From Candidatus Peregrinibacteria bacterium CG11_big_fil_rev_8_21_14_0_20_49_14 (lineage in GTDB: Bacteria > Patescibacteriota > Gracilibacteria > Peribacterales > Peribacteraceae), in contig PCVP01000028.1 in NCBI GenBank assembly GCA_002787035.1, positions 62,001-126,000 of the forward strand: a stretch of 64,000 nt of DNA. Reading direction: 5' to 3'. Positions 1-64,000 of the stretch are shown here, piece after piece. The notes under the pieces were generated by a model, which saw nothing but the letters and a program-made list of their open reading frames with translations, was not told where the DNA came from and ran no database searches. Each line of letters starts with the position of its first letter. Position 1 is the first letter of the stretch. The position numbers were made by a program, and so were the translations under genes.

Positions 1-246
1 AAGAAAATCTCCCAAGAGCGGTACCCACTGCACTTGGTCTACGAGTAAAATCGCAAAAGGAATGACAAGTGCAAACGCCACCACCATTCCGAGACCGTAC
101 ACGATGCCATGCATGAACTGTGCAAACATTCGTTTGCCGGGCTGAAACAAAACGGGATACGTTTGAGGAAGAGATGATATTGTCTTTTCCAATCTGTCTA
201 TGGAATTACGCAGCTGCTCTTCGTTTGAAAGTTTTTTTGCTGACAT
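1..246 (-). CDS. DUF5665-like small membrane protein (partial, runs off left edge)
   Basis: The first 82 residues are visible and the gene continues beyond base 1. A polar, probably coiled N-terminus (about residues 1-35) is followed by a hydrophobic stretch from about residue 44 to 75 that contains at least one membrane span, with the pattern GIVYGLGMVVAFALV. The layout resembles the DUF5665 family of small membrane proteins, whose function is unknown. The start follows the upstream gene's stop after two bases (TAATCATG), so the two are probably co-transcribed. The family call is by eye and moderate. Confidence 0.6.
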   Translation of the reverse strand, partial: MSAKKLSNEEQLRNSIDRLEKTISSLPQTYPVLFQPGKRMFAQFMHGIVYGLGMVVAFALVIPFAILLVDQVQWVPLLGDFL

Positions 247-248
247 GA

Positions 249-530
249 TTATTTCTTCTTGGAAGAAGATTTCTTTTCTTTCTTCTTCTCTTTCTTCGAT
301 CCGTCGGCATGTTTCTCTTCAAACAGATCGATGGCGTACTCCATCACATGCTCCACAAGTGAAATCGGCTTTAAAAAAGCCTCCTCCAACTGCGACGTAA
401 TCTCCTCCACCCTGCGCAATACTTTGCGAAGATCCACGGCAATAAACAGTGCATGGTACAACACGATTATAATCATGATGGCCACGGCTATCTCTAATCC
501 GATGAGAATATCATTTGCAGTAAGAACCAT
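249..530 (-). CDS. small single-span membrane protein with lysine-rich tail
   Basis: About 93 residues when started at the internal ATG (530). An alternative ATG at 551 adds seven residues that overlap the opposite-strand yidD region. An N-terminal membrane span (about residues 8-32) is followed by an amphipathic helical region, and the last 20 residues are almost all Lys, Glu and Ser. The topology resembles YtxH- or DUF948-like proteins, but no family can be named. It lies two bases upstream of the DUF5665-like gene and probably forms an operon with it. Confidence 0.6.
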   Translation of the reverse strand: MVLTANDILIGLEIAVAIMIIIVLYHALFIAVDLRKVLRRVEEITSQLEEAFLKPISLVEHVMEYAIDLFEEKHADGSKKEKKKEKKSSSKKK

Positions 531-574
531 AGGGCGAAAGAAAGAGTACAATGAGACTACAACGCCACTCTTCC

Positions 575-856
575 ATGCGCAACGTCTTGCACCATATCCG
601 GCTTGCCCCCTGCAAGGGCATTGTTGTGCTTATAGAGCTGTACCAAGCCACCCTCTCTCCGGATCATGGACCGCTTCGCAGCCTGTACATATACGGATAC
701 TGCCGACATGAGCCCACATGCAGCGAGTACGGAAAGGAGGTAATGCTCTCCAAAGGAGTACTGCGGGGCATTCCCCTGCTCTGCTTTCGACTGCTTTCCT
801 GCCATCCATGGAAGAAGCCGAGTGAGAAACGAATTCTCTCAGTTTTGAGCAGATAA
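575..856 (+). CDS. yidD: YidD-like membrane protein insertion efficiency factor
   Basis: Small protein (93 aa from ATG 575; ATG 551 would give 101) matching the YidD family, which assists YidC-dependent insertion of inner-membrane proteins. Visible hallmarks are the amphipathic start with IELYQATLSPDHG (family pattern: I.hYQ..iSPh.G), the central PTCSEYG (family: PTCS.YA) and the end RLLSCHPW (family: RLLRCHP). The Cys-Ser-x-Tyr and Cys-His-Pro pairs are the family signature. A sequence TACAAT at 547-552 could be a -10 box for a start at 575. yidC and rnpA, its usual neighbours, are not in view. A minus-strand open frame over the same bases is a shadow. Confidence 0.82.
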   Translation: MRNVLHHIRLAPCKGIVVLIELYQATLSPDHGPLRSLYIYGYCRHEPTCSEYGKEVMLSKGVLRGIPLLCFRLLSCHPWKKPSEKRILSVLSR

Positions 857-911
857 GTTCTTCACTCGCAGTGTAATAATGAGTATGCTGCCCCAAGATC
901 TTTTGAAGGTT

Positions 912-986
912 GCGGGTATAGTACAATGGCTAGTACGTCAGCCTTCCAAGCTGAACATACGGGTTCGATTCCCGTTACCCGCTCCA
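912..986 (+). tRNA. tRNA-Gly (anticodon TCC)
   Basis: A full cloverleaf can be drawn. The acceptor GCGGGTA pairs with TACCCGC, the anticodon stem TCAGC pairs with GCTGA around the loop CTTCCAA (anticodon TCC), and the T-arm contains GGGTTCGATTCCC. CCA is encoded at 984-986. It reads GGA and, by wobble, other glycine codons. A hairpin element starts inside the encoded CCA. Confidence 0.97.
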
Positions 987-1315
987 CGAAGTACTGCTCC
1001 GCTTCGCTCCGCAGACTTCGTGGCGCTGCCACAAGATTTCGAAAATTTACATAGAGCTGTACTGAGTGCCGTGTAGTCTGCCATAGGCAGTACTACCGCG
1101 GCTATTTCATTAACAAATCCGCTTCGCTCCGTGACTACGTGGCGCTGCCACAATGCTCAGTGTGGCTTTTTCGACGTGTACGGAGTGCCGTGTAGTGATT
1201 GAGTTGCGAAGCAACGAAATCTACTACTGCGGCTTTTAACTTGTAAGCGCATCTACTACTGGAGCCTGCCCCATAGTGTTGCGAAGCAACTACTATTGGG
1301 GCATTCCACTCCACT
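987..1315. repeat. hairpin-rich tail after tRNA-Gly with a diverged tandem duplication
   Basis: No gene is convincing here. Two diverged copies of a unit of about 120 bases are visible: the block ending in TCGTGGCGCTGCCACAA recurs (about 997-1035 and 1118-1154), as do GTAC(T/G)GAGTGCCGTGTAGT (about 1059 and 1178) and TACTAC(C/T)GCGGCT (1091 and 1222). Each unit contains inverted repeats. The first hairpin's left arm CCACGAAG includes the tRNA CCA end and pairs with CTTCGTGG. The last hairpin is GCCCCATAGT with a nested GTTGC-gaa-GCAAC, closed by ACTATTGGGGC (1268-1302), just before the GIY-YIG gene. Confidence 0.75.
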
Positions 1316-1576
1316 ATGTTCCATGTCTACGTCCTTCATAGTGAGAAAGATGACGGCTTGTATGTCGGTTACACAACAAATAGTAAAAATCGCCTGAAAG
1401 AACACAATAAAGTCAGCGTCATTTCCACAAAAGCAAGACGACCTCTCAAGCTGATCTTTCTTGAATCCTACATCAACGAAGGTGATGCGGTACGTAGAGA
1501 AAAATATCTGAAAACAACGGTGGGAAGAAAAATGTTGAAAGTGATGCTAAAGGAGACATTGCGTGAGGCAGCGTAA
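1316..1576 (+). CDS. GIY-YIG domain endonuclease-like protein (UPF0213 type)
   Basis: 86 residues forming a stand-alone GIY-YIG nuclease domain. The motif appears as YVLHS followed by GLYVGYT, then Arg-Leu-x-x-His (RLKEHN), a LIFLESY strand and the A.RREKYLK helix seen in the UPF0213/YhbQ family. The conserved Tyr, Gly, Arg, His and Glu positions are all present, so the fold and probably the active site are intact. Biological role is unknown for most members. These tiny genes are often near tRNAs or repeats and may be mobile. It follows the hairpin-rich tail of tRNA-Gly. Confidence 0.85.
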   Translation: MFHVYVLHSEKDDGLYVGYTTNSKNRLKEHNKVSVISTKARRPLKLIFLESYINEGDAVRREKYLKTTVGRKMLKVMLKETLREAA

Positions 1577-1638
1577 TCTATGGCTTAACTAAGCCATTTT
1601 ATTTTGTACCGGTAAGCGGAAATACAACTCACTCTTCT

Positions 1639-2850
1639 TCATTCAACAAATCGCATCGAACTTCGAATACGAGCAAACCACGCATCGGATGTACTGAGCG
1701 GAGTGATGCCCGGCATATCCATGTAGACGACATTGGTGTCTATAAATTCCCGTTCCACAATCAATGTGCGGCCCTCCGCCAGCGGCACAAAGCAGAAGGT
1801 GATATTTTCACCCTCCACGCCCAAAGTGGAACACTGCCCGGGCTTGCCTCCGAAATAGAGGGTTTGCTGATCATCGGGAAGAAGCATCTTCTCTTTTGCG
1901 GTCGCAACGGATTCATCCGTCACGAACAGGCGGATGGACCAGTCTATAAAAACGGGGTCACAATGCTCCCACATACCAGATTCCGTGCAACGGATGTCCG
2001 AAAGCGAATGGAAAAATCTGTATCCTTTTAAAGGCGGTGTACTTTGCCACAGAGTGGTTATCGCCGGCGCGAAAACATACGGCGGATCGGGAGGATTCAC
2101 CCACAAACCAAGGCTGAACTCGAGCGAGAACGGATAGGTGTACCCCATACCCAGTGGTTCCCCATCCGTTTCCGGCGTAGGCATAACATAAGACGGTCTG
2201 CCGCTTACAAGCCGGTAGATCATTTCGGCCATCTCTCCCCGCGTAATGAGATGATCGAATGCGCTGACAGTGGGTGCAACGGCTTTTTCCCGTGTAAGAG
2301 CGAGGACATAGGGCTTATACCAAAGTTCCAGACCGTCGACGGCCGTGGAATCACTTTCTTTGGTCGCTACCCCAAATGACTTTACTAAAACTTTAGAGCC
2401 GTTTGCGTAGTTGATATTGCGCGACGGCTTAAATGTCCCATCCGGGAATCCACTGATAATACCTTTCTGTTTTGCCGCACAGATGTAGGGGGCATACCAC
2501 TCACTTTTTTGGACATCAGGAAACGGATCATTTTCGCAGGGTAACGGAACTATGCCACTCCCCAGGAGCACAAGCTTCGTAAACTCCGCCCGATTAATCG
2601 GTCGCTCAGGATGGAACAGACGCCTTTCTTCTTCCTGCAATACCTCCTGAAGCTCACCCTCAGCTATTCCTTCGTCGTACATCCACTGAATCGCAGGATA
2701 ATACAGGTCGCAGCCATGAACGTCATAATGCAGTAAGTCCCAACCGATTGCATTGCATCCGGTCGTTGCGAGAGCAGAGGGACTCAGTACAAAAACACCG
2801 GATGCGACTGTTGTTGCCAAAAGACCCTTAAGAATGTGTGATCTGACCAT
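1639..2850 (-). CDS. secreted SLH-domain surface protein
   Basis: About 403 aa from the ATG at 2850, chosen because it gives a clean signal peptide (MVRSHILKG, hydrophobic core, ALA-TTG cleavage). Three S-layer-homology repeats follow: one around residues 45-100 with NRAEFTKLVL, one with FPDV....WYAPYI and GFPDGTFKPSRNI (about 110-170), and a weaker third ending in TRGEMAEMIYRLV. SLH domains bind secondary cell-wall polymer or an S-layer. The C-terminal 180 residues match nothing I recognise and include several Cys. It is one of four SLH proteins in the window. No regulator is adjacent. Confidence 0.85.
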   Translation of the reverse strand: MVRSHILKGLLATTVASGVFVLSPSALATTGCNAIGWDLLHYDVHGCDLYYPAIQWMYDEGIAEGELQEVLQEEERRLFHPERPINRAEFTKLVLLGSGIVPLPCENDPFPDVQKSEWYAPYICAAKQKGIISGFPDGTFKPSRNINYANGSKVLVKSFGVATKESDSTAVDGLELWYKPYVLALTREKAVAPTVSAFDHLITRGEMAEMIYRLVSGRPSYVMPTPETDGEPLGMGYTYPFSLEFSLGLWVNPPDPPYVFAPAITTLWQSTPPLKGYRFFHSLSDIRCTESGMWEHCDPVFIDWSIRLFVTDESVATAKEKMLLPDDQQTLYFGGKPGQCSTLGVEGENITFCFVPLAEGRTLIVEREFIDTNVVYMDMPGITPLSTSDAWFARIRSSMRFVE

Positions 2851-2994
2851 TTGCCACATAATAGCAATCATGGTTACAAACTTCTAGCTCTCCCCATCAT
2901 GATTGTCATAACCTTCAGCACACGTAGTACAGTGCATGACTTTGTGGTACTGCACCCGCTCCAGAAAAATACATATCTTTGCTACACTACATTT

Positions 2995-3115
2995 GTGAAT
3001 ACAATTGCTATTGCCCTTGTTCTTCTTTCGGCATTCATTCATGCTTTTCGGGATTTTTTCAGAAAGAAATCAATGGATAAGCCGGTCTTTATGTGGCAAT
3101 TCTCTGCCGTATCCG
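2995..3115 (+). pseudogene. N-terminal remnant of an EamA/DMT-type transporter
   Basis: From GTG 2995 the frame reads VNTIAIALVLLSAFIHAF followed by RDFFRKKSMDKPVFMWQFS. This is the usual first membrane helix and loop of EamA (drug/metabolite transporter) proteins, where the family has a hydrophobic helix, an (F/L)WN-like turn, and an aromatic-rich second helix start. Similarity stops near codon 40 and the frame ends at 3180. A full family member has about 300 residues and ten spans, so this is a decayed fragment. Apart from it, nothing is seen in 2851-3310. Confidence 0.45.
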
Positions 3116-3312
3116 GCAACAACCATCTTCGATGGTTGGACAAAGACTTCGGATCTTCTCAGAATTTCCTCCGGATTTAAATACCAGGAGACAAATTGTA
3201 AAGTCTACGAGCTACCAGCGCTAATTCACTTAAGAAGTATTGCAAAAGAGTCGAGTAAAACATAGATGACAATTGTGAAATCATAATCATGTACTCTCTT
3301 TATTTTTCCCAC

Positions 3313-3318
3313 TAGAAT
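3313..3318 (+). promoter_or_regulatory. -10 box (TAGAAT) of a probable leaderless promoter
   Basis: TAGAAT ends six bases before the ATG at 3325, so transcription would begin at or next to the start codon. No Shine-Dalgarno sequence is present. Confidence 0.4.
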
Positions 3319-3324
3319 GCATGT

Positions 3325-3795
3325 ATGGTCGGAGAACTTACATCGCCGGAAATAGAAAGTATTCTGGGCTCCCAAGCCATAGGTCACCTCGCCTGCACAA
3401 CGTTAGACGGCAAGCCGTATCTTATTCCTGTGACGTACTACTACGAAGACGGTGCCATTTACAGCTACACGAACGAAGGAATGAAAATAGACATTATGCG
3501 AGAGAATCCGAAAGTGTGTTTCCAGGTCGAAGATATTGCAAATCAGCACTCATGGCGCAGTGTGATTACATGGGGGAAATTTGAAGAACTGCCACGGGAG
3601 AAACATGAAGAAGTCATGCTACGTCTTCAAGAAACCGCTGAAGTAGCGTTGGAAAAGGGAGTACGAGCATATCTCCCCTTCGCCAGTGCGGCACGTCTGG
3701 AACATGCGCTGCGAGAAAAAGAGCTCCCCATTGCCTACAGAGTGATTATTACGGAACAAACCGGACGATTTGAACACAACAGACCGGAGGAATAA
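3325..3795 (+). CDS. PNPOx-like flavin-nucleotide-binding protein
   Basis: 156 residues with the split beta-barrel pattern of the pyridoxamine-5'-phosphate-oxidase-like / NimA-type family. GHLACTTLDGKPYLIPVTYYYEDGAIY-type strands are visible around residues 20-50, followed by MRENPKVCFQVED and SWRSVITWGKFEEL. These proteins bind FMN or a related flavin and include nitroimidazole reductases and heme- or pyridoxamine-related enzymes; the substrate cannot be told here. No signal peptide, so it is cytoplasmic. It appears to be a single-gene transcript with a -10 box just upstream. Confidence 0.8.
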   Translation: MVGELTSPEIESILGSQAIGHLACTTLDGKPYLIPVTYYYEDGAIYSYTNEGMKIDIMRENPKVCFQVEDIANQHSWRSVITWGKFEELPREKHEEVMLRLQETAEVALEKGVRAYLPFASAARLEHALREKELPIAYRVIITEQTGRFEHNRPEE

Positions 3796-3805
3796 ACTGT
3801 AAGAT

Positions 3806-4378
3806 TTATACCTCTACAAAACGAAACTCTCTCACTATTTTTTTGAAGCGATCTCTGGTCTCCCTGTCTGCTTTGGAGCTGCTCAAAATAATATCATACT
3901 CTCTTCCGCGATACAGAGCAGAGACCATCTCTCTGTCATCTGTTGATCTGTACCAAAGGCCCGTGGTATTACCCACCCGTACTTGCTTTGCAAAAGTATT
4001 TTTGTGAATACGCGGTGTGACAACACTTTCTATGGATACGTTTCGTGGTGTGGACTGCACGGCTATTACTACCTCGGGGGCGTCCTTCCGTGCAACCGGT
4101 GAAAATCCGCAGCTTTGCAATGCCGTTTTATACACATGTGAACGACCTATCCATTCCCTTGGAACTGACACCTTATATCCGTAATCTTTACTGAAATGTA
4201 CGATGCTGTCGTTATCTGTTCCCGAAAGATACGCCAAGCACTCCTGGAGAGGGAAAGGAGTATTGCCACTGTGAAGATCGTAGGGAATCCAAAAAACTAA
4301 CAGAAACAAAGCAGTGGCAACAACAACAGTGTGTGGCTTTCGCCAAGAAACCGAGAGAGGAGGATTCGCATGTGTCAT
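3806..4378 (-). CDS. membrane-anchored or secreted protein of unknown function
   Basis: 190 aa. A polar N-terminus of about 14 residues is followed by one hydrophobic segment (VVVATALFLLVFWIPY), which is either a signal anchor or a signal peptide. The remainder has the mixed strand/helix pattern of a small folded extracytoplasmic domain, with a GYKVSVPREW stretch that vaguely recalls PsbP-like domains. That likeness is weak. It lies 71 bases after the SLH-CAP gene on the same strand and could be transcribed with it. Confidence 0.65.
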   Translation of the reverse strand: MTHANPPLSVSWRKPHTVVVATALFLLVFWIPYDLHSGNTPFPLQECLAYLSGTDNDSIVHFSKDYGYKVSVPREWIGRSHVYKTALQSCGFSPVARKDAPEVVIAVQSTPRNVSIESVVTPRIHKNTFAKQVRVGNTTGLWYRSTDDREMVSALYRGREYDIILSSSKADRETRDRFKKIVREFRFVEV

Positions 4379-4449
4379 TCGGGAGATACAGTAACGCAGG
4401 ATTTCCCAAGCGCAACTTGCAGATACACAAGTCTTACAACCGCTACTAT

Positions 4450-5544
4450 TTACAGAAGCCTACTGCCGAATACCGCAACCCAAAATGTCCCCACATTGGC
4501 AACGCCCATATCTCTGTAGAGAGGAGAGAGCATATTTGTGCGGTGCAAAGGAGAAGCAATCCACAAATCAAAAACCAGTTGGCTGGACCCGTTCGTACTA
4601 CCCAAATTTTCCGACAGGTTATAAAAGGGTGCATCGGCAAGGTAGCCGGTTGCGAATACCCGCTGCTCCAGCACCAGTCCGTCAGAGGAAACGTGATTAA
4701 AATTTCCCGTTTCATACATATCTTTTGCCAAATACAAAGCAGCAGCCTCCAGCTGAGAGCTGTAACGCAGGGGGCTGAGTCCCATGTCCGCGCGGACAGA
4801 ATTAATAAGATCATACATTCCCTGCACGGCTTCATTCGGTTCTGCGGCTGCCTCATGAAATGCCTCCGCGGAGTAAATGGCAGGTGCATCTGTAACACCC
4901 TCACGAAGCCGATAAATCATTTCTGCCAGTTCTGCCCTTGTCAGAAAGGAGTTCGGTGAGAGGACACTCTTCGGCATGGCACCCGCATGCACCAGAGTTT
5001 CCGTATAGGGTACGTACCACTGCTTCCCCGCACCTTCGGCAAGTTCCATGCCGAAAGCAAGGACCAGAACCTTAGATGCTTCTGCCACATTAATCGTACG
5101 TGACGGCTTGAACGTGTGGTCGTCATATCCGGTCAAAAGATCATAGACCAATGCCACACAAACATACTTCTCAAACCAGGAGCCTTGCGGAACATCCGGA
5201 AAAAACGGTGCGGATTCCGGAGCGGACTTCCGCATCTCAAGCATGCACACATCTCCCGACGTCCGGGGATACGCAGCTTCCACAACCACTCTGGAAAACT
5301 CGGCTCGGTTTACGGGACTCTGTGGTCGGAAAGAACCGTCTTCGTATCCCTGCATAAAACCGTGGGCAACCATATAGGCAACAGCCTTTTTGTAAGGGTG
5401 TGTTTCGTCTACATCATCAAAAATGGTCGCCCGTAACTGCAGAGGATTTTGAGTTGATTGAAACAGCCATGCGCTCAGTACAAGCAGTGCAGAAACGGCC
5501 GCCACTGTATTTCTATGCACGGTCACGCAGAAACTGTAACGCAA
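4450..5544 (-). CDS. secreted SLH protein with C-terminal CAP (SCP/PR1) domain
   Basis: 364 aa. A signal peptide (about residues 1-33) precedes three SLH repeats: GYEDGSFRPQSPVNRAEF (about 60-80), WFEKYVCVAL with GYDDHTFKPSRTINVAEA (about 130-165), and a third ending in FLTRAELAEMIYRLREG. Residues of about 245-364 form a CAP domain, with LINSVRADMGLSPL, FNHVSSDG, SENLG and LHRTNMLSPLYRDMGV matching the family's conserved blocks, including two His residues. CAP domains in bacteria are secreted and of uncertain activity. The architecture places this one on the cell surface. The gene lies upstream of the anchored unknown protein. Confidence 0.88.
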   Translation of the reverse strand: MRYSFCVTVHRNTVAAVSALLVLSAWLFQSTQNPLQLRATIFDDVDETHPYKKAVAYMVAHGFMQGYEDGSFRPQSPVNRAEFSRVVVEAAYPRTSGDVCMLEMRKSAPESAPFFPDVPQGSWFEKYVCVALVYDLLTGYDDHTFKPSRTINVAEASKVLVLAFGMELAEGAGKQWYVPYTETLVHAGAMPKSVLSPNSFLTRAELAEMIYRLREGVTDAPAIYSAEAFHEAAAEPNEAVQGMYDLINSVRADMGLSPLRYSSQLEAAALYLAKDMYETGNFNHVSSDGLVLEQRVFATGYLADAPFYNLSENLGSTNGSSQLVFDLWIASPLHRTNMLSPLYRDMGVANVGTFWVAVFGSRLL

Positions 5545-5565
5545 GATAACAAAAAATTCCTTCTC

Positions 5566-6015
5566 TTATGCTGTAAAGGGTTCAAAACGCAAGGCAGCTG
5601 AATTCATACAATATCGCTGACCGGTAGGCGCGGGACCGTCTGTAAATACGTGTCCCAGATGCCCTTTGCATCCGGAGCAATGCACTTCCGTGCGAGTGGT
5701 AAAGAACTTGCGATCTTCCGTAGTCTCTACGGACGCAGCATGAACAGGAGCAAAAAAACTTGGCCACCCTGTGCCGGAATCATACTTGGTATCGGACAGA
5801 AAAAGCTTCTGCCCGCAGCCTTCGCAGCGATACACTCCTTTCTGTTTCGTACTGTGATATGCGTTCTCAAAAGGTCTTTCCGTACCCTCTTCACGAAGTA
5901 CATGGAAACTCTCAGGTGAAAGTGCTTCTCTCCACTCATCATTCTCTCTCTCAATAGTAAGAGAAGATGCATCGTACTGCTCCGGCCAATGTGAGGGTGG
6001 AATAAAGTTTGGCAT
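5566..6015 (-). CDS. msrB: peptide-methionine (R)-S-oxide reductase MsrB
   Basis: 149 aa from ATG 6015 (an upstream ATG at 6066 adds residues outside the family). It reduces methionine-R-sulfoxide in proteins with thioredoxin or another thiol donor. The zinc site is given by two Cys pairs (CEGCGQ and CSGCKGHLGHVF), and the catalytic Cys lies in RYCMNSAAL near the C-terminus, with the GWPSF block between. It is cytoplasmic, since no signal peptide is present. It is divergent from the copper cluster, which fits an oxidative or metal stress context, though shared control is only inferred. Confidence 0.95.
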   Translation of the reverse strand: MPNFIPPSHWPEQYDASSLTIERENDEWREALSPESFHVLREEGTERPFENAYHSTKQKGVYRCEGCGQKLFLSDTKYDSGTGWPSFFAPVHAASVETTEDRKFFTTRTEVHCSGCKGHLGHVFTDGPAPTGQRYCMNSAALRFEPFTA

Positions 6016-6052
6016 CAAATGTACATTATCATCTGAAGTATAGCCGGGCTTC

Positions 6053-6102
6053 TTGACCCTCCGCAAGAATACCGATAATGTACCCGTACCCCCTACCCCT
6101 AA
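6053..6102 (+). promoter_or_regulatory. promoter and candidate CsoR operator
   Basis: A TTGACC (6053-6058) and GATAAT (6074-6079) pair with a short 15-base spacer precedes a C-rich tract, GTACCCGTACCCCCTACCCCTA (about 6080-6101), next to the csoR start. CsoR-family repressors bind G/C-tract pseudo-palindromes of this kind, so autorepression of the cluster is likely but inferred. Confidence 0.45.
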
Positions 6103-6107
6103 TATGA

Positions 6108-6374
6108 ATGCTCCCCGACCATAAAAAGAAGGCTATGGCAGCAATAAAGAGGTTAAACGGACTGAGTAAAAAGTTGGAATCCATGATAGAAGAAGATACG
6201 TACTGTCCCGATATCTTAGAACAACTTCTCGCTATGCAGGGACACACGAAACATATCCAAGGATTGGTACTGGAGAGCCACTTGCACACGTGTGCGCCAA
6301 AAAAGTTAGGGTCCAAAAACGAAAAGGCATTTATTGAAGAGCTTCTCAAAGTCATTGGACTTTCAAAACGATAA
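6108..6374 (+). CDS. csoR: CsoR-family copper-sensing transcriptional repressor
   Basis: 88 aa, all-helical DUF156/CsoR family. The Cu(I) ligand set of CsoR (Cys, then His-x3-Cys) is present: Cys33 in TYCPDILEQ and His58/Cys62 in SHLHTC. Conserved IKRLNGL at residues 13-19 and QLLAMQGHTKHIQ also match. In known members, copper binding releases DNA. Neighbours downstream are copper-handling genes, so it most likely represses 6.1-10.1 kb. Related formaldehyde or nickel sensors (FrmR, RcnR) lack this exact ligand set, which supports the copper call. Confidence 0.88.
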   Translation: MLPDHKKKAMAAIKRLNGLSKKLESMIEEDTYCPDILEQLLAMQGHTKHIQGLVLESHLHTCAPKKLGSKNEKAFIEELLKVIGLSKR

Positions 6375-6399
6375 TTTTTATCTCCTCCCTCCTCCATAC

Positions 6400-6864
6400 A
6401 TGATGAACGACATTACCACCAACGGCTTCGCAGAACCGGGTGCAGCAATGTTCTGGCTTCACCTCCATTGGTTTTTTGGCGCTTTTGCCATCGTCGGCTT
6501 CATACTGCTCACCGTATGGGCCGTAAAAAAACTCTCAGATGAAAAATTGAAGTCCTTTACCATATGGCTTTTGGTTATCGGCATTGTCGGTACGCTGCTT
6601 ACTGCTCCGCTTGCATTCAGTGGCTTTCAGCAAATGGCATACAGCTGGAATGGGAGCTATGGCAATCACATGATGATAAACGGAGTCAAGATGCAAAATA
6701 TGATGGAAATGATGATGGAGCATGATGAAGGAAATGGCGACGAAGAACACAGGGAGATGGAGGGAATGATGCAAGAAATGATGAGCCCCCGGCACGACAC
6801 CGGTGGAAACAGAGGAGACATGATGAATGAAGCAGGCAACAGACCCGGCATGATGATGCAATAA
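6400..6864 (+). CDS. two-span membrane protein with Met/His-rich C-terminus (probable copper binder)
   Basis: About 154 aa from ATG 6400, 25 bases after csoR. Two predicted membrane helices (around residues 17-41 and 51-70) are followed by a polar tail of about 80 residues that is extremely rich in Met, Asp, Glu and His, including MMEMMMEHDE and EGMMQEMM. Methionine clusters of this sort bind Cu(I) in CopA/PcoE- and CopC-like proteins. No named family is recognised. An upstream ATG at 6334 overlaps csoR and is unlikely. Its place in the csoR operon supports a role in copper resistance. Confidence 0.75.
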   Translation: MMNDITTNGFAEPGAAMFWLHLHWFFGAFAIVGFILLTVWAVKKLSDEKLKSFTIWLLVIGIVGTLLTAPLAFSGFQQMAYSWNGSYGNHMMINGVKMQNMMEMMMEHDEGNGDEEHREMEGMMQEMMSPRHDTGGNRGDMMNEAGNRPGMMMQ

Positions 6865-6881
6865 TTTCACCCCTCTTTACC

Positions 6882-7280
6882 ATGGAACCAACTACAGCCT
6901 ACAGCTTCGAAGTAACAATTCCTCTGCCTCTGGTACAAGCAAAGGAAAAAGTGGTATCGGCCCTCCGAGACGGAAAGTTCGGCATCATCTCCGAAATAGA
7001 CATATCGGCAAAGCTAAAAGAAAAGCTGGGTGTTGAGCATCCGCCTCATGTCATACTGGGTGCATGCAACCCGCAGATCGCCTATAACGCTCTGCAGGAA
7101 AACCCGGACGTAGCTCTGGCTCTCCCCTGCAATGTGGTCTTACGAGAAGAGAACGGACAGACGCACGTATCTGCGTTGCTGCCCTCCGTTGCATTGCAAC
7201 CTTTCGAAGGTCTGAAGGTTCAAGAATCTTCTTGCACGGCTGAAGAAGCACTTTCACGAGTATTTGATTCACTTTTATAA
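6882..7280 (+). CDS. DUF302 domain protein
   Basis: 132 aa forming a single DUF302 domain. The visible features are FEVTIPLPLVQAKEKVVSAL, FGIISEIDISAKLKEKLG, HVILGACNPQIAYNALQ and LALPCNVVLREENG, which follow the family consensus closely, including the conserved Cys of ACNP and PCN. The biochemical function is unknown; members are frequently found with heavy-metal or sulfur genes. No signal peptide. It lies 17 bases after the Met-rich membrane protein and upstream of the multicopper oxidase. Confidence 0.88.
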   Translation: MEPTTAYSFEVTIPLPLVQAKEKVVSALRDGKFGIISEIDISAKLKEKLGVEHPPHVILGACNPQIAYNALQENPDVALALPCNVVLREENGQTHVSALLPSVALQPFEGLKVQESSCTAEEALSRVFDSLL

Positions 7281-7302
7281 GATGCACTCCCACCCATACG
7301 AC

Positions 7303-9012
7303 ATGAAAAAGATTCTACTTTCCCTATCGGTGCTAACGCTTTCTGCATGCGCACAATCGGGAACTCCGTCGGATGCCGGTACGGGCGAAATTCGCATGGC
7401 GGAAATGATGGGCATTTCCGTGGAAGAGCTGCGCAGTCAAACACCTGAAGAACACATGCAAATGATGCTGAAGAAAAACGGAACGATGAACCAAGAACAT
7501 GGAATGATGATGGATGAAGAAGATGGAATGATGATGGGCGGAGATGAAAGCGGCTTCCTTCCGGGAGAACAGGTGCGATTGGAATCTCTTCCGAAACGAA
7601 AGACGACCGAACATATTACTATGAGTGACGGTGACACCATGGAGCTGAACCCGACACTCATACGAAGCACCGTAAACGGAAGAGAAGTGGCTATGTACGG
7701 ATACAACGGTCAAATTCCCGGTCCGACCATAAAAGTTCCGCAAGGTGCGACCATCACACTCATAACGACGAATAAAATAGATATGAACACCACGGTACAT
7801 TCCCATGGAATACGTCTGGAGAACGCCAATGACGGAGTGCCGGGAGTCACACAGGAAACCATTCTTCCCAACGGAACATTCCGATATGAAATCAGGTTCC
7901 CGGATGAAGGAGTCTACTGGTACCACCCACATGTGCGAGAAGACATTCAGCAAGATATGGGACTGTATGGAAATTACATCGTCACTCCGGCAAACGAGGA
8001 TGCTTATGCTCCTGTGAACAAAGAAGAAGTGTTGGTGCTCGACGATATTCTTCTGAATTCAGAAGGTGCCCCCGTTGCGTATGGAAAGGAAAATGCGAAC
8101 TTCCCCCTCATGGGAAGATTCGGAAACTTTATGCTGATAAACGGACAATCGGCAAAGAACTACTCCCTGCAGGTTCAACAAGGCTCTGTGGTACGCTTTT
8201 ACATCACCAACGTCGCCAGTACCCGCACCTTCCGCATGAACTTCGGGGGGGCACAAATGAAGCTTGTAGGCTCCGATGTCGGCAGATACGAGAAAGAGCA
8301 GTGGGTAAAAGACATTACCATTGCCCCTTCCGAGCGTTATATCGTGGACGTACTGTTCGATAATCCGGGTACGTATTCGCTTTCGCATATCAGCCCTCTG
8401 GCCACCTATAACCTTGGCACCGTCTCTGTGGATGAAACACCTGCCGCATTCATGTACATGGAAGAATTTGGCGTCCTTCGGTCACACAGCGATGTCATAG
8501 CGGATATGGACGAGTACCGACCGTTCTTCGACAAAGCCGTGGATAAGACGCTGAGGCTGGACATTGAAATGGGTGGCATGAATCATAGCATGATGATGGA
8601 GCACACGAATGATGGCATAGAGTGGGAAGATTCCATGCCTCAAATGAACGCCATGATGACAGGAGATCAAGTGAAGTGGAAACTGGTAGATGAACAATCA
8701 GGCAAAGAAAATATGGATTTCTTGTGGAAATTTAAAACCGGAGACATAGCAAAAGTGAGAATAATCAACGATAAAAACTCTCCGCACCCCATGCAACACC
8801 CCATTCATTTCCACGGACAGCGATTCCTCGTGCTCTCCATGGACGGAGTACCGAACAACAATCTCGTGTGGAAAGACACGGTACTGGTTCCCACGGGGTC
8901 TACCGCAGATCTCCTGTTCGATATGAGCAATCCCGGTAACTGGATGTTCCATTGCCATATCGCAGAACACCTCACAAACGGTATGATGGGCATGTTCCAA
9001 GTATCCGACTGA
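7303..9012 (+). CDS. multicopper oxidase lipoprotein (CueO/CopA-like)
   Basis: 569 aa from ATG 7303, chosen because MKKILLSLSVLTLSAC is a lipoprotein signal with lipobox Cys16. A Met-rich stretch (about residues 45-85) precedes three cupredoxin domains. All four copper motifs are visible: HSHGIRLENANDG, YWYHPHVRED, HPIHFHGQRF, and HCHIAEHLTNGM, which carries the type 1 copper His, Cys, His and axial Met. Known relatives oxidise Cu(I) or other metals outside the membrane using O2. As a lipoprotein it would sit on the outer face of the membrane. It belongs to the csoR cluster. Confidence 0.93.
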   Translation: MKKILLSLSVLTLSACAQSGTPSDAGTGEIRMAEMMGISVEELRSQTPEEHMQMMLKKNGTMNQEHGMMMDEEDGMMMGGDESGFLPGEQVRLESLPKRKTTEHITMSDGDTMELNPTLIRSTVNGREVAMYGYNGQIPGPTIKVPQGATITLITTNKIDMNTTVHSHGIRLENANDGVPGVTQETILPNGTFRYEIRFPDEGVYWYHPHVREDIQQDMGLYGNYIVTPANEDAYAPVNKEEVLVLDDILLNSEGAPVAYGKENANFPLMGRFGNFMLINGQSAKNYSLQVQQGSVVRFYITNVASTRTFRMNFGGAQMKLVGSDVGRYEKEQWVKDITIAPSERYIVDVLFDNPGTYSLSHISPLATYNLGTVSVDETPAAFMYMEEFGVLRSHSDVIADMDEYRPFFDKAVDKTLRLDIEMGGMNHSMMMEHTNDGIEWEDSMPQMNAMMTGDQVKWKLVDEQSGKENMDFLWKFKTGDIAKVRIINDKNSPHPMQHPIHFHGQRFLVLSMDGVPNNNLVWKDTVLVPTGSTADLLFDMSNPGNWMFHCHIAEHLTNGMMGMFQVSD

Positions 9013-9017
9013 TACAT

Positions 9018-10106
9018 ATGCAACACCACGATCACGACCACACAAGTCACACGGCACATTCCGGTAGCACAGTCGCAAGCAGCTGCTGCGCACCAAAGAA
9101 AAAGCACGACCTTATACTCATAGGAACACTGGTCGTGATTGCGACATCTGTCATTATCCACCTTTTATTCCCCAGAGCAGCGGCAATCAATCCCCTCCTC
9201 GGAGTGTTCGATCTCAGCGTGTACGAACTGCTGCTAAAAATGTCATGGGGTATTATTCTTGGTGTCGTCGCGGTGGGAATTATGGATATGATCCCTCGTG
9301 AGTTCATTATGTCCATCCTTGGCAAAGGAGGAACATTTACCGGAATCTTACGGGCCACTGCAGCGGGAGTGCTGCTGGACCTCTGTTCGCACGGTATTCT
9401 TCTGGTGGGTACGAAGCTCTACGAGCGCGGAGCGAGCTTGGGGCAAGTGATGGCTTTCCTTATAGCCAGTCCGTGGAATTCTTTCTCTCTCACTCTCATT
9501 CTCTGGGCTCTCATAGGATTTAAATGGATGATCACCTTTCTGCTCACCTCTTTTCTCATCGCCATTATCTCAGGATTTATTTTTGACCGACTTGTTGAGA
9601 AAGGAGTGCTTCCTGAAAATCCGAACAAAACGGATTTGAACGGCTTTGAGTTCTGGAAAGAATTCCGCAGCCAACTCAAACAAGTAAAAATTACACCTTC
9701 CCTGCCGTTTACCATAATTGCAAACGGCCTGAGAGGCTCAACGATGATTCTCAGATGGATATTTTTCGGAATAATCCTTGCTGCGACAATACGAACATTT
9801 GTAAATCCGGAAACATTCGCAGTTCTTTTCGGTCCGACGATGAAGGGCCTCGGCCTCACATTGATATTCGCCACCATACTGGAAGTATGTTCCGAAGGTT
9901 CCATTCCCGTTGCGGCAGACTTGCTCACACGCGCGCGCTCAGTGGGAAACTCCTTCGCATTCCTGATGGCCGGTGTTTCCACCGACTACACCGAAATACT
10001 CGCCCTGAAAGAAACAACAAAATCGTGGAAGATTGCATTTTTCCTTCCGCTGATCACTCTTCCCCAGGTGGTACTCATAGCCGCACTGCTAAACAGCCTG
10101 AGCTAG
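9018..10106 (+). CDS. SO_0444-type Cu/Zn efflux permease (DUF318 family)
   Basis: 362 aa from ATG 9018, five bases after the oxidase. The N-terminus is a probable metal-binding leader: MQHHDHDHTSHTAH, then a Cys pair (SSCCAPKK). About eight membrane helices follow, with the permease family's duplicated core including FIMSILGKGG, GVLLDLCSHG, ASPWNSFSLT, and EVCSEGSIPVAADLL. The conserved Cys in the two core repeats are intact. Family members export copper or zinc or belong to arsenic clusters. The context favours copper. Confidence 0.85.
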   Translation: MQHHDHDHTSHTAHSGSTVASSCCAPKKKHDLILIGTLVVIATSVIIHLLFPRAAAINPLLGVFDLSVYELLLKMSWGIILGVVAVGIMDMIPREFIMSILGKGGTFTGILRATAAGVLLDLCSHGILLVGTKLYERGASLGQVMAFLIASPWNSFSLTLILWALIGFKWMITFLLTSFLIAIISGFIFDRLVEKGVLPENPNKTDLNGFEFWKEFRSQLKQVKITPSLPFTIIANGLRGSTMILRWIFFGIILAATIRTFVNPETFAVLFGPTMKGLGLTLIFATILEVCSEGSIPVAADLLTRARSVGNSFAFLMAGVSTDYTEILALKETTKSWKIAFFLPLITLPQVVLIAALLNSLS

Positions 10107-11536
10107 GAAGCCGAAAGAGCACTCAGTTTTCTCTTGTTGGCAAGATGGCAACAGGCATGGGACCAATCTGCCTGCAATGTTTTTTCTCTGGCAAATCGTA
10201 CCTCCACTATGTCTCCGTCTTGCAAACGAGAACTCAGCTGCATTTTACGGCCATTGATTCGTATTTCTTTTAACTTATCGCAACGTGATGGATGTACCGT
10301 ACAAACAAAATCCATGGCAGATACGGGCTGTTTGAAGTGATACAGATTATCGTCACCGTCAAAAATTGCGACGTGGTCTTCTCGGAAATACTTTCGCATG
10401 GCTTCCTGAAATTGTTGAGGAGAACGTGCCTCTTCACGAAGGCTCTGAAGATTTCTGAAGAGATTCACACGAGCCGAACGTGCATGCAGTGCATACATCA
10501 GTGTCTTGTACTCGGCATGCGACGCATGGCCATGCTCACAGATTCGGTGCATTTCCTCTGCGCGAATTTGAATTTCCATTGGCTGCTCCGTCACACCGGG
10601 AAGCGGGTACACAACCGTATGAATGGACTGGTATCCATTCTCCTTTGGAGCTCCTATGTAGTCTTTCAATTTGCCCGGAATGGGATGCATGCACGCATGC
10701 ACTACGGCAAGAGTCTTGTAGCAATCCATAACCTCCGGAACCACAATGCGCACCGCAAGACGGTCTGTGAGATCTTGAAACCTTCTCTTTTTTATCACCA
10801 TTTTTCTGTAGGTGGAATACAGGCCTTTCACACGAACATCCATATGACATGAGATTCCTTCGTTTTGAAGATTTTTCATTAAGAATTCTTGCGTGTGTGT
10901 GAGGCATGTTTTATCCAATTCCTCCATTTGCGAAAATTTCTCACGGAGATTCGCACAAGCTTTTGGCTGCACAATAGGGAAACAAGCATCTTCCATTTCG
11001 TAACGCCACGCATGCATACCAAGACGCCCCGCTATGGCCGTGTACATATGCAGCGTTTCTTTGGCAATCTGCTTACGGAGAGTGGGCAGAAAGAGCTGCA
11101 AATGACGTACGTCGTTCAGACGATGCGCCATACGCAAAGGAAGCAGGCGCGTATCTTCCATGAATGCGTTAATTACCGTATCCAGATCTTTGGTGCTTTC
11201 ATCTATATGCAGTCGGCGCAGTCCGTGCATTTGCACTATAAGCTCTCTCTCATCTTTGGATAAGGGCGACTTACTTAAGAGCGCAGGACCGTTTTTGTGC
11301 AGAAGAACATCGTGCAGAACGGCCACTTTTAACAGCGAAACATCCGCGCTGTTTTCACTGAGCACGCTTGCCACCTGGCAACCATGCTCCGCATAACTCT
11401 CTCCGGTGCGACGTAAGATGTCGGAAAGATGCGCATGTGAAAAGTCACAGACCGCACACAAACTTCCCCTCTCCAAGTCCCGAAGGCCTTGGAATAATGA
11501 GGGGGAGCATGTGGTGCAAACAGTCAAATGCTGCAT
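10103..11536 (-). CDS. RelA/SpoT-family (p)ppGpp synthetase with degraded hydrolase domain
   Basis: 477 aa. Order: two CxxC pairs at 7-10 and 27-30, an HD-like domain (about 35-200), the RelA_SpoT synthetase domain (about 235-360), and a TGS domain (about 385-455). Synthetase residues are conserved: RVKGLYSTYRKM, LTDRLAVRIVV, KDYIGAPKENGYQSIHT and EIQIRAEEMHRICEHG. In the HD domain HD is kept (H75-D76), but the following ED of HDVVEDT and the Asp of LADRLHNMR (here MAHRLNDVR) are gone, so hydrolase activity is doubtful. The ACT/RRM tail of long Rel proteins is absent. It overlaps the permease end by four bases, convergently. Confidence 0.85.
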   Translation of the reverse strand: MQHLTVCTTCSPSLFQGLRDLERGSLCAVCDFSHAHLSDILRRTGESYAEHGCQVASVLSENSADVSLLKVAVLHDVLLHKNGPALLSKSPLSKDERELIVQMHGLRRLHIDESTKDLDTVINAFMEDTRLLPLRMAHRLNDVRHLQLFLPTLRKQIAKETLHMYTAIAGRLGMHAWRYEMEDACFPIVQPKACANLREKFSQMEELDKTCLTHTQEFLMKNLQNEGISCHMDVRVKGLYSTYRKMVIKKRRFQDLTDRLAVRIVVPEVMDCYKTLAVVHACMHPIPGKLKDYIGAPKENGYQSIHTVVYPLPGVTEQPMEIQIRAEEMHRICEHGHASHAEYKTLMYALHARSARVNLFRNLQSLREEARSPQQFQEAMRKYFREDHVAIFDGDDNLYHFKQPVSAMDFVCTVHPSRCDKLKEIRINGRKMQLSSRLQDGDIVEVRFAREKTLQADWSHACCHLANKRKLSALSAS

Positions 11537-11539
11537 GGG

Positions 11540-12412
11540 TTATTGACCAAGAACAGGACGGAATTTAAATTCATCTATTTGCTCCCATCCTCCCCAATTA
11601 CACGTCACGGTTATCGTGGTGTTTTCTCCGCCGGGGCAGGAGGCGGACTGACCGCAGGGAACGTCTCCGCAGGAGGTGGCCTTACAGATAGGCTTGGTGG
11701 TATCCACATTGATTTCCGGTACGGAGAGACACTTGCAATCCCCTCTGCTGGCAGACTGCACGCTGATGCCGGCACCCGATACGCAGCTGTACTTGTTCAG
11801 TTCACCCAAAATATAACTGCCGTAGTCCTGCGCAGGTTGTAATCCGACACTCGCACAGAAATCTTCACAGCTTTGTTTACATTGGTAACATATCACTCCA
11901 CTCTGCTGCGCAGCGATGTCGCAACCGTTGGAACAAGAGGAGGGACACTCATTCTTATATGTGCCATTGGGGCAATTAATAACTGTGCACTCAAAACAGC
12001 CGTCGTTGTTTTCATCCAAGCAGACACCGCCCTGCGAACCGCACTGTGATTCGCAAGATCCTTTACCTGCAACAGTACCACTTACACACGTTGGTCCGTG
12101 TTCCACGACGGGTTCACAGGAGAAACAGAAGTCAGACAAAGGTGCGCATGTGGTGGATCCCGGACAATCTGAACAGTGTAAAACAGCATTGATAGGACAT
12201 GGTGGCTTTTCTTCCGACAAACACTCGTAACATCGGACACCATCACTGCGCAGAAATGACTCTACACATGTTCCAACACATACCTTCTGACAACTCTCAT
12301 TTGCAATGGTAGGATATGGACACCGTACTTCCTCTGAAGGCGCAGATAGTCCGGTGCACTGAGCCAACAGAAGAGCAAAAACACCCAACAATACCGTGCG
12401 TATAGCAGTCAT
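11540..12412 (-). CDS. cysteine-rich lipoprotein of unknown function
   Basis: 290 aa with a lipoprotein signal (LLGVFALLLAQC, lipobox Cys at about 19). The mature part contains more than 30 Cys in loosely repeated modules of roughly 35-45 residues, such as SCQKVCVGTC, CECFTCTV-like and CSDCPGSTTC units, suggesting a chain of small disulfide-bonded domains. No family is recognised. It is three bases upstream of the relA-like gene on the same strand. It is probably surface exposed and stabilised by disulfides, consistent with the DsbA-like lipoprotein elsewhere in the window. Confidence 0.75.
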   Translation of the reverse strand: MTAIRTVLLGVFALLLAQCTGLSAPSEEVRCPYPTIANESCQKVCVGTCVESFLRSDGVRCYECLSEEKPPCPINAVLHCSDCPGSTTCAPLSDFCFSCEPVVEHGPTCVSGTVAGKGSCESQCGSQGGVCLDENNDGCFECTVINCPNGTYKNECPSSCSNGCDIAAQQSGVICYQCKQSCEDFCASVGLQPAQDYGSYILGELNKYSCVSGAGISVQSASRGDCKCLSVPEINVDTTKPICKATSCGDVPCGQSASCPGGENTTITVTCNWGGWEQIDEFKFRPVLGQ

Positions 12413-12570
12413 ACAAAGAAAGTGAGATTACAACCGTCATCATAGTTTGATACCATAAAAATGTTCAAGAATTTGTCTATTACTAATTAAAGACAGCTCA
12501 AATAGTAAAGAGCCCCTTCACAAACGTATCTTCTTGCAAGAAGATAGATGTATCTTTCCGGTTTTCAGCT

Positions 12571-13557
12571 ATGGGCAGCATTGTCTTTCTCGAAGTGGAA
12601 CAAGCAGACAGGGAACAAATTCAGGAGCAATATCCTGAGAGCCTGGTACTGGAAGAAAAGCTGCAAGACAACGGAGTGGCGGAGCAATGCGCCGATGCGG
12701 AAATTCTTTCCTGCTTCATCTACTCTTCGTTTGGCAAAAAAGAGCTGGATGCGCTCCCGAATCTTAAACTTCTCTGTACGAGATCGGTGGGATTTGATCA
12801 TATAGATATCGACGAATGCGAGCGGCGCGGCATTACGGTATGCAACGTTCCCGACTACGGTTCGCACGTCATAGCCGAGCATGTGTTCGCACTTCTCCTG
12901 AGTGCTTTGCGGCATATTTCCGAAGCAGACAAACGCGTGGAAGAGGGCGCATTCGAATACCACGGACTTCGCGGCATGGCACTACGAGGCAAAGTGCTTG
13001 GCATAGTGGGAACGGGAAAAATAGGTCGTCGGGTCGCCCAAATAGCACACGGTTTCGGTATGAACATAATCGCCTGTGACAAATGTCGCGTAATGGAACT
13101 CACAGATTTGCTCGGAGTGCGCTACGTTTCCATGGATGAACTCCTCTCTAGCAGCGACATCATCACACTGCATATTCCCGCCACCGACGAAACCACGCAT
13201 ATCATAAATGCGAAGGCGTTTGGTGCCATGAAAGACGGAATCGTCTTGGTAAATACAGCCAGAGGAACACTGATAGATTCATCCGCCCTGTTAGACTCCC
13301 TGAAATGTGGCAAGGTATCGCACGCACTCCTGGACGTTTTGGAGCACGAACAGAATTTCGAAGAGAATAAGGCGCTTATAACACATCCGAATGTCATCGC
13401 CACACCACATATTGCCTTCTATGCCGATGACAGCATGCGCAATATGTACACCGACTGCTTCGAATCCATCGATCAGTACAAAAGAGGTGAAGAACCTGCG
13501 CATAAAATCGCACCTCCGAACATTATCTGTGACCTCCCTGCTCTCAAGCGCTCATGA
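12571..13557 (+). CDS. D-2-hydroxyacid dehydrogenase (D-lactate dehydrogenase-like)
   Basis: 328 aa, NAD-dependent D-isomer 2-hydroxyacid dehydrogenase. The Rossmann motif GIVGTGKIGRRVAQIA lies at about residues 145-160 with an acidic residue following (IIACD). The catalytic Arg occurs in VLVNTARGTLID, with the later Glu in LDVLEHEQN and His in PHIAFYADD. The family reduces 2-keto acids such as pyruvate. D-lactate production would suit a fermentative cell, but glycerate or phosphoglycerate substrates are not excluded. Its stop overlaps the next start (ATGA). Confidence 0.88.
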   Translation: MGSIVFLEVEQADREQIQEQYPESLVLEEKLQDNGVAEQCADAEILSCFIYSSFGKKELDALPNLKLLCTRSVGFDHIDIDECERRGITVCNVPDYGSHVIAEHVFALLLSALRHISEADKRVEEGAFEYHGLRGMALRGKVLGIVGTGKIGRRVAQIAHGFGMNIIACDKCRVMELTDLLGVRYVSMDELLSSSDIITLHIPATDETTHIINAKAFGAMKDGIVLVNTARGTLIDSSALLDSLKCGKVSHALLDVLEHEQNFEENKALITHPNVIATPHIAFYADDSMRNMYTDCFESIDQYKRGEEPAHKIAPPNIICDLPALKRS

Positions 13558-13814
13558 CAGCATTTTTGTCACCAATCGTTCTTATAAATGGCATCTCTCT
13601 GTTCGTAATGATCATCATGGTGCTTCAATTTTGGCGCATTCATCATAAACGCCTCACACTTCTTTCCACTTTTCAGGAGAACGGAAAATTGGAAAGACGA
13701 ATACAAAGTGAACGACTGCAGCGCCTCGTTCTGATAGTACTCTATGCAGGAATGACAATCGGCATCAGCCTCGTTTCGAACTGGCTCTTTTTCTTCCGTC
13801 CCGACTTTCTCTGA
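13554..13814 (+). CDS. small two-span membrane protein
   Basis: 86 aa. Two hydrophobic segments (about residues 7-23 and 58-78) flank a charged helical stretch rich in Arg, Glu and Gln. No family is recognised. It overlaps the dehydrogenase by four bases and shares one base with the next gene's start (TGATG), so the three genes are translationally coupled. Confidence 0.65.
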   Translation: MTAFLSPIVLINGISLFVMIIMVLQFWRIHHKRLTLLSTFQENGKLERRIQSERLQRLVLIVLYAGMTIGISLVSNWLFFFRPDFL

Positions 13815-14317
13815 TGTCTCCTCGTACCCCCGAAGGCGAACGGCTGATAGACATATTCAGTACGCACTGGATCAAATACGTCGTGCCCGTAGTTCTGTAC
13901 GTTTTACTTACCGGAACCAGTATTCTGCTCTTTTCGATCGCCGGCATGAGCGCACATACGGCAGAAGGATTTTCCCATGTGGCATTTTTTATTGCTCTTA
14001 TCCTCATACTCATCGTACATCACTGGTTCTTCCACAGTATTATGAGCGAGGGAATGGTAGACATATTCATTACCAATAAACGAATCATCTCCATGCGTGA
14101 TCGCCTCTTTTTCTGTGAGGATATGCATGAGGTGAATATTGAACGCATTCGTGCCGTTGAAGCACAGGAACACGGAATTCTGCAAAACATCTTCCGTTAC
14201 GGAAATCTCTGGTTCGACACCGGCGGAAGCGGAATGGACAAATCGGCAACCATTGAACTCGTTCCCCACCCGCACAGAAGAGCAAAAACCATCATGAGTA
14301 TGCTTGAAATGAAGTAA
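13814..14317 (+). CDS. membrane protein with bacterial PH-like domain
   Basis: 167 aa. Two membrane helices (about 22-45 and 55-75) are followed by a YdbS/YdbT-like bacterial PH domain, recognisable from VDIFITNKRIISMRDRLFF, then EVNIERIRAVEAQEHGILQNIFRYGNLWFDT-type strands. The pattern T-N-x-R-(I/L)-I followed by an I..V....G.....GYG block is standard for the family. Function is unknown. It is coupled to the upstream small membrane protein. Confidence 0.78.
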   Translation: MSPRTPEGERLIDIFSTHWIKYVVPVVLYVLLTGTSILLFSIAGMSAHTAEGFSHVAFFIALILILIVHHWFFHSIMSEGMVDIFITNKRIISMRDRLFFCEDMHEVNIERIRAVEAQEHGILQNIFRYGNLWFDTGGSGMDKSATIELVPHPHRRAKTIMSMLEMK

Positions 14318-14361
14318 TCGGTAACCAAATCACCCATATGGTCATAATTCAAACAATATGC

Positions 14362-14367
14362 TATAAT
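14362..14367 (+). promoter_or_regulatory. -10 box (TATAAT) of a near-leaderless promoter
   Basis: A perfect TATAAT ends ten bases before the antiporter ATG (14378), leaving room for a leader of only a few bases. There is no clear -35 box and no Shine-Dalgarno site. Confidence 0.55.
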
Positions 14368-14377
14368 ACTTTGAATT

Positions 14378-15601
14378 ATGCACACAGAAACAGAAACCAT
14401 GATAGGCCTGCTGACTATTCTGGCTTTGGGGCTCATAATCCCTGAAATTTTTAAGAAAACGGCGCAGCTGCCATTCGTAACCTCTTTAATCATCATCGGT
14501 TCTGTGTTTGGCCCATACGGATTTGATGTCATTGAATCCAATGCCATCATTGAATTTTTCGGGTTTCTCGGATTCACATTCCTCATGCTTATGGCAGGAT
14601 TGGAAACCCGAATTAATGATGTGAAGAAATCCATAACGACCATAAGCATTCTTGCGTTCGTCAATGCGTCCATTCCGTTTGCAACAGGCGTGGTCATAGG
14701 AAGAGTGTTCGGATACGGATGGACCACATCGTTGCTGCTGGGAACAATTTTTGTCTCTTCTTCCGTAGCGGTAATAATTGCTCTCATCGAATCCGGAACT
14801 GTCAGTAAAAACACAAAAGATCTTATGATGCCCGCATTTGTCATGGAAGATCTTCTCAGTATGATTCTGCTTGCCAGTATTTTTCAGAGCATCAATCCTC
14901 AATCTACCTTTCCGCTGCCTGTCTATTTCATGATACTGCTCTTTTCCATCGCCATGTTGTATTTGAGTATTCCGCCGCTTGCTAAGCTGTTCATGCGCAA
15001 ACATGTGATTACCAGAAAAACCACATACGAAGATGAGCTTCGTTTCGTCATGGTCATACTCATAGCAGTACTCCTCTACTTCTCCGCACTGGGTGTACAC
15101 CCCATTCTTGCCGCCTTCCTTGTGGGAATACTACTCGCAGACCAAGTGACCTCCGAAGAGATTTTTTCAAAGATTCACACTCTCAGTTACGGACTGTTCG
15201 TACCCATATTCTTTTTTGTGGTCGGAATGGAAATGGACATAACCATTTTTACCAGATTCGATTTTAAAAACGTTTTGATTCTTACTGTCATTACGGGGCT
15301 GATAGCCTCGAAATTTATAAGCGGATTCATTGCAGGAAAAATAGTTCGGCTCTCCTCGGAAGATTCCACGCTGTTTGGAACTGTGTCCGCCACTCAGCTC
15401 ACCACAACCTTAGCTGCGGCTTATGCGGCAACGACGGCAGGCATTTTCGATGAAACATTGGTAACAGCAATTGTCACTCTCACCATAACAACAAACATTG
15501 CCGTGCCAATCTGTCTGCGATGGATTACGGCAGTCAAAGGGAAAAAGACGGTATCGGTTCAAAAAATATTGCCTCAACTGCAAGCATCGGATATGCAATA
15601 A
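14378..15601 (+). CDS. CPA2-type cation/proton antiporter
   Basis: 407 aa, about 12 membrane helices. It shows the Na+/H+ exchanger (CPA2/KefB-like) pattern: GLLTILALGLIIPEIFK at the start, FLGFTFLMLMAGLET (the GLE motif of TM3-4), a mid-protein AFVMEDLLSMILLA in which Glu-Asp corresponds to the ion-binding acidic pair, and FVPIFFFVVGMEMD. It lacks the C-terminal RCK/TrkA domain of KefB. It probably exchanges Na+ or K+ for H+. It has its own promoter and abuts the convergent SLH-CuA gene with no spacer. Confidence 0.88.
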   Translation: MHTETETMIGLLTILALGLIIPEIFKKTAQLPFVTSLIIIGSVFGPYGFDVIESNAIIEFFGFLGFTFLMLMAGLETRINDVKKSITTISILAFVNASIPFATGVVIGRVFGYGWTTSLLLGTIFVSSSVAVIIALIESGTVSKNTKDLMMPAFVMEDLLSMILLASIFQSINPQSTFPLPVYFMILLFSIAMLYLSIPPLAKLFMRKHVITRKTTYEDELRFVMVILIAVLLYFSALGVHPILAAFLVGILLADQVTSEEIFSKIHTLSYGLFVPIFFFVVGMEMDITIFTRFDFKNVLILTVITGLIASKFISGFIAGKIVRLSSEDSTLFGTVSATQLTTTLAAAYAATTAGIFDETLVTAIVTLTITTNIAVPICLRWITAVKGKKTVSVQKILPQLQASDMQ

Positions 15602-16684
15602 CTATGCATTCACAACTATGCTTCCGCGCATATCGCCATGTCCGGAACCACACGGAATATTGCAGAAGAAATCGTAGATACCCGCTACGTTTGTTGGAAA
15701 ACGAATATCCACGCTTTGCCCGGGTGCGATGGATTGATTAATACCGAGAGTCGGTACGGTAAATCCGTGCACTCCGTTTTTGCCTCGTATCCTCAGTGTA
15801 ATGCTTTGCCCCTGCTGCACCGTAATAGATGAAGGACTGAAAGACCAGTTGTCCGCTTCTATTTCTATAATATTGGACTGCGGTGCAGTGGGAGGCGGAG
15901 GTGGCGGGAACGATGGCGGAGGCGGAGGTGGAGCAGTGGACTCGGGTGGAATGGCAACGGGTGCGGGAGGGGGTGGCTGAGCGGGAGCAGGCGGAGGCGC
16001 CGAAGTGGTTGCGGGCGCCGTGCTGGCCGCAGGAGGAGGGGGTGGCGGAGGAGAGGTGGAAAGAAGTTGTTTGCCTTTCAGAAACTGATAAATGGCGACC
16101 GCCACGTCTCCTCGCGATAGCTGCGCAGATGGTGCCAAATATGCGCTGCGCAAAGGGAACAGTGTATATCTCTGTGCGAGTCCTGCGTAGACAGCAAACC
16201 ACTCATTCAGCGGCACATCTTTATATGTGTAGGAAAGATTTTTCTCGGCATCGAAAGCCAGGGTAATCATTTTCAGAAACTCCGCCGTATTTATACCTCT
16301 GTCGGGACGAAAGCTTGCATCCGGGTACCCGTTTATAATGCCGTATTGCGCAGCAGACATCACGAACGAGGTGTACCACTGTCCGTTTGCCACATCCAAA
16401 AATCGACCGTTATTTGGCAGATCAATGATATCTTTTCCTGCGGCATTCAAAAGAATTTTGGCAGCCTGCGCGCGATTTACAGGCAGTGCCCCTTTAAACT
16501 CACCGTCAGGAAACCCGCTGATAACTCCGAGCTCATATAAGTTTGCCGCCGCTTCACCTTCCAATGTGGAAAGACTGGTATCGGGAAACGGATTGGATAT
16601 TTGAGCCCGTACTTCAAGCCACTGTGTTGTAAAGACAAACACAACGGAAACAACACCAAGCCCGAGAATGCGACGACGAACCAT
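15602..16684 (-). CDS. secreted SLH protein with C-terminal CuA-type cupredoxin domain
   Basis: 360 aa from ATG 16684, which gives a signal peptide ending near residue 27. Upstream in-frame ATGs lie in unlikely sequence. Three SLH repeats (about 40-90, 95-145, 155-205) contain GFPDGEF, NRAQAAKILLN, GYPDASFRPDRGINTAEF and SRGDVAVAIYQF. A linker of about 65 residues, mostly Pro, Ala and Ser (210-270), leads to a cupredoxin (271-360). Its ligands match the dinuclear CuA site of cytochrome oxidase subunit II and N2O reductase: His306, then Cys341-x3-Cys345-x3-His349-x2-Met352. The SLH domains would fix this redox centre to the cell surface. Confidence 0.9.
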   Translation of the reverse strand: MVRRRILGLGVVSVVFVFTTQWLEVRAQISNPFPDTSLSTLEGEAAANLYELGVISGFPDGEFKGALPVNRAQAAKILLNAAGKDIIDLPNNGRFLDVANGQWYTSFVMSAAQYGIINGYPDASFRPDRGINTAEFLKMITLAFDAEKNLSYTYKDVPLNEWFAVYAGLAQRYTLFPLRSAYLAPSAQLSRGDVAVAIYQFLKGKQLLSTSPPPPPPPAASTAPATTSAPPPAPAQPPPPAPVAIPPESTAPPPPPPSFPPPPPPTAPQSNIIEIEADNWSFSPSSITVQQGQSITLRIRGKNGVHGFTVPTLGINQSIAPGQSVDIRFPTNVAGIYDFFCNIPCGSGHGDMRGSIVVNA

Positions 16685-16805
16685 ACGGACGCAGTGTACT
16701 ATGCAACGACACTGTCTGCCATATGCTATGGCAGCTTTCGTTCTCAGTGCCAACACGATGCATTTGTGAAGAATGAGGAACGAGAGCAGTATTACCGGTG
16801 CATAT

Positions 16806-17453
16806 ATGAATGTACTTCGATCTTCCGCCATCGGCATACTTCTTGCTATGGTCTTGCCGCTTACATCGCATGCAAGCAACTCGGCAACGCAACGATACAT
16901 GCAAGTAAAAGGACCGTTTGCATCTGCGAAAGAAGCAGAAATGGCATGCATGCAAGCAGTGGGTTTCGATAACGAATCCATTCGTCTGTACACGGGAAAT
17001 ATGGGGAACCTTTGGAAAGTGGAAAATCCTCTGCGCTTTCTGGTACGCCGATGTTTGAACACTATGAAAAAGGGAGAAGAAAATCGCATAACGGGAGAAA
17101 GGAGAGAGGGAAGAAAAGCTGCACGAATTCAGCGTGCCATACAGCCGAGAACCCAACTCCAAATACAGCGCAATACGGGTCTGCTGCAAAAAAGAACTCG
17201 TCAAAACACACGAACAAAAACCGGGCAACACACTCGTACGGCAGCGCAAAAAATAAGCAGTTACGCGGAAGTCAGGTCACAAAGAAGAGTGGAAATGCGT
17301 GCACAAGAACGCAATATTCGTTCCAAGTTGGATAAAAAAGAGCAATTCCGGAAAGAAGCTGAAGTGGAATGCCGAAATCAGAGAGGGTCACAGCGTGTGA
17401 TGTGTATTCGCAGCGAAGTACGAGAGCGAGAGGAGGCGTTATACAACGAATAG
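16806..17453 (+). CDS. secreted basic protein of unknown function
   Basis: About 215 aa from ATG 16806, which starts a signal peptide (MNVLRSSAIGILLAMVLPL, cleavage after SHA). The mature protein has a short folded-looking part with two Cys, then from about residue 80 a strongly basic, Arg/Gln-rich helical region that is likely coiled coil, and a few late Cys. No family is recognised. Its 3' end overlaps pdxT by 15 bases on the opposite strand. It could bind an acidic surface polymer or nucleic acid, but this is speculation. Confidence 0.65.
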   Translation: MNVLRSSAIGILLAMVLPLTSHASNSATQRYMQVKGPFASAKEAEMACMQAVGFDNESIRLYTGNMGNLWKVENPLRFLVRRCLNTMKKGEENRITGERREGRKAARIQRAIQPRTQLQIQRNTGLLQKRTRQNTRTKTGQHTRTAAQKISSYAEVRSQRRVEMRAQERNIRSKLDKKEQFRKEAEVECRNQRGSQRVMCIRSEVREREEALYNE

Positions 17454-18002
17454 TTTATGCACGGACGGGTCGCCCGTCACTTCGGTATGAAAAGTACCGG
17501 CAATAATGTTGCGCGCCTGTACCAATACAGGTGACTCATCGTAATTCGCAAGAACACTGACCCCCTCACCCACGCGAGTTATGTGCGGTGCTCGAATAAA
17601 AGATGCCTGCACAGGTGTCTGTATTCCCCGAACAGAAAGTGCCGTGCGAAAACTGTGCGACTGCCTGCCATATGCATTGCGTTGCGTAGTGATATCCAAA
17701 AGACCAAGCGTGGAAACGCTGCCGTCTTGCACTTCTCGAGAAACAAGAATTGCTCCCGCACATGTGGCATAGATTGGTAATTCTCCCCGAGAGAATCTGT
17801 CGGATATGGCTTGCCCCAAGCCGGACTGAAAAAGAAGTTTTGCCATGACCGTGCTTTCTCCTCCGGGGAGAATGAGACGATCTGCCTTCGTAAGATCTTC
17901 CACACTCCTCACCTCCAAAGACCGCACACCGATGGAAGACAATACACGGATGTGCTCTGCAAAATCCCCCTGCAATGCCAGCACTCCTACCGTCATAGTC
18001 AT
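17439..18002 (-). CDS. pdxT: pyridoxal 5'-phosphate synthase glutaminase subunit PdxT
   Basis: 187 aa, class I glutamine amidotransferase fold. It releases ammonia from glutamine for PdxS. The oxyanion GGEST motif ([15 protein letters not shown]), the nucleophile Cys in [10 protein letters not shown], and the His-Glu pair in [10 protein letters not shown] are all present. Start is ATG 18002, or M3. It overlaps pdxS by ATGA, so translation is coupled. Length is normal for the family. Confidence 0.95.
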
Positions 18003-18874
18003 AAGCCGCGTTCCTGCATACGAGTTTCCAGTGTGTTGATTTCTTCTCCTTTCATGGCGGCACCGAGACCGGTGGAAACCTCCAGTAATTTCTTGAAGTC
18101 TGCAAAGTGCACAGTTGCCTGCACAATGCTCTCCGCCATTCTTTCGGGGTGCTGCGAACGGAAGATACCCGAACCCACGAATACTCCCTCCGCACCCATA
18201 CCCATGAGAAGTGCCGCATCTGCGGGCGTGGCAACTCCGCCTGCCACAAAAGTGACAACTGGGAGTCTGCCTGCGTCTCTCACCTGCGTAAGCAGCGCAA
18301 CAGACACTCTCTCCTCGGCAGCAAATGCCGCAAGAGCCTTCGTATTCATTGCACGTAACGATTCGATTTCCTGTGCAATCAACTTAATGTGACGCACGGC
18401 TTCCACGACGTTCCCCGTTCCTGCTTCGCCCTTTGTGCGAATCATGGCAGCGCCTTCTTCTATGCGACGCAGTGCCTCACCCAAATTGGTGGCACCGCAC
18501 ACGAACGGAACCGTAAAATCTTTTTTCACTATGTGTGCGAAAGGGTCTGCGGGAGTGAGTACTTCACTTTCGTCGATAAAGTCCGTTTCCAGAGCTTCCA
18601 GAATTCTGGCCTCCGCAGTGTGCCCTATTCGCACTTTTGCCATAACGGGAATGGAAACAGCCTTTTGAATATCTGCGATAAGCTGCGGGTCACTCATGCG
18701 AGCCACTCCTCCCTGAGCCCGAATATCCGATGGAATACGCTCCAATGCCATCACGGCACACGCACCTGCTGCCTGGGCAATAATCGCCTGCTCAACGCTC
18801 ATAACATCCATAATTACTCCCCCCTTCAGCATTGCTGCAAGGTCCTTGCCGAGAGTGACACTTTCGTCTGACAT
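17999..18874 (-). CDS. pdxS: pyridoxal 5'-phosphate synthase lyase subunit PdxS
   Basis: 291 aa from ATG 18874 ([19 protein letters not shown]); an ORF start at 18925 is rejected as outside the conserved family. It builds PLP from ribose 5-phosphate, glyceraldehyde 3-phosphate and ammonia. Conserved blocks include [35 protein letters not shown] with the catalytic Lys, [21 protein letters not shown] and [18 protein letters not shown]. The deoxyxylulose-independent PLP route fits an organism using mevalonate rather than MEP. Confidence 0.97.
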
Positions 18875-18928
18875 GAGTGGAACGCAGTATACCTGCGCGA
18901 AGCTCGGATGCAGGAAAAACTGCAAGAT

Positions 18929-20590
18929 TTAGAGTCCCGGGCATGCGCTGCGTACCGCAGGATCTAAATGTGCATTTCCGTACGACTTCTCGAAAGCGAG
19001 GGCAAACTGTGCAGCCAGTGCATCCGCGGCGCTCTCATACGCCTGCGCATCCGCCCATGTACTCTTCGGTTTCAGCAGTACCGAATCCACACCGGGACAC
19101 AAGACGGGAATACTGAGGTGAAAACGCTCATCTCTTTCGTACTCAACATCACGCAACACGCCGGAAAGCGCCGCGTCCACCACTGCGCGAGTCAGCCGGA
19201 TGTCGAAACGCTTGCCAACTCCGTAGGGGCCGCCTGTCCAACCCGTGTTCACCAAGTACACCTGGCAATCGTGCTTTTTCATTTTTGTACCGAGAAGCGA
19301 TGCGTAGTCTTCGGGCAGTCTTGGCATGAACGGTGCGCCAAAGAAACGAGAAAACGCAGCTTTTGGTTCCGTAATACCGAGTTCCGTACCGGCAAGCTTG
19401 CTGGTGTACCCCATAAGAAACCACAGCATCGCTTCCGCGCTGCTGAGCTTCGCAATGGGAGGCAGCACTCCCGTGGCATCCGCGGTTAAAAAGATGATAG
19501 TGCTCGGATGCCCTCCGCAGTGCCCTTCTTTTACGTTGGAAATCGCACTGAGCGGGTACGACACACGAGAATTCTCCGTAAGTCTGCTATCCGATAAATC
19601 GAATGTCCCGTCGGGATACATAAGCGCATTCTCCACGATGCTTCCGTGCTCTAGAAACGGACGCTTCTTGAAAACAGCTTCGTATATTTGCGGCTCTTTT
19701 GCGGGATCCAAATTAATGAGCTTGGCATAGCAACCGTTTTCAAAGTTTGCGATTCCGGAGTCCGACCAACCGTGCTCGTCGTCACCTATCAGTTTTCTGT
19801 CCGGAACGTTGGAGATTGTGGTTTTCCCCGTACCCGAAAGACCGAGAAACAACGCCACTTCACCGTCGGCGCTTTCATTGGCGCTGCAATGCAGCGGGAG
19901 TATGCCATGCTCGGGCAATAACTGATTGAGCACCGTAAACATCATTTTCTTTATGCATCCGCAATACGACGAACCGTAGATAATTCCGATTTTTCTGTCG
20001 AAATCCATCGCCAAAAGCATATCGACCGTCTTGCCGTTCACACTGCGCAGCACCCCCTCATACTTCGAGGTATCTATGCGATCGTGTGGCAACGCAACAA
20101 TAGTAAACTCCTCATCCGCAAAAATACTGCGTTCCAAGTCCTGTGGAATCGCTCGGAACATGGTATCTGCAAACAGAGTGGAGACCGCACTGTCTGTGAG
20201 AAGCTTCGTAGGAAGCGCGTATGCGGAATCCGCACCTATCACTCTGTCCAGCTCGAACGCCTCCTCTTTGGTGGCAAGTACTGCCAGCGCATCTTTAAGC
20301 AGCATATCGAAGAGCGCAGGTTGCATGGGTATGCACGCTTCGGCACTCCAGTCTATGGTTCCCTTCGACTCCGCATGTTCGACCATGTACGTATCTTTCG
20401 GAATACGACCCGTGGAATGAGCGGGATTCCACACGGCAAGTGCGCCGGACTGCGCTATGAACGCCTCTTTTCTTCCCACGCATTTTGCAATGAGCTCTTC
20501 TCGGGAGAGATTGGATTGCAATCCTGTGTGAGAAGAGAGCAGGGCGTCTATGCCCTCTTTCGATGAGACGGAAACGAACAAAGGTATCAT
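18929..20590 (-). CDS. pckA: phosphoenolpyruvate carboxykinase (ATP)
   Basis: 553 aa from ATG 20590. It interconverts oxaloacetate + ATP with PEP + CO2 + ADP. Visible motifs are the kinase-1a P-loop FLGLSGTGKTT, the metal-binding LIGDDEHGW, SRVSYPLSAISN, FLTADATGVLPPIAKLS, and NTGWTGGPYGVGKRFDI near the C-terminus. The family length is about 530-540, so it is complete. It follows the aminotransferase with an ATGA overlap, suggesting a joint role in C4/amino-acid metabolism, for example aspartate/oxaloacetate exchange. Confidence 0.96.
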   Translation of the reverse strand: MIPLFVSVSSKEGIDALLSSHTGLQSNLSREELIAKCVGRKEAFIAQSGALAVWNPAHSTGRIPKDTYMVEHAESKGTIDWSAEACIPMQPALFDMLLKDALAVLATKEEAFELDRVIGADSAYALPTKLLTDSAVSTLFADTMFRAIPQDLERSIFADEEFTIVALPHDRIDTSKYEGVLRSVNGKTVDMLLAMDFDRKIGIIYGSSYCGCIKKMMFTVLNQLLPEHGILPLHCSANESADGEVALFLGLSGTGKTTISNVPDRKLIGDDEHGWSDSGIANFENGCYAKLINLDPAKEPQIYEAVFKKRPFLEHGSIVENALMYPDGTFDLSDSRLTENSRVSYPLSAISNVKEGHCGGHPSTIIFLTADATGVLPPIAKLSSAEAMLWFLMGYTSKLAGTELGITEPKAAFSRFFGAPFMPRLPEDYASLLGTKMKKHDCQVYLVNTGWTGGPYGVGKRFDIRLTRAVVDAALSGVLRDVEYERDERFHLSIPVLCPGVDSVLLKPKSTWADAQAYESAADALAAQFALAFEKSYGNAHLDPAVRSACPGL

Positions 20591-21888
20591 GATGAACGGA
20601 GGGAAGAAGTGCAGGCTGAATAAAGATTTTCGAATAAAGACGGAATATCGGCGATTGGCAAAGAGGAGTAAGCAATACGAAACATGTCTCCTATGGCTAT
20701 GACTCCCGTATCGTACTCTTTGAGAAGCTGTGTACGCAGCGCTTCGGCATCCAGACCTTCTCGTAGCTTCACGCACATAAAGTAACCGGAATTATAGGGC
20801 AGAGCGGTAAATACCTCCTTGTACTTCGGCTCTCTGAGTACTTCTTGCACCTTTTCATATCGCGCCTTTAACAGGGCGTATTTCTCTCTCTTCTGAGCTT
20901 CGTAGTCCGTAGTTTTATAGGCTTGTATGAGAATACTCTGTGACATATGAGACACATTGGAAACCGTTGCTCGTACGACACCGGCAAGCTTTGCTTCCAA
21001 CGCACCCAGCACCTGCGCGTTCATACCCTTGCCAGCGCACGTTATGAATCCTATGCGATACCCCCACACGTAATCCTCTTTGGTCGCACCGTCTATTTTT
21101 ACAACAATGACTCTCTCATGAAGATCTACCAACGGAGCGAACAAAGACTCGTCATATACGCCGTCTTCGTACACAAGGCCGAAGTATGCGTCGTCTAAGA
21201 GCACGACAAGAGTGTCACCTGCCTCCGCTCTCTCTTTGATAACAGAGACAATCTCACCCGCCTCTTCTTTGGTCGGCGTATAACCCGAAGGATTGTTCGG
21301 AAAATTAAGCAACACAACCTTCTTGCCGACACTCCCACTCAAAGACTCCCGTAAAGAACGAACACTGAATCCGCTATTCTCAAATGTGGAGAATGTTTGG
21401 AATTGCGCACCGTACACATACTTGAACATAAGATTATAGTTACCCCAGTACAGGTCAGGCACGATGAGGGATTCATCGGGATCTATGAACAAGTACATTG
21501 CGACACTGAGTGCATGCGTAAGGCCACAGGCGACTACAGGGACGCTGACTTCGGCTTGAAGAGAAGGGTTTTTTACATAGAGCATCTTTCGCCACAACTC
21601 GCGAAGTTCTGATTTTCCGAAACTGGATGCGTAGGTGTATTCATCTTCCGGTGCGAGATCCGTATGGGAATCTATGCACTGAAGTCGCATGGGAGAACCG
21701 TCTTCTTCCAATGCGATACCGATGGTTGCATTCCATTTCTTTCCCTTTGCCTCCGCCGTTTGCCCGAGTATGCCGCTAAACGGGAAAAAAATGTGCTTCC
21801 CCCTCTGAGAAAGTGCGGAATACAGAACGGAGTGATGTGTTTCTATGGTCTCGTTGAGCTGAGTGGCAAGCGGGTGATACTGAGACAT
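20587..21888 (-). CDS. class I/II pyridoxal-phosphate aminotransferase
   Basis: 433 aa from ATG 21888 (MSQYHPLATQLN). It is a fold-type I aminotransferase, with NFPNNPSGYTPTKEE, VVLLDDAYFGLVYED and the PLP-binding Lys in KIDGATKEDYVWGYRIGF, where Arg after the Lys contacts the carboxylate. Aromatic or aspartate substrates are possible; its coupling to pckA makes an aspartate-like substrate attractive, but this is an inference. It is longer at the N-terminus than AspC. Confidence 0.85.
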   Translation of the reverse strand: MSQYHPLATQLNETIETHHSVLYSALSQRGKHIFFPFSGILGQTAEAKGKKWNATIGIALEEDGSPMRLQCIDSHTDLAPEDEYTYASSFGKSELRELWRKMLYVKNPSLQAEVSVPVVACGLTHALSVAMYLFIDPDESLIVPDLYWGNYNLMFKYVYGAQFQTFSTFENSGFSVRSLRESLSGSVGKKVVLLNFPNNPSGYTPTKEEAGEIVSVIKERAEAGDTLVVLLDDAYFGLVYEDGVYDESLFAPLVDLHERVIVVKIDGATKEDYVWGYRIGFITCAGKGMNAQVLGALEAKLAGVVRATVSNVSHMSQSILIQAYKTTDYEAQKREKYALLKARYEKVQEVLREPKYKEVFTALPYNSGYFMCVKLREGLDAEALRTQLLKEYDTGVIAIGDMFRIAYSSLPIADIPSLFENLYSACTSSLRSS

Positions 21889-22026
21889 CCGATGCGAATG
21901 AAGAATAATGAAGTGAAGGGAGAGTAATGGGACGTGTGTAAACGGGCAACTCACAAGAAAACGAAGTGAGAAAATCTGCGAATCTCCGCTTCGGAAAAAG
22001 GAATTTTCGGGGTGCGAGAAGTAAAA

Positions 22027-23151
22027 TTACTGTGAAGCAGTTCCCTCTTTCACCACATGAACCGTCTGAGTCGGAAACGCAATTTCTATGCCTTCTTTTT
22101 CGAAGGCTTCGAGTATTTCCAGATTAATACCCTGCTGTGTTTCCATGTAATCCGCATATTCTGAACTGTTAATGTAATACACGATCTCATAATTTAAACT
22201 GAAATCCGCAAACTCCCAGAAATGTGCACGGTCGAAATCTGACAGCTCCTTCTCGGTGATAATGTCCTCAATGATCTTCGGAATTTTACGCAATTTACTC
22301 GGAGGAGTGTCGTACGTCACTCCGATAGTAAAGACTATGCGACGCTTCTTGAGTTTTTTAAAGTTCTGTACTTTTGCGGCGGTAAGTTCGGCATTGGAAA
22401 TGACGATTTCTTCTCCCTGCAACGCTTGTAATCTGGTTGTTTTCAGTCCTATACGCTTCACCGTGCCTTTGTAATCGCCCGAAATAATAAAGTCTCCTTC
22501 TTCAAACGGCTTATCCAATATGATGGAAAATGAACTGAAGATATCGGAGAAGAGAGGCTGCAAAGCAAGCGATACCGCCAAGCCTCCTATGCCAAGGCTT
22601 GCCAACAACGACGTCACATTGAACCCGAGATTGGACAGTATGAGAAGAATACCTACTGTCCACAGTACGACGCGCAACATCAGCGACAGTGCCGAAGAAA
22701 GGCTGGATTCCTCCTGCCCGAGCTTGCCGAGTTTCAAAGCAACAAAGAACGCCAGCACACTCTCAGCCAGACGAATCATTTCGTACACAAGTGCTATGAA
22801 AAATGCGCCTTTAATAAGTAGGTGAACCAAATCCGGCAGTACGAGATGCTGAACACAAGCGTACAGAGAAACCGACACGTAGAAGAACCCGCTTACCTTT
22901 TCAAAGAAGGCGATGACTGCATCGTCCATGGTGGACTTCGTCTTTTTTGAAAGCATTTTGACACGCCGTAACACCCTATGCTGCAACTGAGCCATTACTG
23001 CCAGAGCAGCAACAAAAATAAGCAGGGCAGCAAGCCAATCCAAAATGCTGTTTCCGAAGAATTGTTCGGATAAGAATGCAAATTTATCAATTCCCGCTGC
23101 CTCTGCAATATCGGCAACAATCGAATTGGATGTTGTGGCTGCTGCTTCCAT
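22027..23151 (-). CDS. MscS-family mechanosensitive channel
   Basis: About 374 aa from ATG 23151; the frame is open to 23220 and the start is uncertain. Membrane helices occur at about 30-55, 75-100, 110-135 and 145-165. The pore-lining helix has the Ala/Gly pattern VTSLLASLGIGGLAVSLALQPLFSDIFSS, followed by the MscS beta domain GTVKRIGLKTTRLQ, LQGEEIVISNAELT and a C-terminal alpha-beta domain. It releases solutes on hypo-osmotic shock. It is divergent from idi with a short intergenic space. Confidence 0.9.
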   Translation of the reverse strand: MEAAATTSNSIVADIAEAAGIDKFAFLSEQFFGNSILDWLAALLIFVAALAVMAQLQHRVLRRVKMLSKKTKSTMDDAVIAFFEKVSGFFYVSVSLYACVQHLVLPDLVHLLIKGAFFIALVYEMIRLAESVLAFFVALKLGKLGQEESSLSSALSLMLRVVLWTVGILLILSNLGFNVTSLLASLGIGGLAVSLALQPLFSDIFSSFSIILDKPFEEGDFIISGDYKGTVKRIGLKTTRLQALQGEEIVISNAELTAAKVQNFKKLKKRRIVFTIGVTYDTPPSKLRKIPKIIEDIITEKELSDFDRAHFWEFADFSLNYEIVYYINSSEYADYMETQQGINLEILEAFEKEGIEIAFPTQTVHVVKEGTASQ

Positions 23152-23229
23152 AGCTGTCTGGGGAAGGTATTGAATCAATACTAGTACGAACTTGCATAGA
23201 AAGGCAAAGTGGCAGACCATATCACCTCC

Positions 23230-23742
23230 ATGCGAGAAGTAATACTGACGGATTCACAGGGCAACGACATAGGTCTTGCAGAGATCATAGATGCCCATAC
23301 CGGTGAAGGAAAACTGCATAAGGCATTCTCTGTGTACATCTTTGGTACGAACGGAAACGAAATACTCATACAACAGCGCAGTGGCAAAAAAATGCTCTTC
23401 CCTCTCGTATGGGCAAACACATGTTGCAGTCATCCGTTTCCCGGCGAAGGTGCGCAGGAAGCGGGAATGCGTCGTCTGCAGGAAGAGTGCGGACTGAGTT
23501 GTACTCTCGAGGAAGCCGGTACGCTCATTTATAAAGCACAAGACCCGAATGGGAACGGAGTGGAGCACGAACATGTCACCCTACTGAAGGGGTATATGGA
23601 TTCACAAACCGTTCCAAACCCACACCCGGATGAAATAGAAGATATACGGTGGATAAACGTGGACGATGTGCTGCGCGAAATGGCTGACACACCCGAAAAG
23701 TATGCTCCCTGGTTTCATTTGGGACTGAAACAGTTACTCTGA
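23230..23742 (+). CDS. idi: isopentenyl-diphosphate delta-isomerase, type 1
   Basis: 170 aa from ATG 23230; ATG 23209 would add seven residues. A Nudix-fold enzyme interconverting IPP and DMAPP. The active-site Cys is in ANTCCSHPFPGE, the Nudix-like helix is EAGMRRLQEECGL, and the catalytic Glu pair lies in GNGVEHEHVTLL. HKAFSVYIF with the family His is also present. It heads the isoprenoid genes and is needed because the mevalonate pathway yields only IPP. Four bases separate it from uppS. Confidence 0.95.
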   Translation: MREVILTDSQGNDIGLAEIIDAHTGEGKLHKAFSVYIFGTNGNEILIQQRSGKKMLFPLVWANTCCSHPFPGEGAQEAGMRRLQEECGLSCTLEEAGTLIYKAQDPNGNGVEHEHVTLLKGYMDSQTVPNPHPDEIEDIRWINVDDVLREMADTPEKYAPWFHLGLKQLL

Positions 23743-23746
23743 ACAT

Positions 23747-24430
23747 ATGTCACCCAAAGACACCCCTCTTCATATCGCAATCATTCCGGACGGTAACAGA
23801 CGCTGGGCCAAGGCTCAGAAACTGAGTCCTTGGAAAGGTCATGAGAAGTCGGCTCGGAACTTTCGCGACATCATTACGTGGTGCTCCAAAAATCCTCGAA
23901 TAAGCACACTGACAATTTGGTGCTTTTCGACCGAAAACTGGAAACGGGACGCCGCGGAAGTGGAGAAGCTTATGGAGATGCTCGAGGAGTATTTGAAGGA
24001 AGAGCGACCCACATTCCATACGAACCGCATGCGGCTCGTACACTCCGGTCGCACCGACAGGTTCACCGAACGCTTGCGGAATTTGCTGCAAACCATGCAG
24101 GAAGAAACAAAAGACTACGACGCATTCACATTGCACCTCGCCATAGACTATGGTGGGAAAGACGAGCTCCTCCGAGCAATGCATAAACTGAAAGACACGT
24201 CTGCCGTGACCGAAGAGCAACTGAGAACACAGTTGGATCAGCCGGATTTGCCGGATTTGGATCTTATTATCCGCACGTCGGGAGAGCAGCGCACCAGCAA
24301 CTTTTTCCTGTGGCAATCTGCATATGCGGAGTGGGTGTTTCATCCGAAATTGTTTCCGGATTTTACGGAGCAAGATCTCTCGGTGTGTCTGGAAGATTTC
24401 GCAAAACGCACACGACGATTCGGATCCTAA
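23747..24430 (+). CDS. uppS: isoprenyl transferase (undecaprenyl diphosphate synthase-like)
   Basis: 227 aa cis-prenyltransferase. The signature IAIIPDGNRRWAK at residues 9-21 holds the catalytic Asp, and the C-terminal block LDLIIRTSGEQRTSNFFLWQSAYAEW holds the substrate Arg residues. IWCFSTENWKR also matches. It extends FPP with IPP to the long-chain lipid carrier for peptidoglycan and surface polysaccharides. It is transcribed with idi and ends two bases before the convergent polyprenyl synthase gene. Confidence 0.95.
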   Translation: MSPKDTPLHIAIIPDGNRRWAKAQKLSPWKGHEKSARNFRDIITWCSKNPRISTLTIWCFSTENWKRDAAEVEKLMEMLEEYLKEERPTFHTNRMRLVHSGRTDRFTERLRNLLQTMQEETKDYDAFTLHLAIDYGGKDELLRAMHKLKDTSAVTEEQLRTQLDQPDLPDLDLIIRTSGEQRTSNFFLWQSAYAEWVFHPKLFPDFTEQDLSVCLEDFAKRTRRFGS

Positions 24431-24431
24431 A

Positions 24432-25325
24432 TCAGCTCTGACGTTCCACGGTAAATTTCGCCAATGCACGCAGAGGATTTGCCGAGTCTCTAAACAGGGC
24501 AATTGCGTCGCTCGCCTCATGCACCAGGTCATGCATGCGCTTCGCTCCGGCCTGCTCTCCGAGAAGCGACGGGTACGTAAGTTTGCTGAGTGCCGCATCT
24601 TTTCCGGTGGCTTTGCCCAGTGTTTCGGGAGTGGACTGCGTATCTAACAAATCATCTCGTATCTGAAACGCGAGACCTATTCTCCATCCATACTGTTCCA
24701 ACGCAGCGAGCTGCTCGGAAGTGCCCGCGGCAATTATTCCTCCGCAGAGCAAAGCGGCTTCCAGCAGTGCGCCTGTTTTTCTTCTGTCGATGGATTCCAG
24801 GTACTCGGTGCCGCTCCCTCCTTTTACACCGCGAAGATCATCGGATTGTCCGCCGACCATTCCCGTAGGTCCGGAGGCTGTTGCAAGTGTGCGTATGCAC
24901 GCGGTTGCGCTGTCTGCCGGCTGCACATCTTTGGCAAGCACATCGAAGGCAAGTGCGAGAAGCGCATCACCTGCAAGGAGTGCTTCCGCTTCGCCGAATG
25001 CGATATGGCACGAGGGGCGCCCTCGACGCATGGCGTCGTCGTCCATGCAGGGGAGATCGTCATGGATGAGAGAGTACGCATGTACCATTTCCACAGCACA
25101 CGCTGCGGGCAGTGCCTGCATGGCACTGCCGCCACACGCCTCTGCCGCCGCCATGGCGAGCAGAGGGCGAATGCGCTTGCCCGGAGCAAGGAGGCTGTAC
25201 CTCATTGCTTCTTGCAGCGCAGAAGGGCAACTGTCGCCAAATGAGCGCATATATGCCTCCAGTGCCGCATCGATATGCGGTCTGAATTTCTCTGCAAAAT
25301 CCGTAAATGCGTCGTTTTCTGCCAT
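24432..25325 (-). CDS. ispA: polyprenyl (farnesyl/geranylgeranyl) diphosphate synthase
   Basis: 297 aa trans-prenyltransferase. The first Asp-rich motif is DDLPCMDDDAMRRGRPS, with the four-residue spacing typical of bacterial FPP synthases (DDxxxxD), and the second is QIRDDLLD. LAPGKRIRPLL precedes the first motif. It supplies FPP or GGPP to UppS. It is the only isoprenoid gene here on the minus strand. Its putative -10 box (TATGAT) lies inside a perfect palindrome shared with the mevalonate kinase promoter region. Confidence 0.92.
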   Translation of the reverse strand: MAENDAFTDFAEKFRPHIDAALEAYMRSFGDSCPSALQEAMRYSLLAPGKRIRPLLAMAAAEACGGSAMQALPAACAVEMVHAYSLIHDDLPCMDDDAMRRGRPSCHIAFGEAEALLAGDALLALAFDVLAKDVQPADSATACIRTLATASGPTGMVGGQSDDLRGVKGGSGTEYLESIDRRKTGALLEAALLCGGIIAAGTSEQLAALEQYGWRIGLAFQIRDDLLDTQSTPETLGKATGKDAALSKLTYPSLLGEQAGAKRMHDLVHEASDAIALFRDSANPLRALAKFTVERQS

Positions 25326-25327
25326 AG

Positions 25328-25350
25328 GTCTGTTCTATCATAGAACAGAC
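25328..25350. promoter_or_regulatory. perfect 10-bp inverted repeat between ispA and mevalonate kinase
   Basis: GTCTGTTCTA-TCA-TAGAACAGAC. On the minus strand the centre reads TATGAT, eleven bases before the ispA ATG, and would serve as its -10 box. On the plus strand it lies 36 bases before the mevalonate kinase ATG. The position suggests a dimeric repressor site acting on both transcription units; no regulator is identified. Confidence 0.6.
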
Positions 25351-25386
25351 ACGGTATTTGCACATCTATTGATCTCCGTATTCCTC

Positions 25387-26244
25387 ATGCCCACTCACAG
25401 TGTTACGCGCACGGCATTCGCACCCGGAAAAATAATACTCTCCGGAGAGTACGCAGTGGTATTCGGAAAGCCCGGTATAGCGGTGCCGACAAAAAGAGGA
25501 TTCACGGCAACATTTACCGAAGACCTGCGCGCCACTGCTCTTGCCATACGGTGGCCCGAATCTCATCTCCTATGGAAGGAATACATCGGCAAGATTGTGA
25601 CACTCTGTCTGGAAAGAGAAGATCACTTCTTCGGAACGTTGGATCTGAAAAGTACGCTCCCCATGGGAAAGGGAATGGGCTCTTCCACCGCCGCCATTGT
25701 TGCCGTATGCCGCGCGTTGCTGGGAGAAGACTGCAAGGCGACGGCGCTGCACATAGAAGACACGTTAAACCCCGGTCACAGCGGTATAGATTTCGCCACC
25801 GTCTGGCATGCGATGCCTGTGGAATTCCAAAAAGGAGAAGAGCTGAAAACGCTGCGTCTGGAGTATGACCTGCTTACAAATGCCATTCTTATCGATACCG
25901 GCACACCCAGCGAAGCAACTCCCGAGCTCGTGTCTTGGATGCGCGAAAAACACGAAGAAATTGAGGGGGCGATTCATGCCATAGGCACATGCACCGAGCG
26001 TCTGATAGCGGGAGAAAGTCCCGTAACGGTGCTACGAGACCACCATCGTGCGCAAGTCACCCTTGGTATCGTGCCCGAGGAAGTGCAAGCAATGATTGCG
26101 GCAATAGAGCGCACGGGAGGAGCGGCAAAAGTGATAGGAGCGGGAGGAAGGGCGGGAGGAGCGGGAATGGTGGTGGCAATCGGAGAAAATATCGACTCAA
26201 TTCGCACTGCTATTCCGACGCATTTCGATACAATCGACGCATGA
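25387..26244 (+). CDS. mvk: mevalonate kinase (GHMP kinase)
   Basis: 285 aa from ATG 25387; the longer frame upstream overlaps ispA and is not used. Motif 1 AFAPGKIILSGEYAVVFGKP, the ATP-binding motif 2 PMGKGMGSSTAAIVAV, NPGHSGIDFATVWHAMPVEF (the catalytic Asp of SGID) and motif 3 KVIGAGGRAGGAGM are in order. It phosphorylates mevalonate at O5. It is shorter than animal enzymes, as in archaea and bacteria. A phosphomevalonate kinase of the same superfamily cannot be fully excluded by motifs alone. The stop overlaps the next start (ATGA). Confidence 0.88.
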   Translation: MPTHSVTRTAFAPGKIILSGEYAVVFGKPGIAVPTKRGFTATFTEDLRATALAIRWPESHLLWKEYIGKIVTLCLEREDHFFGTLDLKSTLPMGKGMGSSTAAIVAVCRALLGEDCKATALHIEDTLNPGHSGIDFATVWHAMPVEFQKGEELKTLRLEYDLLTNAILIDTGTPSEATPELVSWMREKHEEIEGAIHAIGTCTERLIAGESPVTVLRDHHRAQVTLGIVPEEVQAMIAAIERTGGAAKVIGAGGRAGGAGMVVAIGENIDSIRTAIPTHFDTIDA

Positions 26245-27227
26245 GCATTACTGCACGATCCGCACCGAATATCGCCCTCATTAAATACTGGGGTAACCGA
26301 AACGACACATACAGGCTTTGTGCGGCAAACTCCACTTCCATGACACTCAATATTCCAGGCGTACGCGTGAGCGTTGCGCATGCAGACACATTGGTTGTGC
26401 ATTCCCTGAATAAGCAGATGACGGAGAAAGACACGCTGCGCTTCGCAGAAACACTTCGACTCATTCGGGGGTACCTTGGGTCATTGGGGTACGACCGGGC
26501 GCTTCCTGCGTCACTGCACATAGAAATCGACTCGGAAATCCCACCGTCCATAGGACTGGCATCGTCTTCCGCGGTATTCTCCGCCCTCCCCAAAGCCATT
26601 GCGGGGCTGCTCGACGCGGATCTGACAGATGAGCAGATTTCAGTGATGGCCAGACTCGGCTCCGGCTCCGCTGCCAGAAGCATATTCGGAGGATTTAGTG
26701 CCATACGAAATACCGGAGGCAACGACATAGACAGCGCCGTCGGCTGGCAGATAGTCGACGAGCATCACTGGCAGTTGCACGATATAATTATCGTACCGAG
26801 TACGCAGGAGAAAAAAGTGGGCTCTTCGGAAGGACACGCATTCGCACAAACAAGCCCCCACTTCGCTGAGCGTATTCGGGCAATAAAAGAGTACCGACAA
26901 CAAGAATGCATAGATGCCATAGAGCAAAAAGATTTTGAGAAGCTGCAACACATCGCGGAAGAAGATTGCATGGATATGCACAGGTGCATGGAAACACAGC
27001 AACCCCCGTTGCACTACCTTTCGAGTGAGACACTGCGCATCGTGGGAGAAGTGAAACAGTTACGAGAAGCCGAACACATTCCCGTGCTCTACACCATGGA
27101 TGCGGGGCCAACGGTACATCTTTTCTGCACGAATGAAGCCAGAAACAGGATAGTTGAATTCGCTCATGAACAAGCCGATTGCACCATTTTTAAAGCGAGC
27201 ATCGGTCCCGGTACTCATCTTGTATAA
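26241..27227 (+). CDS. mvaD: diphosphomevalonate decarboxylase
   Basis: 328 aa from ATG 26241. It has the family's ARSAPNIALIKYWGNRND (Lys for substrate), PPSIGLASSSAVFSAL (ATP loop), ARLGSGSAARSIFGGF with the conserved Arg, and YTMDAGPTVHLF with the catalytic Asp. It converts 5-diphosphomevalonate to IPP with ATP. Because Lys and Asp are both kept, it is unlikely to be one of the mevalonate-3-kinase-like relatives, so a diphosphorylated substrate and hence a phosphomevalonate kinase are expected. Translationally coupled on both sides. Confidence 0.93.
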   Translation: MSITARSAPNIALIKYWGNRNDTYRLCAANSTSMTLNIPGVRVSVAHADTLVVHSLNKQMTEKDTLRFAETLRLIRGYLGSLGYDRALPASLHIEIDSEIPPSIGLASSSAVFSALPKAIAGLLDADLTDEQISVMARLGSGSAARSIFGGFSAIRNTGGNDIDSAVGWQIVDEHHWQLHDIIIVPSTQEKKVGSSEGHAFAQTSPHFAERIRAIKEYRQQECIDAIEQKDFEKLQHIAEEDCMDMHRCMETQQPPLHYLSSETLRIVGEVKQLREAEHIPVLYTMDAGPTVHLFCTNEARNRIVEFAHEQADCTIFKASIGPGTHLV

Positions 27228-28435
27228 TGGATCTTCGCTCTCTTCCCGACGGCCTCTCTCCGCAGCAGCGATGTGACGAACGACGAAGACGAATAGAACA
27301 GGAGTCGGGTGCGGACCTCTCTTTCACACAGGAAAAAGACGAGCGCATAGGACAGGCGGACGAAAAGAACTGTGAACAAATGTTTGGTAGTGTCCCGTTG
27401 CCCGTCGGCTATGCGGGCCCGCTTACTTTCACGGGAAGCTCGGGAGAGAAAACGACCGTACACCTTCCGCTCGCAACGACTGAGGGTGCACTAGTCGCCA
27501 GTGTGAATCGCGGATGCAAGGTGCTGTCTGAGACGAACGTTCATACCGATTCCGTGCATCATGGCATCACACGATCACTCGCGTTTGCGGTGGGCGACAA
27601 CGCAGATGCACATGTACCGAAAACCGATGATGAAAGTGCAAATGGTGTACGATCGTTCATAGTAGAATTAGGTGTTAAATCGACAGAATGGAAGCAAATT
27701 GCGCAGTCCACCAGCAATCACCTTCGTGTGATTAGCCACGATGTCGATGCGTGGGATTCCACCGTATTTCTCACACTCGCATTCGATACGGATGAAGCCA
27801 TGGGCATGAACATGGCAACCATTGCCGCACAGGCGGTAGCGGAATGGATAGTCGAACACATGACCGAGCACTCCCCTCGTCTTCTTACCGTTGCGGGCAA
27901 TGTCGACAGCGATAAAAAACCGAGCAAGCGCACACACGACAAAGGTCGCGGGTACGAAGTGACGGCGGAAGCACTGCTGCCTGCGGCACTCATTCGAGAC
28001 GTACTTAAGACAAGCGCGACAGCCATGAAAGCAGTGGCGGAAGCAAAGCTGGAAAAGGGATCGGTTATCGCTGGTGCGATCGGAAGTAATTTGCATGCCG
28101 CCAATATTGTCGCCGCACTCTACTTGGCCACAGGTCAGGATGCCGCACACACCGTGGAAGGATCTCTGACAGACACGACAGTGGAGCGCAAAGGCGAAGA
28201 CCTCCTGGTAAAGGTGCGGCTCCCCGCGGTACTGGTGGGAGTGCGCGGAGGAGGCACGGCACTGCCCGCACAACACCAGTGCTTGCAGCTGTTACTCGGC
28301 AAGCAATCATCGCTGCACCCCAAAAAGCAGTTGGCTGAAACTATTGGTGCCGCCGTACTGGCGGGAGAGATTTCTCTGCTTGCGGCACAGGCGAATCATA
28401 GCCTTGCATCCGCCCACAAAAAGCATGCAAGATAG
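27227..28435 (+). CDS. mvaA: hydroxymethylglutaryl-CoA reductase (class I)
   Basis: 402 aa. It reduces HMG-CoA to mevalonate with NADPH. Visible are PLPVGYAGPL, LATTEGALVASVNRGCK with the catalytic Glu, SDKKPSKR with the Lys, GQDAAHTVEGS with the Asp, and a C-terminal SAHKKHAR with the His. The usual TGDAMGMNM is TDEAMGMNM here. No membrane domain is present, as in archaeal class I enzymes. Its ATG shares one base with the mvaD stop (TAATG). Confidence 0.95.
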   Translation: MDLRSLPDGLSPQQRCDERRRRIEQESGADLSFTQEKDERIGQADEKNCEQMFGSVPLPVGYAGPLTFTGSSGEKTTVHLPLATTEGALVASVNRGCKVLSETNVHTDSVHHGITRSLAFAVGDNADAHVPKTDDESANGVRSFIVELGVKSTEWKQIAQSTSNHLRVISHDVDAWDSTVFLTLAFDTDEAMGMNMATIAAQAVAEWIVEHMTEHSPRLLTVAGNVDSDKKPSKRTHDKGRGYEVTAEALLPAALIRDVLKTSATAMKAVAEAKLEKGSVIAGAIGSNLHAANIVAALYLATGQDAAHTVEGSLTDTTVERKGEDLLVKVRLPAVLVGVRGGGTALPAQHQCLQLLLGKQSSLHPKKQLAETIGAAVLAGEISLLAAQANHSLASAHKKHAR

Positions 28436-28457
28436 CTATTTTTTGGTTGTTTTTTGC

Positions 28458-28463
28458 TACAAT
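28458..28463 (+). promoter_or_regulatory. -10 box (TACAAT) of a leaderless promoter for HMG-CoA synthase
   Basis: TACAAT ends seven bases before ATG 28471, placing the transcription start at or next to the codon. It would separate the synthase-thiolase-DUF35 unit from the kinase-decarboxylase-reductase unit. Confidence 0.5.
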
Positions 28464-28470
28464 GCCGCCA

Positions 28471-29502
28471 ATGAGCAAGTCAGCCATTATCGGGTTTGGC
28501 ATGTACCTACCCTACGAACGCATTCGTACGACAGATATCGCTGAGTACTGGAAACAAGATGCCCGTGCCATGCAGAGCGGACTCGGCGTACGTGAGAAAA
28601 CCGTACCCGGTGCGGGTGAAGACTCGTTCACCATGGCCTACGAAGCCGCCAAGCAAGCGATAGACGATGCGGATATTAAAGCATCGCAAATTTCAGCGGT
28701 TTTTGTCGGTTCCGAAAGCCACCCGTATGCGGTGAAACCGACAAGTGGCATGGTAGCCGACGCCCTGAACACAGACCCGTTCTGCCACTGTGCGGATTTG
28801 GAGTTCGCCTGCAAAGCTGGAACCGCAGGCATGCAGATAGTCGACTCCATGGTACGAGCAAAACAGATCCGCTACGGCCTTGCCATAGGAAGCGACACCG
28901 CACAGGCAGCTCCCGGCGATGCGTTGGAATACACGGCGGCTGCAGGGGCGGCAGCGGTTGTCATAGGGTCTGAGCGAGCGAAGAACGCACTGTGCAGAAT
29001 AGATTTCACGTTGTCATTCACCACCGATACTCCGGATTTCTGGCGCGGTGCGCGCGATGCCTACCCGAGTCATGCGGGTCGTTTTACGGGGGAGCCCGCG
29101 TACTTTCTGCACATGAGAGAGGCAACGAAAGGCATACTGCAAATGGCGGATTGCAACACGAAAGATATCGACCATGTCGTACTGCACATGCCAAACGCCA
29201 AGTTCCCGAGCAGGGTTGCCAAAGAGTTCGGATTTACAAGCGAGCAAATGGAACACGGATTCATTGTGCCGCACATCGGCAACACCTACAGCGCCTGTTC
29301 CCCTCTCGGGCTCATGCACGTGCTGCAGAAAGCCAAAGAAGGGCAAACCATTCTACTTGTGTCGTACGGATCTGGCGCCGGTTCCGATGCATTCCTCATG
29401 ACCATGTTGCGCGACGGCGCTCCGCTTCCGACAGACACGAGAGAGACGCAGTACATCTCGTACGGTGAATACAGCAAACGAGGTCACCCCGTAGCCGCAT
29501 AA
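28471..29502 (+). CDS. hydroxymethylglutaryl-CoA synthase (archaeal type)
   Basis: 343 aa from ATG 28471. It condenses acetoacetyl-CoA with acetyl-CoA to HMG-CoA. The thiolase-fold signature is FACKAGTAGMQIV (catalytic Cys), with GVREKTVPG, HMPNAKFPSRVAKE (catalytic His) and GNTYSACSPLGLMHVL. The sequence pattern is that of archaeal HMG-CoA synthase, which works in a complex with thiolase and a DUF35 protein; both are encoded next. It was probably acquired from archaea or shared with them. Confidence 0.93.
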   Translation: MSKSAIIGFGMYLPYERIRTTDIAEYWKQDARAMQSGLGVREKTVPGAGEDSFTMAYEAAKQAIDDADIKASQISAVFVGSESHPYAVKPTSGMVADALNTDPFCHCADLEFACKAGTAGMQIVDSMVRAKQIRYGLAIGSDTAQAAPGDALEYTAAAGAAAVVIGSERAKNALCRIDFTLSFTTDTPDFWRGARDAYPSHAGRFTGEPAYFLHMREATKGILQMADCNTKDIDHVVLHMPNAKFPSRVAKEFGFTSEQMEHGFIVPHIGNTYSACSPLGLMHVLQKAKEGQTILLVSYGSGAGSDAFLMTMLRDGAPLPTDTRETQYISYGEYSKRGHPVAA

Positions 29503-29504
29503 GT

Positions 29505-30623
29505 ATGAACGCAGATATTTTCCTCATCGGCTCAGGACAAACTCGCTTCGCCGAGTGGTGGGACAAAAGTATTTCCGACCTGCTGCAAGAAGCGGCATAC
29601 GAAGCGCTGGAGCATTCTCCGTGCAAACCGTCCGAAATCGATATGGTCATCGTGGCAAACATGATTGCGGAACGCACGAACGGACAAGCGCATCTCGGAG
29701 CCATAGCCTCCGCGCTCTTTCCTCACAATCCTCCCGCTCTGCGGGTGGAGTCCGCCTGTGCATCCGGTGCCGTGGCACTGCACACCGCATGCGGCATGCT
29801 GGAAAGCGGGAGAGCGAAGAACATTTTGGTAATCGGTGTGGAGAAAATGACAGACGTACCGGTATCGGAAGTTTCCGCCGCACTTATGGGAGCCGCCGAC
29901 AGTGAGAAAGATGCACCGAGCGGCCTGACATTTCCGGGAATTTTCGGACTCATCGCACAGCGATACATGTACGAGCACGGACTGACTCGAGAGCAACTCA
30001 ATACGGTAAGTGCAGTGCACCACCGCAATGCTCTCAGTAATCCTTTCGCACAATTTCGCATGGAGATACCTGCGGAGAAAATCTCGCAAAGTCCGAACGT
30101 GGCAGAACCTCTCTGTATGCTCGATTGCTCTCCCATAAGCGACGGAGCAGCCGCATGCATTCTCTCAACCACACACGAAAGTGATATGAAAATAGTGGCC
30201 TCCCAACTGGCTTCGGATGCCGTGAGCCTGACGGATCGCAAGAGCATCACGTCGTTTTCAGCAACCAAAACCGCCATGGAGAAGGCACTGGAAGAAGCGG
30301 ACACGGACAGAAAGAACATATCTCATATGGAAATTCATGATTGCTTCTCCATAGCAGCTCTCATCAATGTCGAAGACCTCGGATTTGCTGAGCCCGGAAA
30401 AGGAATAGAACTCTATGAGCAAACTGAATCTGTTCCAAGTATCAATGCCAGCGGAGGACTGAAAGCCTGTGGCCACCCCGTGGCTGCCACGGGTATCAAG
30501 CAGGTGACAGACGTATCCAAGCAACTCAGAGCATCGGGAAATCGCTGGGGACTTGCACAGAATTTTGGCGGAGCATGTGCCAGTTGCGGTATACATATAC
30601 TCGAACATACTCCCGTCTCATAA
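29505..30623 (+). CDS. acetyl-CoA acetyltransferase (archaeal-type thiolase)
   Basis: 372 aa. It makes acetoacetyl-CoA from two acetyl-CoA. The nucleophilic Cys is in ESACASGAVALHTACG, the second active-site region is IHDCFSIAALINVEDLGF, and GGLKACGHPVAATG carries the His and the second Cys. Archaeal and SCP2-type thiolases have this shorter form. Two bases separate it from HMG-CoA synthase. The order synthase-thiolase-DUF35 matches the archaeal complex in which the intermediate is channelled. Confidence 0.93.
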   Translation: MNADIFLIGSGQTRFAEWWDKSISDLLQEAAYEALEHSPCKPSEIDMVIVANMIAERTNGQAHLGAIASALFPHNPPALRVESACASGAVALHTACGMLESGRAKNILVIGVEKMTDVPVSEVSAALMGAADSEKDAPSGLTFPGIFGLIAQRYMYEHGLTREQLNTVSAVHHRNALSNPFAQFRMEIPAEKISQSPNVAEPLCMLDCSPISDGAAACILSTTHESDMKIVASQLASDAVSLTDRKSITSFSATKTAMEKALEEADTDRKNISHMEIHDCFSIAALINVEDLGFAEPGKGIELYEQTESVPSINASGGLKACGHPVAATGIKQVTDVSKQLRASGNRWGLAQNFGGACASCGIHILEHTPVS

Positions 30624-30629
30624 ACTGCC

Positions 30630-31562
30630 ATGTCTCATCCTTCCATTGCTCACCGCGCAAAAGCAGACCGAAAGCAGAAAATGCAGGCGGGGAAGATCGT
30701 GTCGTTTACGACTGTTTCTCATCCCCCGGAGGGGTTCGGTTCGGAGCCGCTCACCATCGGCATGGTGGAGCTGGAGGACGGATCGCAGGCTATGGGACAA
30801 CTCATAGTGCCCGGCAATGCGACATTGGCCATAGGACAGGAAGTCATACCACGCATGAAACGAATACGTACCAATGCACAGGGGCTGCACCTGTACGACA
30901 CCGCCTACGAACTGCTTACAAAGAAACCGGCGGAAACTACGGAGAGTACTTCGCAATTCCCCGGGTACATCATCGCATTGTACGGCCCTTCGGGTGTGGG
31001 AAAATCCACAGTGAGCAATCTCCTCACCGCCATGCTTTCCGAGTACGTCGGCACCGTACCAATTATGACAACACGCTCGAAGAAGAAAGGAGATGACGGC
31101 GAATATCAGCACATAGATGAAGAAAAATTCATAGAGATGTGCCGGAAAAAAGAAATAATTGCCGCAACGCAAATCCCCTCTCGCAGTGAAAATCGATGGT
31201 ACGGCTACAGAGAAAAGGACATCCTGAGTATTTGGGAAGCTGGAAAGATTCCCGTGGTCATTACCGAACAAAATCTGCTGCAAGAACTCAGCAGTCACTA
31301 CGGACGACGATCTGTGCTTTCGTTTGGCCTGCTGCCTCCGGGAAAAAGCAGGCGTGCCATGCTCTCGCAACTGCTGCACCGCTTGCGCAGTCGCGGTCGC
31401 GATACGGAAAAGCACATTCAAGACCGCATGAAGAACGCCGAAAGAGATCTCGACTTCTTCGAGGAGCGAAAAGAGCTCTTCGACCACATTCTGGTTAATG
31501 AGGATCTCGACACCGTACTGCAAGCACTGAAAGGGCACGTTCTGCAGCCTGAAAGGGGCTAA
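30630..31562 (+). CDS. DUF35 OB-fold fused to a guanylate-kinase-like P-loop kinase (candidate phosphomevalonate kinase)
   Basis: 310 aa. Residues of about 20-80 resemble the DUF35 OB-fold (GKIVSFTTVSHPPEGFG, MGQLIV), the partner of archaeal thiolase/HMG-CoA synthase, but the usual N-terminal zinc-ribbon Cys are missing. Residues 111-305 follow guanylate kinase: P-loop GPSGVGKS (119-126), TTR (147-149), Tyr159, WYGY (190-193), and a C-terminal RLRSRGRDTEKHIQDRMKNA lid/helix. By eye, phosphate-gripping residues stay, while guanine-reading acidic positions (Glu in the FLEWAE block, Asp in the EIDVQG block) are changed to IIAATQ and ITEQN. A substrate other than GMP is therefore plausible. Animal phosphomevalonate kinases are also P-loop enzymes. 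Confidence 0.7.
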   Translation: MSHPSIAHRAKADRKQKMQAGKIVSFTTVSHPPEGFGSEPLTIGMVELEDGSQAMGQLIVPGNATLAIGQEVIPRMKRIRTNAQGLHLYDTAYELLTKKPAETTESTSQFPGYIIALYGPSGVGKSTVSNLLTAMLSEYVGTVPIMTTRSKKKGDDGEYQHIDEEKFIEMCRKKEIIAATQIPSRSENRWYGYREKDILSIWEAGKIPVVITEQNLLQELSSHYGRRSVLSFGLLPPGKSRRAMLSQLLHRLRSRGRDTEKHIQDRMKNAERDLDFFEERKELFDHILVNEDLDTVLQALKGHVLQPERG

Positions 31563-31650
31563 AATCAACATGAATATCATATGGAAAACGTACGATGACT
31601 GTTTTGCATAAAAATCTGTTCTGTCCATAGTCTCAGATGCAAAATTCTGC

Positions 31651-31656
31651 TATAAT
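31651..31656 (+). promoter_or_regulatory. -10 box (TATAAT) upstream of the glucan genes
   Basis: TATAAT in the 140-base gap after the DUF35-kinase gene, 47 bases before ATG 31704. It would start the glycosyltransferase-GH57-GH15 transcript. The -35 region is not clear. Confidence 0.4.
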
Positions 31657-31703
31657 TGAAGGATTTTTGGGTCAAATTCTCGAAAACAAACACACAAAGA
31701 ACA

Positions 31704-32921
31704 ATGAAGCGACTACATACGCTGATGTTCGGCTGGGAATACCCCCCCATTCACTTGGGAGGACTGGGTGTGGCATGCCAAGGACTCGTACGCGGACTCA
31801 TGAGCAACGGAGTGAAAGTGACGCTCGTTCTGCCGAATCCGGACGCCGAAAGGGAGGGAGATTTGGATGTCTTATACCCGACGGAGGAAATGCTGAATCA
31901 CGTGCATATCGAAAGCATTCTGTCTCCGTACGACACGTTCGACTCCTACGGCATGCGCATACATACCATTCCTGCCGGACGACAGCACATCTACGGAGCG
32001 GATCTCGGTGAGGCGGTGGCACAGTACACTGCCGCGAGCGTGGAGATGACAAAAGATGTGCATCCGGATGTGGTGCACTGTCACGACTGGATGACATACG
32101 AAGCGGCAGCCCGCGCAGCCAAATACCATGCGAAACCTCTGGTGGCACACATTCATGCAACCGAATTGGACAGAACACATTTTCATCCGAACGAATGGAT
32201 TTACAACCGAGAGCTCAAGGGATTTACGATGGCAGACAAAATTATCGCTGTCAGTAACTACACGAAAAATATACTGGTGAAACACTACGGCATATCGCCA
32301 CACAAAATTCATGTGGTACACAACGGAGGAACGTTCCCCGTGGCGGAAACATCGCACAAAATGCATTCGCAGTACGGCTACAAAAAGCAGCCAATGGTGC
32401 TCTTTCTTGGTCGCATGGCGTTACAGAAAGGACCGTATCAATTCCTGGATATGGCCGCCAAGGTGCATGCATCACGTTCGGATGTGCAATTTGTCATGGC
32501 AGGAGACGGCGACATGCTCGGCGGACTCATAGACGAATCCGTACGCCTCGGGCTCAAAGATTCCATTATTTTCGCAGGCAAAGTGACGAACGGCGAAGCG
32601 CAAAAACTGTTCTCTCAAGCGGACTGTTTCGTTATGCCCTCTCTCTCGGAACCGTTCGGACTGGTGGCTCTGGAGGCGGTGGCGCAGGGAACTCCTGTGA
32701 TCATCTCAAAACAGTCGGGAGTGAGCGAAGTTATAAGTCACGGATTCGCCGTGGACTTCTGGGACACAGCCAAGATGGCAGACTGCGTACTGACAATACT
32801 TCGGGATGATGCGCTGGCACAGCAACTGAGCTCCGAAGCCTCACGAGTCGTTACACAACTTACATGGGAACATCAGGCCATGGCCGTTCGTTCTCTCTAC
32901 CACAACATACTTCATACCTAG
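31704..32921 (+). CDS. glycogen/starch synthase-like glycosyltransferase (GT4/GT5)
   Basis: 405 aa from ATG 31704. The N-terminal GWEYPPIHLGGLGVACQGL is the nucleotide-sugar-binding signature of glycogen synthases (GT5) and related GT4 enzymes. HCHDWMTYEAA-like CHDW, HIHATELDR, FLGRMALQKGPYQFLD, and the C-terminal E-x7-E motif in PSLSEPFGLVALEAVAQGTPVI complete the GT-B fold. It probably elongates an alpha-1,4-glucan from ADP- or UDP-glucose. Two glucan hydrolases follow directly. Confidence 0.88.
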   Translation: MKRLHTLMFGWEYPPIHLGGLGVACQGLVRGLMSNGVKVTLVLPNPDAEREGDLDVLYPTEEMLNHVHIESILSPYDTFDSYGMRIHTIPAGRQHIYGADLGEAVAQYTAASVEMTKDVHPDVVHCHDWMTYEAAARAAKYHAKPLVAHIHATELDRTHFHPNEWIYNRELKGFTMADKIIAVSNYTKNILVKHYGISPHKIHVVHNGGTFPVAETSHKMHSQYGYKKQPMVLFLGRMALQKGPYQFLDMAAKVHASRSDVQFVMAGDGDMLGGLIDESVRLGLKDSIIFAGKVTNGEAQKLFSQADCFVMPSLSEPFGLVALEAVAQGTPVIISKQSGVSEVISHGFAVDFWDTAKMADCVLTILRDDALAQQLSSEASRVVTQLTWEHQAMAVRSLYHNILHT

Positions 32922-32928
32922 TTTTATT

Positions 32929-34293
32929 ATGCACCCTCACATCTGCCTCTACTTCCAGGTACACCAGCCCTACAGACTGGATGATCTGCGCACGACGGAC
33001 GTCGGACAGCATAAACCCTACTTCGATACGCAAAAGAATCACGATATCTTCCGTAAGGTTGCTGAGAAGTGTTACTTACCCGCAAATAAGTTGATGCTGG
33101 AACTCTTGGAAAAACATGCGCACTTCTCCATAGCCTATTCTCTCTCGGGAGTATTTCTGGAGCAGTGCGAAGAGTTCGGACAGGACGTGCTAGATTCCTT
33201 TATGAAGCTTGCCGCCACGGGAAAAGTGGAGTTTTTGGCAGAAACGTACTATCACTCCCTCAGCTCCATGCACTCGCTGCCGGAGTTCTGTGAACAGGTG
33301 GCAATGCACAGTGAAAAAATCTCTGATCTGTTTGGAGTACAGCCGCGTGTTTTTAGAAATACCGAACTTATTTTCAACAATGAGATAGCGCACATTGCGC
33401 GCATGATGGGCTTTGTCGGCATACTGGCCGAAGGCGCAGACCACCTGCTGCACGGAAGGAGTCCCAACGAACCGTACGTACCTCCCGAGTTTTACCTTCC
33501 GGAAGAGACGCACTGGAACATTATAAAAAAGAACTTCCCGAATGCGCATCCGGCGGAGAAAATTCACGTACTCCTGAAGAACTACAAACTCTCGGACGAC
33601 GTCGCATTCCGCTTCTCCGATAAAAGCTGGATAGGCTATCCCCTGAAAGCAGAAACATTCACCGATTGGGTCATGAGCAGCGGCGGACACAATATAAATC
33701 TCTTCATGGACTACGAAACATTCGGAGAACATCAGTGGGAAGACACAGGAATATTTGAGTTTCTTCGTGCACTTCCGCAAGTGTGGGAAGAACGCGGTAT
33801 TCGCGCCCTGACACCTTCGGCTATTCTCGAAGACTGGAAACACAACACGAACCAAGCAATCGGCATAGCGCCGAAAGAACGCGAGCATGTGGGCAGAGAC
33901 ATCTCATCCATACTCGAAGCGCTCTCCGCAATCTGGAAGAGACCTGCACACGTACCGTCTCCCATGACATACCGTGAACAGGAGTTCGACGCGCATCTGC
34001 CTGTTTCGTGGGCGGACACGGAGCGAGATCTCTCCGCGTGGGAAGGGAATCGAATTCAAGATGCCTCACTGGAAGCAATTTACGAGATGGAAGAGGCCGT
34101 AAAAGCAACCGGAGATCCGGTGCTCATAACAGAGTGGCGCAAGCTGCAGACATCGGATCACTTCTACTACATGTGCACGAAGTACTGGAGTGACGGCGAT
34201 GTGCACAAGTACTTCAGTCCGTACGATTCTCCGTACGAAGCGTACCGAAGATTCAGTCATGCCATTCACGACTTACGTTCCCGACTCTCTTAA
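32929..34293 (+). CDS. glycoside hydrolase family 57 (alpha-amylase/4-alpha-glucanotransferase-like)
   Basis: 454 aa, (beta/alpha)7-barrel GH57. Conserved regions are visible in order: HQPYRL (residues about 11-16), GKVEFLAETYYHS, FRNTELIFNN with the catalytic Glu nucleophile, and FMDYETFGEHQW with the acid/base Asp. No signal peptide, so it acts on intracellular glucan. Specificity (amylase, branching or transferase) cannot be read from the sequence. Its stop is followed immediately by the GH15 start. Confidence 0.92.
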   Translation: MHPHICLYFQVHQPYRLDDLRTTDVGQHKPYFDTQKNHDIFRKVAEKCYLPANKLMLELLEKHAHFSIAYSLSGVFLEQCEEFGQDVLDSFMKLAATGKVEFLAETYYHSLSSMHSLPEFCEQVAMHSEKISDLFGVQPRVFRNTELIFNNEIAHIARMMGFVGILAEGADHLLHGRSPNEPYVPPEFYLPEETHWNIIKKNFPNAHPAEKIHVLLKNYKLSDDVAFRFSDKSWIGYPLKAETFTDWVMSSGGHNINLFMDYETFGEHQWEDTGIFEFLRALPQVWEERGIRALTPSAILEDWKHNTNQAIGIAPKEREHVGRDISSILEALSAIWKRPAHVPSPMTYREQEFDAHLPVSWADTERDLSAWEGNRIQDASLEAIYEMEEAVKATGDPVLITEWRKLQTSDHFYYMCTKYWSDGDVHKYFSPYDSPYEAYRRFSHAIHDLRSRLS

Positions 34294-36336
34294 ATGCCAA
34301 GATCTCTTCTTCTCGGAAACGGCTCCATGCTCGCAACATTCGATAATGACCTTCAAATGCGGGATCTCTACTACCCATATGTCGGAATGGAAGACCATAC
34401 CGCATACGGAGACGTACATAGAGTGGGGGTCTGGATAGATGGGATAGGCATTTCATGGTTCAGCGATGACGACTGGAACATACAAGTGAACTACAAACCC
34501 GAAACACTCGTGGGTCACTCGCTGCTACGCAATGAAAAGATGGGACTCACCATCACCGCCGAAGACTACGTGCATCCGGTACGAAACATTCTCGTGCGGG
34601 AGTTCAGGGTTATCAGTACGGATGGAAAAGAGAAAGACGTAAAATTCTTCTTTCATCATGATTTCCACATATACGGAGACAAGCAGAAAGACACAGCATT
34701 CTACGAACCCTACACCAATACGGTCATCCACTACCGCCTGAAGAGGTACTTCCTCGTGGGAGGGCAAACGTCCGAACCCATTTCCTGCCACACGGGAGGC
34801 AACGCAAATGAGTACCAGTCCGTACTGCACAGCAGAAAGAAAATACAAAGCTGTGGCATAAATGAATACAGCATCGGAAAAACCGAATACCAAGGGTACG
34901 TGGGCACATGGAAAGATGCCGAAGACGGAGTGCTCTCGGGCACCACCATAGACCAGGGATCCGTGGACTCCACGGTGGGCATACAATGCAAAGTGACGCC
35001 CGAAAAAGAAACAGTGGTACATCTCTGGCTGTGCCTTGGAACATCGTTGGAGGAAGTGGTGGAGAACCAACAGTTTGTGCTGGAGGAAACTCCGGAGCGC
35101 ATGAAGCGAAACTGTCACAATTACTGGAAGAGTTGGGTGAACAAAACACATAGAGCATTCGGCTCACTTTCCACCAAAACGGTGGATCTCTATAAGCGAA
35201 GTCTCCTGACCATTCGGATGCATGCGGATAATAACGGAGGGATAGTGGCTGCGGCGGACGCAGACATCATGATGTTTAACAAAGACACGTACACCTACGT
35301 ATGGCCACGGGACGGTGCGTTCGTATCTCTCGCTCTCGATAAAGCGGGATACATGGAAGTAACGCGACGATTCTTCGAATTTTGCTGCAAGATTCAGCAA
35401 CCTGACGGCTACATGCTGCATAAGTACAACCCGGACGGATCTTTCGGATCTTCTTGGCATCCGTGGTTTAGAGACGGCGAGGCGCAACTGCCTATTCAGG
35501 AAGACGAAACGGCACTAGTGCTCTACGCACTTTGGAAACATTTCGAAGCCGTACAGGACTTTGAATTCCTGCAGCGCATGTACGAACTGTTCATAAAGAA
35601 AGCGGCACAGTTTCTCTGTGACTACCGAGAAATCGATACCGGCCTTCCCCTGCCAAGCTATGATCCGTGGGAAGAGCACAAGGGAATCTTTACCTACACA
35701 ACAGCCTGTACAATCGCAGGGCTGCAGGCGGCTTCGCGAATCTGCCATATCCTCGGGCACTACACGCATTCCGAACGGTACGAGAGTGCGGCAGATACCA
35801 TGAAGCAGGCATTACTCTTCCATTTGTATGATGAAGAGAAGGGAAGATTCTTAAAGAAGATCAAACGCAAGAACGGCGAAACTACGGAGAGAGATGACAC
35901 ACCGGATGCCAGCATCAGCGTACTGTGGAAACTTAATATTCTCTCCGCCGATGACCCTCGAACCATCTCCACCATGGAGCAATTGGAAAGTATGTTGAGG
36001 GTAAAAACAGAGGTGGGTGGGCAGGCACGATACACGAAGGATTTCTACCACTCGGTCACAGAACCTTCCGCCGACATTCCAGGTAATCCGTGGATTATTA
36101 CAACCCTTTGGAACGCACAGTGGTACATTCGCAGAGCAAAGAATCTCAAAGAGCTGCACAAAGTACGCGATACCATAGAATGGGTGGTGAAATACGCATC
36201 GCCTTCGGGGATGCTGGCGGAACAGCTGAACCCTCTGACCGGTGAACCGCTTTCGGTCGCACCTCTTACATGGAGCCACGCCACATTCGTAGAGACGGTA
36301 TTGGAATACTTGGAGAAAGAATCGGAACTTTCATAA
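34294..36336 (+). CDS. glycoside hydrolase family 15 glucoamylase-like enzyme
   Basis: 680 aa. An N-terminal beta-sandwich domain (about 1-280) begins LLLGNGSMLATFDNDLQMRDLYYPYVG, as in bacterial/archaeal GH15 proteins. The (alpha/alpha)6 barrel follows, with YVWPRDGAFVSLALDKAGY, the general acid Glu in PWEEHKGIFTYTTA and the general base Glu in LAEQLNPLTGEP. It releases glucose from alpha-glucan ends; trehalase-type members also exist. No signal peptide. It completes a compact intracellular glucan synthesis and breakdown operon. Confidence 0.92.
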   Translation: MPRSLLLGNGSMLATFDNDLQMRDLYYPYVGMEDHTAYGDVHRVGVWIDGIGISWFSDDDWNIQVNYKPETLVGHSLLRNEKMGLTITAEDYVHPVRNILVREFRVISTDGKEKDVKFFFHHDFHIYGDKQKDTAFYEPYTNTVIHYRLKRYFLVGGQTSEPISCHTGGNANEYQSVLHSRKKIQSCGINEYSIGKTEYQGYVGTWKDAEDGVLSGTTIDQGSVDSTVGIQCKVTPEKETVVHLWLCLGTSLEEVVENQQFVLEETPERMKRNCHNYWKSWVNKTHRAFGSLSTKTVDLYKRSLLTIRMHADNNGGIVAAADADIMMFNKDTYTYVWPRDGAFVSLALDKAGYMEVTRRFFEFCCKIQQPDGYMLHKYNPDGSFGSSWHPWFRDGEAQLPIQEDETALVLYALWKHFEAVQDFEFLQRMYELFIKKAAQFLCDYREIDTGLPLPSYDPWEEHKGIFTYTTACTIAGLQAASRICHILGHYTHSERYESAADTMKQALLFHLYDEEKGRFLKKIKRKNGETTERDDTPDASISVLWKLNILSADDPRTISTMEQLESMLRVKTEVGGQARYTKDFYHSVTEPSADIPGNPWIITTLWNAQWYIRRAKNLKELHKVRDTIEWVVKYASPSGMLAEQLNPLTGEPLSVAPLTWSHATFVETVLEYLEKESELS

Positions 36337-36426
36337 ACACGCATAAGGGCACAAGACTGTTCGGACTCAAGCGGAGCCGCTTCTTGTACGGAAAGCTTGT
36401 GATACAGTTCTCGCAACCCCCTCCCT

Positions 36427-37284
36427 ATGCACAGAACATCGTTCACTCTCTTCGGCGTCGGTACGCTGCTTAGCATGGCAATGGTTGCCTACGCACAAGA
36501 GCTGCCCGCACCGGAAACTCCTGCTTCCCCTGCAGAGCTTTCTCAGGAAGAATTGGATTGGGAAGCACGCATTGCGCGCACCGATGGTTTTCGTATTTCA
36601 ATGCTGCAAACAATACGGGGCATGGAACTCTTCCATGCATTCGTTGAAAAGAATCGCAACGAGGTGATGGCGAACCGAAAGAAGTGCAGGGAAGATTTAC
36701 GCAAAGCAAACCGAGACACGAAGTTTGCAACCACGGTACGTTGCTTTGGCAAAGAACTGCAGCTGGGAAAAGAGTTGGCAGAAAAGAAGCAGCAGTTCGC
36801 AGAAAGTATTTCAGGTGTGGATGAACTGCGACGTGCGGAAGTGCTTCAAGTAACAGGCGAGCTGCTGGAAGCGATGGACGCGGTAAGCACAGGAATAAGC
36901 AGAGATGTCTTCCGCGACGAAGACGAGCTGCTGGAAGCAAAGAAGAACCTCCACAAAACGTACGGAATACCTGTTTTGTTGTCCTTTAGCCGACTGGAAG
37001 CAGACAGGACACGTACGTGGGTGGCGCATATTATGGTGCGTCTCCTCATAACTACTCAGAATACGGAAATGGGCCCTGAAGCGTTCGAAAAGGCCTCGGA
37101 AGCACTCGGGTGCTACGAGGAAGCAGAAAGCTATTTGGAGGCCGTATTGGCATCGGAACGGTACGAAAACGCCGTCTTTGCCGCAAATCAGTCTCGCTCC
37201 CACCTCGCCGACTGCGGAGATCTTCTCGAAGCAACTCACGCACTGCAGCGCGAGTTTGAGCAAATGACCCCCACAGAGGAGTAG
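36427..37284 (+). CDS. secreted helical protein of unknown function
   Basis: 285 aa with a clear signal peptide (cleavage after AYA, residue about 23). The mature protein is nearly all helical with many Glu, Lys and Leu and six or so Cys, with features such as RKKCREDLRKANRDTK and LGCYEEAESYLEA. It resembles other small Cys-containing helical secreted proteins of this genome (39826-40530, 16806-17453) only in style. No family is recognised. Confidence 0.65.
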   Translation: MHRTSFTLFGVGTLLSMAMVAYAQELPAPETPASPAELSQEELDWEARIARTDGFRISMLQTIRGMELFHAFVEKNRNEVMANRKKCREDLRKANRDTKFATTVRCFGKELQLGKELAEKKQQFAESISGVDELRRAEVLQVTGELLEAMDAVSTGISRDVFRDEDELLEAKKNLHKTYGIPVLLSFSRLEADRTRTWVAHIMVRLLITTQNTEMGPEAFEKASEALGCYEEAESYLEAVLASERYENAVFAANQSRSHLADCGDLLEATHALQREFEQMTPTEE

Positions 37285-37411
37285 TAGAATTTTCCACAGA
37301 AAGCCCGAATGGAGGTTATTTTGTGTTTTATTATATTTATAAAAACATATTTGAATATACATGCAACTATCCTCCACCACAGAGCAACTGTGATTTATAC
37401 TCACTTGCCTC

Positions 37412-38113
37412 ATGGAGAAAATCCCCTTTCGCCACCGGGTAGAAAGAACTCGCAATAAGCATTCCCGTGCGGTATTCCGTGAGGAAACGATCGTCATTCG
37501 CCTCGCACGAAATCTCTCGAGGCTGGAGGAAAGAGAACACATAGAAGACCTGCTTCGTCGTATGACGAGGCAACTTTTGGAAGAACAGAATCAGAAAACA
37601 ACCATTCAACCTTTTTTGAAACTGCTCAACGGGGCAAGAAGCGACACTGTCACTCTCGCCACCGGCAAGAAATACTTCATACAGCTGAAACCGGGTGCCA
37701 AACTCGGTGCGAAAAGAATTCCCGGTGGGTGGGTGGTTACCGTCAGTCCGCAAACCAGAAGAAGCGGTTTGCATCGCTTGCTCTGGAAACTCATTGCAGA
37801 GGCAGAACTTGCTCGCATAGAAACATTGGTGGATTCACTGAACACGCGAACACTGCAATCACATGTGAGTGAAGTAAAACTTCGCTTTGCCACGTCGCAA
37901 TGGGGAAGCTGTTCGCCGAAAGGAGTCATCATGATAAATACGGCACTCCTTTTCGCACCACCGTCGGTGTTAAAGTACGTCATTATCCACGAAATTGCGC
38001 ATCGGAAAAAAGCAGATCACTCCCCCGCATATTGGAGAGTGGTGGAAAGCGTACTGCCAAACTACAGGGAATTACGAAGTCGTCTGCACGAGTACAGACT
38101 GCCAACATTGTAA
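37412..38113 (+). CDS. YgjP-like zinc metallopeptidase (M48/DUF45 family)
   Basis: 233 aa. The C-terminal part carries VIIHEIAHRKKADHSPAYW, an HExxH zinc motif with a third His eight residues on, and the preceding RFATSQWGSCSPKGVIMIN block, which is the DUF45/YgjP signature (usually WGSCS..G.I..N). No membrane segment, so it is cytoplasmic. The role of the family is poorly known. The N-terminal 100 residues are basic and longer than in the minimal domain. Confidence 0.88.
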   Translation: MEKIPFRHRVERTRNKHSRAVFREETIVIRLARNLSRLEEREHIEDLLRRMTRQLLEEQNQKTTIQPFLKLLNGARSDTVTLATGKKYFIQLKPGAKLGAKRIPGGWVVTVSPQTRRSGLHRLLWKLIAEAELARIETLVDSLNTRTLQSHVSEVKLRFATSQWGSCSPKGVIMINTALLFAPPSVLKYVIIHEIAHRKKADHSPAYWRVVESVLPNYRELRSRLHEYRLPTL

Positions 38114-38161
38114 TCTGCGCACGCGAGCCTACAATGGAACAGATATTTTCCCCCTCTACCC

Positions 38162-38296
38162 ATGCGATACGACGGTGATGACGATGAGAAGAAGGAAGAG
38201 CAGACGAAGAAAGGAGAAGGTGACTACAACCTCCCCGATGATATCGGAGAGAGAGTGGGCGAAGGACATGATCCCGTAGAAGACACAGTGTCATGA
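38162..38296 (+). CDS. 44-residue acidic protein coupled to the IMPase gene
   Basis: An ATG at 38162 opens a 44-codon frame rich in Asp, Glu and Lys, with stretches YDGDDDEKKEEQ and LPDDIGERVGEGHDP. It ends TCATGAG, so its stop overlaps the IMPase start (ATGA), the same coupling used by verified gene pairs in this window. No Shine-Dalgarno site is seen. Likely disordered; function unknown. Coding status rests on coupling and composition only. Confidence 0.5.
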   Translation: MRYDGDDDEKKEEQTKKGEGDYNLPDDIGERVGEGHDPVEDTVS

Positions 38297-39120
38297 GCGA
38301 TGTTTCAATTTCATCACTACTGGAAACAGCAACGCAAGCTGCCAAAAAAGGAGCGGATCTGCTGGTGGCGAAACACAAAGATGTGTTCGGAGAGAATGCG
38401 ACGGGCTCTCTGCATGTGGACACGAAATCTTCCGCTACGGATTTTGTCACGGAGGCGGACAGCAATTCTCAGGATGCCATTATCGCAGTGATTCAAAACA
38501 AGTTTCCGGAGCACAGGTACATAGCCGAAGAAGAAGGAGCAGATACCCTCGGAAACCCGGACTCTCCGTACGAATGGATTATTGATCCTCTGGATGGCAC
38601 AACGAATTTTATTCATGGCAAAGAAAATTTCGGGACCATTATTGCCGTTCAAAAAAACGGCGAATTGCTGGCGGGAGTAATTTGGATGCCTCTCTTACAC
38701 CTCCTTTACCAAGGAGCAAAAGGAGGAGCGGTCACCGTCAACGGCAAAAAGGCCGTTCTTCGCAACACCGGAGGAATGAACGATGCCGTACTCTCCACGA
38801 ACATTATGAGACGAGCGAAAGAGGGCAAAGATGGAGCATGGTACTGCTCCATGCCCTACTGCGGTTCAGTGGAAAATTACGGCAATGCGGCACAGGAAAT
38901 GGGAGAAATAATTCTTGGTCAAAATGACGGCGCTTTCTTTCGGGGCATTCGACTCTGGGACGTCGCAGCAGGATGCCTGATGGTGAAAGAGATGGGTGGC
39001 AAGTACAGGTACGAACATCTGGAACCCGGCAACAACAGGTCGGGGCTTCTCTGCGTGGCTTCTACGGAGAAGATTTTCGATGAACTTTGTGACTTCATTT
39101 TTGAAAAGAAGCTCACCTGA
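38293..39120 (+). CDS. suhB: inositol monophosphatase family protein
   Basis: 275 aa, Mg2+-dependent sugar phosphatase fold. Metal ligands are in IAEEEGAD, IIDPLDGTTNFIHG (Asp-x-Leu-Asp-Gly-Thr) and the C-terminal LWDVAAGCLMVKEMGG (Asp). Members hydrolyse inositol phosphates, fructose-1,6-bisphosphate, or PAP; the substrate here is unknown. SuhB is used as a family name only. Confidence 0.9.
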   Translation: MSDVSISSLLETATQAAKKGADLLVAKHKDVFGENATGSLHVDTKSSATDFVTEADSNSQDAIIAVIQNKFPEHRYIAEEEGADTLGNPDSPYEWIIDPLDGTTNFIHGKENFGTIIAVQKNGELLAGVIWMPLLHLLYQGAKGGAVTVNGKKAVLRNTGGMNDAVLSTNIMRRAKEGKDGAWYCSMPYCGSVENYGNAAQEMGEIILGQNDGAFFRGIRLWDVAAGCLMVKEMGGKYRYEHLEPGNNRSGLLCVASTEKIFDELCDFIFEKKLT

Positions 39121-39192
39121 TAAGAAATCAAAGGAATCAAGAAAATCAAAGATGGGGATCCTTTATTGTTTTGGTTACGTTGATTTCCATGA

Positions 39193-39789
39193 TTACTCAG
39201 ACCGAAAGCTTTCTATAGACAACCCTGCCTCCGACAGGAGTTCCCCGAGCAGAAAAACAGGTAAGCCGACTATACTCGACCAATCCCCTTCTATTTTTGC
39301 TATGAGGAACTGACCTTTTCCGTCTATTTGAAATCCTCCCGAACGGTCTTTCCATTGGTCGGTACGTATCCACCAGTCCTTCTCTTCTTCGGTTAATTCC
39401 TTGAAAAACACCGATGAAGTGGAAAGCCCCTCAAAACACTCTCCGCTCGGACTACGAAGACAGAGTGTGGAATGCACAATGGAGCATGAGCCGCTGTGCA
39501 AAGAAAGCATTCTCCGTGCATCTTGTGCATCTGCGGGCTTTTCCAACAGCTCTCCCGCACTGGAAACAACCAATGTATCGCTCCCTAAAATCCAGGAATC
39601 AGGAAATGCCGACGCTCTGTCTTCCGCTTTGGTACGAGCAAGAACGATAGCCCTCCGTACGGGGTCTTTCTCCGTGCAGAGCGACTCATCTGTCTCCGGG
39701 GGTGACACGACAAACGAAAGGCCCACACCCTCAAGCAGTGTCTTACGCTGAGGGCTTGCCGATGCCAATACGAACTGCAGAGAAGTCAT
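39193..39789 (-). CDS. maf: Maf-family nucleotide pyrophosphatase
   Basis: 198 aa. It hydrolyses non-canonical or UTP/dTTP nucleotides to monophosphates as a house-cleaning enzyme. The start LASASPQRKTLLEG is the Maf substrate loop (SxSPRR, with Gln for the first Arg), ETDES follows, and ILGSDTLVV contains the catalytic Asp. KPADAQDARRML is the conserved K(P)..A..ML block. It stands alone on the minus strand. Confidence 0.92.
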   Translation of the reverse strand: MTSLQFVLASASPQRKTLLEGVGLSFVVSPPETDESLCTEKDPVRRAIVLARTKAEDRASAFPDSWILGSDTLVVSSAGELLEKPADAQDARRMLSLHSGSCSIVHSTLCLRSPSGECFEGLSTSSVFFKELTEEEKDWWIRTDQWKDRSGGFQIDGKGQFLIAKIEGDWSSIVGLPVFLLGELLSEAGLSIESFRSE

Positions 39790-39825
39790 AACCGTATACT
39801 ATCTGCAGATGCAAGCGCTTGAAAG

Positions 39826-40530
39826 TTAGCGACTCAGACTTCCGTTGTACTTGTATCGCACTTGGTCCGGCCTGCGTCCGCGTATTCCGGAAATCGCTTC
39901 ATCCATCATCTGTAAGCGAAGCTTGAGAGAAGTCGGAGGAGCGGCATTTTTACCGTGCAAATAGACGTTGTCATTTATGATGCCAATCGGAATTGTATCG
40001 GCTGCGTCGTCTCCCACAATCGCTATGCAGAGGTCGTAGAGAATATCGCTGAGCACTTTGCTGCAATACCCTGCACGTGTGTATGTCCGAAGTTGCTCAC
40101 GCTCGGCAGTGGTGAGCTGACGTACTACACTGCGCGAACTGACATTTGGTGCGGAACGTGCCTCCTCACTGTCTTCTGCTGCCGGTTCCGGTGCTGCCGC
40201 ATGTGTGGCAGGAGCTGTAAAATCATAGGAATCGGTATCATTGAAATCAGGACACTCAATCTCCTCACCGTCTCGCAGACGATCTCTGCAACGTTCTACG
40301 GCACGTGTGTATGCTCGCTTCTGTGCTTTCAAAGTAGATTTGTATGCAGCAACATCCTTTCGGATATCTTCTCCGTGCATCAGACGACCATCGTCATCTT
40401 GCGACCGAAATATCGCGTAACGCTCATCGTTTGTTACCACCTGTCCCAGAATATTCTGAGATGCGACCGGTACGGTCATCATGCCGAGAATTGCGACGGC
40501 AAAGACACGTGGGGAGACAGCAGTTTTCAT
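39826..40530 (-). CDS. secreted protein of unknown function
   Basis: 234 aa with a signal peptide (RVFAVAILGMMTVPVASQ). A charged helical region with CRDRLRDGEEIECPD is followed by an Ala/Pro/Glu-rich low-complexity linker (about 105-130) and a C-terminal domain with YCSKVLSDILYDLC. No family is recognised. Confidence 0.65.
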   Translation of the reverse strand: MKTAVSPRVFAVAILGMMTVPVASQNILGQVVTNDERYAIFRSQDDDGRLMHGEDIRKDVAAYKSTLKAQKRAYTRAVERCRDRLRDGEEIECPDFNDTDSYDFTAPATHAAAPEPAAEDSEEARSAPNVSSRSVVRQLTTAEREQLRTYTRAGYCSKVLSDILYDLCIAIVGDDAADTIPIGIINDNVYLHGKNAAPPTSLKLRLQMMDEAISGIRGRRPDQVRYKYNGSLSR

Positions 40531-40575
40531 ATGTGTGTGTTGGAATTTTCATATTATTGTACCAAATTTCACACT

Positions 40576-41535
40576 TTATCGCAATCCCACGGCTGTGCGT
40601 ACCCTCTCTATGGTCGCTCCTGCGATCGCTCGGGCACGAGCGGACCCCTGAAGAATGACATCTTGGACGTCTTTCTCCTTCAAATTCGACCTTCGTTCTC
40701 TCAGAGGACCGAAATAATCCATGAATGCCTCAAAGAACAGCTTTTTGGCATCACCGTACCCGAGTCCCCCCGCTCTGTACCTGTCCGCCAGTGCATTCTT
40801 CTCCGATTCATCCAACAGGAGAGAATGTAGTGCATACACAACGCAGTTCTCGGGGTTTTTCGGCTCTTCCATAGTCGTACTATCGGTAACGATGCCCATA
40901 ATTGCCTTCTTTATGACTTTTTCCTCACCGAACATCGGAATGGTATTGCCGTAACTTTTGCTCATTTTTTGCCCGTCGGTTCCGGGAATAACGGCTACAT
41001 TTTCCACGATACGTGGCTCGGGTGCAGAAAGAAGATCACTGCCGTAACGATGATTGAATTTCTGCGCGATATCGCGTGCAATTTCTATGTGTTGCTTCTG
41101 GTCTTTCCCTACGGGAACAACATCCGCATCGTAGATGAGAATATCCGCAGCCTGAAGCACAGGGTACGTAAAGAGTCCCACATTGGCCTCCAGCCCCTGT
41201 TGCACCTTATCTTTATAACTCACCGCGCGCTCCAGAAGTCCCATGGGTGTGCTGCACGAAAGTATCCACGACAGTTCCGTGTGCTCGGGAACGTACGACT
41301 GGAAGAAAAGCGTTCCCCGTGACGGGTCGAATCCGCAGGCGAGAAAGTCTTTCGAAAGCTCCTGACGAAACGTACGAAGCTCCTGCGCGTTATGTACGGT
41401 CGTGAGTGCGTGTAAGTCTGCTATCATAAGCAAATTCTCCTCTTCTCCAAGCAAATCTATGTTCTGTTTGAAGTATCCGAAGTAGTTTCCGAGGTGCGGA
41501 GTGCCGGAGGGTTGAATACCCGTGAGAATACGCAT
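40576..41535 (-). CDS. trpS: tryptophanyl-tRNA synthetase
   Basis: 319 aa, class Ic aminoacyl-tRNA synthetase that charges tRNA-Trp. The HIGH motif appears as TGIQPSGTPHLGNYFG at residues 4-19, the KMSKS loop as GQKMSKSYGNTIPMF, and the intervening MIADLHALTT and SWILSCSTPMGLLERAVSYKDK match bacterial TrpS. The length is normal. It lies 31 bases downstream of the pseudouridine synthase gene and may be co-transcribed with it. Confidence 0.96.
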   Translation of the reverse strand: MRILTGIQPSGTPHLGNYFGYFKQNIDLLGEEENLLMIADLHALTTVHNAQELRTFRQELSKDFLACGFDPSRGTLFFQSYVPEHTELSWILSCSTPMGLLERAVSYKDKVQQGLEANVGLFTYPVLQAADILIYDADVVPVGKDQKQHIEIARDIAQKFNHRYGSDLLSAPEPRIVENVAVIPGTDGQKMSKSYGNTIPMFGEEKVIKKAIMGIVTDSTTMEEPKNPENCVVYALHSLLLDESEKNALADRYRAGGLGYGDAKKLFFEAFMDYFGPLRERRSNLKEKDVQDVILQGSARARAIAGATIERVRTAVGLR

Positions 41536-41566
41536 GAGTCGAGTGTACCAGATTCGCCGCGGCGTA

Positions 41567-42223
41567 CTAGATTTCCCGCAGTCGTTTCACAATGGCAGTA
41601 AACGGTTTCGGGAGCGGTGCCTCTATGAAAATATCTTTTCCCGTCACGGGATGTTTCATTTCTATGCGAGTCGCATGCAGAAAAAACCTTCTGTAACCAA
41701 ATTCCTTTGTAAAGAGACGGTTGAATTTCTCGTGTCCGTACAGTGAATCCAACACCAGCGGATGTCCGATGGATGCCAAATGCTTTCGAATTTGATGATG
41801 TCTGCCAGTTTTTATTTTGGCCTCTATAAGACTGGAGTTTGCGAAGCGATCCAATACTGTGTACTCGGTATGTGCTTCCACCATTCCTTTCCCCGTACGA
41901 GCAGGAAGAGGCGTGCGAACAATACCCATTGTCCTCCCGATTCGCCCCATAACAAGTGCGGTATAGACCTTCGTCCACTCTTCGAAATTCGTCTCAAGAA
42001 TGCGATCGTATACCTCCTTGGTACGTGCGAACATCACCACGCCGGATGTCTCGAAATCCAGACGGTGCACGGAACGAAGGCCGGGGTAGTCTTGTTTGAG
42101 AAAATCAAACAACGGAAGCTTTTCCACTTTGCCTTTGCCTTTTACCACAAGCTCACCACTGAGCTTGTTCACGCCAAGCAGGTACTCGTCTTCAAACAGA
42201 ATGCGATCGCGGTTTACAGGCAT
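41567..42223 (-). CDS. RluA-family pseudouridine synthase
   Basis: 218 aa. The catalytic Asp is in RSVHRLDFETSGVVMFAR (HRLD..TSG). KVYTALVMGRI, IKTGRHHQIRKHLASIGHP and LHATRIEMKHPVTG complete the RluA pattern. No S4 domain is present. The target could be rRNA or tRNA; specificity is not visible. Confidence 0.92.
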   Translation of the reverse strand: MPVNRDRILFEDEYLLGVNKLSGELVVKGKGKVEKLPLFDFLKQDYPGLRSVHRLDFETSGVVMFARTKEVYDRILETNFEEWTKVYTALVMGRIGRTMGIVRTPLPARTGKGMVEAHTEYTVLDRFANSSLIEAKIKTGRHHQIRKHLASIGHPLVLDSLYGHEKFNRLFTKEFGYRRFFLHATRIEMKHPVTGKDIFIEAPLPKPFTAIVKRLREI

Positions 42224-42241
42224 GGCAACAGAGTAGCTTGT

Positions 42242-43288
42242 TTAGGTGGAAAACCCGAATTCTTGCTCCACAATTGAACGAACAGTGCGAACACGCTGCA
42301 AATAGTTGGTGTTCCCTATGGCAGAATCTTGCATGGAACGCTGTGGCATGAAAGCTACATCGTCTTCGGCGGAAAGTTGTACGACATTCCCGGCGGTCTC
42401 TTGAATTTTCCTCAGCACATCGGAAGATGCCAGATACAGAGCATTTTCTATGAGAGGATACGAATCAGTCGCTTCATCGTGAACAGTGCGAAAGGAAAGA
42501 AACGAATGCTGCTTCGTTTCACGAGTGTCTCCCCACTTCATGCTTCCGATAAGTCTGTCTTCCACAGCGATATACTTTCTGTCTTCCGCATGAAGATCGT
42601 CCGTATTCAACGACGTCCAGCCATGGTAAGTCTCAGCCTGCGGACTGCATGTTGTGGCTGCCCTAGTTACTCCTCTGGCAGTACGTACGTTTGGTACGAT
42701 AACGGATGCATCCGCAGAAAGATCTCTCGGCGAGCGCATCTCCTCCGGATGCGCACTTCCGGAAAGCACGGCATGCGAAGGAACCCAAAAATCATTCCCC
42801 AGAAATACAGAAAGTTTCCGTATGAAATCAGGATCATCCGCAAAAAAATGCCGAATCCTATCCAAATTCAACGCTGCAAAATATCGGAAAGTATTCGAGC
42901 CTCCGTACTGTCCATTCTCCGAAATACGATCTACGTATGCCTCCAACCATTTTTTCAGGCGATCTTTTGACACAAATTTCTCCAGAAGTTCAACGTATCG
43001 AAAGACATGTTTTCCCAGCGTTTGCAGTTTCCAGTCTTCCGAAAAAAGCGACTCGATTTGCGCCGTGACTTGTGCGCGAAGCACATCGGGGCCGGCGGAA
43101 TATTCTCCGTGCTCCATGGCGTAGACAACAGTGGGGATTTGAGCAATGAGCGAATCCGGACGCACAGGAATGAGACTCATAGTACCCGGGTGCTCAATAC
43201 GAGATGCAATACGTGAGGCATGGTACGGCTCAAGCTTGGCCTGCAAAGCAACTTCACTTGCAAATTCCTGCGGAGAGAGAGGAGACAT
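42242..43288 (-). CDS. protein of unknown function
   Basis: 348 aa with no signal peptide or membrane helix. The first 180 residues look helical, with SEVALQAKLEPYHASRIASRIEH and LEKFVSKDRLKKWLEAY. The middle has ALNLDRIRHFFADDPDFIRK, and the end contains VRTARGVTRAATTC and RSIVEQEFGF. No family is recognised. It has one of the clearest promoters in the window, with a -10 six bases before the ATG. Confidence 0.7.
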   Translation of the reverse strand: MSPLSPQEFASEVALQAKLEPYHASRIASRIEHPGTMSLIPVRPDSLIAQIPTVVYAMEHGEYSAGPDVLRAQVTAQIESLFSEDWKLQTLGKHVFRYVELLEKFVSKDRLKKWLEAYVDRISENGQYGGSNTFRYFAALNLDRIRHFFADDPDFIRKLSVFLGNDFWVPSHAVLSGSAHPEEMRSPRDLSADASVIVPNVRTARGVTRAATTCSPQAETYHGWTSLNTDDLHAEDRKYIAVEDRLIGSMKWGDTRETKQHSFLSFRTVHDEATDSYPLIENALYLASSDVLRKIQETAGNVVQLSAEDDVAFMPQRSMQDSAIGNTNYLQRVRTVRSIVEQEFGFST

Positions 43289-43294
43289 ATTAGT

Positions 43295-43323
43295 ATTATA
43301 AAATATTGTTTATATAATGTAAA
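43295..43323 (-). promoter_or_regulatory. promoter TTTACA-17-TATAAT, leaderless
   Basis: On the minus strand TTTACA (43323-43318) and TATAAT (43300-43295) are 17 bases apart, and the ATG follows after six bases, so the mRNA should begin at the start codon. The region is very AT-rich. Confidence 0.65.
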
Positions 43324-43392
43324 TATTCACTCGGTAAACGTATACTACCGGTATTGATCAATTCAATACTGTACGTGCAGAGTAGTATCGTT

Positions 43393-43989
43393 ATGAAGAT
43401 TTCCAATGCATCACTTGTACTTCCCGAGCGCACACCACACATTGTGGTAGATCCTCTCTTGGATTTTACAGAGGGTGCGTTCGTAGACTGTTACGGAAAA
43501 AAAGATACCGAACCGATTCGAGATGTGGTGGCGAACCTAGACACCATGACAGCAGCATGGCAGGACAAAGCAGAACTTATTCTCTGCAGATCTCAATACG
43601 ATTATGATCAATTCGGAGTACCCGGACTCGAGAAGTTATGTACGACGGATTGGGGTCGACAATCGGTCATAGATCCGCGACGTTTCTCTCGCAGCGTATG
43701 CAAGTTCGATAACAGTCTCCTCTCTGCAGATGCGGATCTTGACGAGCTCATCGGCGACAATGAGTTCTACGGCATAGAAGGACTCACGACCACAAGCTGC
43801 ATTATAAAAACAATTGATGACTGCAGAGACCGTATGCGAGACAGAACCATCGTCTTACCTGCAAATGCCGTAGGAGTACGCAAAGCAAGAACAGCAGATG
43901 GCCAACGGATTTTGGCGCAGCTTTCTGATCCAGACGACAGGCAGGTGATAGTCGTACCCCGGTGGCAGCAAATACATCACCGAAGCTAA
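43393..43989 (+). CDS. isochorismatase-like cysteine hydrolase
   Basis: 198 aa from ATG 43393 (an ATG at 43354 would add 13). The layout follows the isochorismatase/nicotinamidase family: HIVVDPLLDFTEG with the catalytic Asp near the start, VCKFDNSLL in the place of the catalytic Lys block, and IEGLTTTSCIIKTIDDCRDR with the nucleophilic Cys, followed by VLPANAVGV. Members hydrolyse isochorismate, nicotinamide or N-carbamoyl compounds. Sequence spacing is divergent, so the substrate is open. Confidence 0.65.
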   Translation: MKISNASLVLPERTPHIVVDPLLDFTEGAFVDCYGKKDTEPIRDVVANLDTMTAAWQDKAELILCRSQYDYDQFGVPGLEKLCTTDWGRQSVIDPRRFSRSVCKFDNSLLSADADLDELIGDNEFYGIEGLTTTSCIIKTIDDCRDRMRDRTIVLPANAVGVRKARTADGQRILAQLSDPDDRQVIVVPRWQQIHHRS

Positions 43990-44047
43990 TACGTGGCGGG
44001 CGATGCAAGACCCTTCGAACTCCAAAGATTGGCTCACGATTGCAAAT

Positions 44048-44084
44048 GGTTCACCATGAGCGAGCGGAGCGAGCCGAATGGTGG
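44048..44084 (+). repeat. left copy of an imperfect direct repeat (tRNA-tail element)
   Basis: GGTTCACCATGAGCGAG, a short variable middle, then CGAATGGTGG. On the minus strand it forms a CCACCAT/ATGGTG hairpin. The right copy (46337-46380) has the same orientation and abuts tRNA-Val. The surrounding 43990-44157 holds no other recognisable feature. Confidence 0.65.
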
Positions 44085-44131
44085 TGTCTGGGCGACAAAA
44101 TTATAGCAGACCTTCTTCAAACCTCATAGTA

Positions 44132-44140
44132 TGGTATAAT
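44132..44140 (+). promoter_or_regulatory. extended -10 promoter (TGGTATAAT)
   Basis: TGG-TATAAT is an extended -10 element 17 bases before ATG 44158. There is no convincing -35. Confidence 0.45.
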
Positions 44141-44157
44141 ATCTTTGATATCCCTCG

Positions 44158-44367
44158 ATGAAGATTTTCTCAAAAAATTCAAAAAGAACGCTTCGGTCGG
44201 ACGAGCGAAACGCCGTCGATTCCACAGACCGGCGTTCTGATGTGCTGTTTGGAAAGTCCGTTAATCGCTCGAATACGACCGCGCTGATGAGCAATTACAT
44301 CGGGCGCTTCGCCGACATTCTTGCCGACCAAGCCAGGCTAAGCGGGAACGCGGCCCGGAGCAACTGA
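44158..44367 (+). CDS. short basic ORF, uncertain
   Basis: A 69-codon frame downstream of an extended -10 promoter. The predicted protein is polar and Arg/Ser/Asn-rich, with an amphipathic end (IGRFADILADQARLSGN), and has no relative I recognise. It could be a real small gene or spurious. It lies at the left edge of the more GC-rich segment. Confidence 0.35.
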   Translation: MKIFSKNSKRTLRSDERNAVDSTDRRSDVLFGKSVNRSNTTALMSNYIGRFADILADQARLSGNAARSN

Positions 44368-44372
44368 ATGGC

Positions 44373-45908
44373 CTAGAGACACCGGCTGGGCAATCGCGCC
44401 TCCGCTTCGGGACGTTCCTTTTGCGTGTTGCACCCAAGGAAGGTGACGAGAGCGTCCGTAACCGCATGACCCGGTTCGCCCAATTCCGCTATGAGCGCGA
44501 TGTGGGTCTGACCTTCCCCGTAGAATGACTGCGCCTGCGCCCCAGCCGCTCGCAGCGCTGCGGCAAAACGGTCGGACTGGTCTGCGCCGAGCTGCTGCGA
44601 TACCTTAGCGCCATTCGCGCCATTCTTGTATTCCGCATAGACAATCAGAAACGGCGGATACGGCGCACCATCCCGGATATGCAGGACCGGCGATGCGTCT
44701 ACCTGCGCCGCTTCTCCAGGGAAGAAGGTCGGCAAGTTCTTCTCGGAAGGCGGATACCCCAGTTCGGCGGCGGTGTCGATGGCGCGCGGAATATCGTAGG
44801 CAACGACATCCAAAGCAACGACGCCCTTGAGCGACAGAAGCGATTCGCCTGCCTGCAGCAGGTATTGTTCGTTTACGCCGACGAGCGATACGAGGTGCGC
44901 CCCGGCGGAATGGCCAAGCAGGAACACGTCATCTGGCGAACCACCGTATTTAGCAATGTTCTTTCGTGTCCACGCCACTGCCGCGGCGACATCTTCGGCC
45001 TGTTCCCTATAGGTCGTCTCCGGCGAGCGTTCATCGCGCATCAGACGGTAATTGATGGAGACGAGGATGTACCCCTGCCGCAGGAAGAATTCGGGAAAGT
45101 GCGGACGCTGCGCTATGCCGGATTTATCCCCTTCGGTCCATCCGCCTCCATGCACCCAGACGACAACGGGGAGATCTTGGGCGCCTGTGGGTGCATAGAC
45201 ATCCAGGCTCGTCATCTCCGGTTCACTGCCCGCGTGGGCGGAGTACACGATGTCGTTGACAGGGAGGGCGGAAGGTAGCTGGGAATTCTGCGGAGCGTTC
45301 CCTGTCGGAGGCGCATACCCCGCACGGAGCACCTGCGCGATCATGTACGCCATCTCTGCACGGCGCACGTTGTTGCTTGGTGACTTGATCGTCGGCGGCA
45401 GAGCCTCGGCCGCGGCAACCGCCGCGACGGAGCCGCGATACCACACATTCGGATCTTCCTGAACAAGGAGCGAAAACGACCGTGCGATAATCGTGGAAGC
45501 TTCCGCCATGTTCACCGTCGCCTCACCGTGAAATGTGCCGTCTTCATAGCCGCGGATGATGCCTGACTGAAATGCTGCGCACAGGTATGGTTCGTACCAG
45601 ACTCCGCTGGGCACGTCCTTAAACGAATTGATCCAGGTGCAACCCGAAACGTCCTCGGACTTTAGTGACGCTCCGGCGACGATCTTCACAAACTCCGCGC
45701 GGTTGACATCCTTTCCCGGTCGAAACGATCCGTCGGCATACCCCTGAACTATCCCATGATCGCGGAGATACTCCGCGGCCTGACCGAACGGGCTTCCCGC
45801 ATTAATATCCGAGAATGCAAGCGCGACAGGTGCAAATCGGACACAGAGAAGCGATATCACGCAGAACGGCATGACGCCTTTGGTAACTGCGACCATCATC
45901 GAGCGCAT
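44373..45908 (-). CDS. secreted SLH protein with C-terminal alpha/beta-hydrolase (esterase) domain
   Basis: 511 aa from ATG 45908, which heads a signal peptide. Three SLH repeats follow: GYADGSFRPGKDVNRAEFVKI, WYEPYLCAAFQSGIIRGYEDGTF, and a third ending VRRAEMAYMIAQVL (to about residue 210). A BD-FAE/esterase domain (about 240-500) has the oxyanion VWVHGGGWTEGDK, nucleophile elbow LLGHSAGAHL, and a late His in GEGQTHIALI. It probably cleaves an ester on surface or environmental polymers. The gene is visibly more GC-rich than its neighbours and lies between direct repeats beside a tRNA, suggesting transfer. Confidence 0.9.
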   Translation of the reverse strand: MRSMMVAVTKGVMPFCVISLLCVRFAPVALAFSDINAGSPFGQAAEYLRDHGIVQGYADGSFRPGKDVNRAEFVKIVAGASLKSEDVSGCTWINSFKDVPSGVWYEPYLCAAFQSGIIRGYEDGTFHGEATVNMAEASTIIARSFSLLVQEDPNVWYRGSVAAVAAAEALPPTIKSPSNNVRRAEMAYMIAQVLRAGYAPPTGNAPQNSQLPSALPVNDIVYSAHAGSEPEMTSLDVYAPTGAQDLPVVVWVHGGGWTEGDKSGIAQRPHFPEFFLRQGYILVSINYRLMRDERSPETTYREQAEDVAAAVAWTRKNIAKYGGSPDDVFLLGHSAGAHLVSLVGVNEQYLLQAGESLLSLKGVVALDVVAYDIPRAIDTAAELGYPPSEKNLPTFFPGEAAQVDASPVLHIRDGAPYPPFLIVYAEYKNGANGAKVSQQLGADQSDRFAAALRAAGAQAQSFYGEGQTHIALIAELGEPGHAVTDALVTFLGCNTQKERPEAEARLPSRCL

Positions 45909-46336
45909 TCTACAGAGGCGTGGAAAACAATACAATCACCGCATAGGTTCAGATAAATCTTACACTCCCTGAGGTCATCATGACCTATGGGAAGAGGACG
46001 CTTTCAGCCGGCATTTCGGCCTTGAGGCTTTTTAACATGCTACAACACAGCGGTGCGGTGGAACCGTATGCTCGCCCCCAAAGCGAAGAAAAAATGCATC
46101 TCACCCACCCACTACAACATATGCCCAGAATGCCGAAGATGAAAACGCACTGCAAACGCTTCGAAGGGGCACGCACTTCGCTAAGTCACTATTGGCGCGC
46201 CACGTGGGAACGCCCAAGAAACCACCTAAAGCTGCTGCGCAGCCACGTGACACATAAAGTTCGCTCCGCTCACTCGCTCCATTCAACTTCGTTCATGGTA
46301 AACAGAGTCATTCGATTCGCCCGAAAACAGATCCGT
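45909..46336. other. intergenic stretch, no supported gene
   Basis: No frame here looks like a recognised protein. It contains a perfect palindrome (45972-45986) and, around 46266-46306, a degenerate inverted relative of the tRNA-tail element (CTCGCTCC...CATGGTAAAC). One frame gives NAEDENALQ, which recalls a tmRNA tag but lacks the tag ending and a tRNA-like end. Confidence 0.5.
45972..45986. promoter_or_regulatory. perfect palindrome AGGTCAT-C-ATGACCT
   Basis: A seven-base inverted repeat around a single base, 64 bases upstream of the SLH-esterase start. It could be an operator for that gene. No regulator is adjacent. Confidence 0.3.
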
Positions 46337-46380
46337 GGTTTACCATGAGCGAGGCACCGCAGTGCCGAGTCGAATGGTGG
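46337..46380 (+). repeat. right copy of the imperfect direct repeat, abutting tRNA-Val
   Basis: GGTTTACCATGAGCGAG, a GC-rich hairpin middle, then CGAATGGTGG. The last bases overlap the CCA end of tRNA-Val. On the tRNA strand it is a hairpin directly after the tRNA and may aid 3' processing or termination, or mark an integration site. Confidence 0.65.
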
Positions 46381-46451
46381 ACGATAGTGGACTCGAACCA
46401 CCGACCTTACGGATGTGAACCGTACGCTCTAACCAGCTGAGCTAATCGTCC
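46375..46451 (-). tRNA. tRNA-Val (anticodon CAC)
   Basis: The minus strand folds as a cloverleaf. The acceptor GGACGAT pairs with ATCGTCC, and the anticodon stem TACGG pairs with CCGTA around TTCACAT (anticodon CAC, reading GTG). The T-arm contains GGTTCGAGTCC, and an encoded CCA lies at 46377-46375. Confidence 0.97.
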
Positions 46452-46774
46452 AAGATGTGAAGGATACCAGCTTCTATTGGGATCAGAAGAGAAAGCGAAG
46501 CTGGAAGCTGCCTGCCCCGCACCGGAGCAGAGCGGAGCGACTGGTGCGGGGAGCTAATCGTCCGAAGCCGCAGAAGTGTACGGTGAAGAATAACGGCATT
46601 CAATGACTTTCTCTGTATTTGACAAATAATATCTGTCAGTGCATTGCCTATTTTTAGAATTTTTTAAACAATAGGTGAGGTGTAGATCTTTGGGCCATCG
46701 GCTTTTTTTCGTCAGCGTCACCGACCGAATCACTCGCGTTTGGCCGCATCACTCTTTCTCGGAGGAATATCGTC
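46452..46774. other. intergenic region with hairpin and tRNA 5'-end fragment
   Basis: Contains GAGCTAATCGTCC at 46551-46563, identical to the tRNA-Val 5' segment at 46439-46451, and just before it a perfect nine-base hairpin CCCCGCACC/GGTGCGGGG (46515-46551). A TTGACA at 46619-46624 could be a -35 for the next gene, but no good -10 lies at the right distance. No gene is seen. Confidence 0.55.
46761..46766 (+). promoter_or_regulatory. strong Shine-Dalgarno site (GGAGGA)
   Basis: Eight bases before ATG 46775. Unusual here, as most starts in the window have no such site. Confidence 0.7.
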
Positions 46775-47302
46775 ATGGGACTACCTTTAATTATTGTCAG
46801 CTCCGTCCGCATTCAACGTGTGCACATCGATCAGCTCGATGAGCCACTTCGTGGATTTGCGAACGTTGCTCTGCAACAGCAGTTTCTCATCCGAAGAATT
46901 AAAATCGTTCAAGGAGACGGAAGGCTCCTCATTTACAACCCCAGCATAGAAAATCAGACGGAATGTCTCGAATGTAACGGAGAGAATCCTCTGCGCAGAC
47001 GCAATTGCCAATGGTGTAACTGCCTGCTCCCTCCTGAAGAGGATCGAGTAGGTCTTCGCCGCGGCGAGCGCGCAAACAGAAGGACGGAGCAATGCCATCC
47101 GGTGGATGCGGCGTTCCGCGACCATATGAAGGCTGCGGTTCTCGCGGCCTACCACGCGGCCGCAGATGCCGGTATGGTCGAAGCATTTGTGAAAATGGAT
47201 TACAACTCTCCTACCGTGCTGTCCGTCGAAGCGTTGCATCGCTCGGACGACTTCGAAGAGTATATTCTCACAAAGCCTGACTCAAGACGGCGAACCGCAT
47301 AG
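46775..47302 (+). CDS. SpoVG-like protein with inserted zinc ribbon
   Basis: 175 aa. Residues 8-58 (VSSVRIQRV, PLRGFANVALQQQFLIRRIKIVQG, LLIYNPS) follow the SpoVG fold, and CHPVDAAFRDHMKAAVLAAYH (97-117) matches its C-terminal helix (HPI....R..I..AVL..Y). Between them lies an insert with Cys64-x2-Cys67 and Cys78-x2-Cys81, a likely zinc ribbon. About 50 extra residues follow. SpoVG proteins bind DNA or RNA and influence division and gene expression. The gene has a strong Shine-Dalgarno site and its own terminator. Confidence 0.7.
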   Translation: MGLPLIIVSSVRIQRVHIDQLDEPLRGFANVALQQQFLIRRIKIVQGDGRLLIYNPSIENQTECLECNGENPLRRRNCQWCNCLLPPEEDRVGLRRGERANRRTEQCHPVDAAFRDHMKAAVLAAYHAAADAGMVEAFVKMDYNSPTVLSVEALHRSDDFEEYILTKPDSRRRTA

Positions 47303-47338
47303 GTACAGAAACGGCCTAAACACTACACCAATTCCGAC

Positions 47339-47373
47339 TCTCTCCTCGCCATCGTGCCTGGAGAGATTTTTTT
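47339..47373 (+). terminator. intrinsic terminator after the SpoVG-like gene
   Basis: TCTCTCC pairs with GGAGAGA across a 14-base loop and is followed by seven Ts. Confidence 0.85.
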
Positions 47374-47416
47374 GTATCTGTCGGCTTCAGAAAGACAAAT
47401 CAGAGGTCTAAGACCC

Positions 47417-47445
47417 TTGATTTTTATTAAAAATAGTGGTATTAA
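47417..47445 (+). promoter_or_regulatory. promoter TTGATT-17-TATTAA
   Basis: A -35 at 47417-47422 and a -10 at 47440-47445 with 17-base spacing, about 108 bases before the TTG start of the transporter, so this mRNA would have a real leader. Confidence 0.55.
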
Positions 47446-47540
47446 ATTCTCTTCTTTTGGCCATTCAAACGCCAGTGCCAAAAGGAGATCGGTCTTTCAC
47501 AAGTAGGCATTTCAAACCACCCTAAACCCGCGCCATAGAC

Positions 47541-47546
47541 AAGGAG
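47541..47546 (+). promoter_or_regulatory. strong Shine-Dalgarno site (AAGGAG) deciding a TTG start
   Basis: Seven bases before TTG 47554. No ATG in frame is as well placed. Confidence 0.65.
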
Positions 47547-47553
47547 TTCTCAG

Positions 47554-48765
47554 TTGAAAACACCCGACGCCACCCGATCCGAACTGAAATTCGTCACGAC
47601 GGAATCTGTCATTCTTGGCGGACTTCTCGGGGCCGCTCTCATGGTCCTTTCCGTCCACACGTGGATGCACGGGCACCACTTGGTGCACGATGCAATCGGT
47701 GAAACGCTCTGGACAGCAATCTACCTCACAATGGTCGTCGCATTCTGCGACTTCCTGCTGCCCACCTTCTTCGGAAGCCGCCCCCGCATGTCGATCTTCT
47801 GTATGGTCTTCATGTGCGGGCACGTCAGCCTGTTCTTCGACAGCTTCGCAGTCGTGTTGCTGCTCAACGGCCTGACAATCCACAAGTTCACGACGGCTGC
47901 CACAAAGTACGACCACCAGTTCAATGCATTCGCTTTTAAGACGATCTGCGCGTACTGCGCCCTGACCGTCGGCGGCGGATTTTACATCGGCGAGCTGTGG
48001 GGCTTGCCGTACTTCATTTCCTCGGGAATGGCCAACCCGCTTGCAGGTCTCCCACTCCTGCTTGTACTCACGCCGTACTGCTGCATCATGTCGCTCGTAG
48101 CGGCATATTGGTACCCCGTCAGAATCGAACCTGTTCCGTTCACCAAGAAGCAAATCATCGGAACCGTCGAGATCACCCTGATGCTCACGGCGATCATCCT
48201 GACGCACCGTCCGTTCTTCTGTTTGGCACTGCTACTCCTGTACAGCGCTCTCACATGTCGAACGGTCAAGCTCGTTAAGGAAACGTTGCACGAGCTGCAG
48301 CACGGCGCTGCCAACGCGATCGGGTTGATCCTGATTGCGATGATCATCCTGCACCTGCCCGGTACAAAGGAATGGTGCGGAGCAAACATCAAAGGTCCGC
48401 TCGTGTGGGTCCTCTCGTCGATCAGTTCGCCGTTCGCCGGGGCAATGGTCCAAGGCGCAGGCGATGACCTCAGTCTCTTCTACCGCAATCTCAGCTTGAT
48501 TATGCTGGGGGCTCCCATGTTCGTCAGCTCGTCACTCGTGGCAATCGTCGTCTTTCGGGACACGATTCGCTACATGGACTTGCCGGCATTCATGAAGCCC
48601 GTGGCTGCTCTGCTGGGCGGAAAGAAGAACGGAGGAACCGTCCAAGAGGCAGTGGCATACACGCTACTGGTCATTCCGATGAACATCGGTTTGGCCGCAT
48701 GTCTCTTTGTGGCGAACTACTTCGACATTTTCGCGACAACCTACCGCTTCTTGAGCGGTAGCTAA
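47554..48765 (+). CDS. polytopic membrane transporter of unclear family
   Basis: 403 aa from TTG 47554. About ten to eleven membrane helices are apparent, with conserved-looking intramembrane polar spots such as WTAIYLTMVVAFCDFLLP, GHVSLFFDSFAVVLLLNGL and SSPFAGAMVQGAGDDLS. The overall look is of the ion-transporter superfamily (NhaD/ArsB-like antiporters), but the match is weak and I do not name a substrate. It has its own promoter, Shine-Dalgarno site and terminator. Confidence 0.6.
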   Translation: MKTPDATRSELKFVTTESVILGGLLGAALMVLSVHTWMHGHHLVHDAIGETLWTAIYLTMVVAFCDFLLPTFFGSRPRMSIFCMVFMCGHVSLFFDSFAVVLLLNGLTIHKFTTAATKYDHQFNAFAFKTICAYCALTVGGGFYIGELWGLPYFISSGMANPLAGLPLLLVLTPYCCIMSLVAAYWYPVRIEPVPFTKKQIIGTVEITLMLTAIILTHRPFFCLALLLLYSALTCRTVKLVKETLHELQHGAANAIGLILIAMIILHLPGTKEWCGANIKGPLVWVLSSISSPFAGAMVQGAGDDLSLFYRNLSLIMLGAPMFVSSSLVAIVVFRDTIRYMDLPAFMKPVAALLGGKKNGGTVQEAVAYTLLVIPMNIGLAACLFVANYFDIFATTYRFLSGS

Positions 48766-48798
48766 CAATAAACGTCACGCATCTGGCGCTGTGTGACT

Positions 48799-48841
48799 GG
48801 GGTGGTCTTCTTTGCCTACTTGTGAAGACCCCCGTTTTTTT
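48799..48841 (+). terminator. intrinsic terminator after the transporter
   Basis: GGGG-T-GGTCTTC pairs with GAAGACC-CCC around a 13-base loop, followed by a run of seven Ts. Confidence 0.88.
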
Positions 48842-48856
48842 GCGTACACTGTTCCC

Positions 48857-49597
48857 ATGCGCAAACTCATCATTAACGCAGACGACTTCGGGGACGCACC
48901 GTTCACCCGAGGTATTCTGGAAGCCCGTACAAATGGCCCTCTCACGAGTGCCACCGTTCTCGTGAACACGGAGGGAGCAGAAGACGCCATCGCCTCTGCG
49001 AAGAAACACAGTCTCCCGTTGGGTCTGCACCTTAACTTCACGCATGGCGCTCCCCTGTCGGGAGGAGAACCTTTCTTCGGTCGCATTACATTCCGACAGG
49101 CACTGGAAGAAGGCCGTATGGATTCCGCAGAAATAACAAAGGAAGCGGAGGCACAACTGGCATGGTTCACAGAGCGCATCGGAACGCCCACGCACATAGA
49201 CGGTCATCATCATGTCCACATTCTCCGCCCCGTGCTCGATGTTCTTGCGCCACTTATGGTGAAAAAAGGAGTGGAACGTATGCGCATTCCCTACGGCATA
49301 CCCGGTGCGCAGGAAGCAAAAGCAATATGCGACGCACATGGCATACGAACGAACGACCATTTTATCGGGCTCGATTTCGGATGGGAGAAATGCACACCTC
49401 AAAGACTAGAAGAGGAACTGCGCGGTCTCCCGGAGGGAGTAACCGAATACATGGTGCATCTCGCACACCCGGAAGATATAGGGGAAGGAGCGGAGACCGC
49501 CGGACGCACGCAGGAGTTTACAACTCTCACACATCCGCGGATTATGGAAGTGATACGAGAAGAAGGTATAGAACTTGTTTCCTACGCAGACCTATGA
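48857..49597 (+). CDS. ChbG/YdjC-family carbohydrate deacetylase
   Basis: 246 aa from ATG 48857 (MRKLIINADDFG). The family's metal site is seen as NADDFG near the start and HIDGHHHVH in the middle, with LGLHLNFTHG and YMVHLAHPED. Members remove acetyl groups from N-acetylated sugars such as chitobiose. With two glycosyltransferases downstream in the same operon, a role in building or trimming a surface glycan is likely. The stop overlaps the next start (ATGA). Confidence 0.9.
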   Translation: MRKLIINADDFGDAPFTRGILEARTNGPLTSATVLVNTEGAEDAIASAKKHSLPLGLHLNFTHGAPLSGGEPFFGRITFRQALEEGRMDSAEITKEAEAQLAWFTERIGTPTHIDGHHHVHILRPVLDVLAPLMVKKGVERMRIPYGIPGAQEAKAICDAHGIRTNDHFIGLDFGWEKCTPQRLEEELRGLPEGVTEYMVHLAHPEDIGEGAETAGRTQEFTTLTHPRIMEVIREEGIELVSYADL

Positions 49598-50577
49598 ACA
49601 TTGCTCTACTCGCTCTCTTTCAGGATGCCACGGGTAACTCCACCACGGCTCAGCGCATACGAAAACATCTGGAAGAAGCAGGTCATACCGTTACGCAATT
49701 TCCCGTCGATTCACTGCAAACAGATACGCCGATACATGCGGACGCCGCCATAGGCATACATGCCTACGGTGCGGGAAAATTCCTGCAACACTCTTCCGTA
49801 CCTTTCGTCATTGTATTCGGAGGAACAGACCTGAATGAATGTCCGAAAGACCCGGAAAACATGCAGGTGATGACTGCGGTTGTACAACAAGCAAAAGCAC
49901 TCGTGGCATTCAACGATGACTTTCTGGAGCGTGCGGAAAAGCTATGGCCGCAGTGCAAAGAAAAACTGCATTGTATTCCGCAGGCTGTGGAAACGAACCC
50001 GTCGCAATACTCACTGCGCACAACACTGGGACTGCGGCACAATGACATCGTCTTTCTGTTACCCGCAGGACTGCGAGATGTAAAAAATCCCCTCTTCCTC
50101 GCAAAAGAAATTGCGAAGTGGCATACGGAAAACCCGCGCGTTCATCTTGTAATAGCAGGGGCGAAGCGCAATGCGAGATACGCCGCAAAAGTGAAAAAAT
50201 TTATTCGGGAGCACGAAGGTATTCTGTACACGGATGCATTGCCGCAACGAGATCTCTTCGCTGCCATGCGCGAAGCGGATGCGGTGCTCAATACATCGCG
50301 GAGTGAGTGCTCTCCAAACAGCATTTTGGAAGCGATGCATCTTGGCATCCCTGTGATTGCCAGAGATATTCCCGGCAACAGTGCCATAGTGCGACACGGT
50401 TCTACCGGACTGCTCTTTCAAACCCCCGCAGCATTTCGCACACAGGCGGAAGCGCTTCTGAAAAATACCGAACTGGGTGAATCGCTGACTTCGAACGCAC
50501 GGAAGTATGTGGACGCGCATCACAGCCTTGCGTCAGAAAAGAAGGCCTACCAACAATTGCTCTCCTCCATACTCTGA
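49594..50577 (+). CDS. GT4-family glycosyltransferase
   Basis: 327 aa from ATG 49594. GT-B fold: an N-terminal acceptor domain with VPFVIVFGGTDLNE and a C-terminal donor domain with LPAGLRDVKNPLFLAKEI, YTDALPQRDLFAAMREAD, and the E-x7-E signature in TSRSECSPNSILEAMHLGIPVIA. It is shorter than typical GT4 enzymes. Coupled to the ChbG-like gene before it, with two bases before the GT2 gene. Confidence 0.87.
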   Translation: MNIALLALFQDATGNSTTAQRIRKHLEEAGHTVTQFPVDSLQTDTPIHADAAIGIHAYGAGKFLQHSSVPFVIVFGGTDLNECPKDPENMQVMTAVVQQAKALVAFNDDFLERAEKLWPQCKEKLHCIPQAVETNPSQYSLRTTLGLRHNDIVFLLPAGLRDVKNPLFLAKEIAKWHTENPRVHLVIAGAKRNARYAAKVKKFIREHEGILYTDALPQRDLFAAMREADAVLNTSRSECSPNSILEAMHLGIPVIARDIPGNSAIVRHGSTGLLFQTPAAFRTQAEALLKNTELGESLTSNARKYVDAHHSLASEKKAYQQLLSSIL

Positions 50578-50579
50578 CC

Positions 50580-51821
50580 ATGCTTGGATTTCTGAACGCC
50601 ATCGTATCTGTCGTGGGAGCAATGGTATTCGTTGTAGCCGTAAGTCTTGGCATGCTCCGCAACACGTTGGTCATGCTGTGCATCGCACTGCGAGAGTGGC
50701 GCAATACGGGAAAAGAATTGTCCCCGTACACGCCTCCCGTCACCGTTCTCATCGCAGCGCACAACGAAGAGAAAAGCATAGAAGCATGCATACGATCCGT
50801 GCTTGCATCGCACTACCCCGAATTTCATATTCTCATAGCGGACGACGGCTCTACCGACACTACCGTATCGAAGATACAAACAACGTTTGCAGGAAACTCC
50901 CAAGTGTACGTACTCTCGCTGGCACATGAAGGAAAACTCAAAGCACTGCTGCAAGGTGTTTCGTATATTCAGACTGAATTTGTCATCGCACTGGACTCCG
51001 ATACCACGGTTGATCCCGAGACAATCGGAGAACTTATGAAGAAGCTTGCACCCGCAAATGTTGCCGCTGTGGCAGGCAACATAGCCGTGCGTAATCGCAC
51101 GGAAAAAATAGCGACATACCAAGCGTTGGGATACATGGCATCCAATGCGGATCGTCGTGCGTTGGACCTCTTTGGCTGCGTGTCCGTCGTACCCGGTGCA
51201 ATAGGTGCATGGCGGAAGGACGACTACGTGCACGCTTTGGGAGACGCGAACATCGCCGGAGATGTGGAGCTGACGTTCCGTGCACTGCGTGGAGGAAAAC
51301 AAGTGCGTTTCGCCGAGAGAGCGCGTGCGCATACCGACGTACCGTCGGATACTGCTTCCGTCATCTCCCAGCGGAAACGATGGTCAGCGGAAAAGTGGCA
51401 ATTTGTGAAGCGCCACGGGAAAAATCTGATGCGAGAGAGCACAAGTTTCAAAGATCTTATCGCAGGATTGCACGTTGTATCGGTGCAAGCTCTGCTTCCG
51501 CTTGTGATGTGGTGGGCAGATATCTTCATCGTATTTCGCATCGCACAGGCGGTACTGACCCGCTCTGTTGCAGGCACTGCATTGCTCGGTACGGTAAAAC
51601 TCTACATCGCATTCCTGCTCATGGAATTTTTACGAGACGCTCTTGCCGTGCATCTCGAAAAACCCGGGGACAAATCTCTGCTCAAAGTATTCCCGGTGCA
51701 ATCCGTATGGAACAGGCAACTCCACGGTCTTGCCACTGTGCTGGGACTGCTTTCACTCCCGAAAGGAGTGGAATCGCAGTGGAATCATGCGGAAAGACAA
51801 TCACCTACTTCTTCAGAATAA
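50580..51821 (+). CDS. membrane GT2-family glycosyltransferase
   Basis: 413 aa. An N-terminal membrane helix is followed by a GT2 domain: VTVLIAAHNEEKSIEACIRSVL, ILIADDGSTDTT, VIALDSDTTVDP (DxD) and SQRKRWSAEKW (QxxRW), which together mark processive polysaccharide synthases and N-acetylglucosaminyltransferases. Two or three C-terminal helices (about 300-370) complete it. It probably makes a surface polysaccharide that the ChbG-like enzyme deacetylates, as in PNAG systems; that link is inferred. Confidence 0.88.
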   Translation: MLGFLNAIVSVVGAMVFVVAVSLGMLRNTLVMLCIALREWRNTGKELSPYTPPVTVLIAAHNEEKSIEACIRSVLASHYPEFHILIADDGSTDTTVSKIQTTFAGNSQVYVLSLAHEGKLKALLQGVSYIQTEFVIALDSDTTVDPETIGELMKKLAPANVAAVAGNIAVRNRTEKIATYQALGYMASNADRRALDLFGCVSVVPGAIGAWRKDDYVHALGDANIAGDVELTFRALRGGKQVRFAERARAHTDVPSDTASVISQRKRWSAEKWQFVKRHGKNLMRESTSFKDLIAGLHVVSVQALLPLVMWWADIFIVFRIAQAVLTRSVAGTALLGTVKLYIAFLLMEFLRDALAVHLEKPGDKSLLKVFPVQSVWNRQLHGLATVLGLLSLPKGVESQWNHAERQSPTSSE

Positions 51822-52419
51822 ACTCCGGATCTATGGACAAACGACTTTCTTCCGGAAGAACCTGACCCTGGTACTTACTGTTCGGCTTTAAGTTGTAGGG
51901 CATGTCGGCTGCGGAACTCATGACTTCGAACGCCAGTTGGCACACTCTCATACCCGGGTACAGCGCAACGGGAAGACGGTTGAGATTACTTATTTCCAAT
52001 GTGATGGTCCCGCTGAAGCCGGGGTCTACAAACCCTGCAGTTGAGTGCACTATAATACCCAGTCGCCCGAGTGAACTGCGACCCTCCACACGAGCAACCA
52101 AGTCATTTGGAAGCGTGAGAGTCTCCTGCGTCACACCCAGTACGAATTCCCCGGGCTGCACGATGAACGCCTCGCCGTCAGGAACGGTGATGGTGCGCAT
52201 ATTTCCCGCAAAACTTTCAGGCTGCTTTGGGTCCAGTATCGCAAACTTGCTATGTTCGTAGAGCTTGAACGTACTGCCAAGTCTCATATCCATACTGCTG
52301 GCATGAATATGCATGAACGTGGTGGTATCTTGCGGAGTGGAGAGATCCGGCTGCGCGGTTTGAATGGTTATACGTCCTTCTTCTATGGCCTTTTTAATGT
52401 CGCGGTCTGAGAGAATCAC
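51805..52419 (-). CDS. dcd: dCTP deaminase
   Basis: 204 aa from GTG 52419; the start is fixed by the universal Dcd opening (M)ILSDRDIKKAIEEG. It converts dCTP to dUTP. Active-site blocks are RVEGRSSLGRLGIIVHSTAGFVDPGF with the catalytic Glu/Arg-Ser-Ser region and a C-terminal NSKYQGQ. LGVTQETLTLP also matches. An ORF extending to 52677 covers a region outside the family. Convergent with the GT2 gene, overlapping by 17 bases. Confidence 0.94.
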   Translation of the reverse strand: MILSDRDIKKAIEEGRITIQTAQPDLSTPQDTTTFMHIHASSMDMRLGSTFKLYEHSKFAILDPKQPESFAGNMRTITVPDGEAFIVQPGEFVLGVTQETLTLPNDLVARVEGRSSLGRLGIIVHSTAGFVDPGFSGTITLEISNLNRLPVALYPGMRVCQLAFEVMSSAADMPYNLKPNSKYQGQVLPEESRLSIDPEFILKK

Positions 52420-52509
52420 AGGAAAAGTGGGAAAGAATCTTCTGGAGAGGAAGAGTAGCATACAACACAAAAAGGGGGAGAAGAAAATTGCGGGCTTCTG
52501 AATGCTCTC

Positions 52510-52515
52510 TACAAT
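52510..52515 (+). promoter_or_regulatory. -10 box (TACAAT), near-leaderless
   Basis: Ends nine bases before ATG 52525. No Shine-Dalgarno site. Confidence 0.4.
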
Positions 52516-52524
52516 GGTGCGGCT

Positions 52525-54282
52525 ATGGCTACCATAGAAGATACGGCCGCAAATAACGGTGCGACAACCGAGTACGCATCCTATGGAAGTGTCGCTGCCC
52601 TGGAAGCCAAAAAAGAAGCTGTCATACGCGGGCTGACGGACTACAACCGCTACACCTACCAACAGCTGGGAGCGCACTCATCGGACGAAGCCGCATCGAC
52701 GGCGCAAACGATAGAGCAATTGCGCAGTTTAAGTGCGGAAGACCTTCTGGCGAAGAAAGAGGAAATAGAAAACCATTTTCAGTGGCTTTCCATGGACGGG
52801 GGCATAAGCAGCCAACGCGAGAAAATTGAATCCGCATGGGACAATATGAACGCAATGCTGGAAGACGCCGTACGAAGCAAAGGGATCAATGAAAAATCAC
52901 GCGACCGTTGGATTAAACGATTTAAAAATAAGGATCACGGCGCATCTGTCAAAATAGAATTCGTGAACTTGGAACTGCCGGTACTGCTTATTAAAGCGGA
53001 AAAATTGGCAACCAAACGCAAAGAGATTCTCAAAATGAAAGAGTTTAAGGACGTAAACAGCAATATGGTCCCCGACCTTGCAAAATTTGTAAGTGAAGAT
53101 GCATTCTTGGATCTCCACTACTTGGACAAAGAGAATCTGGTACTTACGGTGGATGCCGCTGCGACTGCGGCAAAGAAAATGCCTGCGCTCTACAGTAAGG
53201 CCAAAGGCATTCTCGACAGAGCGATAGACACGGGAGCAATGAGCAAACGGAAAGTCGGCAAATGGATGCAGAGCCTCTTTAAAACAGAGAGAACTCCGGC
53301 AGAAATTCAGGCGATACTGGAAGGAGAACTGAAAGACTACATCGGATCGTGGACAAAGCTGCGATACCAGTACGACCGTATAGAGCGCCAAATGGACAGC
53401 CAAGGAGTCCCGCAAGGATTTAACAGGCTCTCTCCCCAAAAGTTCTTGGATTTGGACTATTTCCAGCGTGAAAGCTACGTCGAAGAAGCACAGCGCAGCA
53501 TGAACATCGGCTTAAACGGTCCGAGCGATAAGCCGATAGATCAGATGAAAATGGAGATTCGACACAATCTGCAAACCAAAGACTGGGAAGAAGCCGGCAG
53601 GCTAATTGGGCAGGCTCGTGGCATTGCGGAAGGAGAAGATGTGCTGGAGCTTAACTCCATGGAAAATTACCTGCAGCAATTTCGCAAAGGAGAACGCACG
53701 CAAAGCGCACCTATTGAATCCGTTACCAAAACACTGGAATCCATGCGGGAGGCGCTTTCGGAAGCTCCTTCCAGCGTACAACAGCTGTATATAGACGCAT
53801 TGAACCGGGGAGCAACCACCATGGCTGCTCTCTCCACGCAGATGTACAACTTGGTATGGTGTCATGAGCACGGATACCTGAATGAAGACAAGGAAGAACG
53901 GTTGTATCAGCAATCTTTCGACGAAACGGAAGACATTGTGGAGAACGGTCACAGGCAGTACGGACTGGAAAATATCAATCTCAATGCCGTGGATGACAAT
54001 AAAAAGGCGGAAGCCATGCGTCCGTACCGCACCACATGGGCACCGACGCTCTACCACATGAGCTGCTCGGACGGCAGCGCCAGAGCACGCTACTTAAACG
54101 AATTGCAGGGCAAAAACGTCGCTCGAGACTACTGGTCCACGCTCAAAATCCGAGATATCAGCTACGAGAAACAGGCGTATCTCGTAAAAAATGTGAACTG
54201 GAAGCTCAAAGGAGGCATGCGAAAGCTGCAAGCGGCAGGAGTGGCCTTTACGCTTAACGGGCCACCTGAATTCATACACTAA
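52525..54282 (+). CDS. large helical protein of unknown function with internal repeats
   Basis: 585 aa, no signal peptide or membrane span, predicted mostly helical. Two stretches look repeated: FLDLHYLDKENLVLTVDAA (about 200) and FLDLDYFQRESYVEEAQ (about 315), each centred on (F/L)LDL.Y..(K/R)E. Also RDRWIKRFKNKD and VGKWMQSLFKTE resemble each other. Only three or so Cys are present. No family is recognised; it may be lineage-specific. Confidence 0.7.
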   Translation: MATIEDTAANNGATTEYASYGSVAALEAKKEAVIRGLTDYNRYTYQQLGAHSSDEAASTAQTIEQLRSLSAEDLLAKKEEIENHFQWLSMDGGISSQREKIESAWDNMNAMLEDAVRSKGINEKSRDRWIKRFKNKDHGASVKIEFVNLELPVLLIKAEKLATKRKEILKMKEFKDVNSNMVPDLAKFVSEDAFLDLHYLDKENLVLTVDAAATAAKKMPALYSKAKGILDRAIDTGAMSKRKVGKWMQSLFKTERTPAEIQAILEGELKDYIGSWTKLRYQYDRIERQMDSQGVPQGFNRLSPQKFLDLDYFQRESYVEEAQRSMNIGLNGPSDKPIDQMKMEIRHNLQTKDWEEAGRLIGQARGIAEGEDVLELNSMENYLQQFRKGERTQSAPIESVTKTLESMREALSEAPSSVQQLYIDALNRGATTMAALSTQMYNLVWCHEHGYLNEDKEERLYQQSFDETEDIVENGHRQYGLENINLNAVDDNKKAEAMRPYRTTWAPTLYHMSCSDGSARARYLNELQGKNVARDYWSTLKIRDISYEKQAYLVKNVNWKLKGGMRKLQAAGVAFTLNGPPEFIH

Positions 54283-54298
54283 ATGGCACGGCATTTAC

Positions 54299-54326
54299 TT
54301 GTGAGACAGCGCTTGCTCATTACAAT
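54299..54326 (+). promoter_or_regulatory. promoter TTGTGA-16-TACAAT, near-leaderless
   Basis: -35 at 54299-54304 and -10 at 54321-54326, nine bases before ATG 54336. Confidence 0.45.
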
Positions 54327-54335
54327 GTGCACACT

Positions 54336-54929
54336 ATGAAAACCTCTCTCCTCACAACCGCTGCCCTCGGCAGTATTCTCCTTGCAGGGTGCAATGCCCA
54401 AAACTCGAACAAAGGCATGTTATCTCTGGAAGAACAACTCACAAACCCTCTCTACACGGAACGCTACGCCGAAGAACTGGTAGACAGAATGGTTGAATAT
54501 AAAATTCAAGCTGATCCGCTACTCAATGATGAGTCCAAGGCGAACACAGTGGAAGAAGCAAGAAAGAAATGGCTGGAAGTGGCACGCGATGCTCGCAAAA
54601 AGCAGCGCGAAGGACTGCGCGGTTTCCTTATTACCATCAACGAGCCCATTAAAGGAGAAGTATTGTACGTCGACGATACGCTCTATCTGGATACGACTGC
54701 CATTATCGCTCCGGGCCCGAACGTGCACCTGTACCTTTCGAGCATCATAGATCCCCGAGACGTGGAATTTCCGGATGAAAGCGCCATAGACATAGGAAAA
54801 GTGCAGTCTGCGTACGGTGCACAGCAGTATGCAGTTACCCCCGTGAGTGATCCGGAGGCCTACCGTACTGTGGTTGTCTGGGACAATGATCTGAGCCGTC
54901 TGCTCGGCTTCGCGCAGATCAACAAGTAA
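54336..54929 (+). CDS. lipoprotein with DM13-like domain
   Basis: 197 aa from ATG 54336. Signal with lipobox SILLAGC (Cys at about 19). The C-terminal 100 residues follow the electron-transfer DM13 pattern: GEVLYVDDTLYLDTT, APGPNVHLYLSS, AIDIGKVQSAYGAQQYAV, then YRTVVVWDNDLSRLLGFAQI. In typical DM13 domains the strand VVIWC carries a conserved Cys; here it is VVVWD. The electron-transfer role proposed for the family is therefore doubtful here. Confidence 0.72.
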   Translation: MKTSLLTTAALGSILLAGCNAQNSNKGMLSLEEQLTNPLYTERYAEELVDRMVEYKIQADPLLNDESKANTVEEARKKWLEVARDARKKQREGLRGFLITINEPIKGEVLYVDDTLYLDTTAIIAPGPNVHLYLSSIIDPRDVEFPDESAIDIGKVQSAYGAQQYAVTPVSDPEAYRTVVVWDNDLSRLLGFAQINK

Positions 54930-54934
54930 TTACA

Positions 54935-55270
54935 TTACCGCCCTCCTCGCACATCGAGAGCGAGCGGTTCAAAGAGAAGCACGTAGGATTCCTGCGTGCT
55001 TTTCGGGCAATGGAATACTCCGCGTGGAATTACCGCCATCTCCCCTTCCTTCACGTTCAGATCTTCTCTGTCTCTGCACTGAATCACTATTTCACCTCTG
55101 TAGACATAGAAGAGTTCATCTTGCTCGTGATCATGCCAATGGTACTCCCCTTCAAACTTCGCCAAACGCACGACAGAGTCATTGTACCGTACTATCTCTA
55201 TGGGATCCCACGGCTCCGTAACGGAGCCGATATGCTCTTCTATGCAAGCATGGGAAACAGGAATGTTCAT
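54935..55270 (-). CDS. small cupin-domain protein
   Basis: 111 aa single-domain cupin. Motif 1 is YHWHDHEQDELFYVYRGE, with two or three His and one Glu as metal ligands, and motif 2 is GEMAVIPRGVFHCPK with the final His. Function cannot be told from the fold. It is seven bases downstream of the DsbA-like gene and probably shares its transcript. Confidence 0.88.
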   Translation of the reverse strand: MNIPVSHACIEEHIGSVTEPWDPIEIVRYNDSVVRLAKFEGEYHWHDHEQDELFYVYRGEIVIQCRDREDLNVKEGEMAVIPRGVFHCPKSTQESYVLLFEPLALDVRGGR

Positions 55271-55277
55271 AGGAGAA

Positions 55278-55865
55278 CTACAGTCTCTGAGTCAGACGCT
55301 CCAGTTCGGCATCTATGGATGCACTGATGGTGTCGAATCCTGTCTGCACTCTCTGGCCGTTCACAAAGAAGGTGGGGGTGCCCCGCACTTCCAGCACACG
55401 TCCTGCTTCGTAGTCCGCAAGCACAATATCGCGCTTCGCATGTGAACTCATGCATCTGTTAAATGCGGTCATATTCAACTCAAGTTCGGCTGCCCATACG
55501 CCTAACGATTCGGAGCTCAATTCCTGCTGCTTTTCGTACGCGAGATCCACAAACTCCCAGAATTTTCCCTGATCTGCCGCACATTCGCTTGCCTCTCCCG
55601 CTTCCAGCGCAAAACGATGAATGGAGCGCAACGGGAAATGCATGATATCAAACCGAATGGTATCTCCGTACTTTTCTATAAGAGGAGTGGAAATGGAAGA
55701 GTGTGCCGCACGGCAAGCCGGACACTGCAAATCTGCAAATTCCTGCACGACTACGACTGCATTCGGATTACCTTTTGGCGTACGGCTGGAAACATCCGAT
55801 GAGCCCGGAGCGCATGCGGAAAGTAACACGAAACCGATAAGTGGGAGGGAGAGTGAGGATTTCAT
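55278..55865 (-). CDS. DsbA-like thioredoxin-fold lipoprotein
   Basis: 195 aa from ATG 55865. Lipobox GFVLLSAC anchors it outside the membrane. The active site is CPAC in FADLQCPACRAAH, followed by a helical insertion with two more Cys, and the cis-Pro loop is RGTPTFFVNGQ. It belongs to the DSBA-like thioredoxin (BdbD-type) group that oxidises thiols in secreted proteins. Cys-rich secreted proteins in the window are plausible clients. Confidence 0.9.
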   Translation of the reverse strand: MKSSLSLPLIGFVLLSACAPGSSDVSSRTPKGNPNAVVVVQEFADLQCPACRAAHSSISTPLIEKYGDTIRFDIMHFPLRSIHRFALEAGEASECAADQGKFWEFVDLAYEKQQELSSESLGVWAAELELNMTAFNRCMSSHAKRDIVLADYEAGRVLEVRGTPTFFVNGQRVQTGFDTISASIDAELERLTQRL

Positions 55866-55944
55866 GACCATATCTTGGCAGGTGAATACAATAGATGCAA
55901 CAATTCACTCAGACGTCCAAGCGTGGTACTCTTTCTCCCTCTCT

Positions 55945-57480
55945 ATGTCTCTCTACCGCAAGTATCGGCCTCAGGCATTCGCAGACGTGGTCGGTCAGGA
56001 CCATATTGTCACAACACTCGAACAGGCTGCCGCGCAGGATAAGCTGGCACACGCGTATTTGTTTGCAGGTAGCAGAGGAACGGGGAAAACATCCGTGGCA
56101 CGCATACTGGCAAAAATGCTGATGATACGGGGTGTGCAAGACGACGCGCTGCGCAAGCAGATAATGAAAGGCGTGGAAGACGGCAGTATCGTTGATTTAC
56201 TGGAAATAGACGCCGCCAGCAACCGCGGCATAGACGATATTCGAGATCTGGTGGCAAAAATTCAGTTCTCACCGGTCGTCACAGGTGCAAAAGTCTACAT
56301 AATCGACGAGGTGCATATGCTGACAAAGGAAGCGTTTAACGCACTCTTAAAAACACTCGAAGAGCCTCCGCCATACGCACACTTCATACTCGCAACCACG
56401 GAGCTCAATAAAATTCCATCCACCATACAGTCCCGCTGTCAGTGCTTTCCTTTCAGAGCTATTCGGGAAGAAGACATTATTCGACGACTGCAATTCATAG
56501 CGGATCAGGAGCATATACACATCGACAGAGAGTCGCTTCGCTACATCGCACACCATGTGGAAGGAGGGCTGAGAGATGCCATTTCTTTGTTGGATCAAAT
56601 GCGCTCCCTCAAATCCATCACGTTGCAAGATGTGCAACAGCGCATAGGAAGCACGGGGCATGAGTACGTCGGTTCCATTTTTACCGCCCTGCAAGAAAGA
56701 GACGCACAGACACTCCTGCAGACCATTCACAAATTGGAAGATAACGGAATTTCGCTGGAAAACTTCGTTCGTCAGCTCTTAAAAAATGTTCGCAACTCGT
56801 TGCACACTGCCGTTGAGCAGAAAAAACCCACCAAGGATATCGTCGCCGTTCTCAATACCCTCCTTGTTACCATTCGAGACATGCGTATTTCTCCTCTGCC
56901 CGGGCTGGTACTGGAGTCCGCCCTGCTCTCCATATGCAACAGGGACGAACAGGCGGAGAAGAGTGCACCGCTCTTCGTAACGGACACAACGCAGCTCAAA
57001 GCCGTCTCGGAAAAGAAGAAAGAGGCAATACACGAAAAAAAATCCGACAAAAGTGTGCCTGCAAAGGAAACTACGGCAAGCATAAACCCACAATCTCCGT
57101 CAGTGACGGCTACGCCGGAGAAAGCTTCAACGGCAACAGCGAGTGCCGCCATAGAAGCACGCGAACTTTCCATGGAAAGCCTGCAGTCTGCGTGGGGCGA
57201 CATCGTGAAGCAGACAACGCCGTCTTCGGTAAAAATGTCCCTGAAAAACGGACGCCTTACCGCTCTGGAGGATACGAAGGTAACACTGGCGTTCTCTTCC
57301 GCTTTTCACAGAGACACCGTTGCCAAAACAGAAGCCTGCAGAACCGTGGAAGCAGTGATGGAAACACTCTTTAAGAGATCCATGAGATTGGAATGCGTAT
57401 TGGACCAAGCCACTCCCATGCAAATTGACGACGACAATACGTCCGTAAGTCTGGCGGAAGCGGCAGCGGAAATATTTTAG
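55945..57480 (+). CDS. dnaX: DNA polymerase III subunit gamma/tau
   Basis: 511 aa from ATG 55945 (MSLYRKYRPQAFADVVGQ), the standard DnaX opening. It is the AAA+ clamp-loader motor: P-loop AGSRGTGKTSVARILAK (42-57), Walker B VYIIDEVHMLTKEAFNALLKTLEEPP, sensor 1 ILATTELNKIP and sensor 2 GGLRDAISLLDQ. The zinc module that normally carries four Cys between the P-loop and DVIEIDAASN is replaced here by a Cys-free stretch (about 58-82). The linker and C-terminal domain (from about 340) are tau-like but divergent. Confidence 0.94.
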   Translation: MSLYRKYRPQAFADVVGQDHIVTTLEQAAAQDKLAHAYLFAGSRGTGKTSVARILAKMLMIRGVQDDALRKQIMKGVEDGSIVDLLEIDAASNRGIDDIRDLVAKIQFSPVVTGAKVYIIDEVHMLTKEAFNALLKTLEEPPPYAHFILATTELNKIPSTIQSRCQCFPFRAIREEDIIRRLQFIADQEHIHIDRESLRYIAHHVEGGLRDAISLLDQMRSLKSITLQDVQQRIGSTGHEYVGSIFTALQERDAQTLLQTIHKLEDNGISLENFVRQLLKNVRNSLHTAVEQKKPTKDIVAVLNTLLVTIRDMRISPLPGLVLESALLSICNRDEQAEKSAPLFVTDTTQLKAVSEKKKEAIHEKKSDKSVPAKETTASINPQSPSVTATPEKASTATASAAIEARELSMESLQSAWGDIVKQTTPSSVKMSLKNGRLTALEDTKVTLAFSSAFHRDTVAKTEACRTVEAVMETLFKRSMRLECVLDQATPMQIDDDNTSVSLAEAAAEIF

Positions 57481-57484
57481 GAAT

Positions 57485-58150
57485 ATGAGAAAAAACTTGG
57501 GGCACATAGGATTTGGCGAAACGATGTCCGGCGCGGACCGCTCTGGCGAATCCGAGCTCTTGCTTGCCGATAGAAATATGCGAGCATTTCAGTTGTATCT
57601 GCGAGAGGTGCTGCTCCTTTCACCCGAAGAGCGACAAAGAAGAGAGGCAAGTCTCTGTGAACATATCGATGCTTTTCTCACGCAGCACGCCAAGAGAACT
57701 GTCTGCGGATACATTGCCCAAAATGAAACGGACAGAGATCCGTTGGATATAGAACCGCACCTCGATCATCTCTTTCGGAACAGAACGGGAAACGGACTTG
57801 TACTACCGGGATTTCAGAAAGAAGAACCCGTGTTTTATGCCATAGACAGACAACTCCGGGAAGAAGATCTGCAACGCAACGCAGTGGGAGCACTGGAGCC
57901 GAAACCGGGTACATTCACTGCGGTGAGTCCGGAGGACATAGATGTGTTTCTGGTACCGGGAGTGGAAGGAAAGAAAATCGTGTACTCACGCAATCACGGA
58001 TATGACCACTGGCACGAAGAATTTCCCCATGCGCTCTTCTTGCCGACGTGCCTCGTATACAACCGTGATTTTGCATTGGTACACCCGAAGAGAACTTATA
58101 ATCTCATTGCGACACCGGATGGTATTATTGAAACGGGTTCCCCTCTTTAA
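57485..58150 (+). CDS. divergent 5-formyltetrahydrofolate cyclo-ligase paralogue
   Basis: 221 aa. Its fold pattern parallels the gene immediately downstream, with VCGYIAQNE, NGLVLPGFQ, VGALEPKPG and IDVFLVPGVEGKK in the same order as that gene's blocks. The family's ATP/folate loop (R.G.G.GYYDR) is degraded to YSRNHGYDHW. Catalysis of 5-formyl-THF to methenyl-THF is therefore uncertain. The two genes are two bases apart, suggesting an old tandem duplication or a paired function. Four bases follow dnaX. Confidence 0.65.
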   Translation: MRKNLGHIGFGETMSGADRSGESELLLADRNMRAFQLYLREVLLLSPEERQRREASLCEHIDAFLTQHAKRTVCGYIAQNETDRDPLDIEPHLDHLFRNRTGNGLVLPGFQKEEPVFYAIDRQLREEDLQRNAVGALEPKPGTFTAVSPEDIDVFLVPGVEGKKIVYSRNHGYDHWHEEFPHALFLPTCLVYNRDFALVHPKRTYNLIATPDGIIETGSPL

Positions 58151-58152
58151 AA

Positions 58153-58737
58153 ATGCACGATGCGGACGCCAAAGCACAGCTTCGAGACTCCATAACACAA
58201 CGCATGCAGCGTCTGACAGACGCGCAAAAAGCTGCGGAAAGCCGCACGCTTTGCAGGGAACTTCTCCCACACATTCCCAAAGGATCCACGGTGTGTGCGT
58301 ACTATCCCATGAAATCGGAAGCAGATATTCGCATGCTCCTCGACGAACTTCTTCTCCGTGGAGATAACGTCTTCCTTCCGTGTTTCGAAAACAACAGACT
58401 CATCTTTCGAAAAATCGAGGATTTTGCCGATTTGCACAAGGGTGCCCTCGGCGTGTTGGAACCGAAGCAAAACGCAAAAGAGCTGGAAAAAGAAACGGCA
58501 GATATCATTCTGGTTCCCGGACGCGCGTTCGACTATGCGGGAAATCGCATGGGGCGTGGCAACGGCGGATACGACAGGTGGATTGCAAAACACCGAAAAG
58601 CACATGCCAATACGAAATGTATTGGTGTGGCACTCGAATGCCAGATAGTGGGAAGCGTACCCACCGAATCGCACGACGAGCCGATGGATGCGATTGTCAC
58701 CGCACGGGGTTACAAAGAGACGATGCCACGAGAGTAA
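58153..58737 (+). CDS. 5-formyltetrahydrofolate cyclo-ligase
   Basis: 194 aa. The family signature is intact: VCAYYPMKSEADIRMLL, VFLPCFENNRLIFRKI, GVLEPKQN, ADIILVPGRAFDYAGNRMGRGNGGYDRW (the R.G.GGGYYDR-type loop) and a C-terminal IVGSVPTESHDEPMDAIVT. It uses ATP to convert 5-formyl-THF to 5,10-methenyl-THF. Neighbouring glyA also serves one-carbon folate metabolism, and SHMT is a source of 5-formyl-THF. Confidence 0.92.
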   Translation: MHDADAKAQLRDSITQRMQRLTDAQKAAESRTLCRELLPHIPKGSTVCAYYPMKSEADIRMLLDELLLRGDNVFLPCFENNRLIFRKIEDFADLHKGALGVLEPKQNAKELEKETADIILVPGRAFDYAGNRMGRGNGGYDRWIAKHRKAHANTKCIGVALECQIVGSVPTESHDEPMDAIVTARGYKETMPRE

Positions 58738-58898
58738 GTGCAATCATTGTGTTCAGTGGGCTTTGCAAGCCGGCACACTCTAGCTACTCTGATGGTACAA
58801 ACACGACTTCCCCTCCCTCATCGAATACAGCGAAGCGCCCCATGAGGAAGCTCACGGGATATGGTGTTTCTCCGTACGATTCTCTCCCCACCTCACCC

Positions 58899-60164
58899 AT
58901 GTTTACTTACGACGCACTCAAGAAAGAAGATCCGAAAATCTACGACGCTCTTATGGGAGAAATGAAGAGGCAAAAAGAAGGAGTGGAACTCATACCATCG
59001 GAAAACTATATCTCTCCCGCGGTACTGGAAGTAATGGGAACCGTTTTTAACAACAAATACTCCGAGGGGTATCCCGGAAAACGCTACTACGGCGGTCAGG
59101 AATACACGGACTGTGTGGAATCCATAGCCATAGAACGCGCAACGAAGCTCTTCCGTTGTGAGCATGCAAACGTACAGCCGCACGCGGGAGCACCTGCGAA
59201 CGTTGCTCTCTACTTTGCATTGCTTGAACCGGGAGACACGGTAATGGGAATGGATTTAAGCCACGGAGGTCACCTTACACACGGACACCCTGTCACATAC
59301 ATCACAAAGATATTTAACTTTGTACGCTACAAGATGAAAGATGTGGAGACAGGAGAAATAGACTACGACGAAATGCGAGAAGTCGCACTGCGCGAGAAGC
59401 CGAAGATTATTCTCGCGGGATTCTCGGCGTATCCTCGTGAACTCGACTACGCCAAAATGAAGGCGATTGCAGACGAAGTCGGCGCATACACAGTGGCAGA
59501 CATGGCGCATATTGCAGGAATGATTGCAGGCGGAGCGCTGAGAAATCCGTTCGATGACGGGTTTGATGTCATTACAACCACAACGCACAAGTCTCTTCGC
59601 GGACCTCGCGGAGGCATGATTTTGTGTCGTGAACTCGAACTCGGCAGAAAGATAGACAAATCTGTGTTCCCCGGTTTCCAGGGAGGACCGATTATGCAAA
59701 TGGTTGCCGCGAAAGCAGTGGCGTTCGGTGAGGCACTCAAACCCGAGTTTCGAGACTACGCACATCAAATTATCGCCAATGCCAAGCACATGGCAGATGT
59801 GTTTATGCAAAGCGGAGCAAAGCTGATAACAAACGGTACGGATAACCACCTCATGATGATAGATTGTGTGAAATCATGGGATATGACCGGACAAGAGGCA
59901 GAAACACTCTTCGATAGAATCGGCATTACGCTGAATAAGAACATGATTGCCGACGATCCTCGTAAACCAATGGATCCCTCCGGAATACGCTTCGGTACGC
60001 CCGCCGTTACAACGCGCGGTATGAAGGAGCACGATATGAAAACGCTCGCAAACTTCATGCTGAAAGCCGTGGAGAACAGAGGCGACGACAAGGTGATCTC
60101 TGCGCTGCATGACGAGGTCATAGAGTTCTGCCTGCGGTTCCCCGTACCGGGAATAGACTCGTAA
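58899..60164 (+). CDS. glyA: serine hydroxymethyltransferase
   Basis: 421 aa from ATG 58899. It interconverts serine + THF with glycine + 5,10-methylene-THF, using PLP. Clear blocks are LIPSENYISPAVLEVMG, NKYSEGYPGKRYYGG, VQPHAGAPANVALYF, the PLP Lys in TTTTHKSLRGPRGG, and FPGFQGGP. The frame extends far upstream but only from 58899 matches the family. It is followed by a repeat-rich region. Confidence 0.97.
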   Translation: MFTYDALKKEDPKIYDALMGEMKRQKEGVELIPSENYISPAVLEVMGTVFNNKYSEGYPGKRYYGGQEYTDCVESIAIERATKLFRCEHANVQPHAGAPANVALYFALLEPGDTVMGMDLSHGGHLTHGHPVTYITKIFNFVRYKMKDVETGEIDYDEMREVALREKPKIILAGFSAYPRELDYAKMKAIADEVGAYTVADMAHIAGMIAGGALRNPFDDGFDVITTTTHKSLRGPRGGMILCRELELGRKIDKSVFPGFQGGPIMQMVAAKAVAFGEALKPEFRDYAHQIIANAKHMADVFMQSGAKLITNGTDNHLMMIDCVKSWDMTGQEAETLFDRIGITLNKNMIADDPRKPMDPSGIRFGTPAVTTRGMKEHDMKTLANFMLKAVENRGDDKVISALHDEVIEFCLRFPVPGIDS

Positions 60165-60199
60165 GCGAGAACGGCCATCTGCGCACCGAAATTTTCCCT

Positions 60200-60228
60200 T
60201 TGCAATGTAAAGTAAAGTTTGCTATACT
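60200..60228 (+). promoter_or_regulatory. promoter TTGCAA-17-TATACT
   Basis: -35 at 60200-60205 and -10 at 60223-60228 with 17-base spacing, in the gap after glyA. The nearest convincing gene is 580 bases on, while a hairpin with a T-run ends 94 bases later. Confidence 0.55.
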
Positions 60229-60233
60229 GTAGT

Positions 60234-60323
60234 TGTCACCGGTTGATTAGAACTTGTTTCTATCTCAATTCGATGACCAAAAACAAAAATCGTCACCCCT
60301 TTTACTCGGTTGGCGATTTTTTG
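60234..60323 (+). ncRNA. possible short transcript ending at a hairpin with T-run
   Basis: From the TATACT promoter a transcript of about 90 nt would end at AAAAATCG...CGATTTTTT (60285-60322), an intrinsic-terminator shape with a weak inner CACC/GGTTG pairing. An ATG at 60274 lies inside, and its frame reads through to 60590 into repeats, so a small RNA or a relic gene are both possible. Confidence 0.35.
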
Positions 60324-60409
60324 TGTAGTGTCAGAAAATGGGTGACTATACCTTCAGAGCACGTAGAAAAGTGGAAGGGCGTCTCGAAGGATACTGTACT
60401 ATTTCTCAC

Positions 60410-60435
60410 GGTACTTTTCAGAGATGAAAAGTACC
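60410..60435. repeat. perfect 11-bp hairpin with GAGA loop
   Basis: GGTACTTTTCA-GAGA-TGAAAAGTACC. A related hairpin, GGCACTTTTT-CT-AAAAAGTGCC, lies at 60770-60791, so the two bracket the repeat copies between them. Confidence 0.7.
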
Positions 60436-60480
60436 CAAAAATCTCCGTCAGTTCCACCTGTCTAAAAGTACTCCCCCTCG

Positions 60481-60596
60481 TCATGGTGAGGTGCTCGACT
60501 GATCCTTCGAGGCTCTCTTTGCTTGCAGCTTCGTTCGCACCTCCAGCCTCCGCACCGCATTGGTTATGCTCCGGCCGGCACGCAGGATGACAGTCA
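60481..60596. repeat. dispersed intergenic repeat, copy A
   Basis: Begins TCATGGTGAGGTGCTCGACTG and ends AGGATGACAGTC. The two ends are inverted relatives (GTCATGGTGAG-like against CTCAGGATGACA-like). It belongs to the widespread family of CCTTCGA...CTCAGGATGACA intergenic repeats. Copies B and C lie at 60620 and 63028. Confidence 0.65.
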
Positions 60597-60619
60597 AAAG
60601 TACGTAGGATGAAAAAGTG

Positions 60620-60768
60620 TCATGGTGAGGTGGTCGACTGATCCTTCGTGGCTCTCTTCGCCTGCGGGCTCCGTTCGCACCTCAGGATGACAGTCGACCC
60701 TCGAACCATGCACGAGTTTGCGGCTGACGAACCCTGAGCGTACTGAGCCTGACGAAGTATCGAAGGGT
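60620..60768. repeat. dispersed intergenic repeat, copy B and adjacent relative
   Basis: Copy B (TCATGGTGAGGTGGTCGACTG to AGGATGACAGTCGAC, 60620-60697) is followed by ACCCTGAGCGTACTGAGCC...CGAAGGGT (about 60731-60768), the common inverted-repeat form. No gene is seen in 60165-60811 apart from the possible short transcript. Confidence 0.65.
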
Positions 60769-60811
60769 GGGCACTTTTTCTAAAAAGTGCCGTACGGTGT
60801 ATCATGAATGC

Positions 60812-61114
60812 ATGAATGCAAGAGCTTTTACAATAGTTGTGGCATTCCTCGATGCAGTACTCCTCGTGTGCTCCACCGCTGTAATGAGCGTCATAGTGGC
60901 AATGAGTGTGATGATGTTCGATGCACCCGGCTCCACAGAAAGCTTGCAGGTGTGGGGACTGTTTACGGGTATCGCACTGTTCTGTACCGCACTTGTCCTC
61001 TTTTGTTTGGTACGAGCGGTACAAAGCTTCCGCAGAGGAAAATACGTGCGCTCTGTCATTATCAGCGCTCTCCCCCTGCTTCCGTTCGTCATTTTGCAAA
61101 TACTGCCGCTCTAG
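60812..61114 (+). CDS. small three-span membrane protein
   Basis: 100 aa from ATG 60812. Three hydrophobic helices (about 5-30, 46-68 and 80-98) with an Arg/Lys loop before the last (RAVQSFRRGKYVRS). No family is recognised. Its end overlaps the convergent gene by four bases. Confidence 0.6.
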   Translation: MNARAFTIVVAFLDAVLLVCSTAVMSVIVAMSVMMFDAPGSTESLQVWGLFTGIALFCTALVLFCLVRAVQSFRRGKYVRSVIISALPLLPFVILQILPL

Positions 61115-61698
61115 TAGTCGTAGTATTCGTAATCATTGACCGTTCCATATTCGTCCTGCGACCAGTATGAATCGTAATGATTGAACGAGTTTTGGTACTC
61201 GTAATTATCTCTGGAATAGAGAGGGTATGGTCGTGATCTGTGAGACGGCCCTTGTCGCAGAGGCACCTGAGAGTGTTCCTGATTCACATGGTAACGAACA
61301 TCATCTCTTTCATCATAATCAGCAGGACACTGCTGTTCCCAGTAACCGTCTCCATAGAGCTCATCGTACGTACAATTATCGTACACATAACACTTTGGAA
61401 TATGGTGATCCGGACGGAGGCACCCCCTTGCATACTTGCTTCCGGTCAGCGTCTTTTTTGTCGTGCTTCTGCCGTAGGGGTAGTCCGAACGACGACTTGA
61501 GCGGTACTTGGCAGTGTGCGTGGTGTATTGACCTGTATTGTCATACACGGACACAAAAGGATCGTCATACACCAGGCGACCATACCCCGGCACATACGAG
61601 GAGCCGATCGTATGAGAACTCACACGACTTTCTGCATGAGCGGGGAAACTGATGGCAAAAAAGATAACGCCGATGATGCCAAAAAAATAGCGAGACAT
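61111..61698 (-). CDS. secreted tyrosine-rich protein of unknown function
   Basis: 195 aa with a signal peptide (MSRYFFGIIGVIFFAISF, cleavage after AHA). The mature chain is very rich in Tyr, Asp, Ser and Arg, with four Cys in the middle (GCLRPDHHIPKCYVYDNC and QQCP) and an extreme tail of Tyr/Asp/Asn pairs. Low-complexity Tyr-rich secreted proteins can be cross-linked or adhesive; that is only a guess. Confidence 0.65.
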   Translation of the reverse strand: MSRYFFGIIGVIFFAISFPAHAESRVSSHTIGSSYVPGYGRLVYDDPFVSVYDNTGQYTTHTAKYRSSRRSDYPYGRSTTKKTLTGSKYARGCLRPDHHIPKCYVYDNCTYDELYGDGYWEQQCPADYDERDDVRYHVNQEHSQVPLRQGPSHRSRPYPLYSRDNYEYQNSFNHYDSYWSQDEYGTVNDYEYYDY

Positions 61699-61821
61699 AG
61701 GAGATGAATTCTAGAACAAAACCGCAGTAATACGAAAGAAAATGCGGGAAGAGAATAGACGTGTATTCTGAGTAAAAAATGTATCCATAAAATATGTTTA
61801 GCTCTTGGCTACCAGTAAATC

Positions 61822-61849
61822 TTGCGCTTTTGATTCCCTCGAATATGAT
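61822..61849 (+). promoter_or_regulatory. candidate promoter TTGCGC-16-TATGAT for the structured RNA
   Basis: -35 at 61822-61827 and -10 at 61844-61849. Transcription would start near 61856, a little before the structured region. Confidence 0.35.
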
Positions 61850-61855
61850 AACACG

Positions 61856-62468
61856 ATTTGTTCATAACAAATCTGCGCCATCAGCCTTCGCTCTTAAAGA
61901 AAAGAGAATGCCCCCGTTCCTTCGGTTAAGAAATCCTCCTCAAAAATCTCGGCTTCGGCCGACAAGTCAGCCTTAATGCTTTCGGAGGGAAAACAAATAC
62001 AGACAGTTTCCGGGGCTTCCGGGCCCCGGAGACACCCCCTTCTCCCGCTCCTTTCCATCACCGACTGTCTCGCAGAGAGAATGATAATCATGTGCCACTG
62101 CACTCGTTCCTCTCAGCCACTACCACTACACCTGCTGTACACATACTGAGTACAGGCACGTGATTGCGGGTCGTGGTTATCATCCTCTCTGCTCTGCAAT
62201 GTCGTAACGCCGCCTCGAGGATACGCAGCGTTATGCATACCCCCTACTCCCCAGTGTTCACTTCCCGCGTTATGGCGAAGTCTCAATGAGCCGGTCCGGG
62301 GACTTCGCAAGGTCACGAGGAGAAATAAGAGACCAAAGCAGGGCTAGAGTAACGAGGAATCCTCTCCTCACCCTTCACAGAGAAGCTCAGTTGCTTCCTT
62401 ACGTAAGCTCCTGATAGCTCCCGAAGGACACCAAAACACAAAAGGCCGCACAGCGGTCTTTTTGTTTT
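61856..62468 (+). ncRNA. large structured non-coding RNA candidate (about 600 nt)
   Basis: No frame here is protein-like, but base pairing is extensive. There is a UUCG-capped hairpin CGGC-TTCG-GCCG (61950-61961) and TCCGGGGC/GCCCCGGA (62009-62030). A long helix of about 23 pairs joins GCAGAGAG-a-ATGATAA-t-CATGTGCC (62072-62096) to GGCACGTG...TTATCAT-c-CTCTCTGC (62155-62192), with TGTAC/GTACA (62136-62154) inside it. TAACGC/GCGTTA (62205-62233) and GCGAAGTC/GACTTCGC (62275-62308) follow, and a terminator closes it. The RNase P core (GGAAAGTCC, ACAGAA) and a tmRNA tRNA-like end were looked for and not found on either strand. Confidence 0.6.
62441..62468 (+). terminator. intrinsic terminator of the structured RNA
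   Basis: AAAGGCCGC-ACA-GCGGTCTTT (one G-T pair) followed by TTGTTTT. It lies 26 bases before the small lipoprotein gene. Confidence 0.85.
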
Positions 62469-62480
62469 AGGGAAAAAAAG

Positions 62481-62486
62481 TATACT
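62481..62486 (+). promoter_or_regulatory. -10 box (TATACT), leaderless promoter of the small lipoprotein
   Basis: Ends seven bases before ATG 62494, directly after the terminator of the structured RNA. Confidence 0.45.
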
Positions 62487-62493
62487 GAACGGT

Positions 62494-62631
62494 ATGAAGA
62501 GAATGACTGTCGCCATAGGCATAAGTACCGTGCTTCTCACCGCCTGCCAGGGTGCGGACGGCCCTCCGCCGCTGCCTGCGCCATCTAACTCCCAGCAAAC
62601 CCAAAGCAGTCCTCCGCCTCCGGTACAGTAA
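62494..62631 (+). CDS. 45-residue proline-rich lipoprotein
   Basis: MKRMTVAIGISTVLLTAC is a complete lipoprotein signal (lipobox LTAC, Cys18). Only 27 residues follow, mostly Pro, Gln and Ser (GPPPLPAP, SSPPPPVQ). Such tiny lipoproteins can act as entericidin-like or lysis-like peptides or as envelope spacers, but no homologue is recognised. A -10 box seven bases upstream supports expression. Confidence 0.65.
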   Translation: MKRMTVAIGISTVLLTACQGADGPPPLPAPSNSQQTQSSPPPPVQ

Positions 62632-62719
62632 GTAGAAACACGCATATTATTTTCAGTTGTAAAGATAAAGATGCCTCGCTGCACTTGCGTCGCAAGGTGT
62701 ACGAGTGTACACTTCGCTC

Positions 62720-62962
62720 ATGACATTACAGGAGGCTACACATCGGCTCGAAAAGGAGGATACGGAAGTCGTTATCGACTGGTCTCAGAAGCCTGATACG
62801 GATATCGATTCCATGATTCAATGGATAAGCACCTACCCACGCAGGAAGGACGTCCATGTCTATCTCGGCTCACAACGACACAAGCCACAGGGCAGAAAAC
62901 TGCAAAACGCACTGCAGGCGCTGGGCTGCAGAGTAACCAACAGAAGTCTGGTACTCGCGTAA
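62720..62962 (+). CDS. small cytoplasmic protein of unknown function
   Basis: 80 aa from ATG 62720 (a GTG at 62705 would add five). Soluble, alternating strand/helix pattern with EVVIDWSQKP, VHVYLGSQRHKPQGRKLQNAL and a final CRVTNRSLVLA strand. No family is recognised. It stands alone between repeats. Confidence 0.55.
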   Translation: MTLQEATHRLEKEDTEVVIDWSQKPDTDIDSMIQWISTYPRRKDVHVYLGSQRHKPQGRKLQNALQALGCRVTNRSLVLA

Positions 62963-63027
62963 GATCATCGGGTAAAACTTGCAATTATAGTAGGTAATTA
63001 TCCCCTCAAGGCTAGTTGCATACATTG

Positions 63028-63092
63028 TGTCACGGTGAGCCCGTCGAACCGCGGCACAATTTGACATCCTTCGACGAGCTCAGGATGACAAA
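63028..63092. repeat. dispersed intergenic repeat, copy C
   Basis: TGTCACGGTGAGCCCGTCGAACC ... CCTTCGACGAGCTCAGGATGACA, an inverted pair of the same repeat family as at 60481 and 60620, here in its compact form. Confidence 0.7.
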
Positions 63093-63127
63093 TTGAATGT
63101 ATCGGCCTTAAAGGGATAGTCACATAA

Positions 63128-64000
63128 CTACGCCTTCTTCTTCTTTGCCTCTTTTTCCGAAAGCTCCTGCAACGCTTTGCTGAGAGGCGGAACTCCCCCA
63201 CTGCCTTCCAGTTTCTTTTGCAGATCCTCATACTGCTTCTTTTCTCCCGCAGGAATTTCTTCTCCCAAAATTTCACGCTTACGGAATGCGTTGAAGTCGT
63301 TTGTCCACATCTCTCTGTCTCTCCATGCCCTGTACTCCTCCAGCTTCATTCCTTTCTTGCGTGCCTTCTTTATCTCTTCCTCTTCTTTCTCCTGGGCTTT
63401 GGCTACGGCAACGGAATTCGTACGAGCTTCTGCGGCACTCTCGGACCATTTGATGATCTTCTCTTCCACAACCGACCTCTTTTCGCTGTAGCGTTCACGT
63501 GAGAGTCTGCGCAACACGTCCACTCTTCCGTCATCTTGCACGTAATCCGGCGGAGGAAGTGTTTGAATGGAAAAAGGCTTACTTGGCATACCGTCTATCA
63601 TCAATCTGCCATAGGCGTGGTACTTCGGAAGGCTCAGAATATCTTTCGGCATAACCAGTTCTTCAAACTGCAGACTGAAGACTTCCGCATCGTCGGATCC
63701 GACCTGAAATGTTACAAGCGTACCGACGTTACCAAACACCGCATCGCGCAGTGCGGTATTGCGCTCTCCGATGAGCAGCTGCCCGACGTACTGGTTGGCC
63801 ATTGTAAGGCTGAGTCGGTATTTACGCGCCTCGGAAAGGATGGTTGCGAAAGATTCCGTAGCGAAGTTTTGAAACTCATCGACGTACAGGAAGAAGTCCC
63901 GACGCTCTTTTTCAGGAATATCCGCTCTGCTCATGGCATCTATTTGGAACTTCGTCACAAGCATGGAACCGAGGAACGCGGAGCTGTCTTCTCCCAATTT
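63128..64000 (-). CDS. type IV secretion/conjugation-type ATPase, C-terminal part (partial)
   Basis: The last 290 or so residues of a protein that runs off the right edge. FFLYVDEFQNFATESFATILSEARKYRLSLTMANQY is the Walker B and following helix of TraG/VirD4- and VirB4-like ATPases (also the TraM-recognition group), and GNVGTLVTFQVGSDDAEVF matches their later strand. A charged coiled-coil tail of about 120 residues, ending in Lys, follows the ATPase core. In this kind of bacterium such proteins may serve DNA uptake or type IV pili/secretion. Confidence 0.8.
   Translation of the reverse strand, partial: KLGEDSSAFLGSMLVTKFQIDAMSRADIPEKERRDFFLYVDEFQNFATESFATILSEARKYRLSLTMANQYVGQLLIGERNTALRDAVFGNVGTLVTFQVGSDDAEVFSLQFEELVMPKDILSLPKYHAYGRLMIDGMPSKPFSIQTLPPPDYVQDDGRVDVLRRLSRERYSEKRSVVEEKIIKWSESAAEARTNSVAVAKAQEKEEEEIKKARKKGMKLEEYRAWRDREMWTNDFNAFRKREILGEEIPAGEKKQYEDLQKKLEGSGGVPPLSKALQELSEKEAKKKKA

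Follow-up and report, generated by a model that had tools for sequence, protein, structure and literature searches.

A guanylate kinase-like protein fused to a DUF35-type OB fold as a candidate isopentenyl phosphate kinase in a Peregrinibacteria mevalonate operon

In the mevalonate (MVA) gene cluster of Candidatus Peregrinibacteria bacterium CG11_big_fil_rev_8_21_14_0_20_49_14 (GTDB family Peribacteraceae; GCA_002787035.1), one reading frame joins an OB fold to a guanylate kinase-type (GK) domain, which raises the question of what a relative of guanylate kinase does in an isoprenoid operon. A paper on Peribacteria from 2016 reported the steps of the MVA pathway except the conversion of mevalonate-5-phosphate to mevalonate-5-diphosphate (PMC4736985), a gap to which the fusion kinase offers a specific and testable answer. 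We analyzed the gene in a window of 64,000 nucleotides (contig PCVP01000028.1, positions 62,001 to 126,000, forward strand); window coordinates are collected in Table 1. The original prediction for this locus was a phosphomevalonate kinase (PMK) or, as a fallback, a kinase of another small phosphoryl acceptor.

Table 1. Features of the fusion kinase and of the surrounding mevalonate cluster (window coordinates; residues are those of the fusion)
Feature	Position	Strand	Evidence or conservation
Undecaprenyl diphosphate synthase (UppS)	23747..24430	+	PF01255, E 1.3e-69
Isopentenyl-diphosphate isomerase (IDI) type 1	23209..23742	+	TIGR02150 and PRK03759, above cut-off
Short-chain prenyl diphosphate synthase (FPP/GGPP synthase)	24432..25325	-	NF045485, above cut-off
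GHMP mevalonate kinase (MK), divergent	25387..26244	+	TIGR00549, 85.5 bits, below cut-off
MVD-family decarboxylase (MVD), phosphomevalonate decarboxylase-like active site	26241..27227	+	TIGR01240, 179 bits; top PDB match 6n0x
Asn codon of KYWGN (Lys position in diphosphomevalonate decarboxylases)	26295..26297	+	Alignment; PMC3857490 Table 4
HMG-CoA reductase	27227..28435	+	PF00368, E 4.9e-88
HMG-CoA synthase, archaeal type	28447..29502	+	TIGR00748 (383.5 bits) and PRK04262 (432.7 bits), both above cut-off
Acetoacetyl-CoA thiolase, archaeal type, directly upstream of the fusion	29505..30623	+	PF00108, PF22691, NF053570
OB-GK fusion kinase, 310 aa	30630..31562	+	Single ATG-to-TAA frame
DUF35/ChsH2-type OB fold, zinc ribbon absent, residues 20-72	30687..30845	+	PF01796, E 3.9e-9
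Guanylate kinase-type domain, residues 113-304	30966..31541	+	PF00625, E 2.2e-17 (residues 115-302)
P-loop GPSGVGKS, residues 119-126	30984..31007	+	GPSGVGK invariant in 39 intact orthologues
R149, acceptor-phosphate arginine (yeast Gmk R38)	31074..31076	+	Kept in 38/39
Y159, acceptor-phosphate tyrosine (yeast Gmk Y50)	31104..31106	+	Kept in 39/39; lost in 7/8 PMK-bearing genomes
A178, replaces the guanine-reading Glu	31161..31163	+	Ala/Ser/Thr in 39/39; Glu in 18/18 canonical gmk
Y191-G192-Y193, acceptor Tyr retained, guanine-side Thr replaced by Tyr	31200..31208	+	39/39

The fusion begins 6 nt past the stop codon of the thiolase gene in the window sequence and thus lies directly behind HMG-CoA synthase and thiolase, as originally described. 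Its N-terminal domain scored 36.8 bits against PF01796 (cut-off 27.1), which assigns it to the DUF35/ChsH2 OB folds, and the OB profile matched the 6esq chain deposited as "Pfam DUF35" (E 1.5e-7, profile positions 17-92). The fusion lacks the zinc ribbon because no cysteine occurs ahead of residue 171, and no match to the rubredoxin-like zinc ribbon PF12172 was detected in it. The C-terminal domain belongs to the guanylate kinase superfamily (PF00625, 63.7 bits, cut-off 25.2), and its profile aligned with that of the gmk of the same family at an hhalign probability of 98.6 and 28% identity. The Pfam matches and the cysteine positions therefore agree with the earlier description of an OB fold without zinc ribbon and a GK domain in one frame. 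This fusion is not a product of chance, since 38 of the 39 aligned orthologues match both domains and always lie 3' of the thiolase gene where the contig allows. Structure prediction of the fusion with three sequences reached a pLDDT of 51, a quality insufficient for a fold search.

Neighbourhoods of the fusion were retrieved and compared in 57 sampled family genomes. In most cases two proteins per genome match PF00625, the fusion and a shorter, canonical gmk of about 200 aa. Every one of the 46 genomes with HMG-CoA reductase has the fusion, and none of the 11 genomes without it does (Fisher p 2.5e-10 for co-occurrence in the 57 genomes), apart from a lone GK domain in G013. The gene order MK-MVD-HMG-CoA reductase-HMG-CoA synthase-thiolase-fusion recurs across the family with few rearrangements, and the fusion is found 3' of thiolase in every family genome whose contig continues, including G005, where it was missed by Pfam. 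The family orthologues of the window-type MK cluster with outgroup MKs in the tree (support 99/98). We detected HMG-CoA reductase in 29 of 380 sampled genomes of the phylum, of which the 13 inside the family all carry the fusion and the 16 outside all lack it; among the readable members of the latter, many encode a separate OB protein behind thiolase, some with a zinc ribbon. Gmk-like matches elsewhere in the phylum had no MVA neighbours within their short loci, except for an IDI-like match in G406.

Directly 3' of the fusion, at 31656-36336 of the window, are genes for a GT4-type glycosyltransferase (PF00534), for an enzyme of family GH57 (PF03065), and for a protein of 680 aa that appears glucoamylase-like by eye, and this region resembles a glucan set. 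The lone GK domain of G013 (L064:9501-10427, minus strand) is related to that of the fusion, lacks the OB domain, and has an intact acceptor triad in a genome without the MVA pathway; by eye, it adjoins the operon of ribosomal proteins, secY, and adk.

One reading of such a protein is that it serves as the guanylate kinase of the cell and is merely linked to the MVA operon. To compare the two proteins residue by residue, the 39 intact fusion orthologues were aligned with the family's own gmk (gmk numbering as in G038). Besides the P-loop, R149, Y159, and Y191, the fusion retains R255 and R266. The residues Ser33, Glu67, Thr79, and Asp99 of gmk, which lie on the guanine side in Gmk structures, correspond to Pro144/Ile145, Ala178, Tyr193, and Glu213 of the fusion: Ser is replaced by Pro/Ile, Glu by Ala/Ser/Thr, and Thr by Tyr in 39/39, and Asp by Glu in 38/39. 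Thus, the alignment confirmed the by-eye claim that the phosphate-binding Arg and Tyr persist and the guanine-reading positions are altered. Also setting the fusion apart from gmk are new invariant arginines (R189, R226, R242, R251, R253, and R257), a short insert near R242, and a score of 79.4 bits against the gmk equivalog TIGR03263, far below its cut-off of 160.45.

The original prediction was to fall if the genome held no other gmk and the protein phosphorylated GMP. A second PF00625 protein is indeed absent from the window genome, but both congeners carry a canonical gmk, as do most relatives. Canonical gmk was not detected in G000, G009, G021, G028, G037, G041, G043, G052, and G053, whose relatives have one; G028 lacks a detectable gmk although it is assembled as a single contig. 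These absences would suit a fusion acting as guanylate kinase, but every intact fusion has other residues at the positions of the guanine-reading Ser, Glu, and Thr, and the gene tracks the presence of HMG-CoA reductase. In G021, a genome without gmk, the fusion no longer has R149, Y159, or Y191, and a replacement of gmk by the fusion is unlikely there because the acceptor site has decayed. On the replaced guanine-side residues and this loss, we rejected GMP as the acceptor, and we consider a role as the cell's guanylate kinase very unlikely. The comparisons support a kinase that diverged from gmk as its paralogue and is linked to the MVA operon.

Which kinase is missing from the pathway? The window genome encodes only two GHMP proteins (MK and MVD), and most MVA-positive genomes of the family have exactly two. 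PMK of the TIGR01220 type had no match in the window genome or in the family genomes of the phylum sample, and animal-type PMK (PF04275) none above cut-off in the 57 family genomes and none at all in the window genome, so the earlier statement that no PMK is otherwise visible holds. Isopentenyl phosphate kinase (IPK) of the amino-acid-kinase type (NF040647) was above cut-off in 0/57 family genomes, a count that leaves out full-length amino-acid-kinase matches below the IPK cut-off. An amino-acid kinase in the mevalonate cluster of G037 was rejected as an IPK; by eye it is the glutamate 5-kinase of a proline operon, and proB/proC/proA appear by eye to be inserted between HMG-CoA reductase and MVD in that genome (L082:13843-16983).

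Eight family genomes contain a third GHMP protein (GHMP3), adjoining a different decarboxylase (MVDb). GHMP3 scores above the TIGR00549 cut-off for MK; we rejected it as a second MK because it groups in the tree as sister to the TIGR01220 PMKs (support 95/74) and carries SGAGGGDC, as solved PMKs do, at the place of TGAGGGGC in MKs. The R149/Y159/Y191 triad is broken in 7/8 genomes with GHMP3 versus 1/38 others (p 1.2e-6, computed without correction for kinship). The tree implies about five PMK-like gains, with five changes needed for each trait (GHMP3 and triad loss); well-supported branches give four independent pairs, of which three follow the expected direction and none the opposite, too few for significance in a sign test. 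Where the acceptor site has decayed in GHMP3 genomes, the OB domain of the fusion is retained.

These patterns bear on whether the GK domain is an enzyme at all. A DUF35-type OB domain directly behind thiolase would suit a GK domain that, without catalysis, organizes or regulates the complex of thiolase and HMG-CoA synthase, similar to the GK domains of MAGUK proteins, but MVA genomes without another kinase show little or no variation in the P-loop Lys and the acceptor residues, and the acceptor residues decay almost only alongside the PMK-like gene, so that a purely structural role appears highly improbable. The fusion probably supplies the missing kinase step, because it is linked to HMG-CoA reductase, PMK and IPK were not found, and its acceptor site decays where a PMK-like gene has been gained. 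At the level of sequence, the place of the kinase in the MVA pathway is well supported.

The identity of this step depends on the partner decarboxylase. The original view that no other step is missing presupposes diphosphomevalonate as the substrate of MVD, but the active site of this enzyme suggests a different one. Window MVD is above the cut-off of the diphosphomevalonate decarboxylase model TIGR01240 (171.35 bits) and scored 103 versus 475 for the haloarchaeal phosphomevalonate model, and its closest solved structure is 6n0x, the phosphomevalonate/diphosphomevalonate decarboxylase of Anaerolinea thermophila. In genomes without GHMP3, MVD has Asn21/Arg27 in 34/34 readable cases (35 in one count) and His196 in 35/35 (residues numbered by S. 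epidermidis). The entry 6n0z differs from 6n0x at just two of those positions, Asn to Lys and His to Met; judging from sequence, 6n0x is probably the A. thermophila enzyme and 6n0z its mutant. Mutagenesis has turned phosphomevalonate decarboxylase specificity into diphosphomevalonate decarboxylase specificity (PMC9254496). Bacterial and eukaryotic diphosphomevalonate decarboxylases and those of Sulfolobales are listed with Lys21 (eLife 2013 Table 4, PMC3857490), and the window-type MVD has Asn in place of this Lys of KYWGK.

Position 21 also follows the accompanying kinase across the phylum. Among the genomes read, each of the 18 that encode a PMK-type GHMP protein but no IPK has Lys/Arg21, and the IPK-bearing outgroups G208 and G075 (IPKs of 189 and 176 bits, above cut-off) have Met21 and Gln21, respectively; G075 holds a PMK-like protein in addition to its IPK. 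Furthermore, all eight GHMP3 genomes carry the exchanged decarboxylase MVDb, and an IPK role of the fusion would account for an exchange of MVD at every PMK gain. An IPK is thus favoured over a PMK, because the partner MVD has the Asn/Arg/His set and Lys/Arg21 goes with PMK and its absence with IPK.

One genome fits this pattern poorly. G023 encodes an MVDb-type decarboxylase with Lys21 (L038:14298-15335) on a long branch and with a rebuilt loop after KYMGK; no GHMP3 was found in it, and its fusion is intact. The G023 decarboxylase has Asn at the catalytic Asp position, and Asn is aligned with the catalytic Asp283 in MVDb of G006, G019, G021, G025, G026, and G045 and of G047, G050, G218, G229, G257, and G276. 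A D281N mutant of the Sulfolobus-type decarboxylase was reported to be active (PMC9254496).

The PMK reading, in which the GK domain converts mevalonate-5-phosphate to mevalonate-5-diphosphate as a non-orthologous PMK and MVD is an ordinary diphosphomevalonate decarboxylase of the classical pathway, draws equally on the linkage, the gap, and the decay, and acceptor-site decay on arrival of a PMK-like GHMP protein is what direct replacement predicts. It is further favoured by the TIGR01240 score of MVD, by the combination of intact fusion and Lys21 decarboxylase with no other PMK found in G023, and by animal PMK, a P-loop enzyme of the NMP-kinase-like type that performs this very reaction. The A. 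thermophila decarboxylase reportedly accepts both mevalonate-5-phosphate and mevalonate-5-diphosphate, so Asn21 is compatible with the classical route. Against a PMK stand the lack of the Lys listed for diphosphomevalonate decarboxylases (PMC3857490), the A. thermophila set in every readable orthologue, the association of Lys/Arg21 with PMK and of other residues with IPK in the phylum, and the exchange of MVD in all eight PMK-gaining genomes, which replacement of PMK alone does not need. We regard the classical route as possible and clearly short of probable. A promiscuous kinase acting on both phosphomevalonate and isopentenyl phosphate, beside a dual-specificity decarboxylase with both branches running, would reconcile G023 with the 34 Asn21 genomes and suits the A. 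thermophila enzyme that MVD resembles, which is said to be dual-specific; but its pocket must fit a charged as well as a hydrophobic tail, and we consider it improbable.

We give a little more than an even chance to the fusion being a non-orthologous IPK in an alternative MVA pathway, tethered by its OB domain. In this pathway, mevalonate would be phosphorylated to mevalonate-5-phosphate by the GHMP MK, the MVD relative would act as a phosphomevalonate decarboxylase yielding isopentenyl phosphate, and the GK domain of the fusion would convert the latter to isopentenyl diphosphate. The acceptor phosphate may be held by R149/Y159/Y191, and I145, A178, and Y193 would make the pocket more hydrophobic. 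Through its OB domain, the fusion may anchor the kinase in the complex of thiolase and HMG-CoA synthase; in this view, an enzyme of guanylate kinase descent has been joined to the OB domain that bridges the two enzymes in archaea. We infer substrate, catalysis, and tethering, and several observations weaken the IPK assignment: the pairing of an intact fusion with a Lys21 decarboxylase in G023, where no PMK-like gene was found, fits a PMK better; MVD passes TIGR01240 but reaches 103 versus 475 on the haloarchaeal model; G075 encodes a PMK-like protein beside its IPK; and the new conserved arginines R189, R226, R242, R253, and R257 could suit an acceptor that carries a carboxylate, for example phosphomevalonate. 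Of the original prediction, the kinase filling a gap in the MVA cluster stands, and a PMK is a possible reading that fits less well, given the residues of the partner MVD; isopentenyl phosphate, to which these residues point, falls within its fallback of another small phosphoryl acceptor.

Our results suggest that isoprenoid synthesis recruited a gmk, which became physically linked to a complex acting early in the pathway. We know of no earlier link between the guanylate kinase family and the alternative MVA pathway. Were the IPK assignment true, the alternative MVA pathway of a Peregrinibacteria family would depend on a gmk-derived kinase, and genomes scored as classical MVA with PMK missing would need re-reading. 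There is an even chance, in our view, that this is the first IPK outside the amino-acid-kinase superfamily, a gmk paralogue fused to a thiolase/HMG-CoA synthase scaffold domain that completes the alternative MVA pathway and decays where PMK and diphosphomevalonate decarboxylase have been acquired.

Compared with known systems, the fusion shares with Gmk (PF00625/TIGR03263) the fold family, the P-loop, and the acceptor-phosphate Arg and Tyr but differs in its altered guanine side, the insert in the R242 region, the new invariant Arg, and the N-terminal OB domain. The archaeal DUF35 bridging protein (6esq; PF01796 and PF12172) resembles it in the OB match and in the gene position directly 3' of an archaeal-type thiolase, whereas the fusion has no zinc ribbon and is joined to a kinase; other CPR lineages encode the OB protein separately at the position of the fusion behind thiolase. 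PMKs act in the same pathway, and the animal PF04275 type is also a P-loop, NMP-kinase-like enzyme, but the fusion has no PF04275 match and the TIGR01220 type has an unrelated GHMP fold. Window MVD and the A. thermophila phosphomevalonate decarboxylase (6n0x) share Asn21, Arg27, and His196 and are otherwise diverged in sequence. With the amino-acid-kinase IPK (NF040647), the fusion would share the proposed reaction of isopentenyl phosphate and ATP to isopentenyl diphosphate, and it shares an accompanying MVD without Lys/Arg21, but the fold of that enzyme is unrelated to the GK domain.
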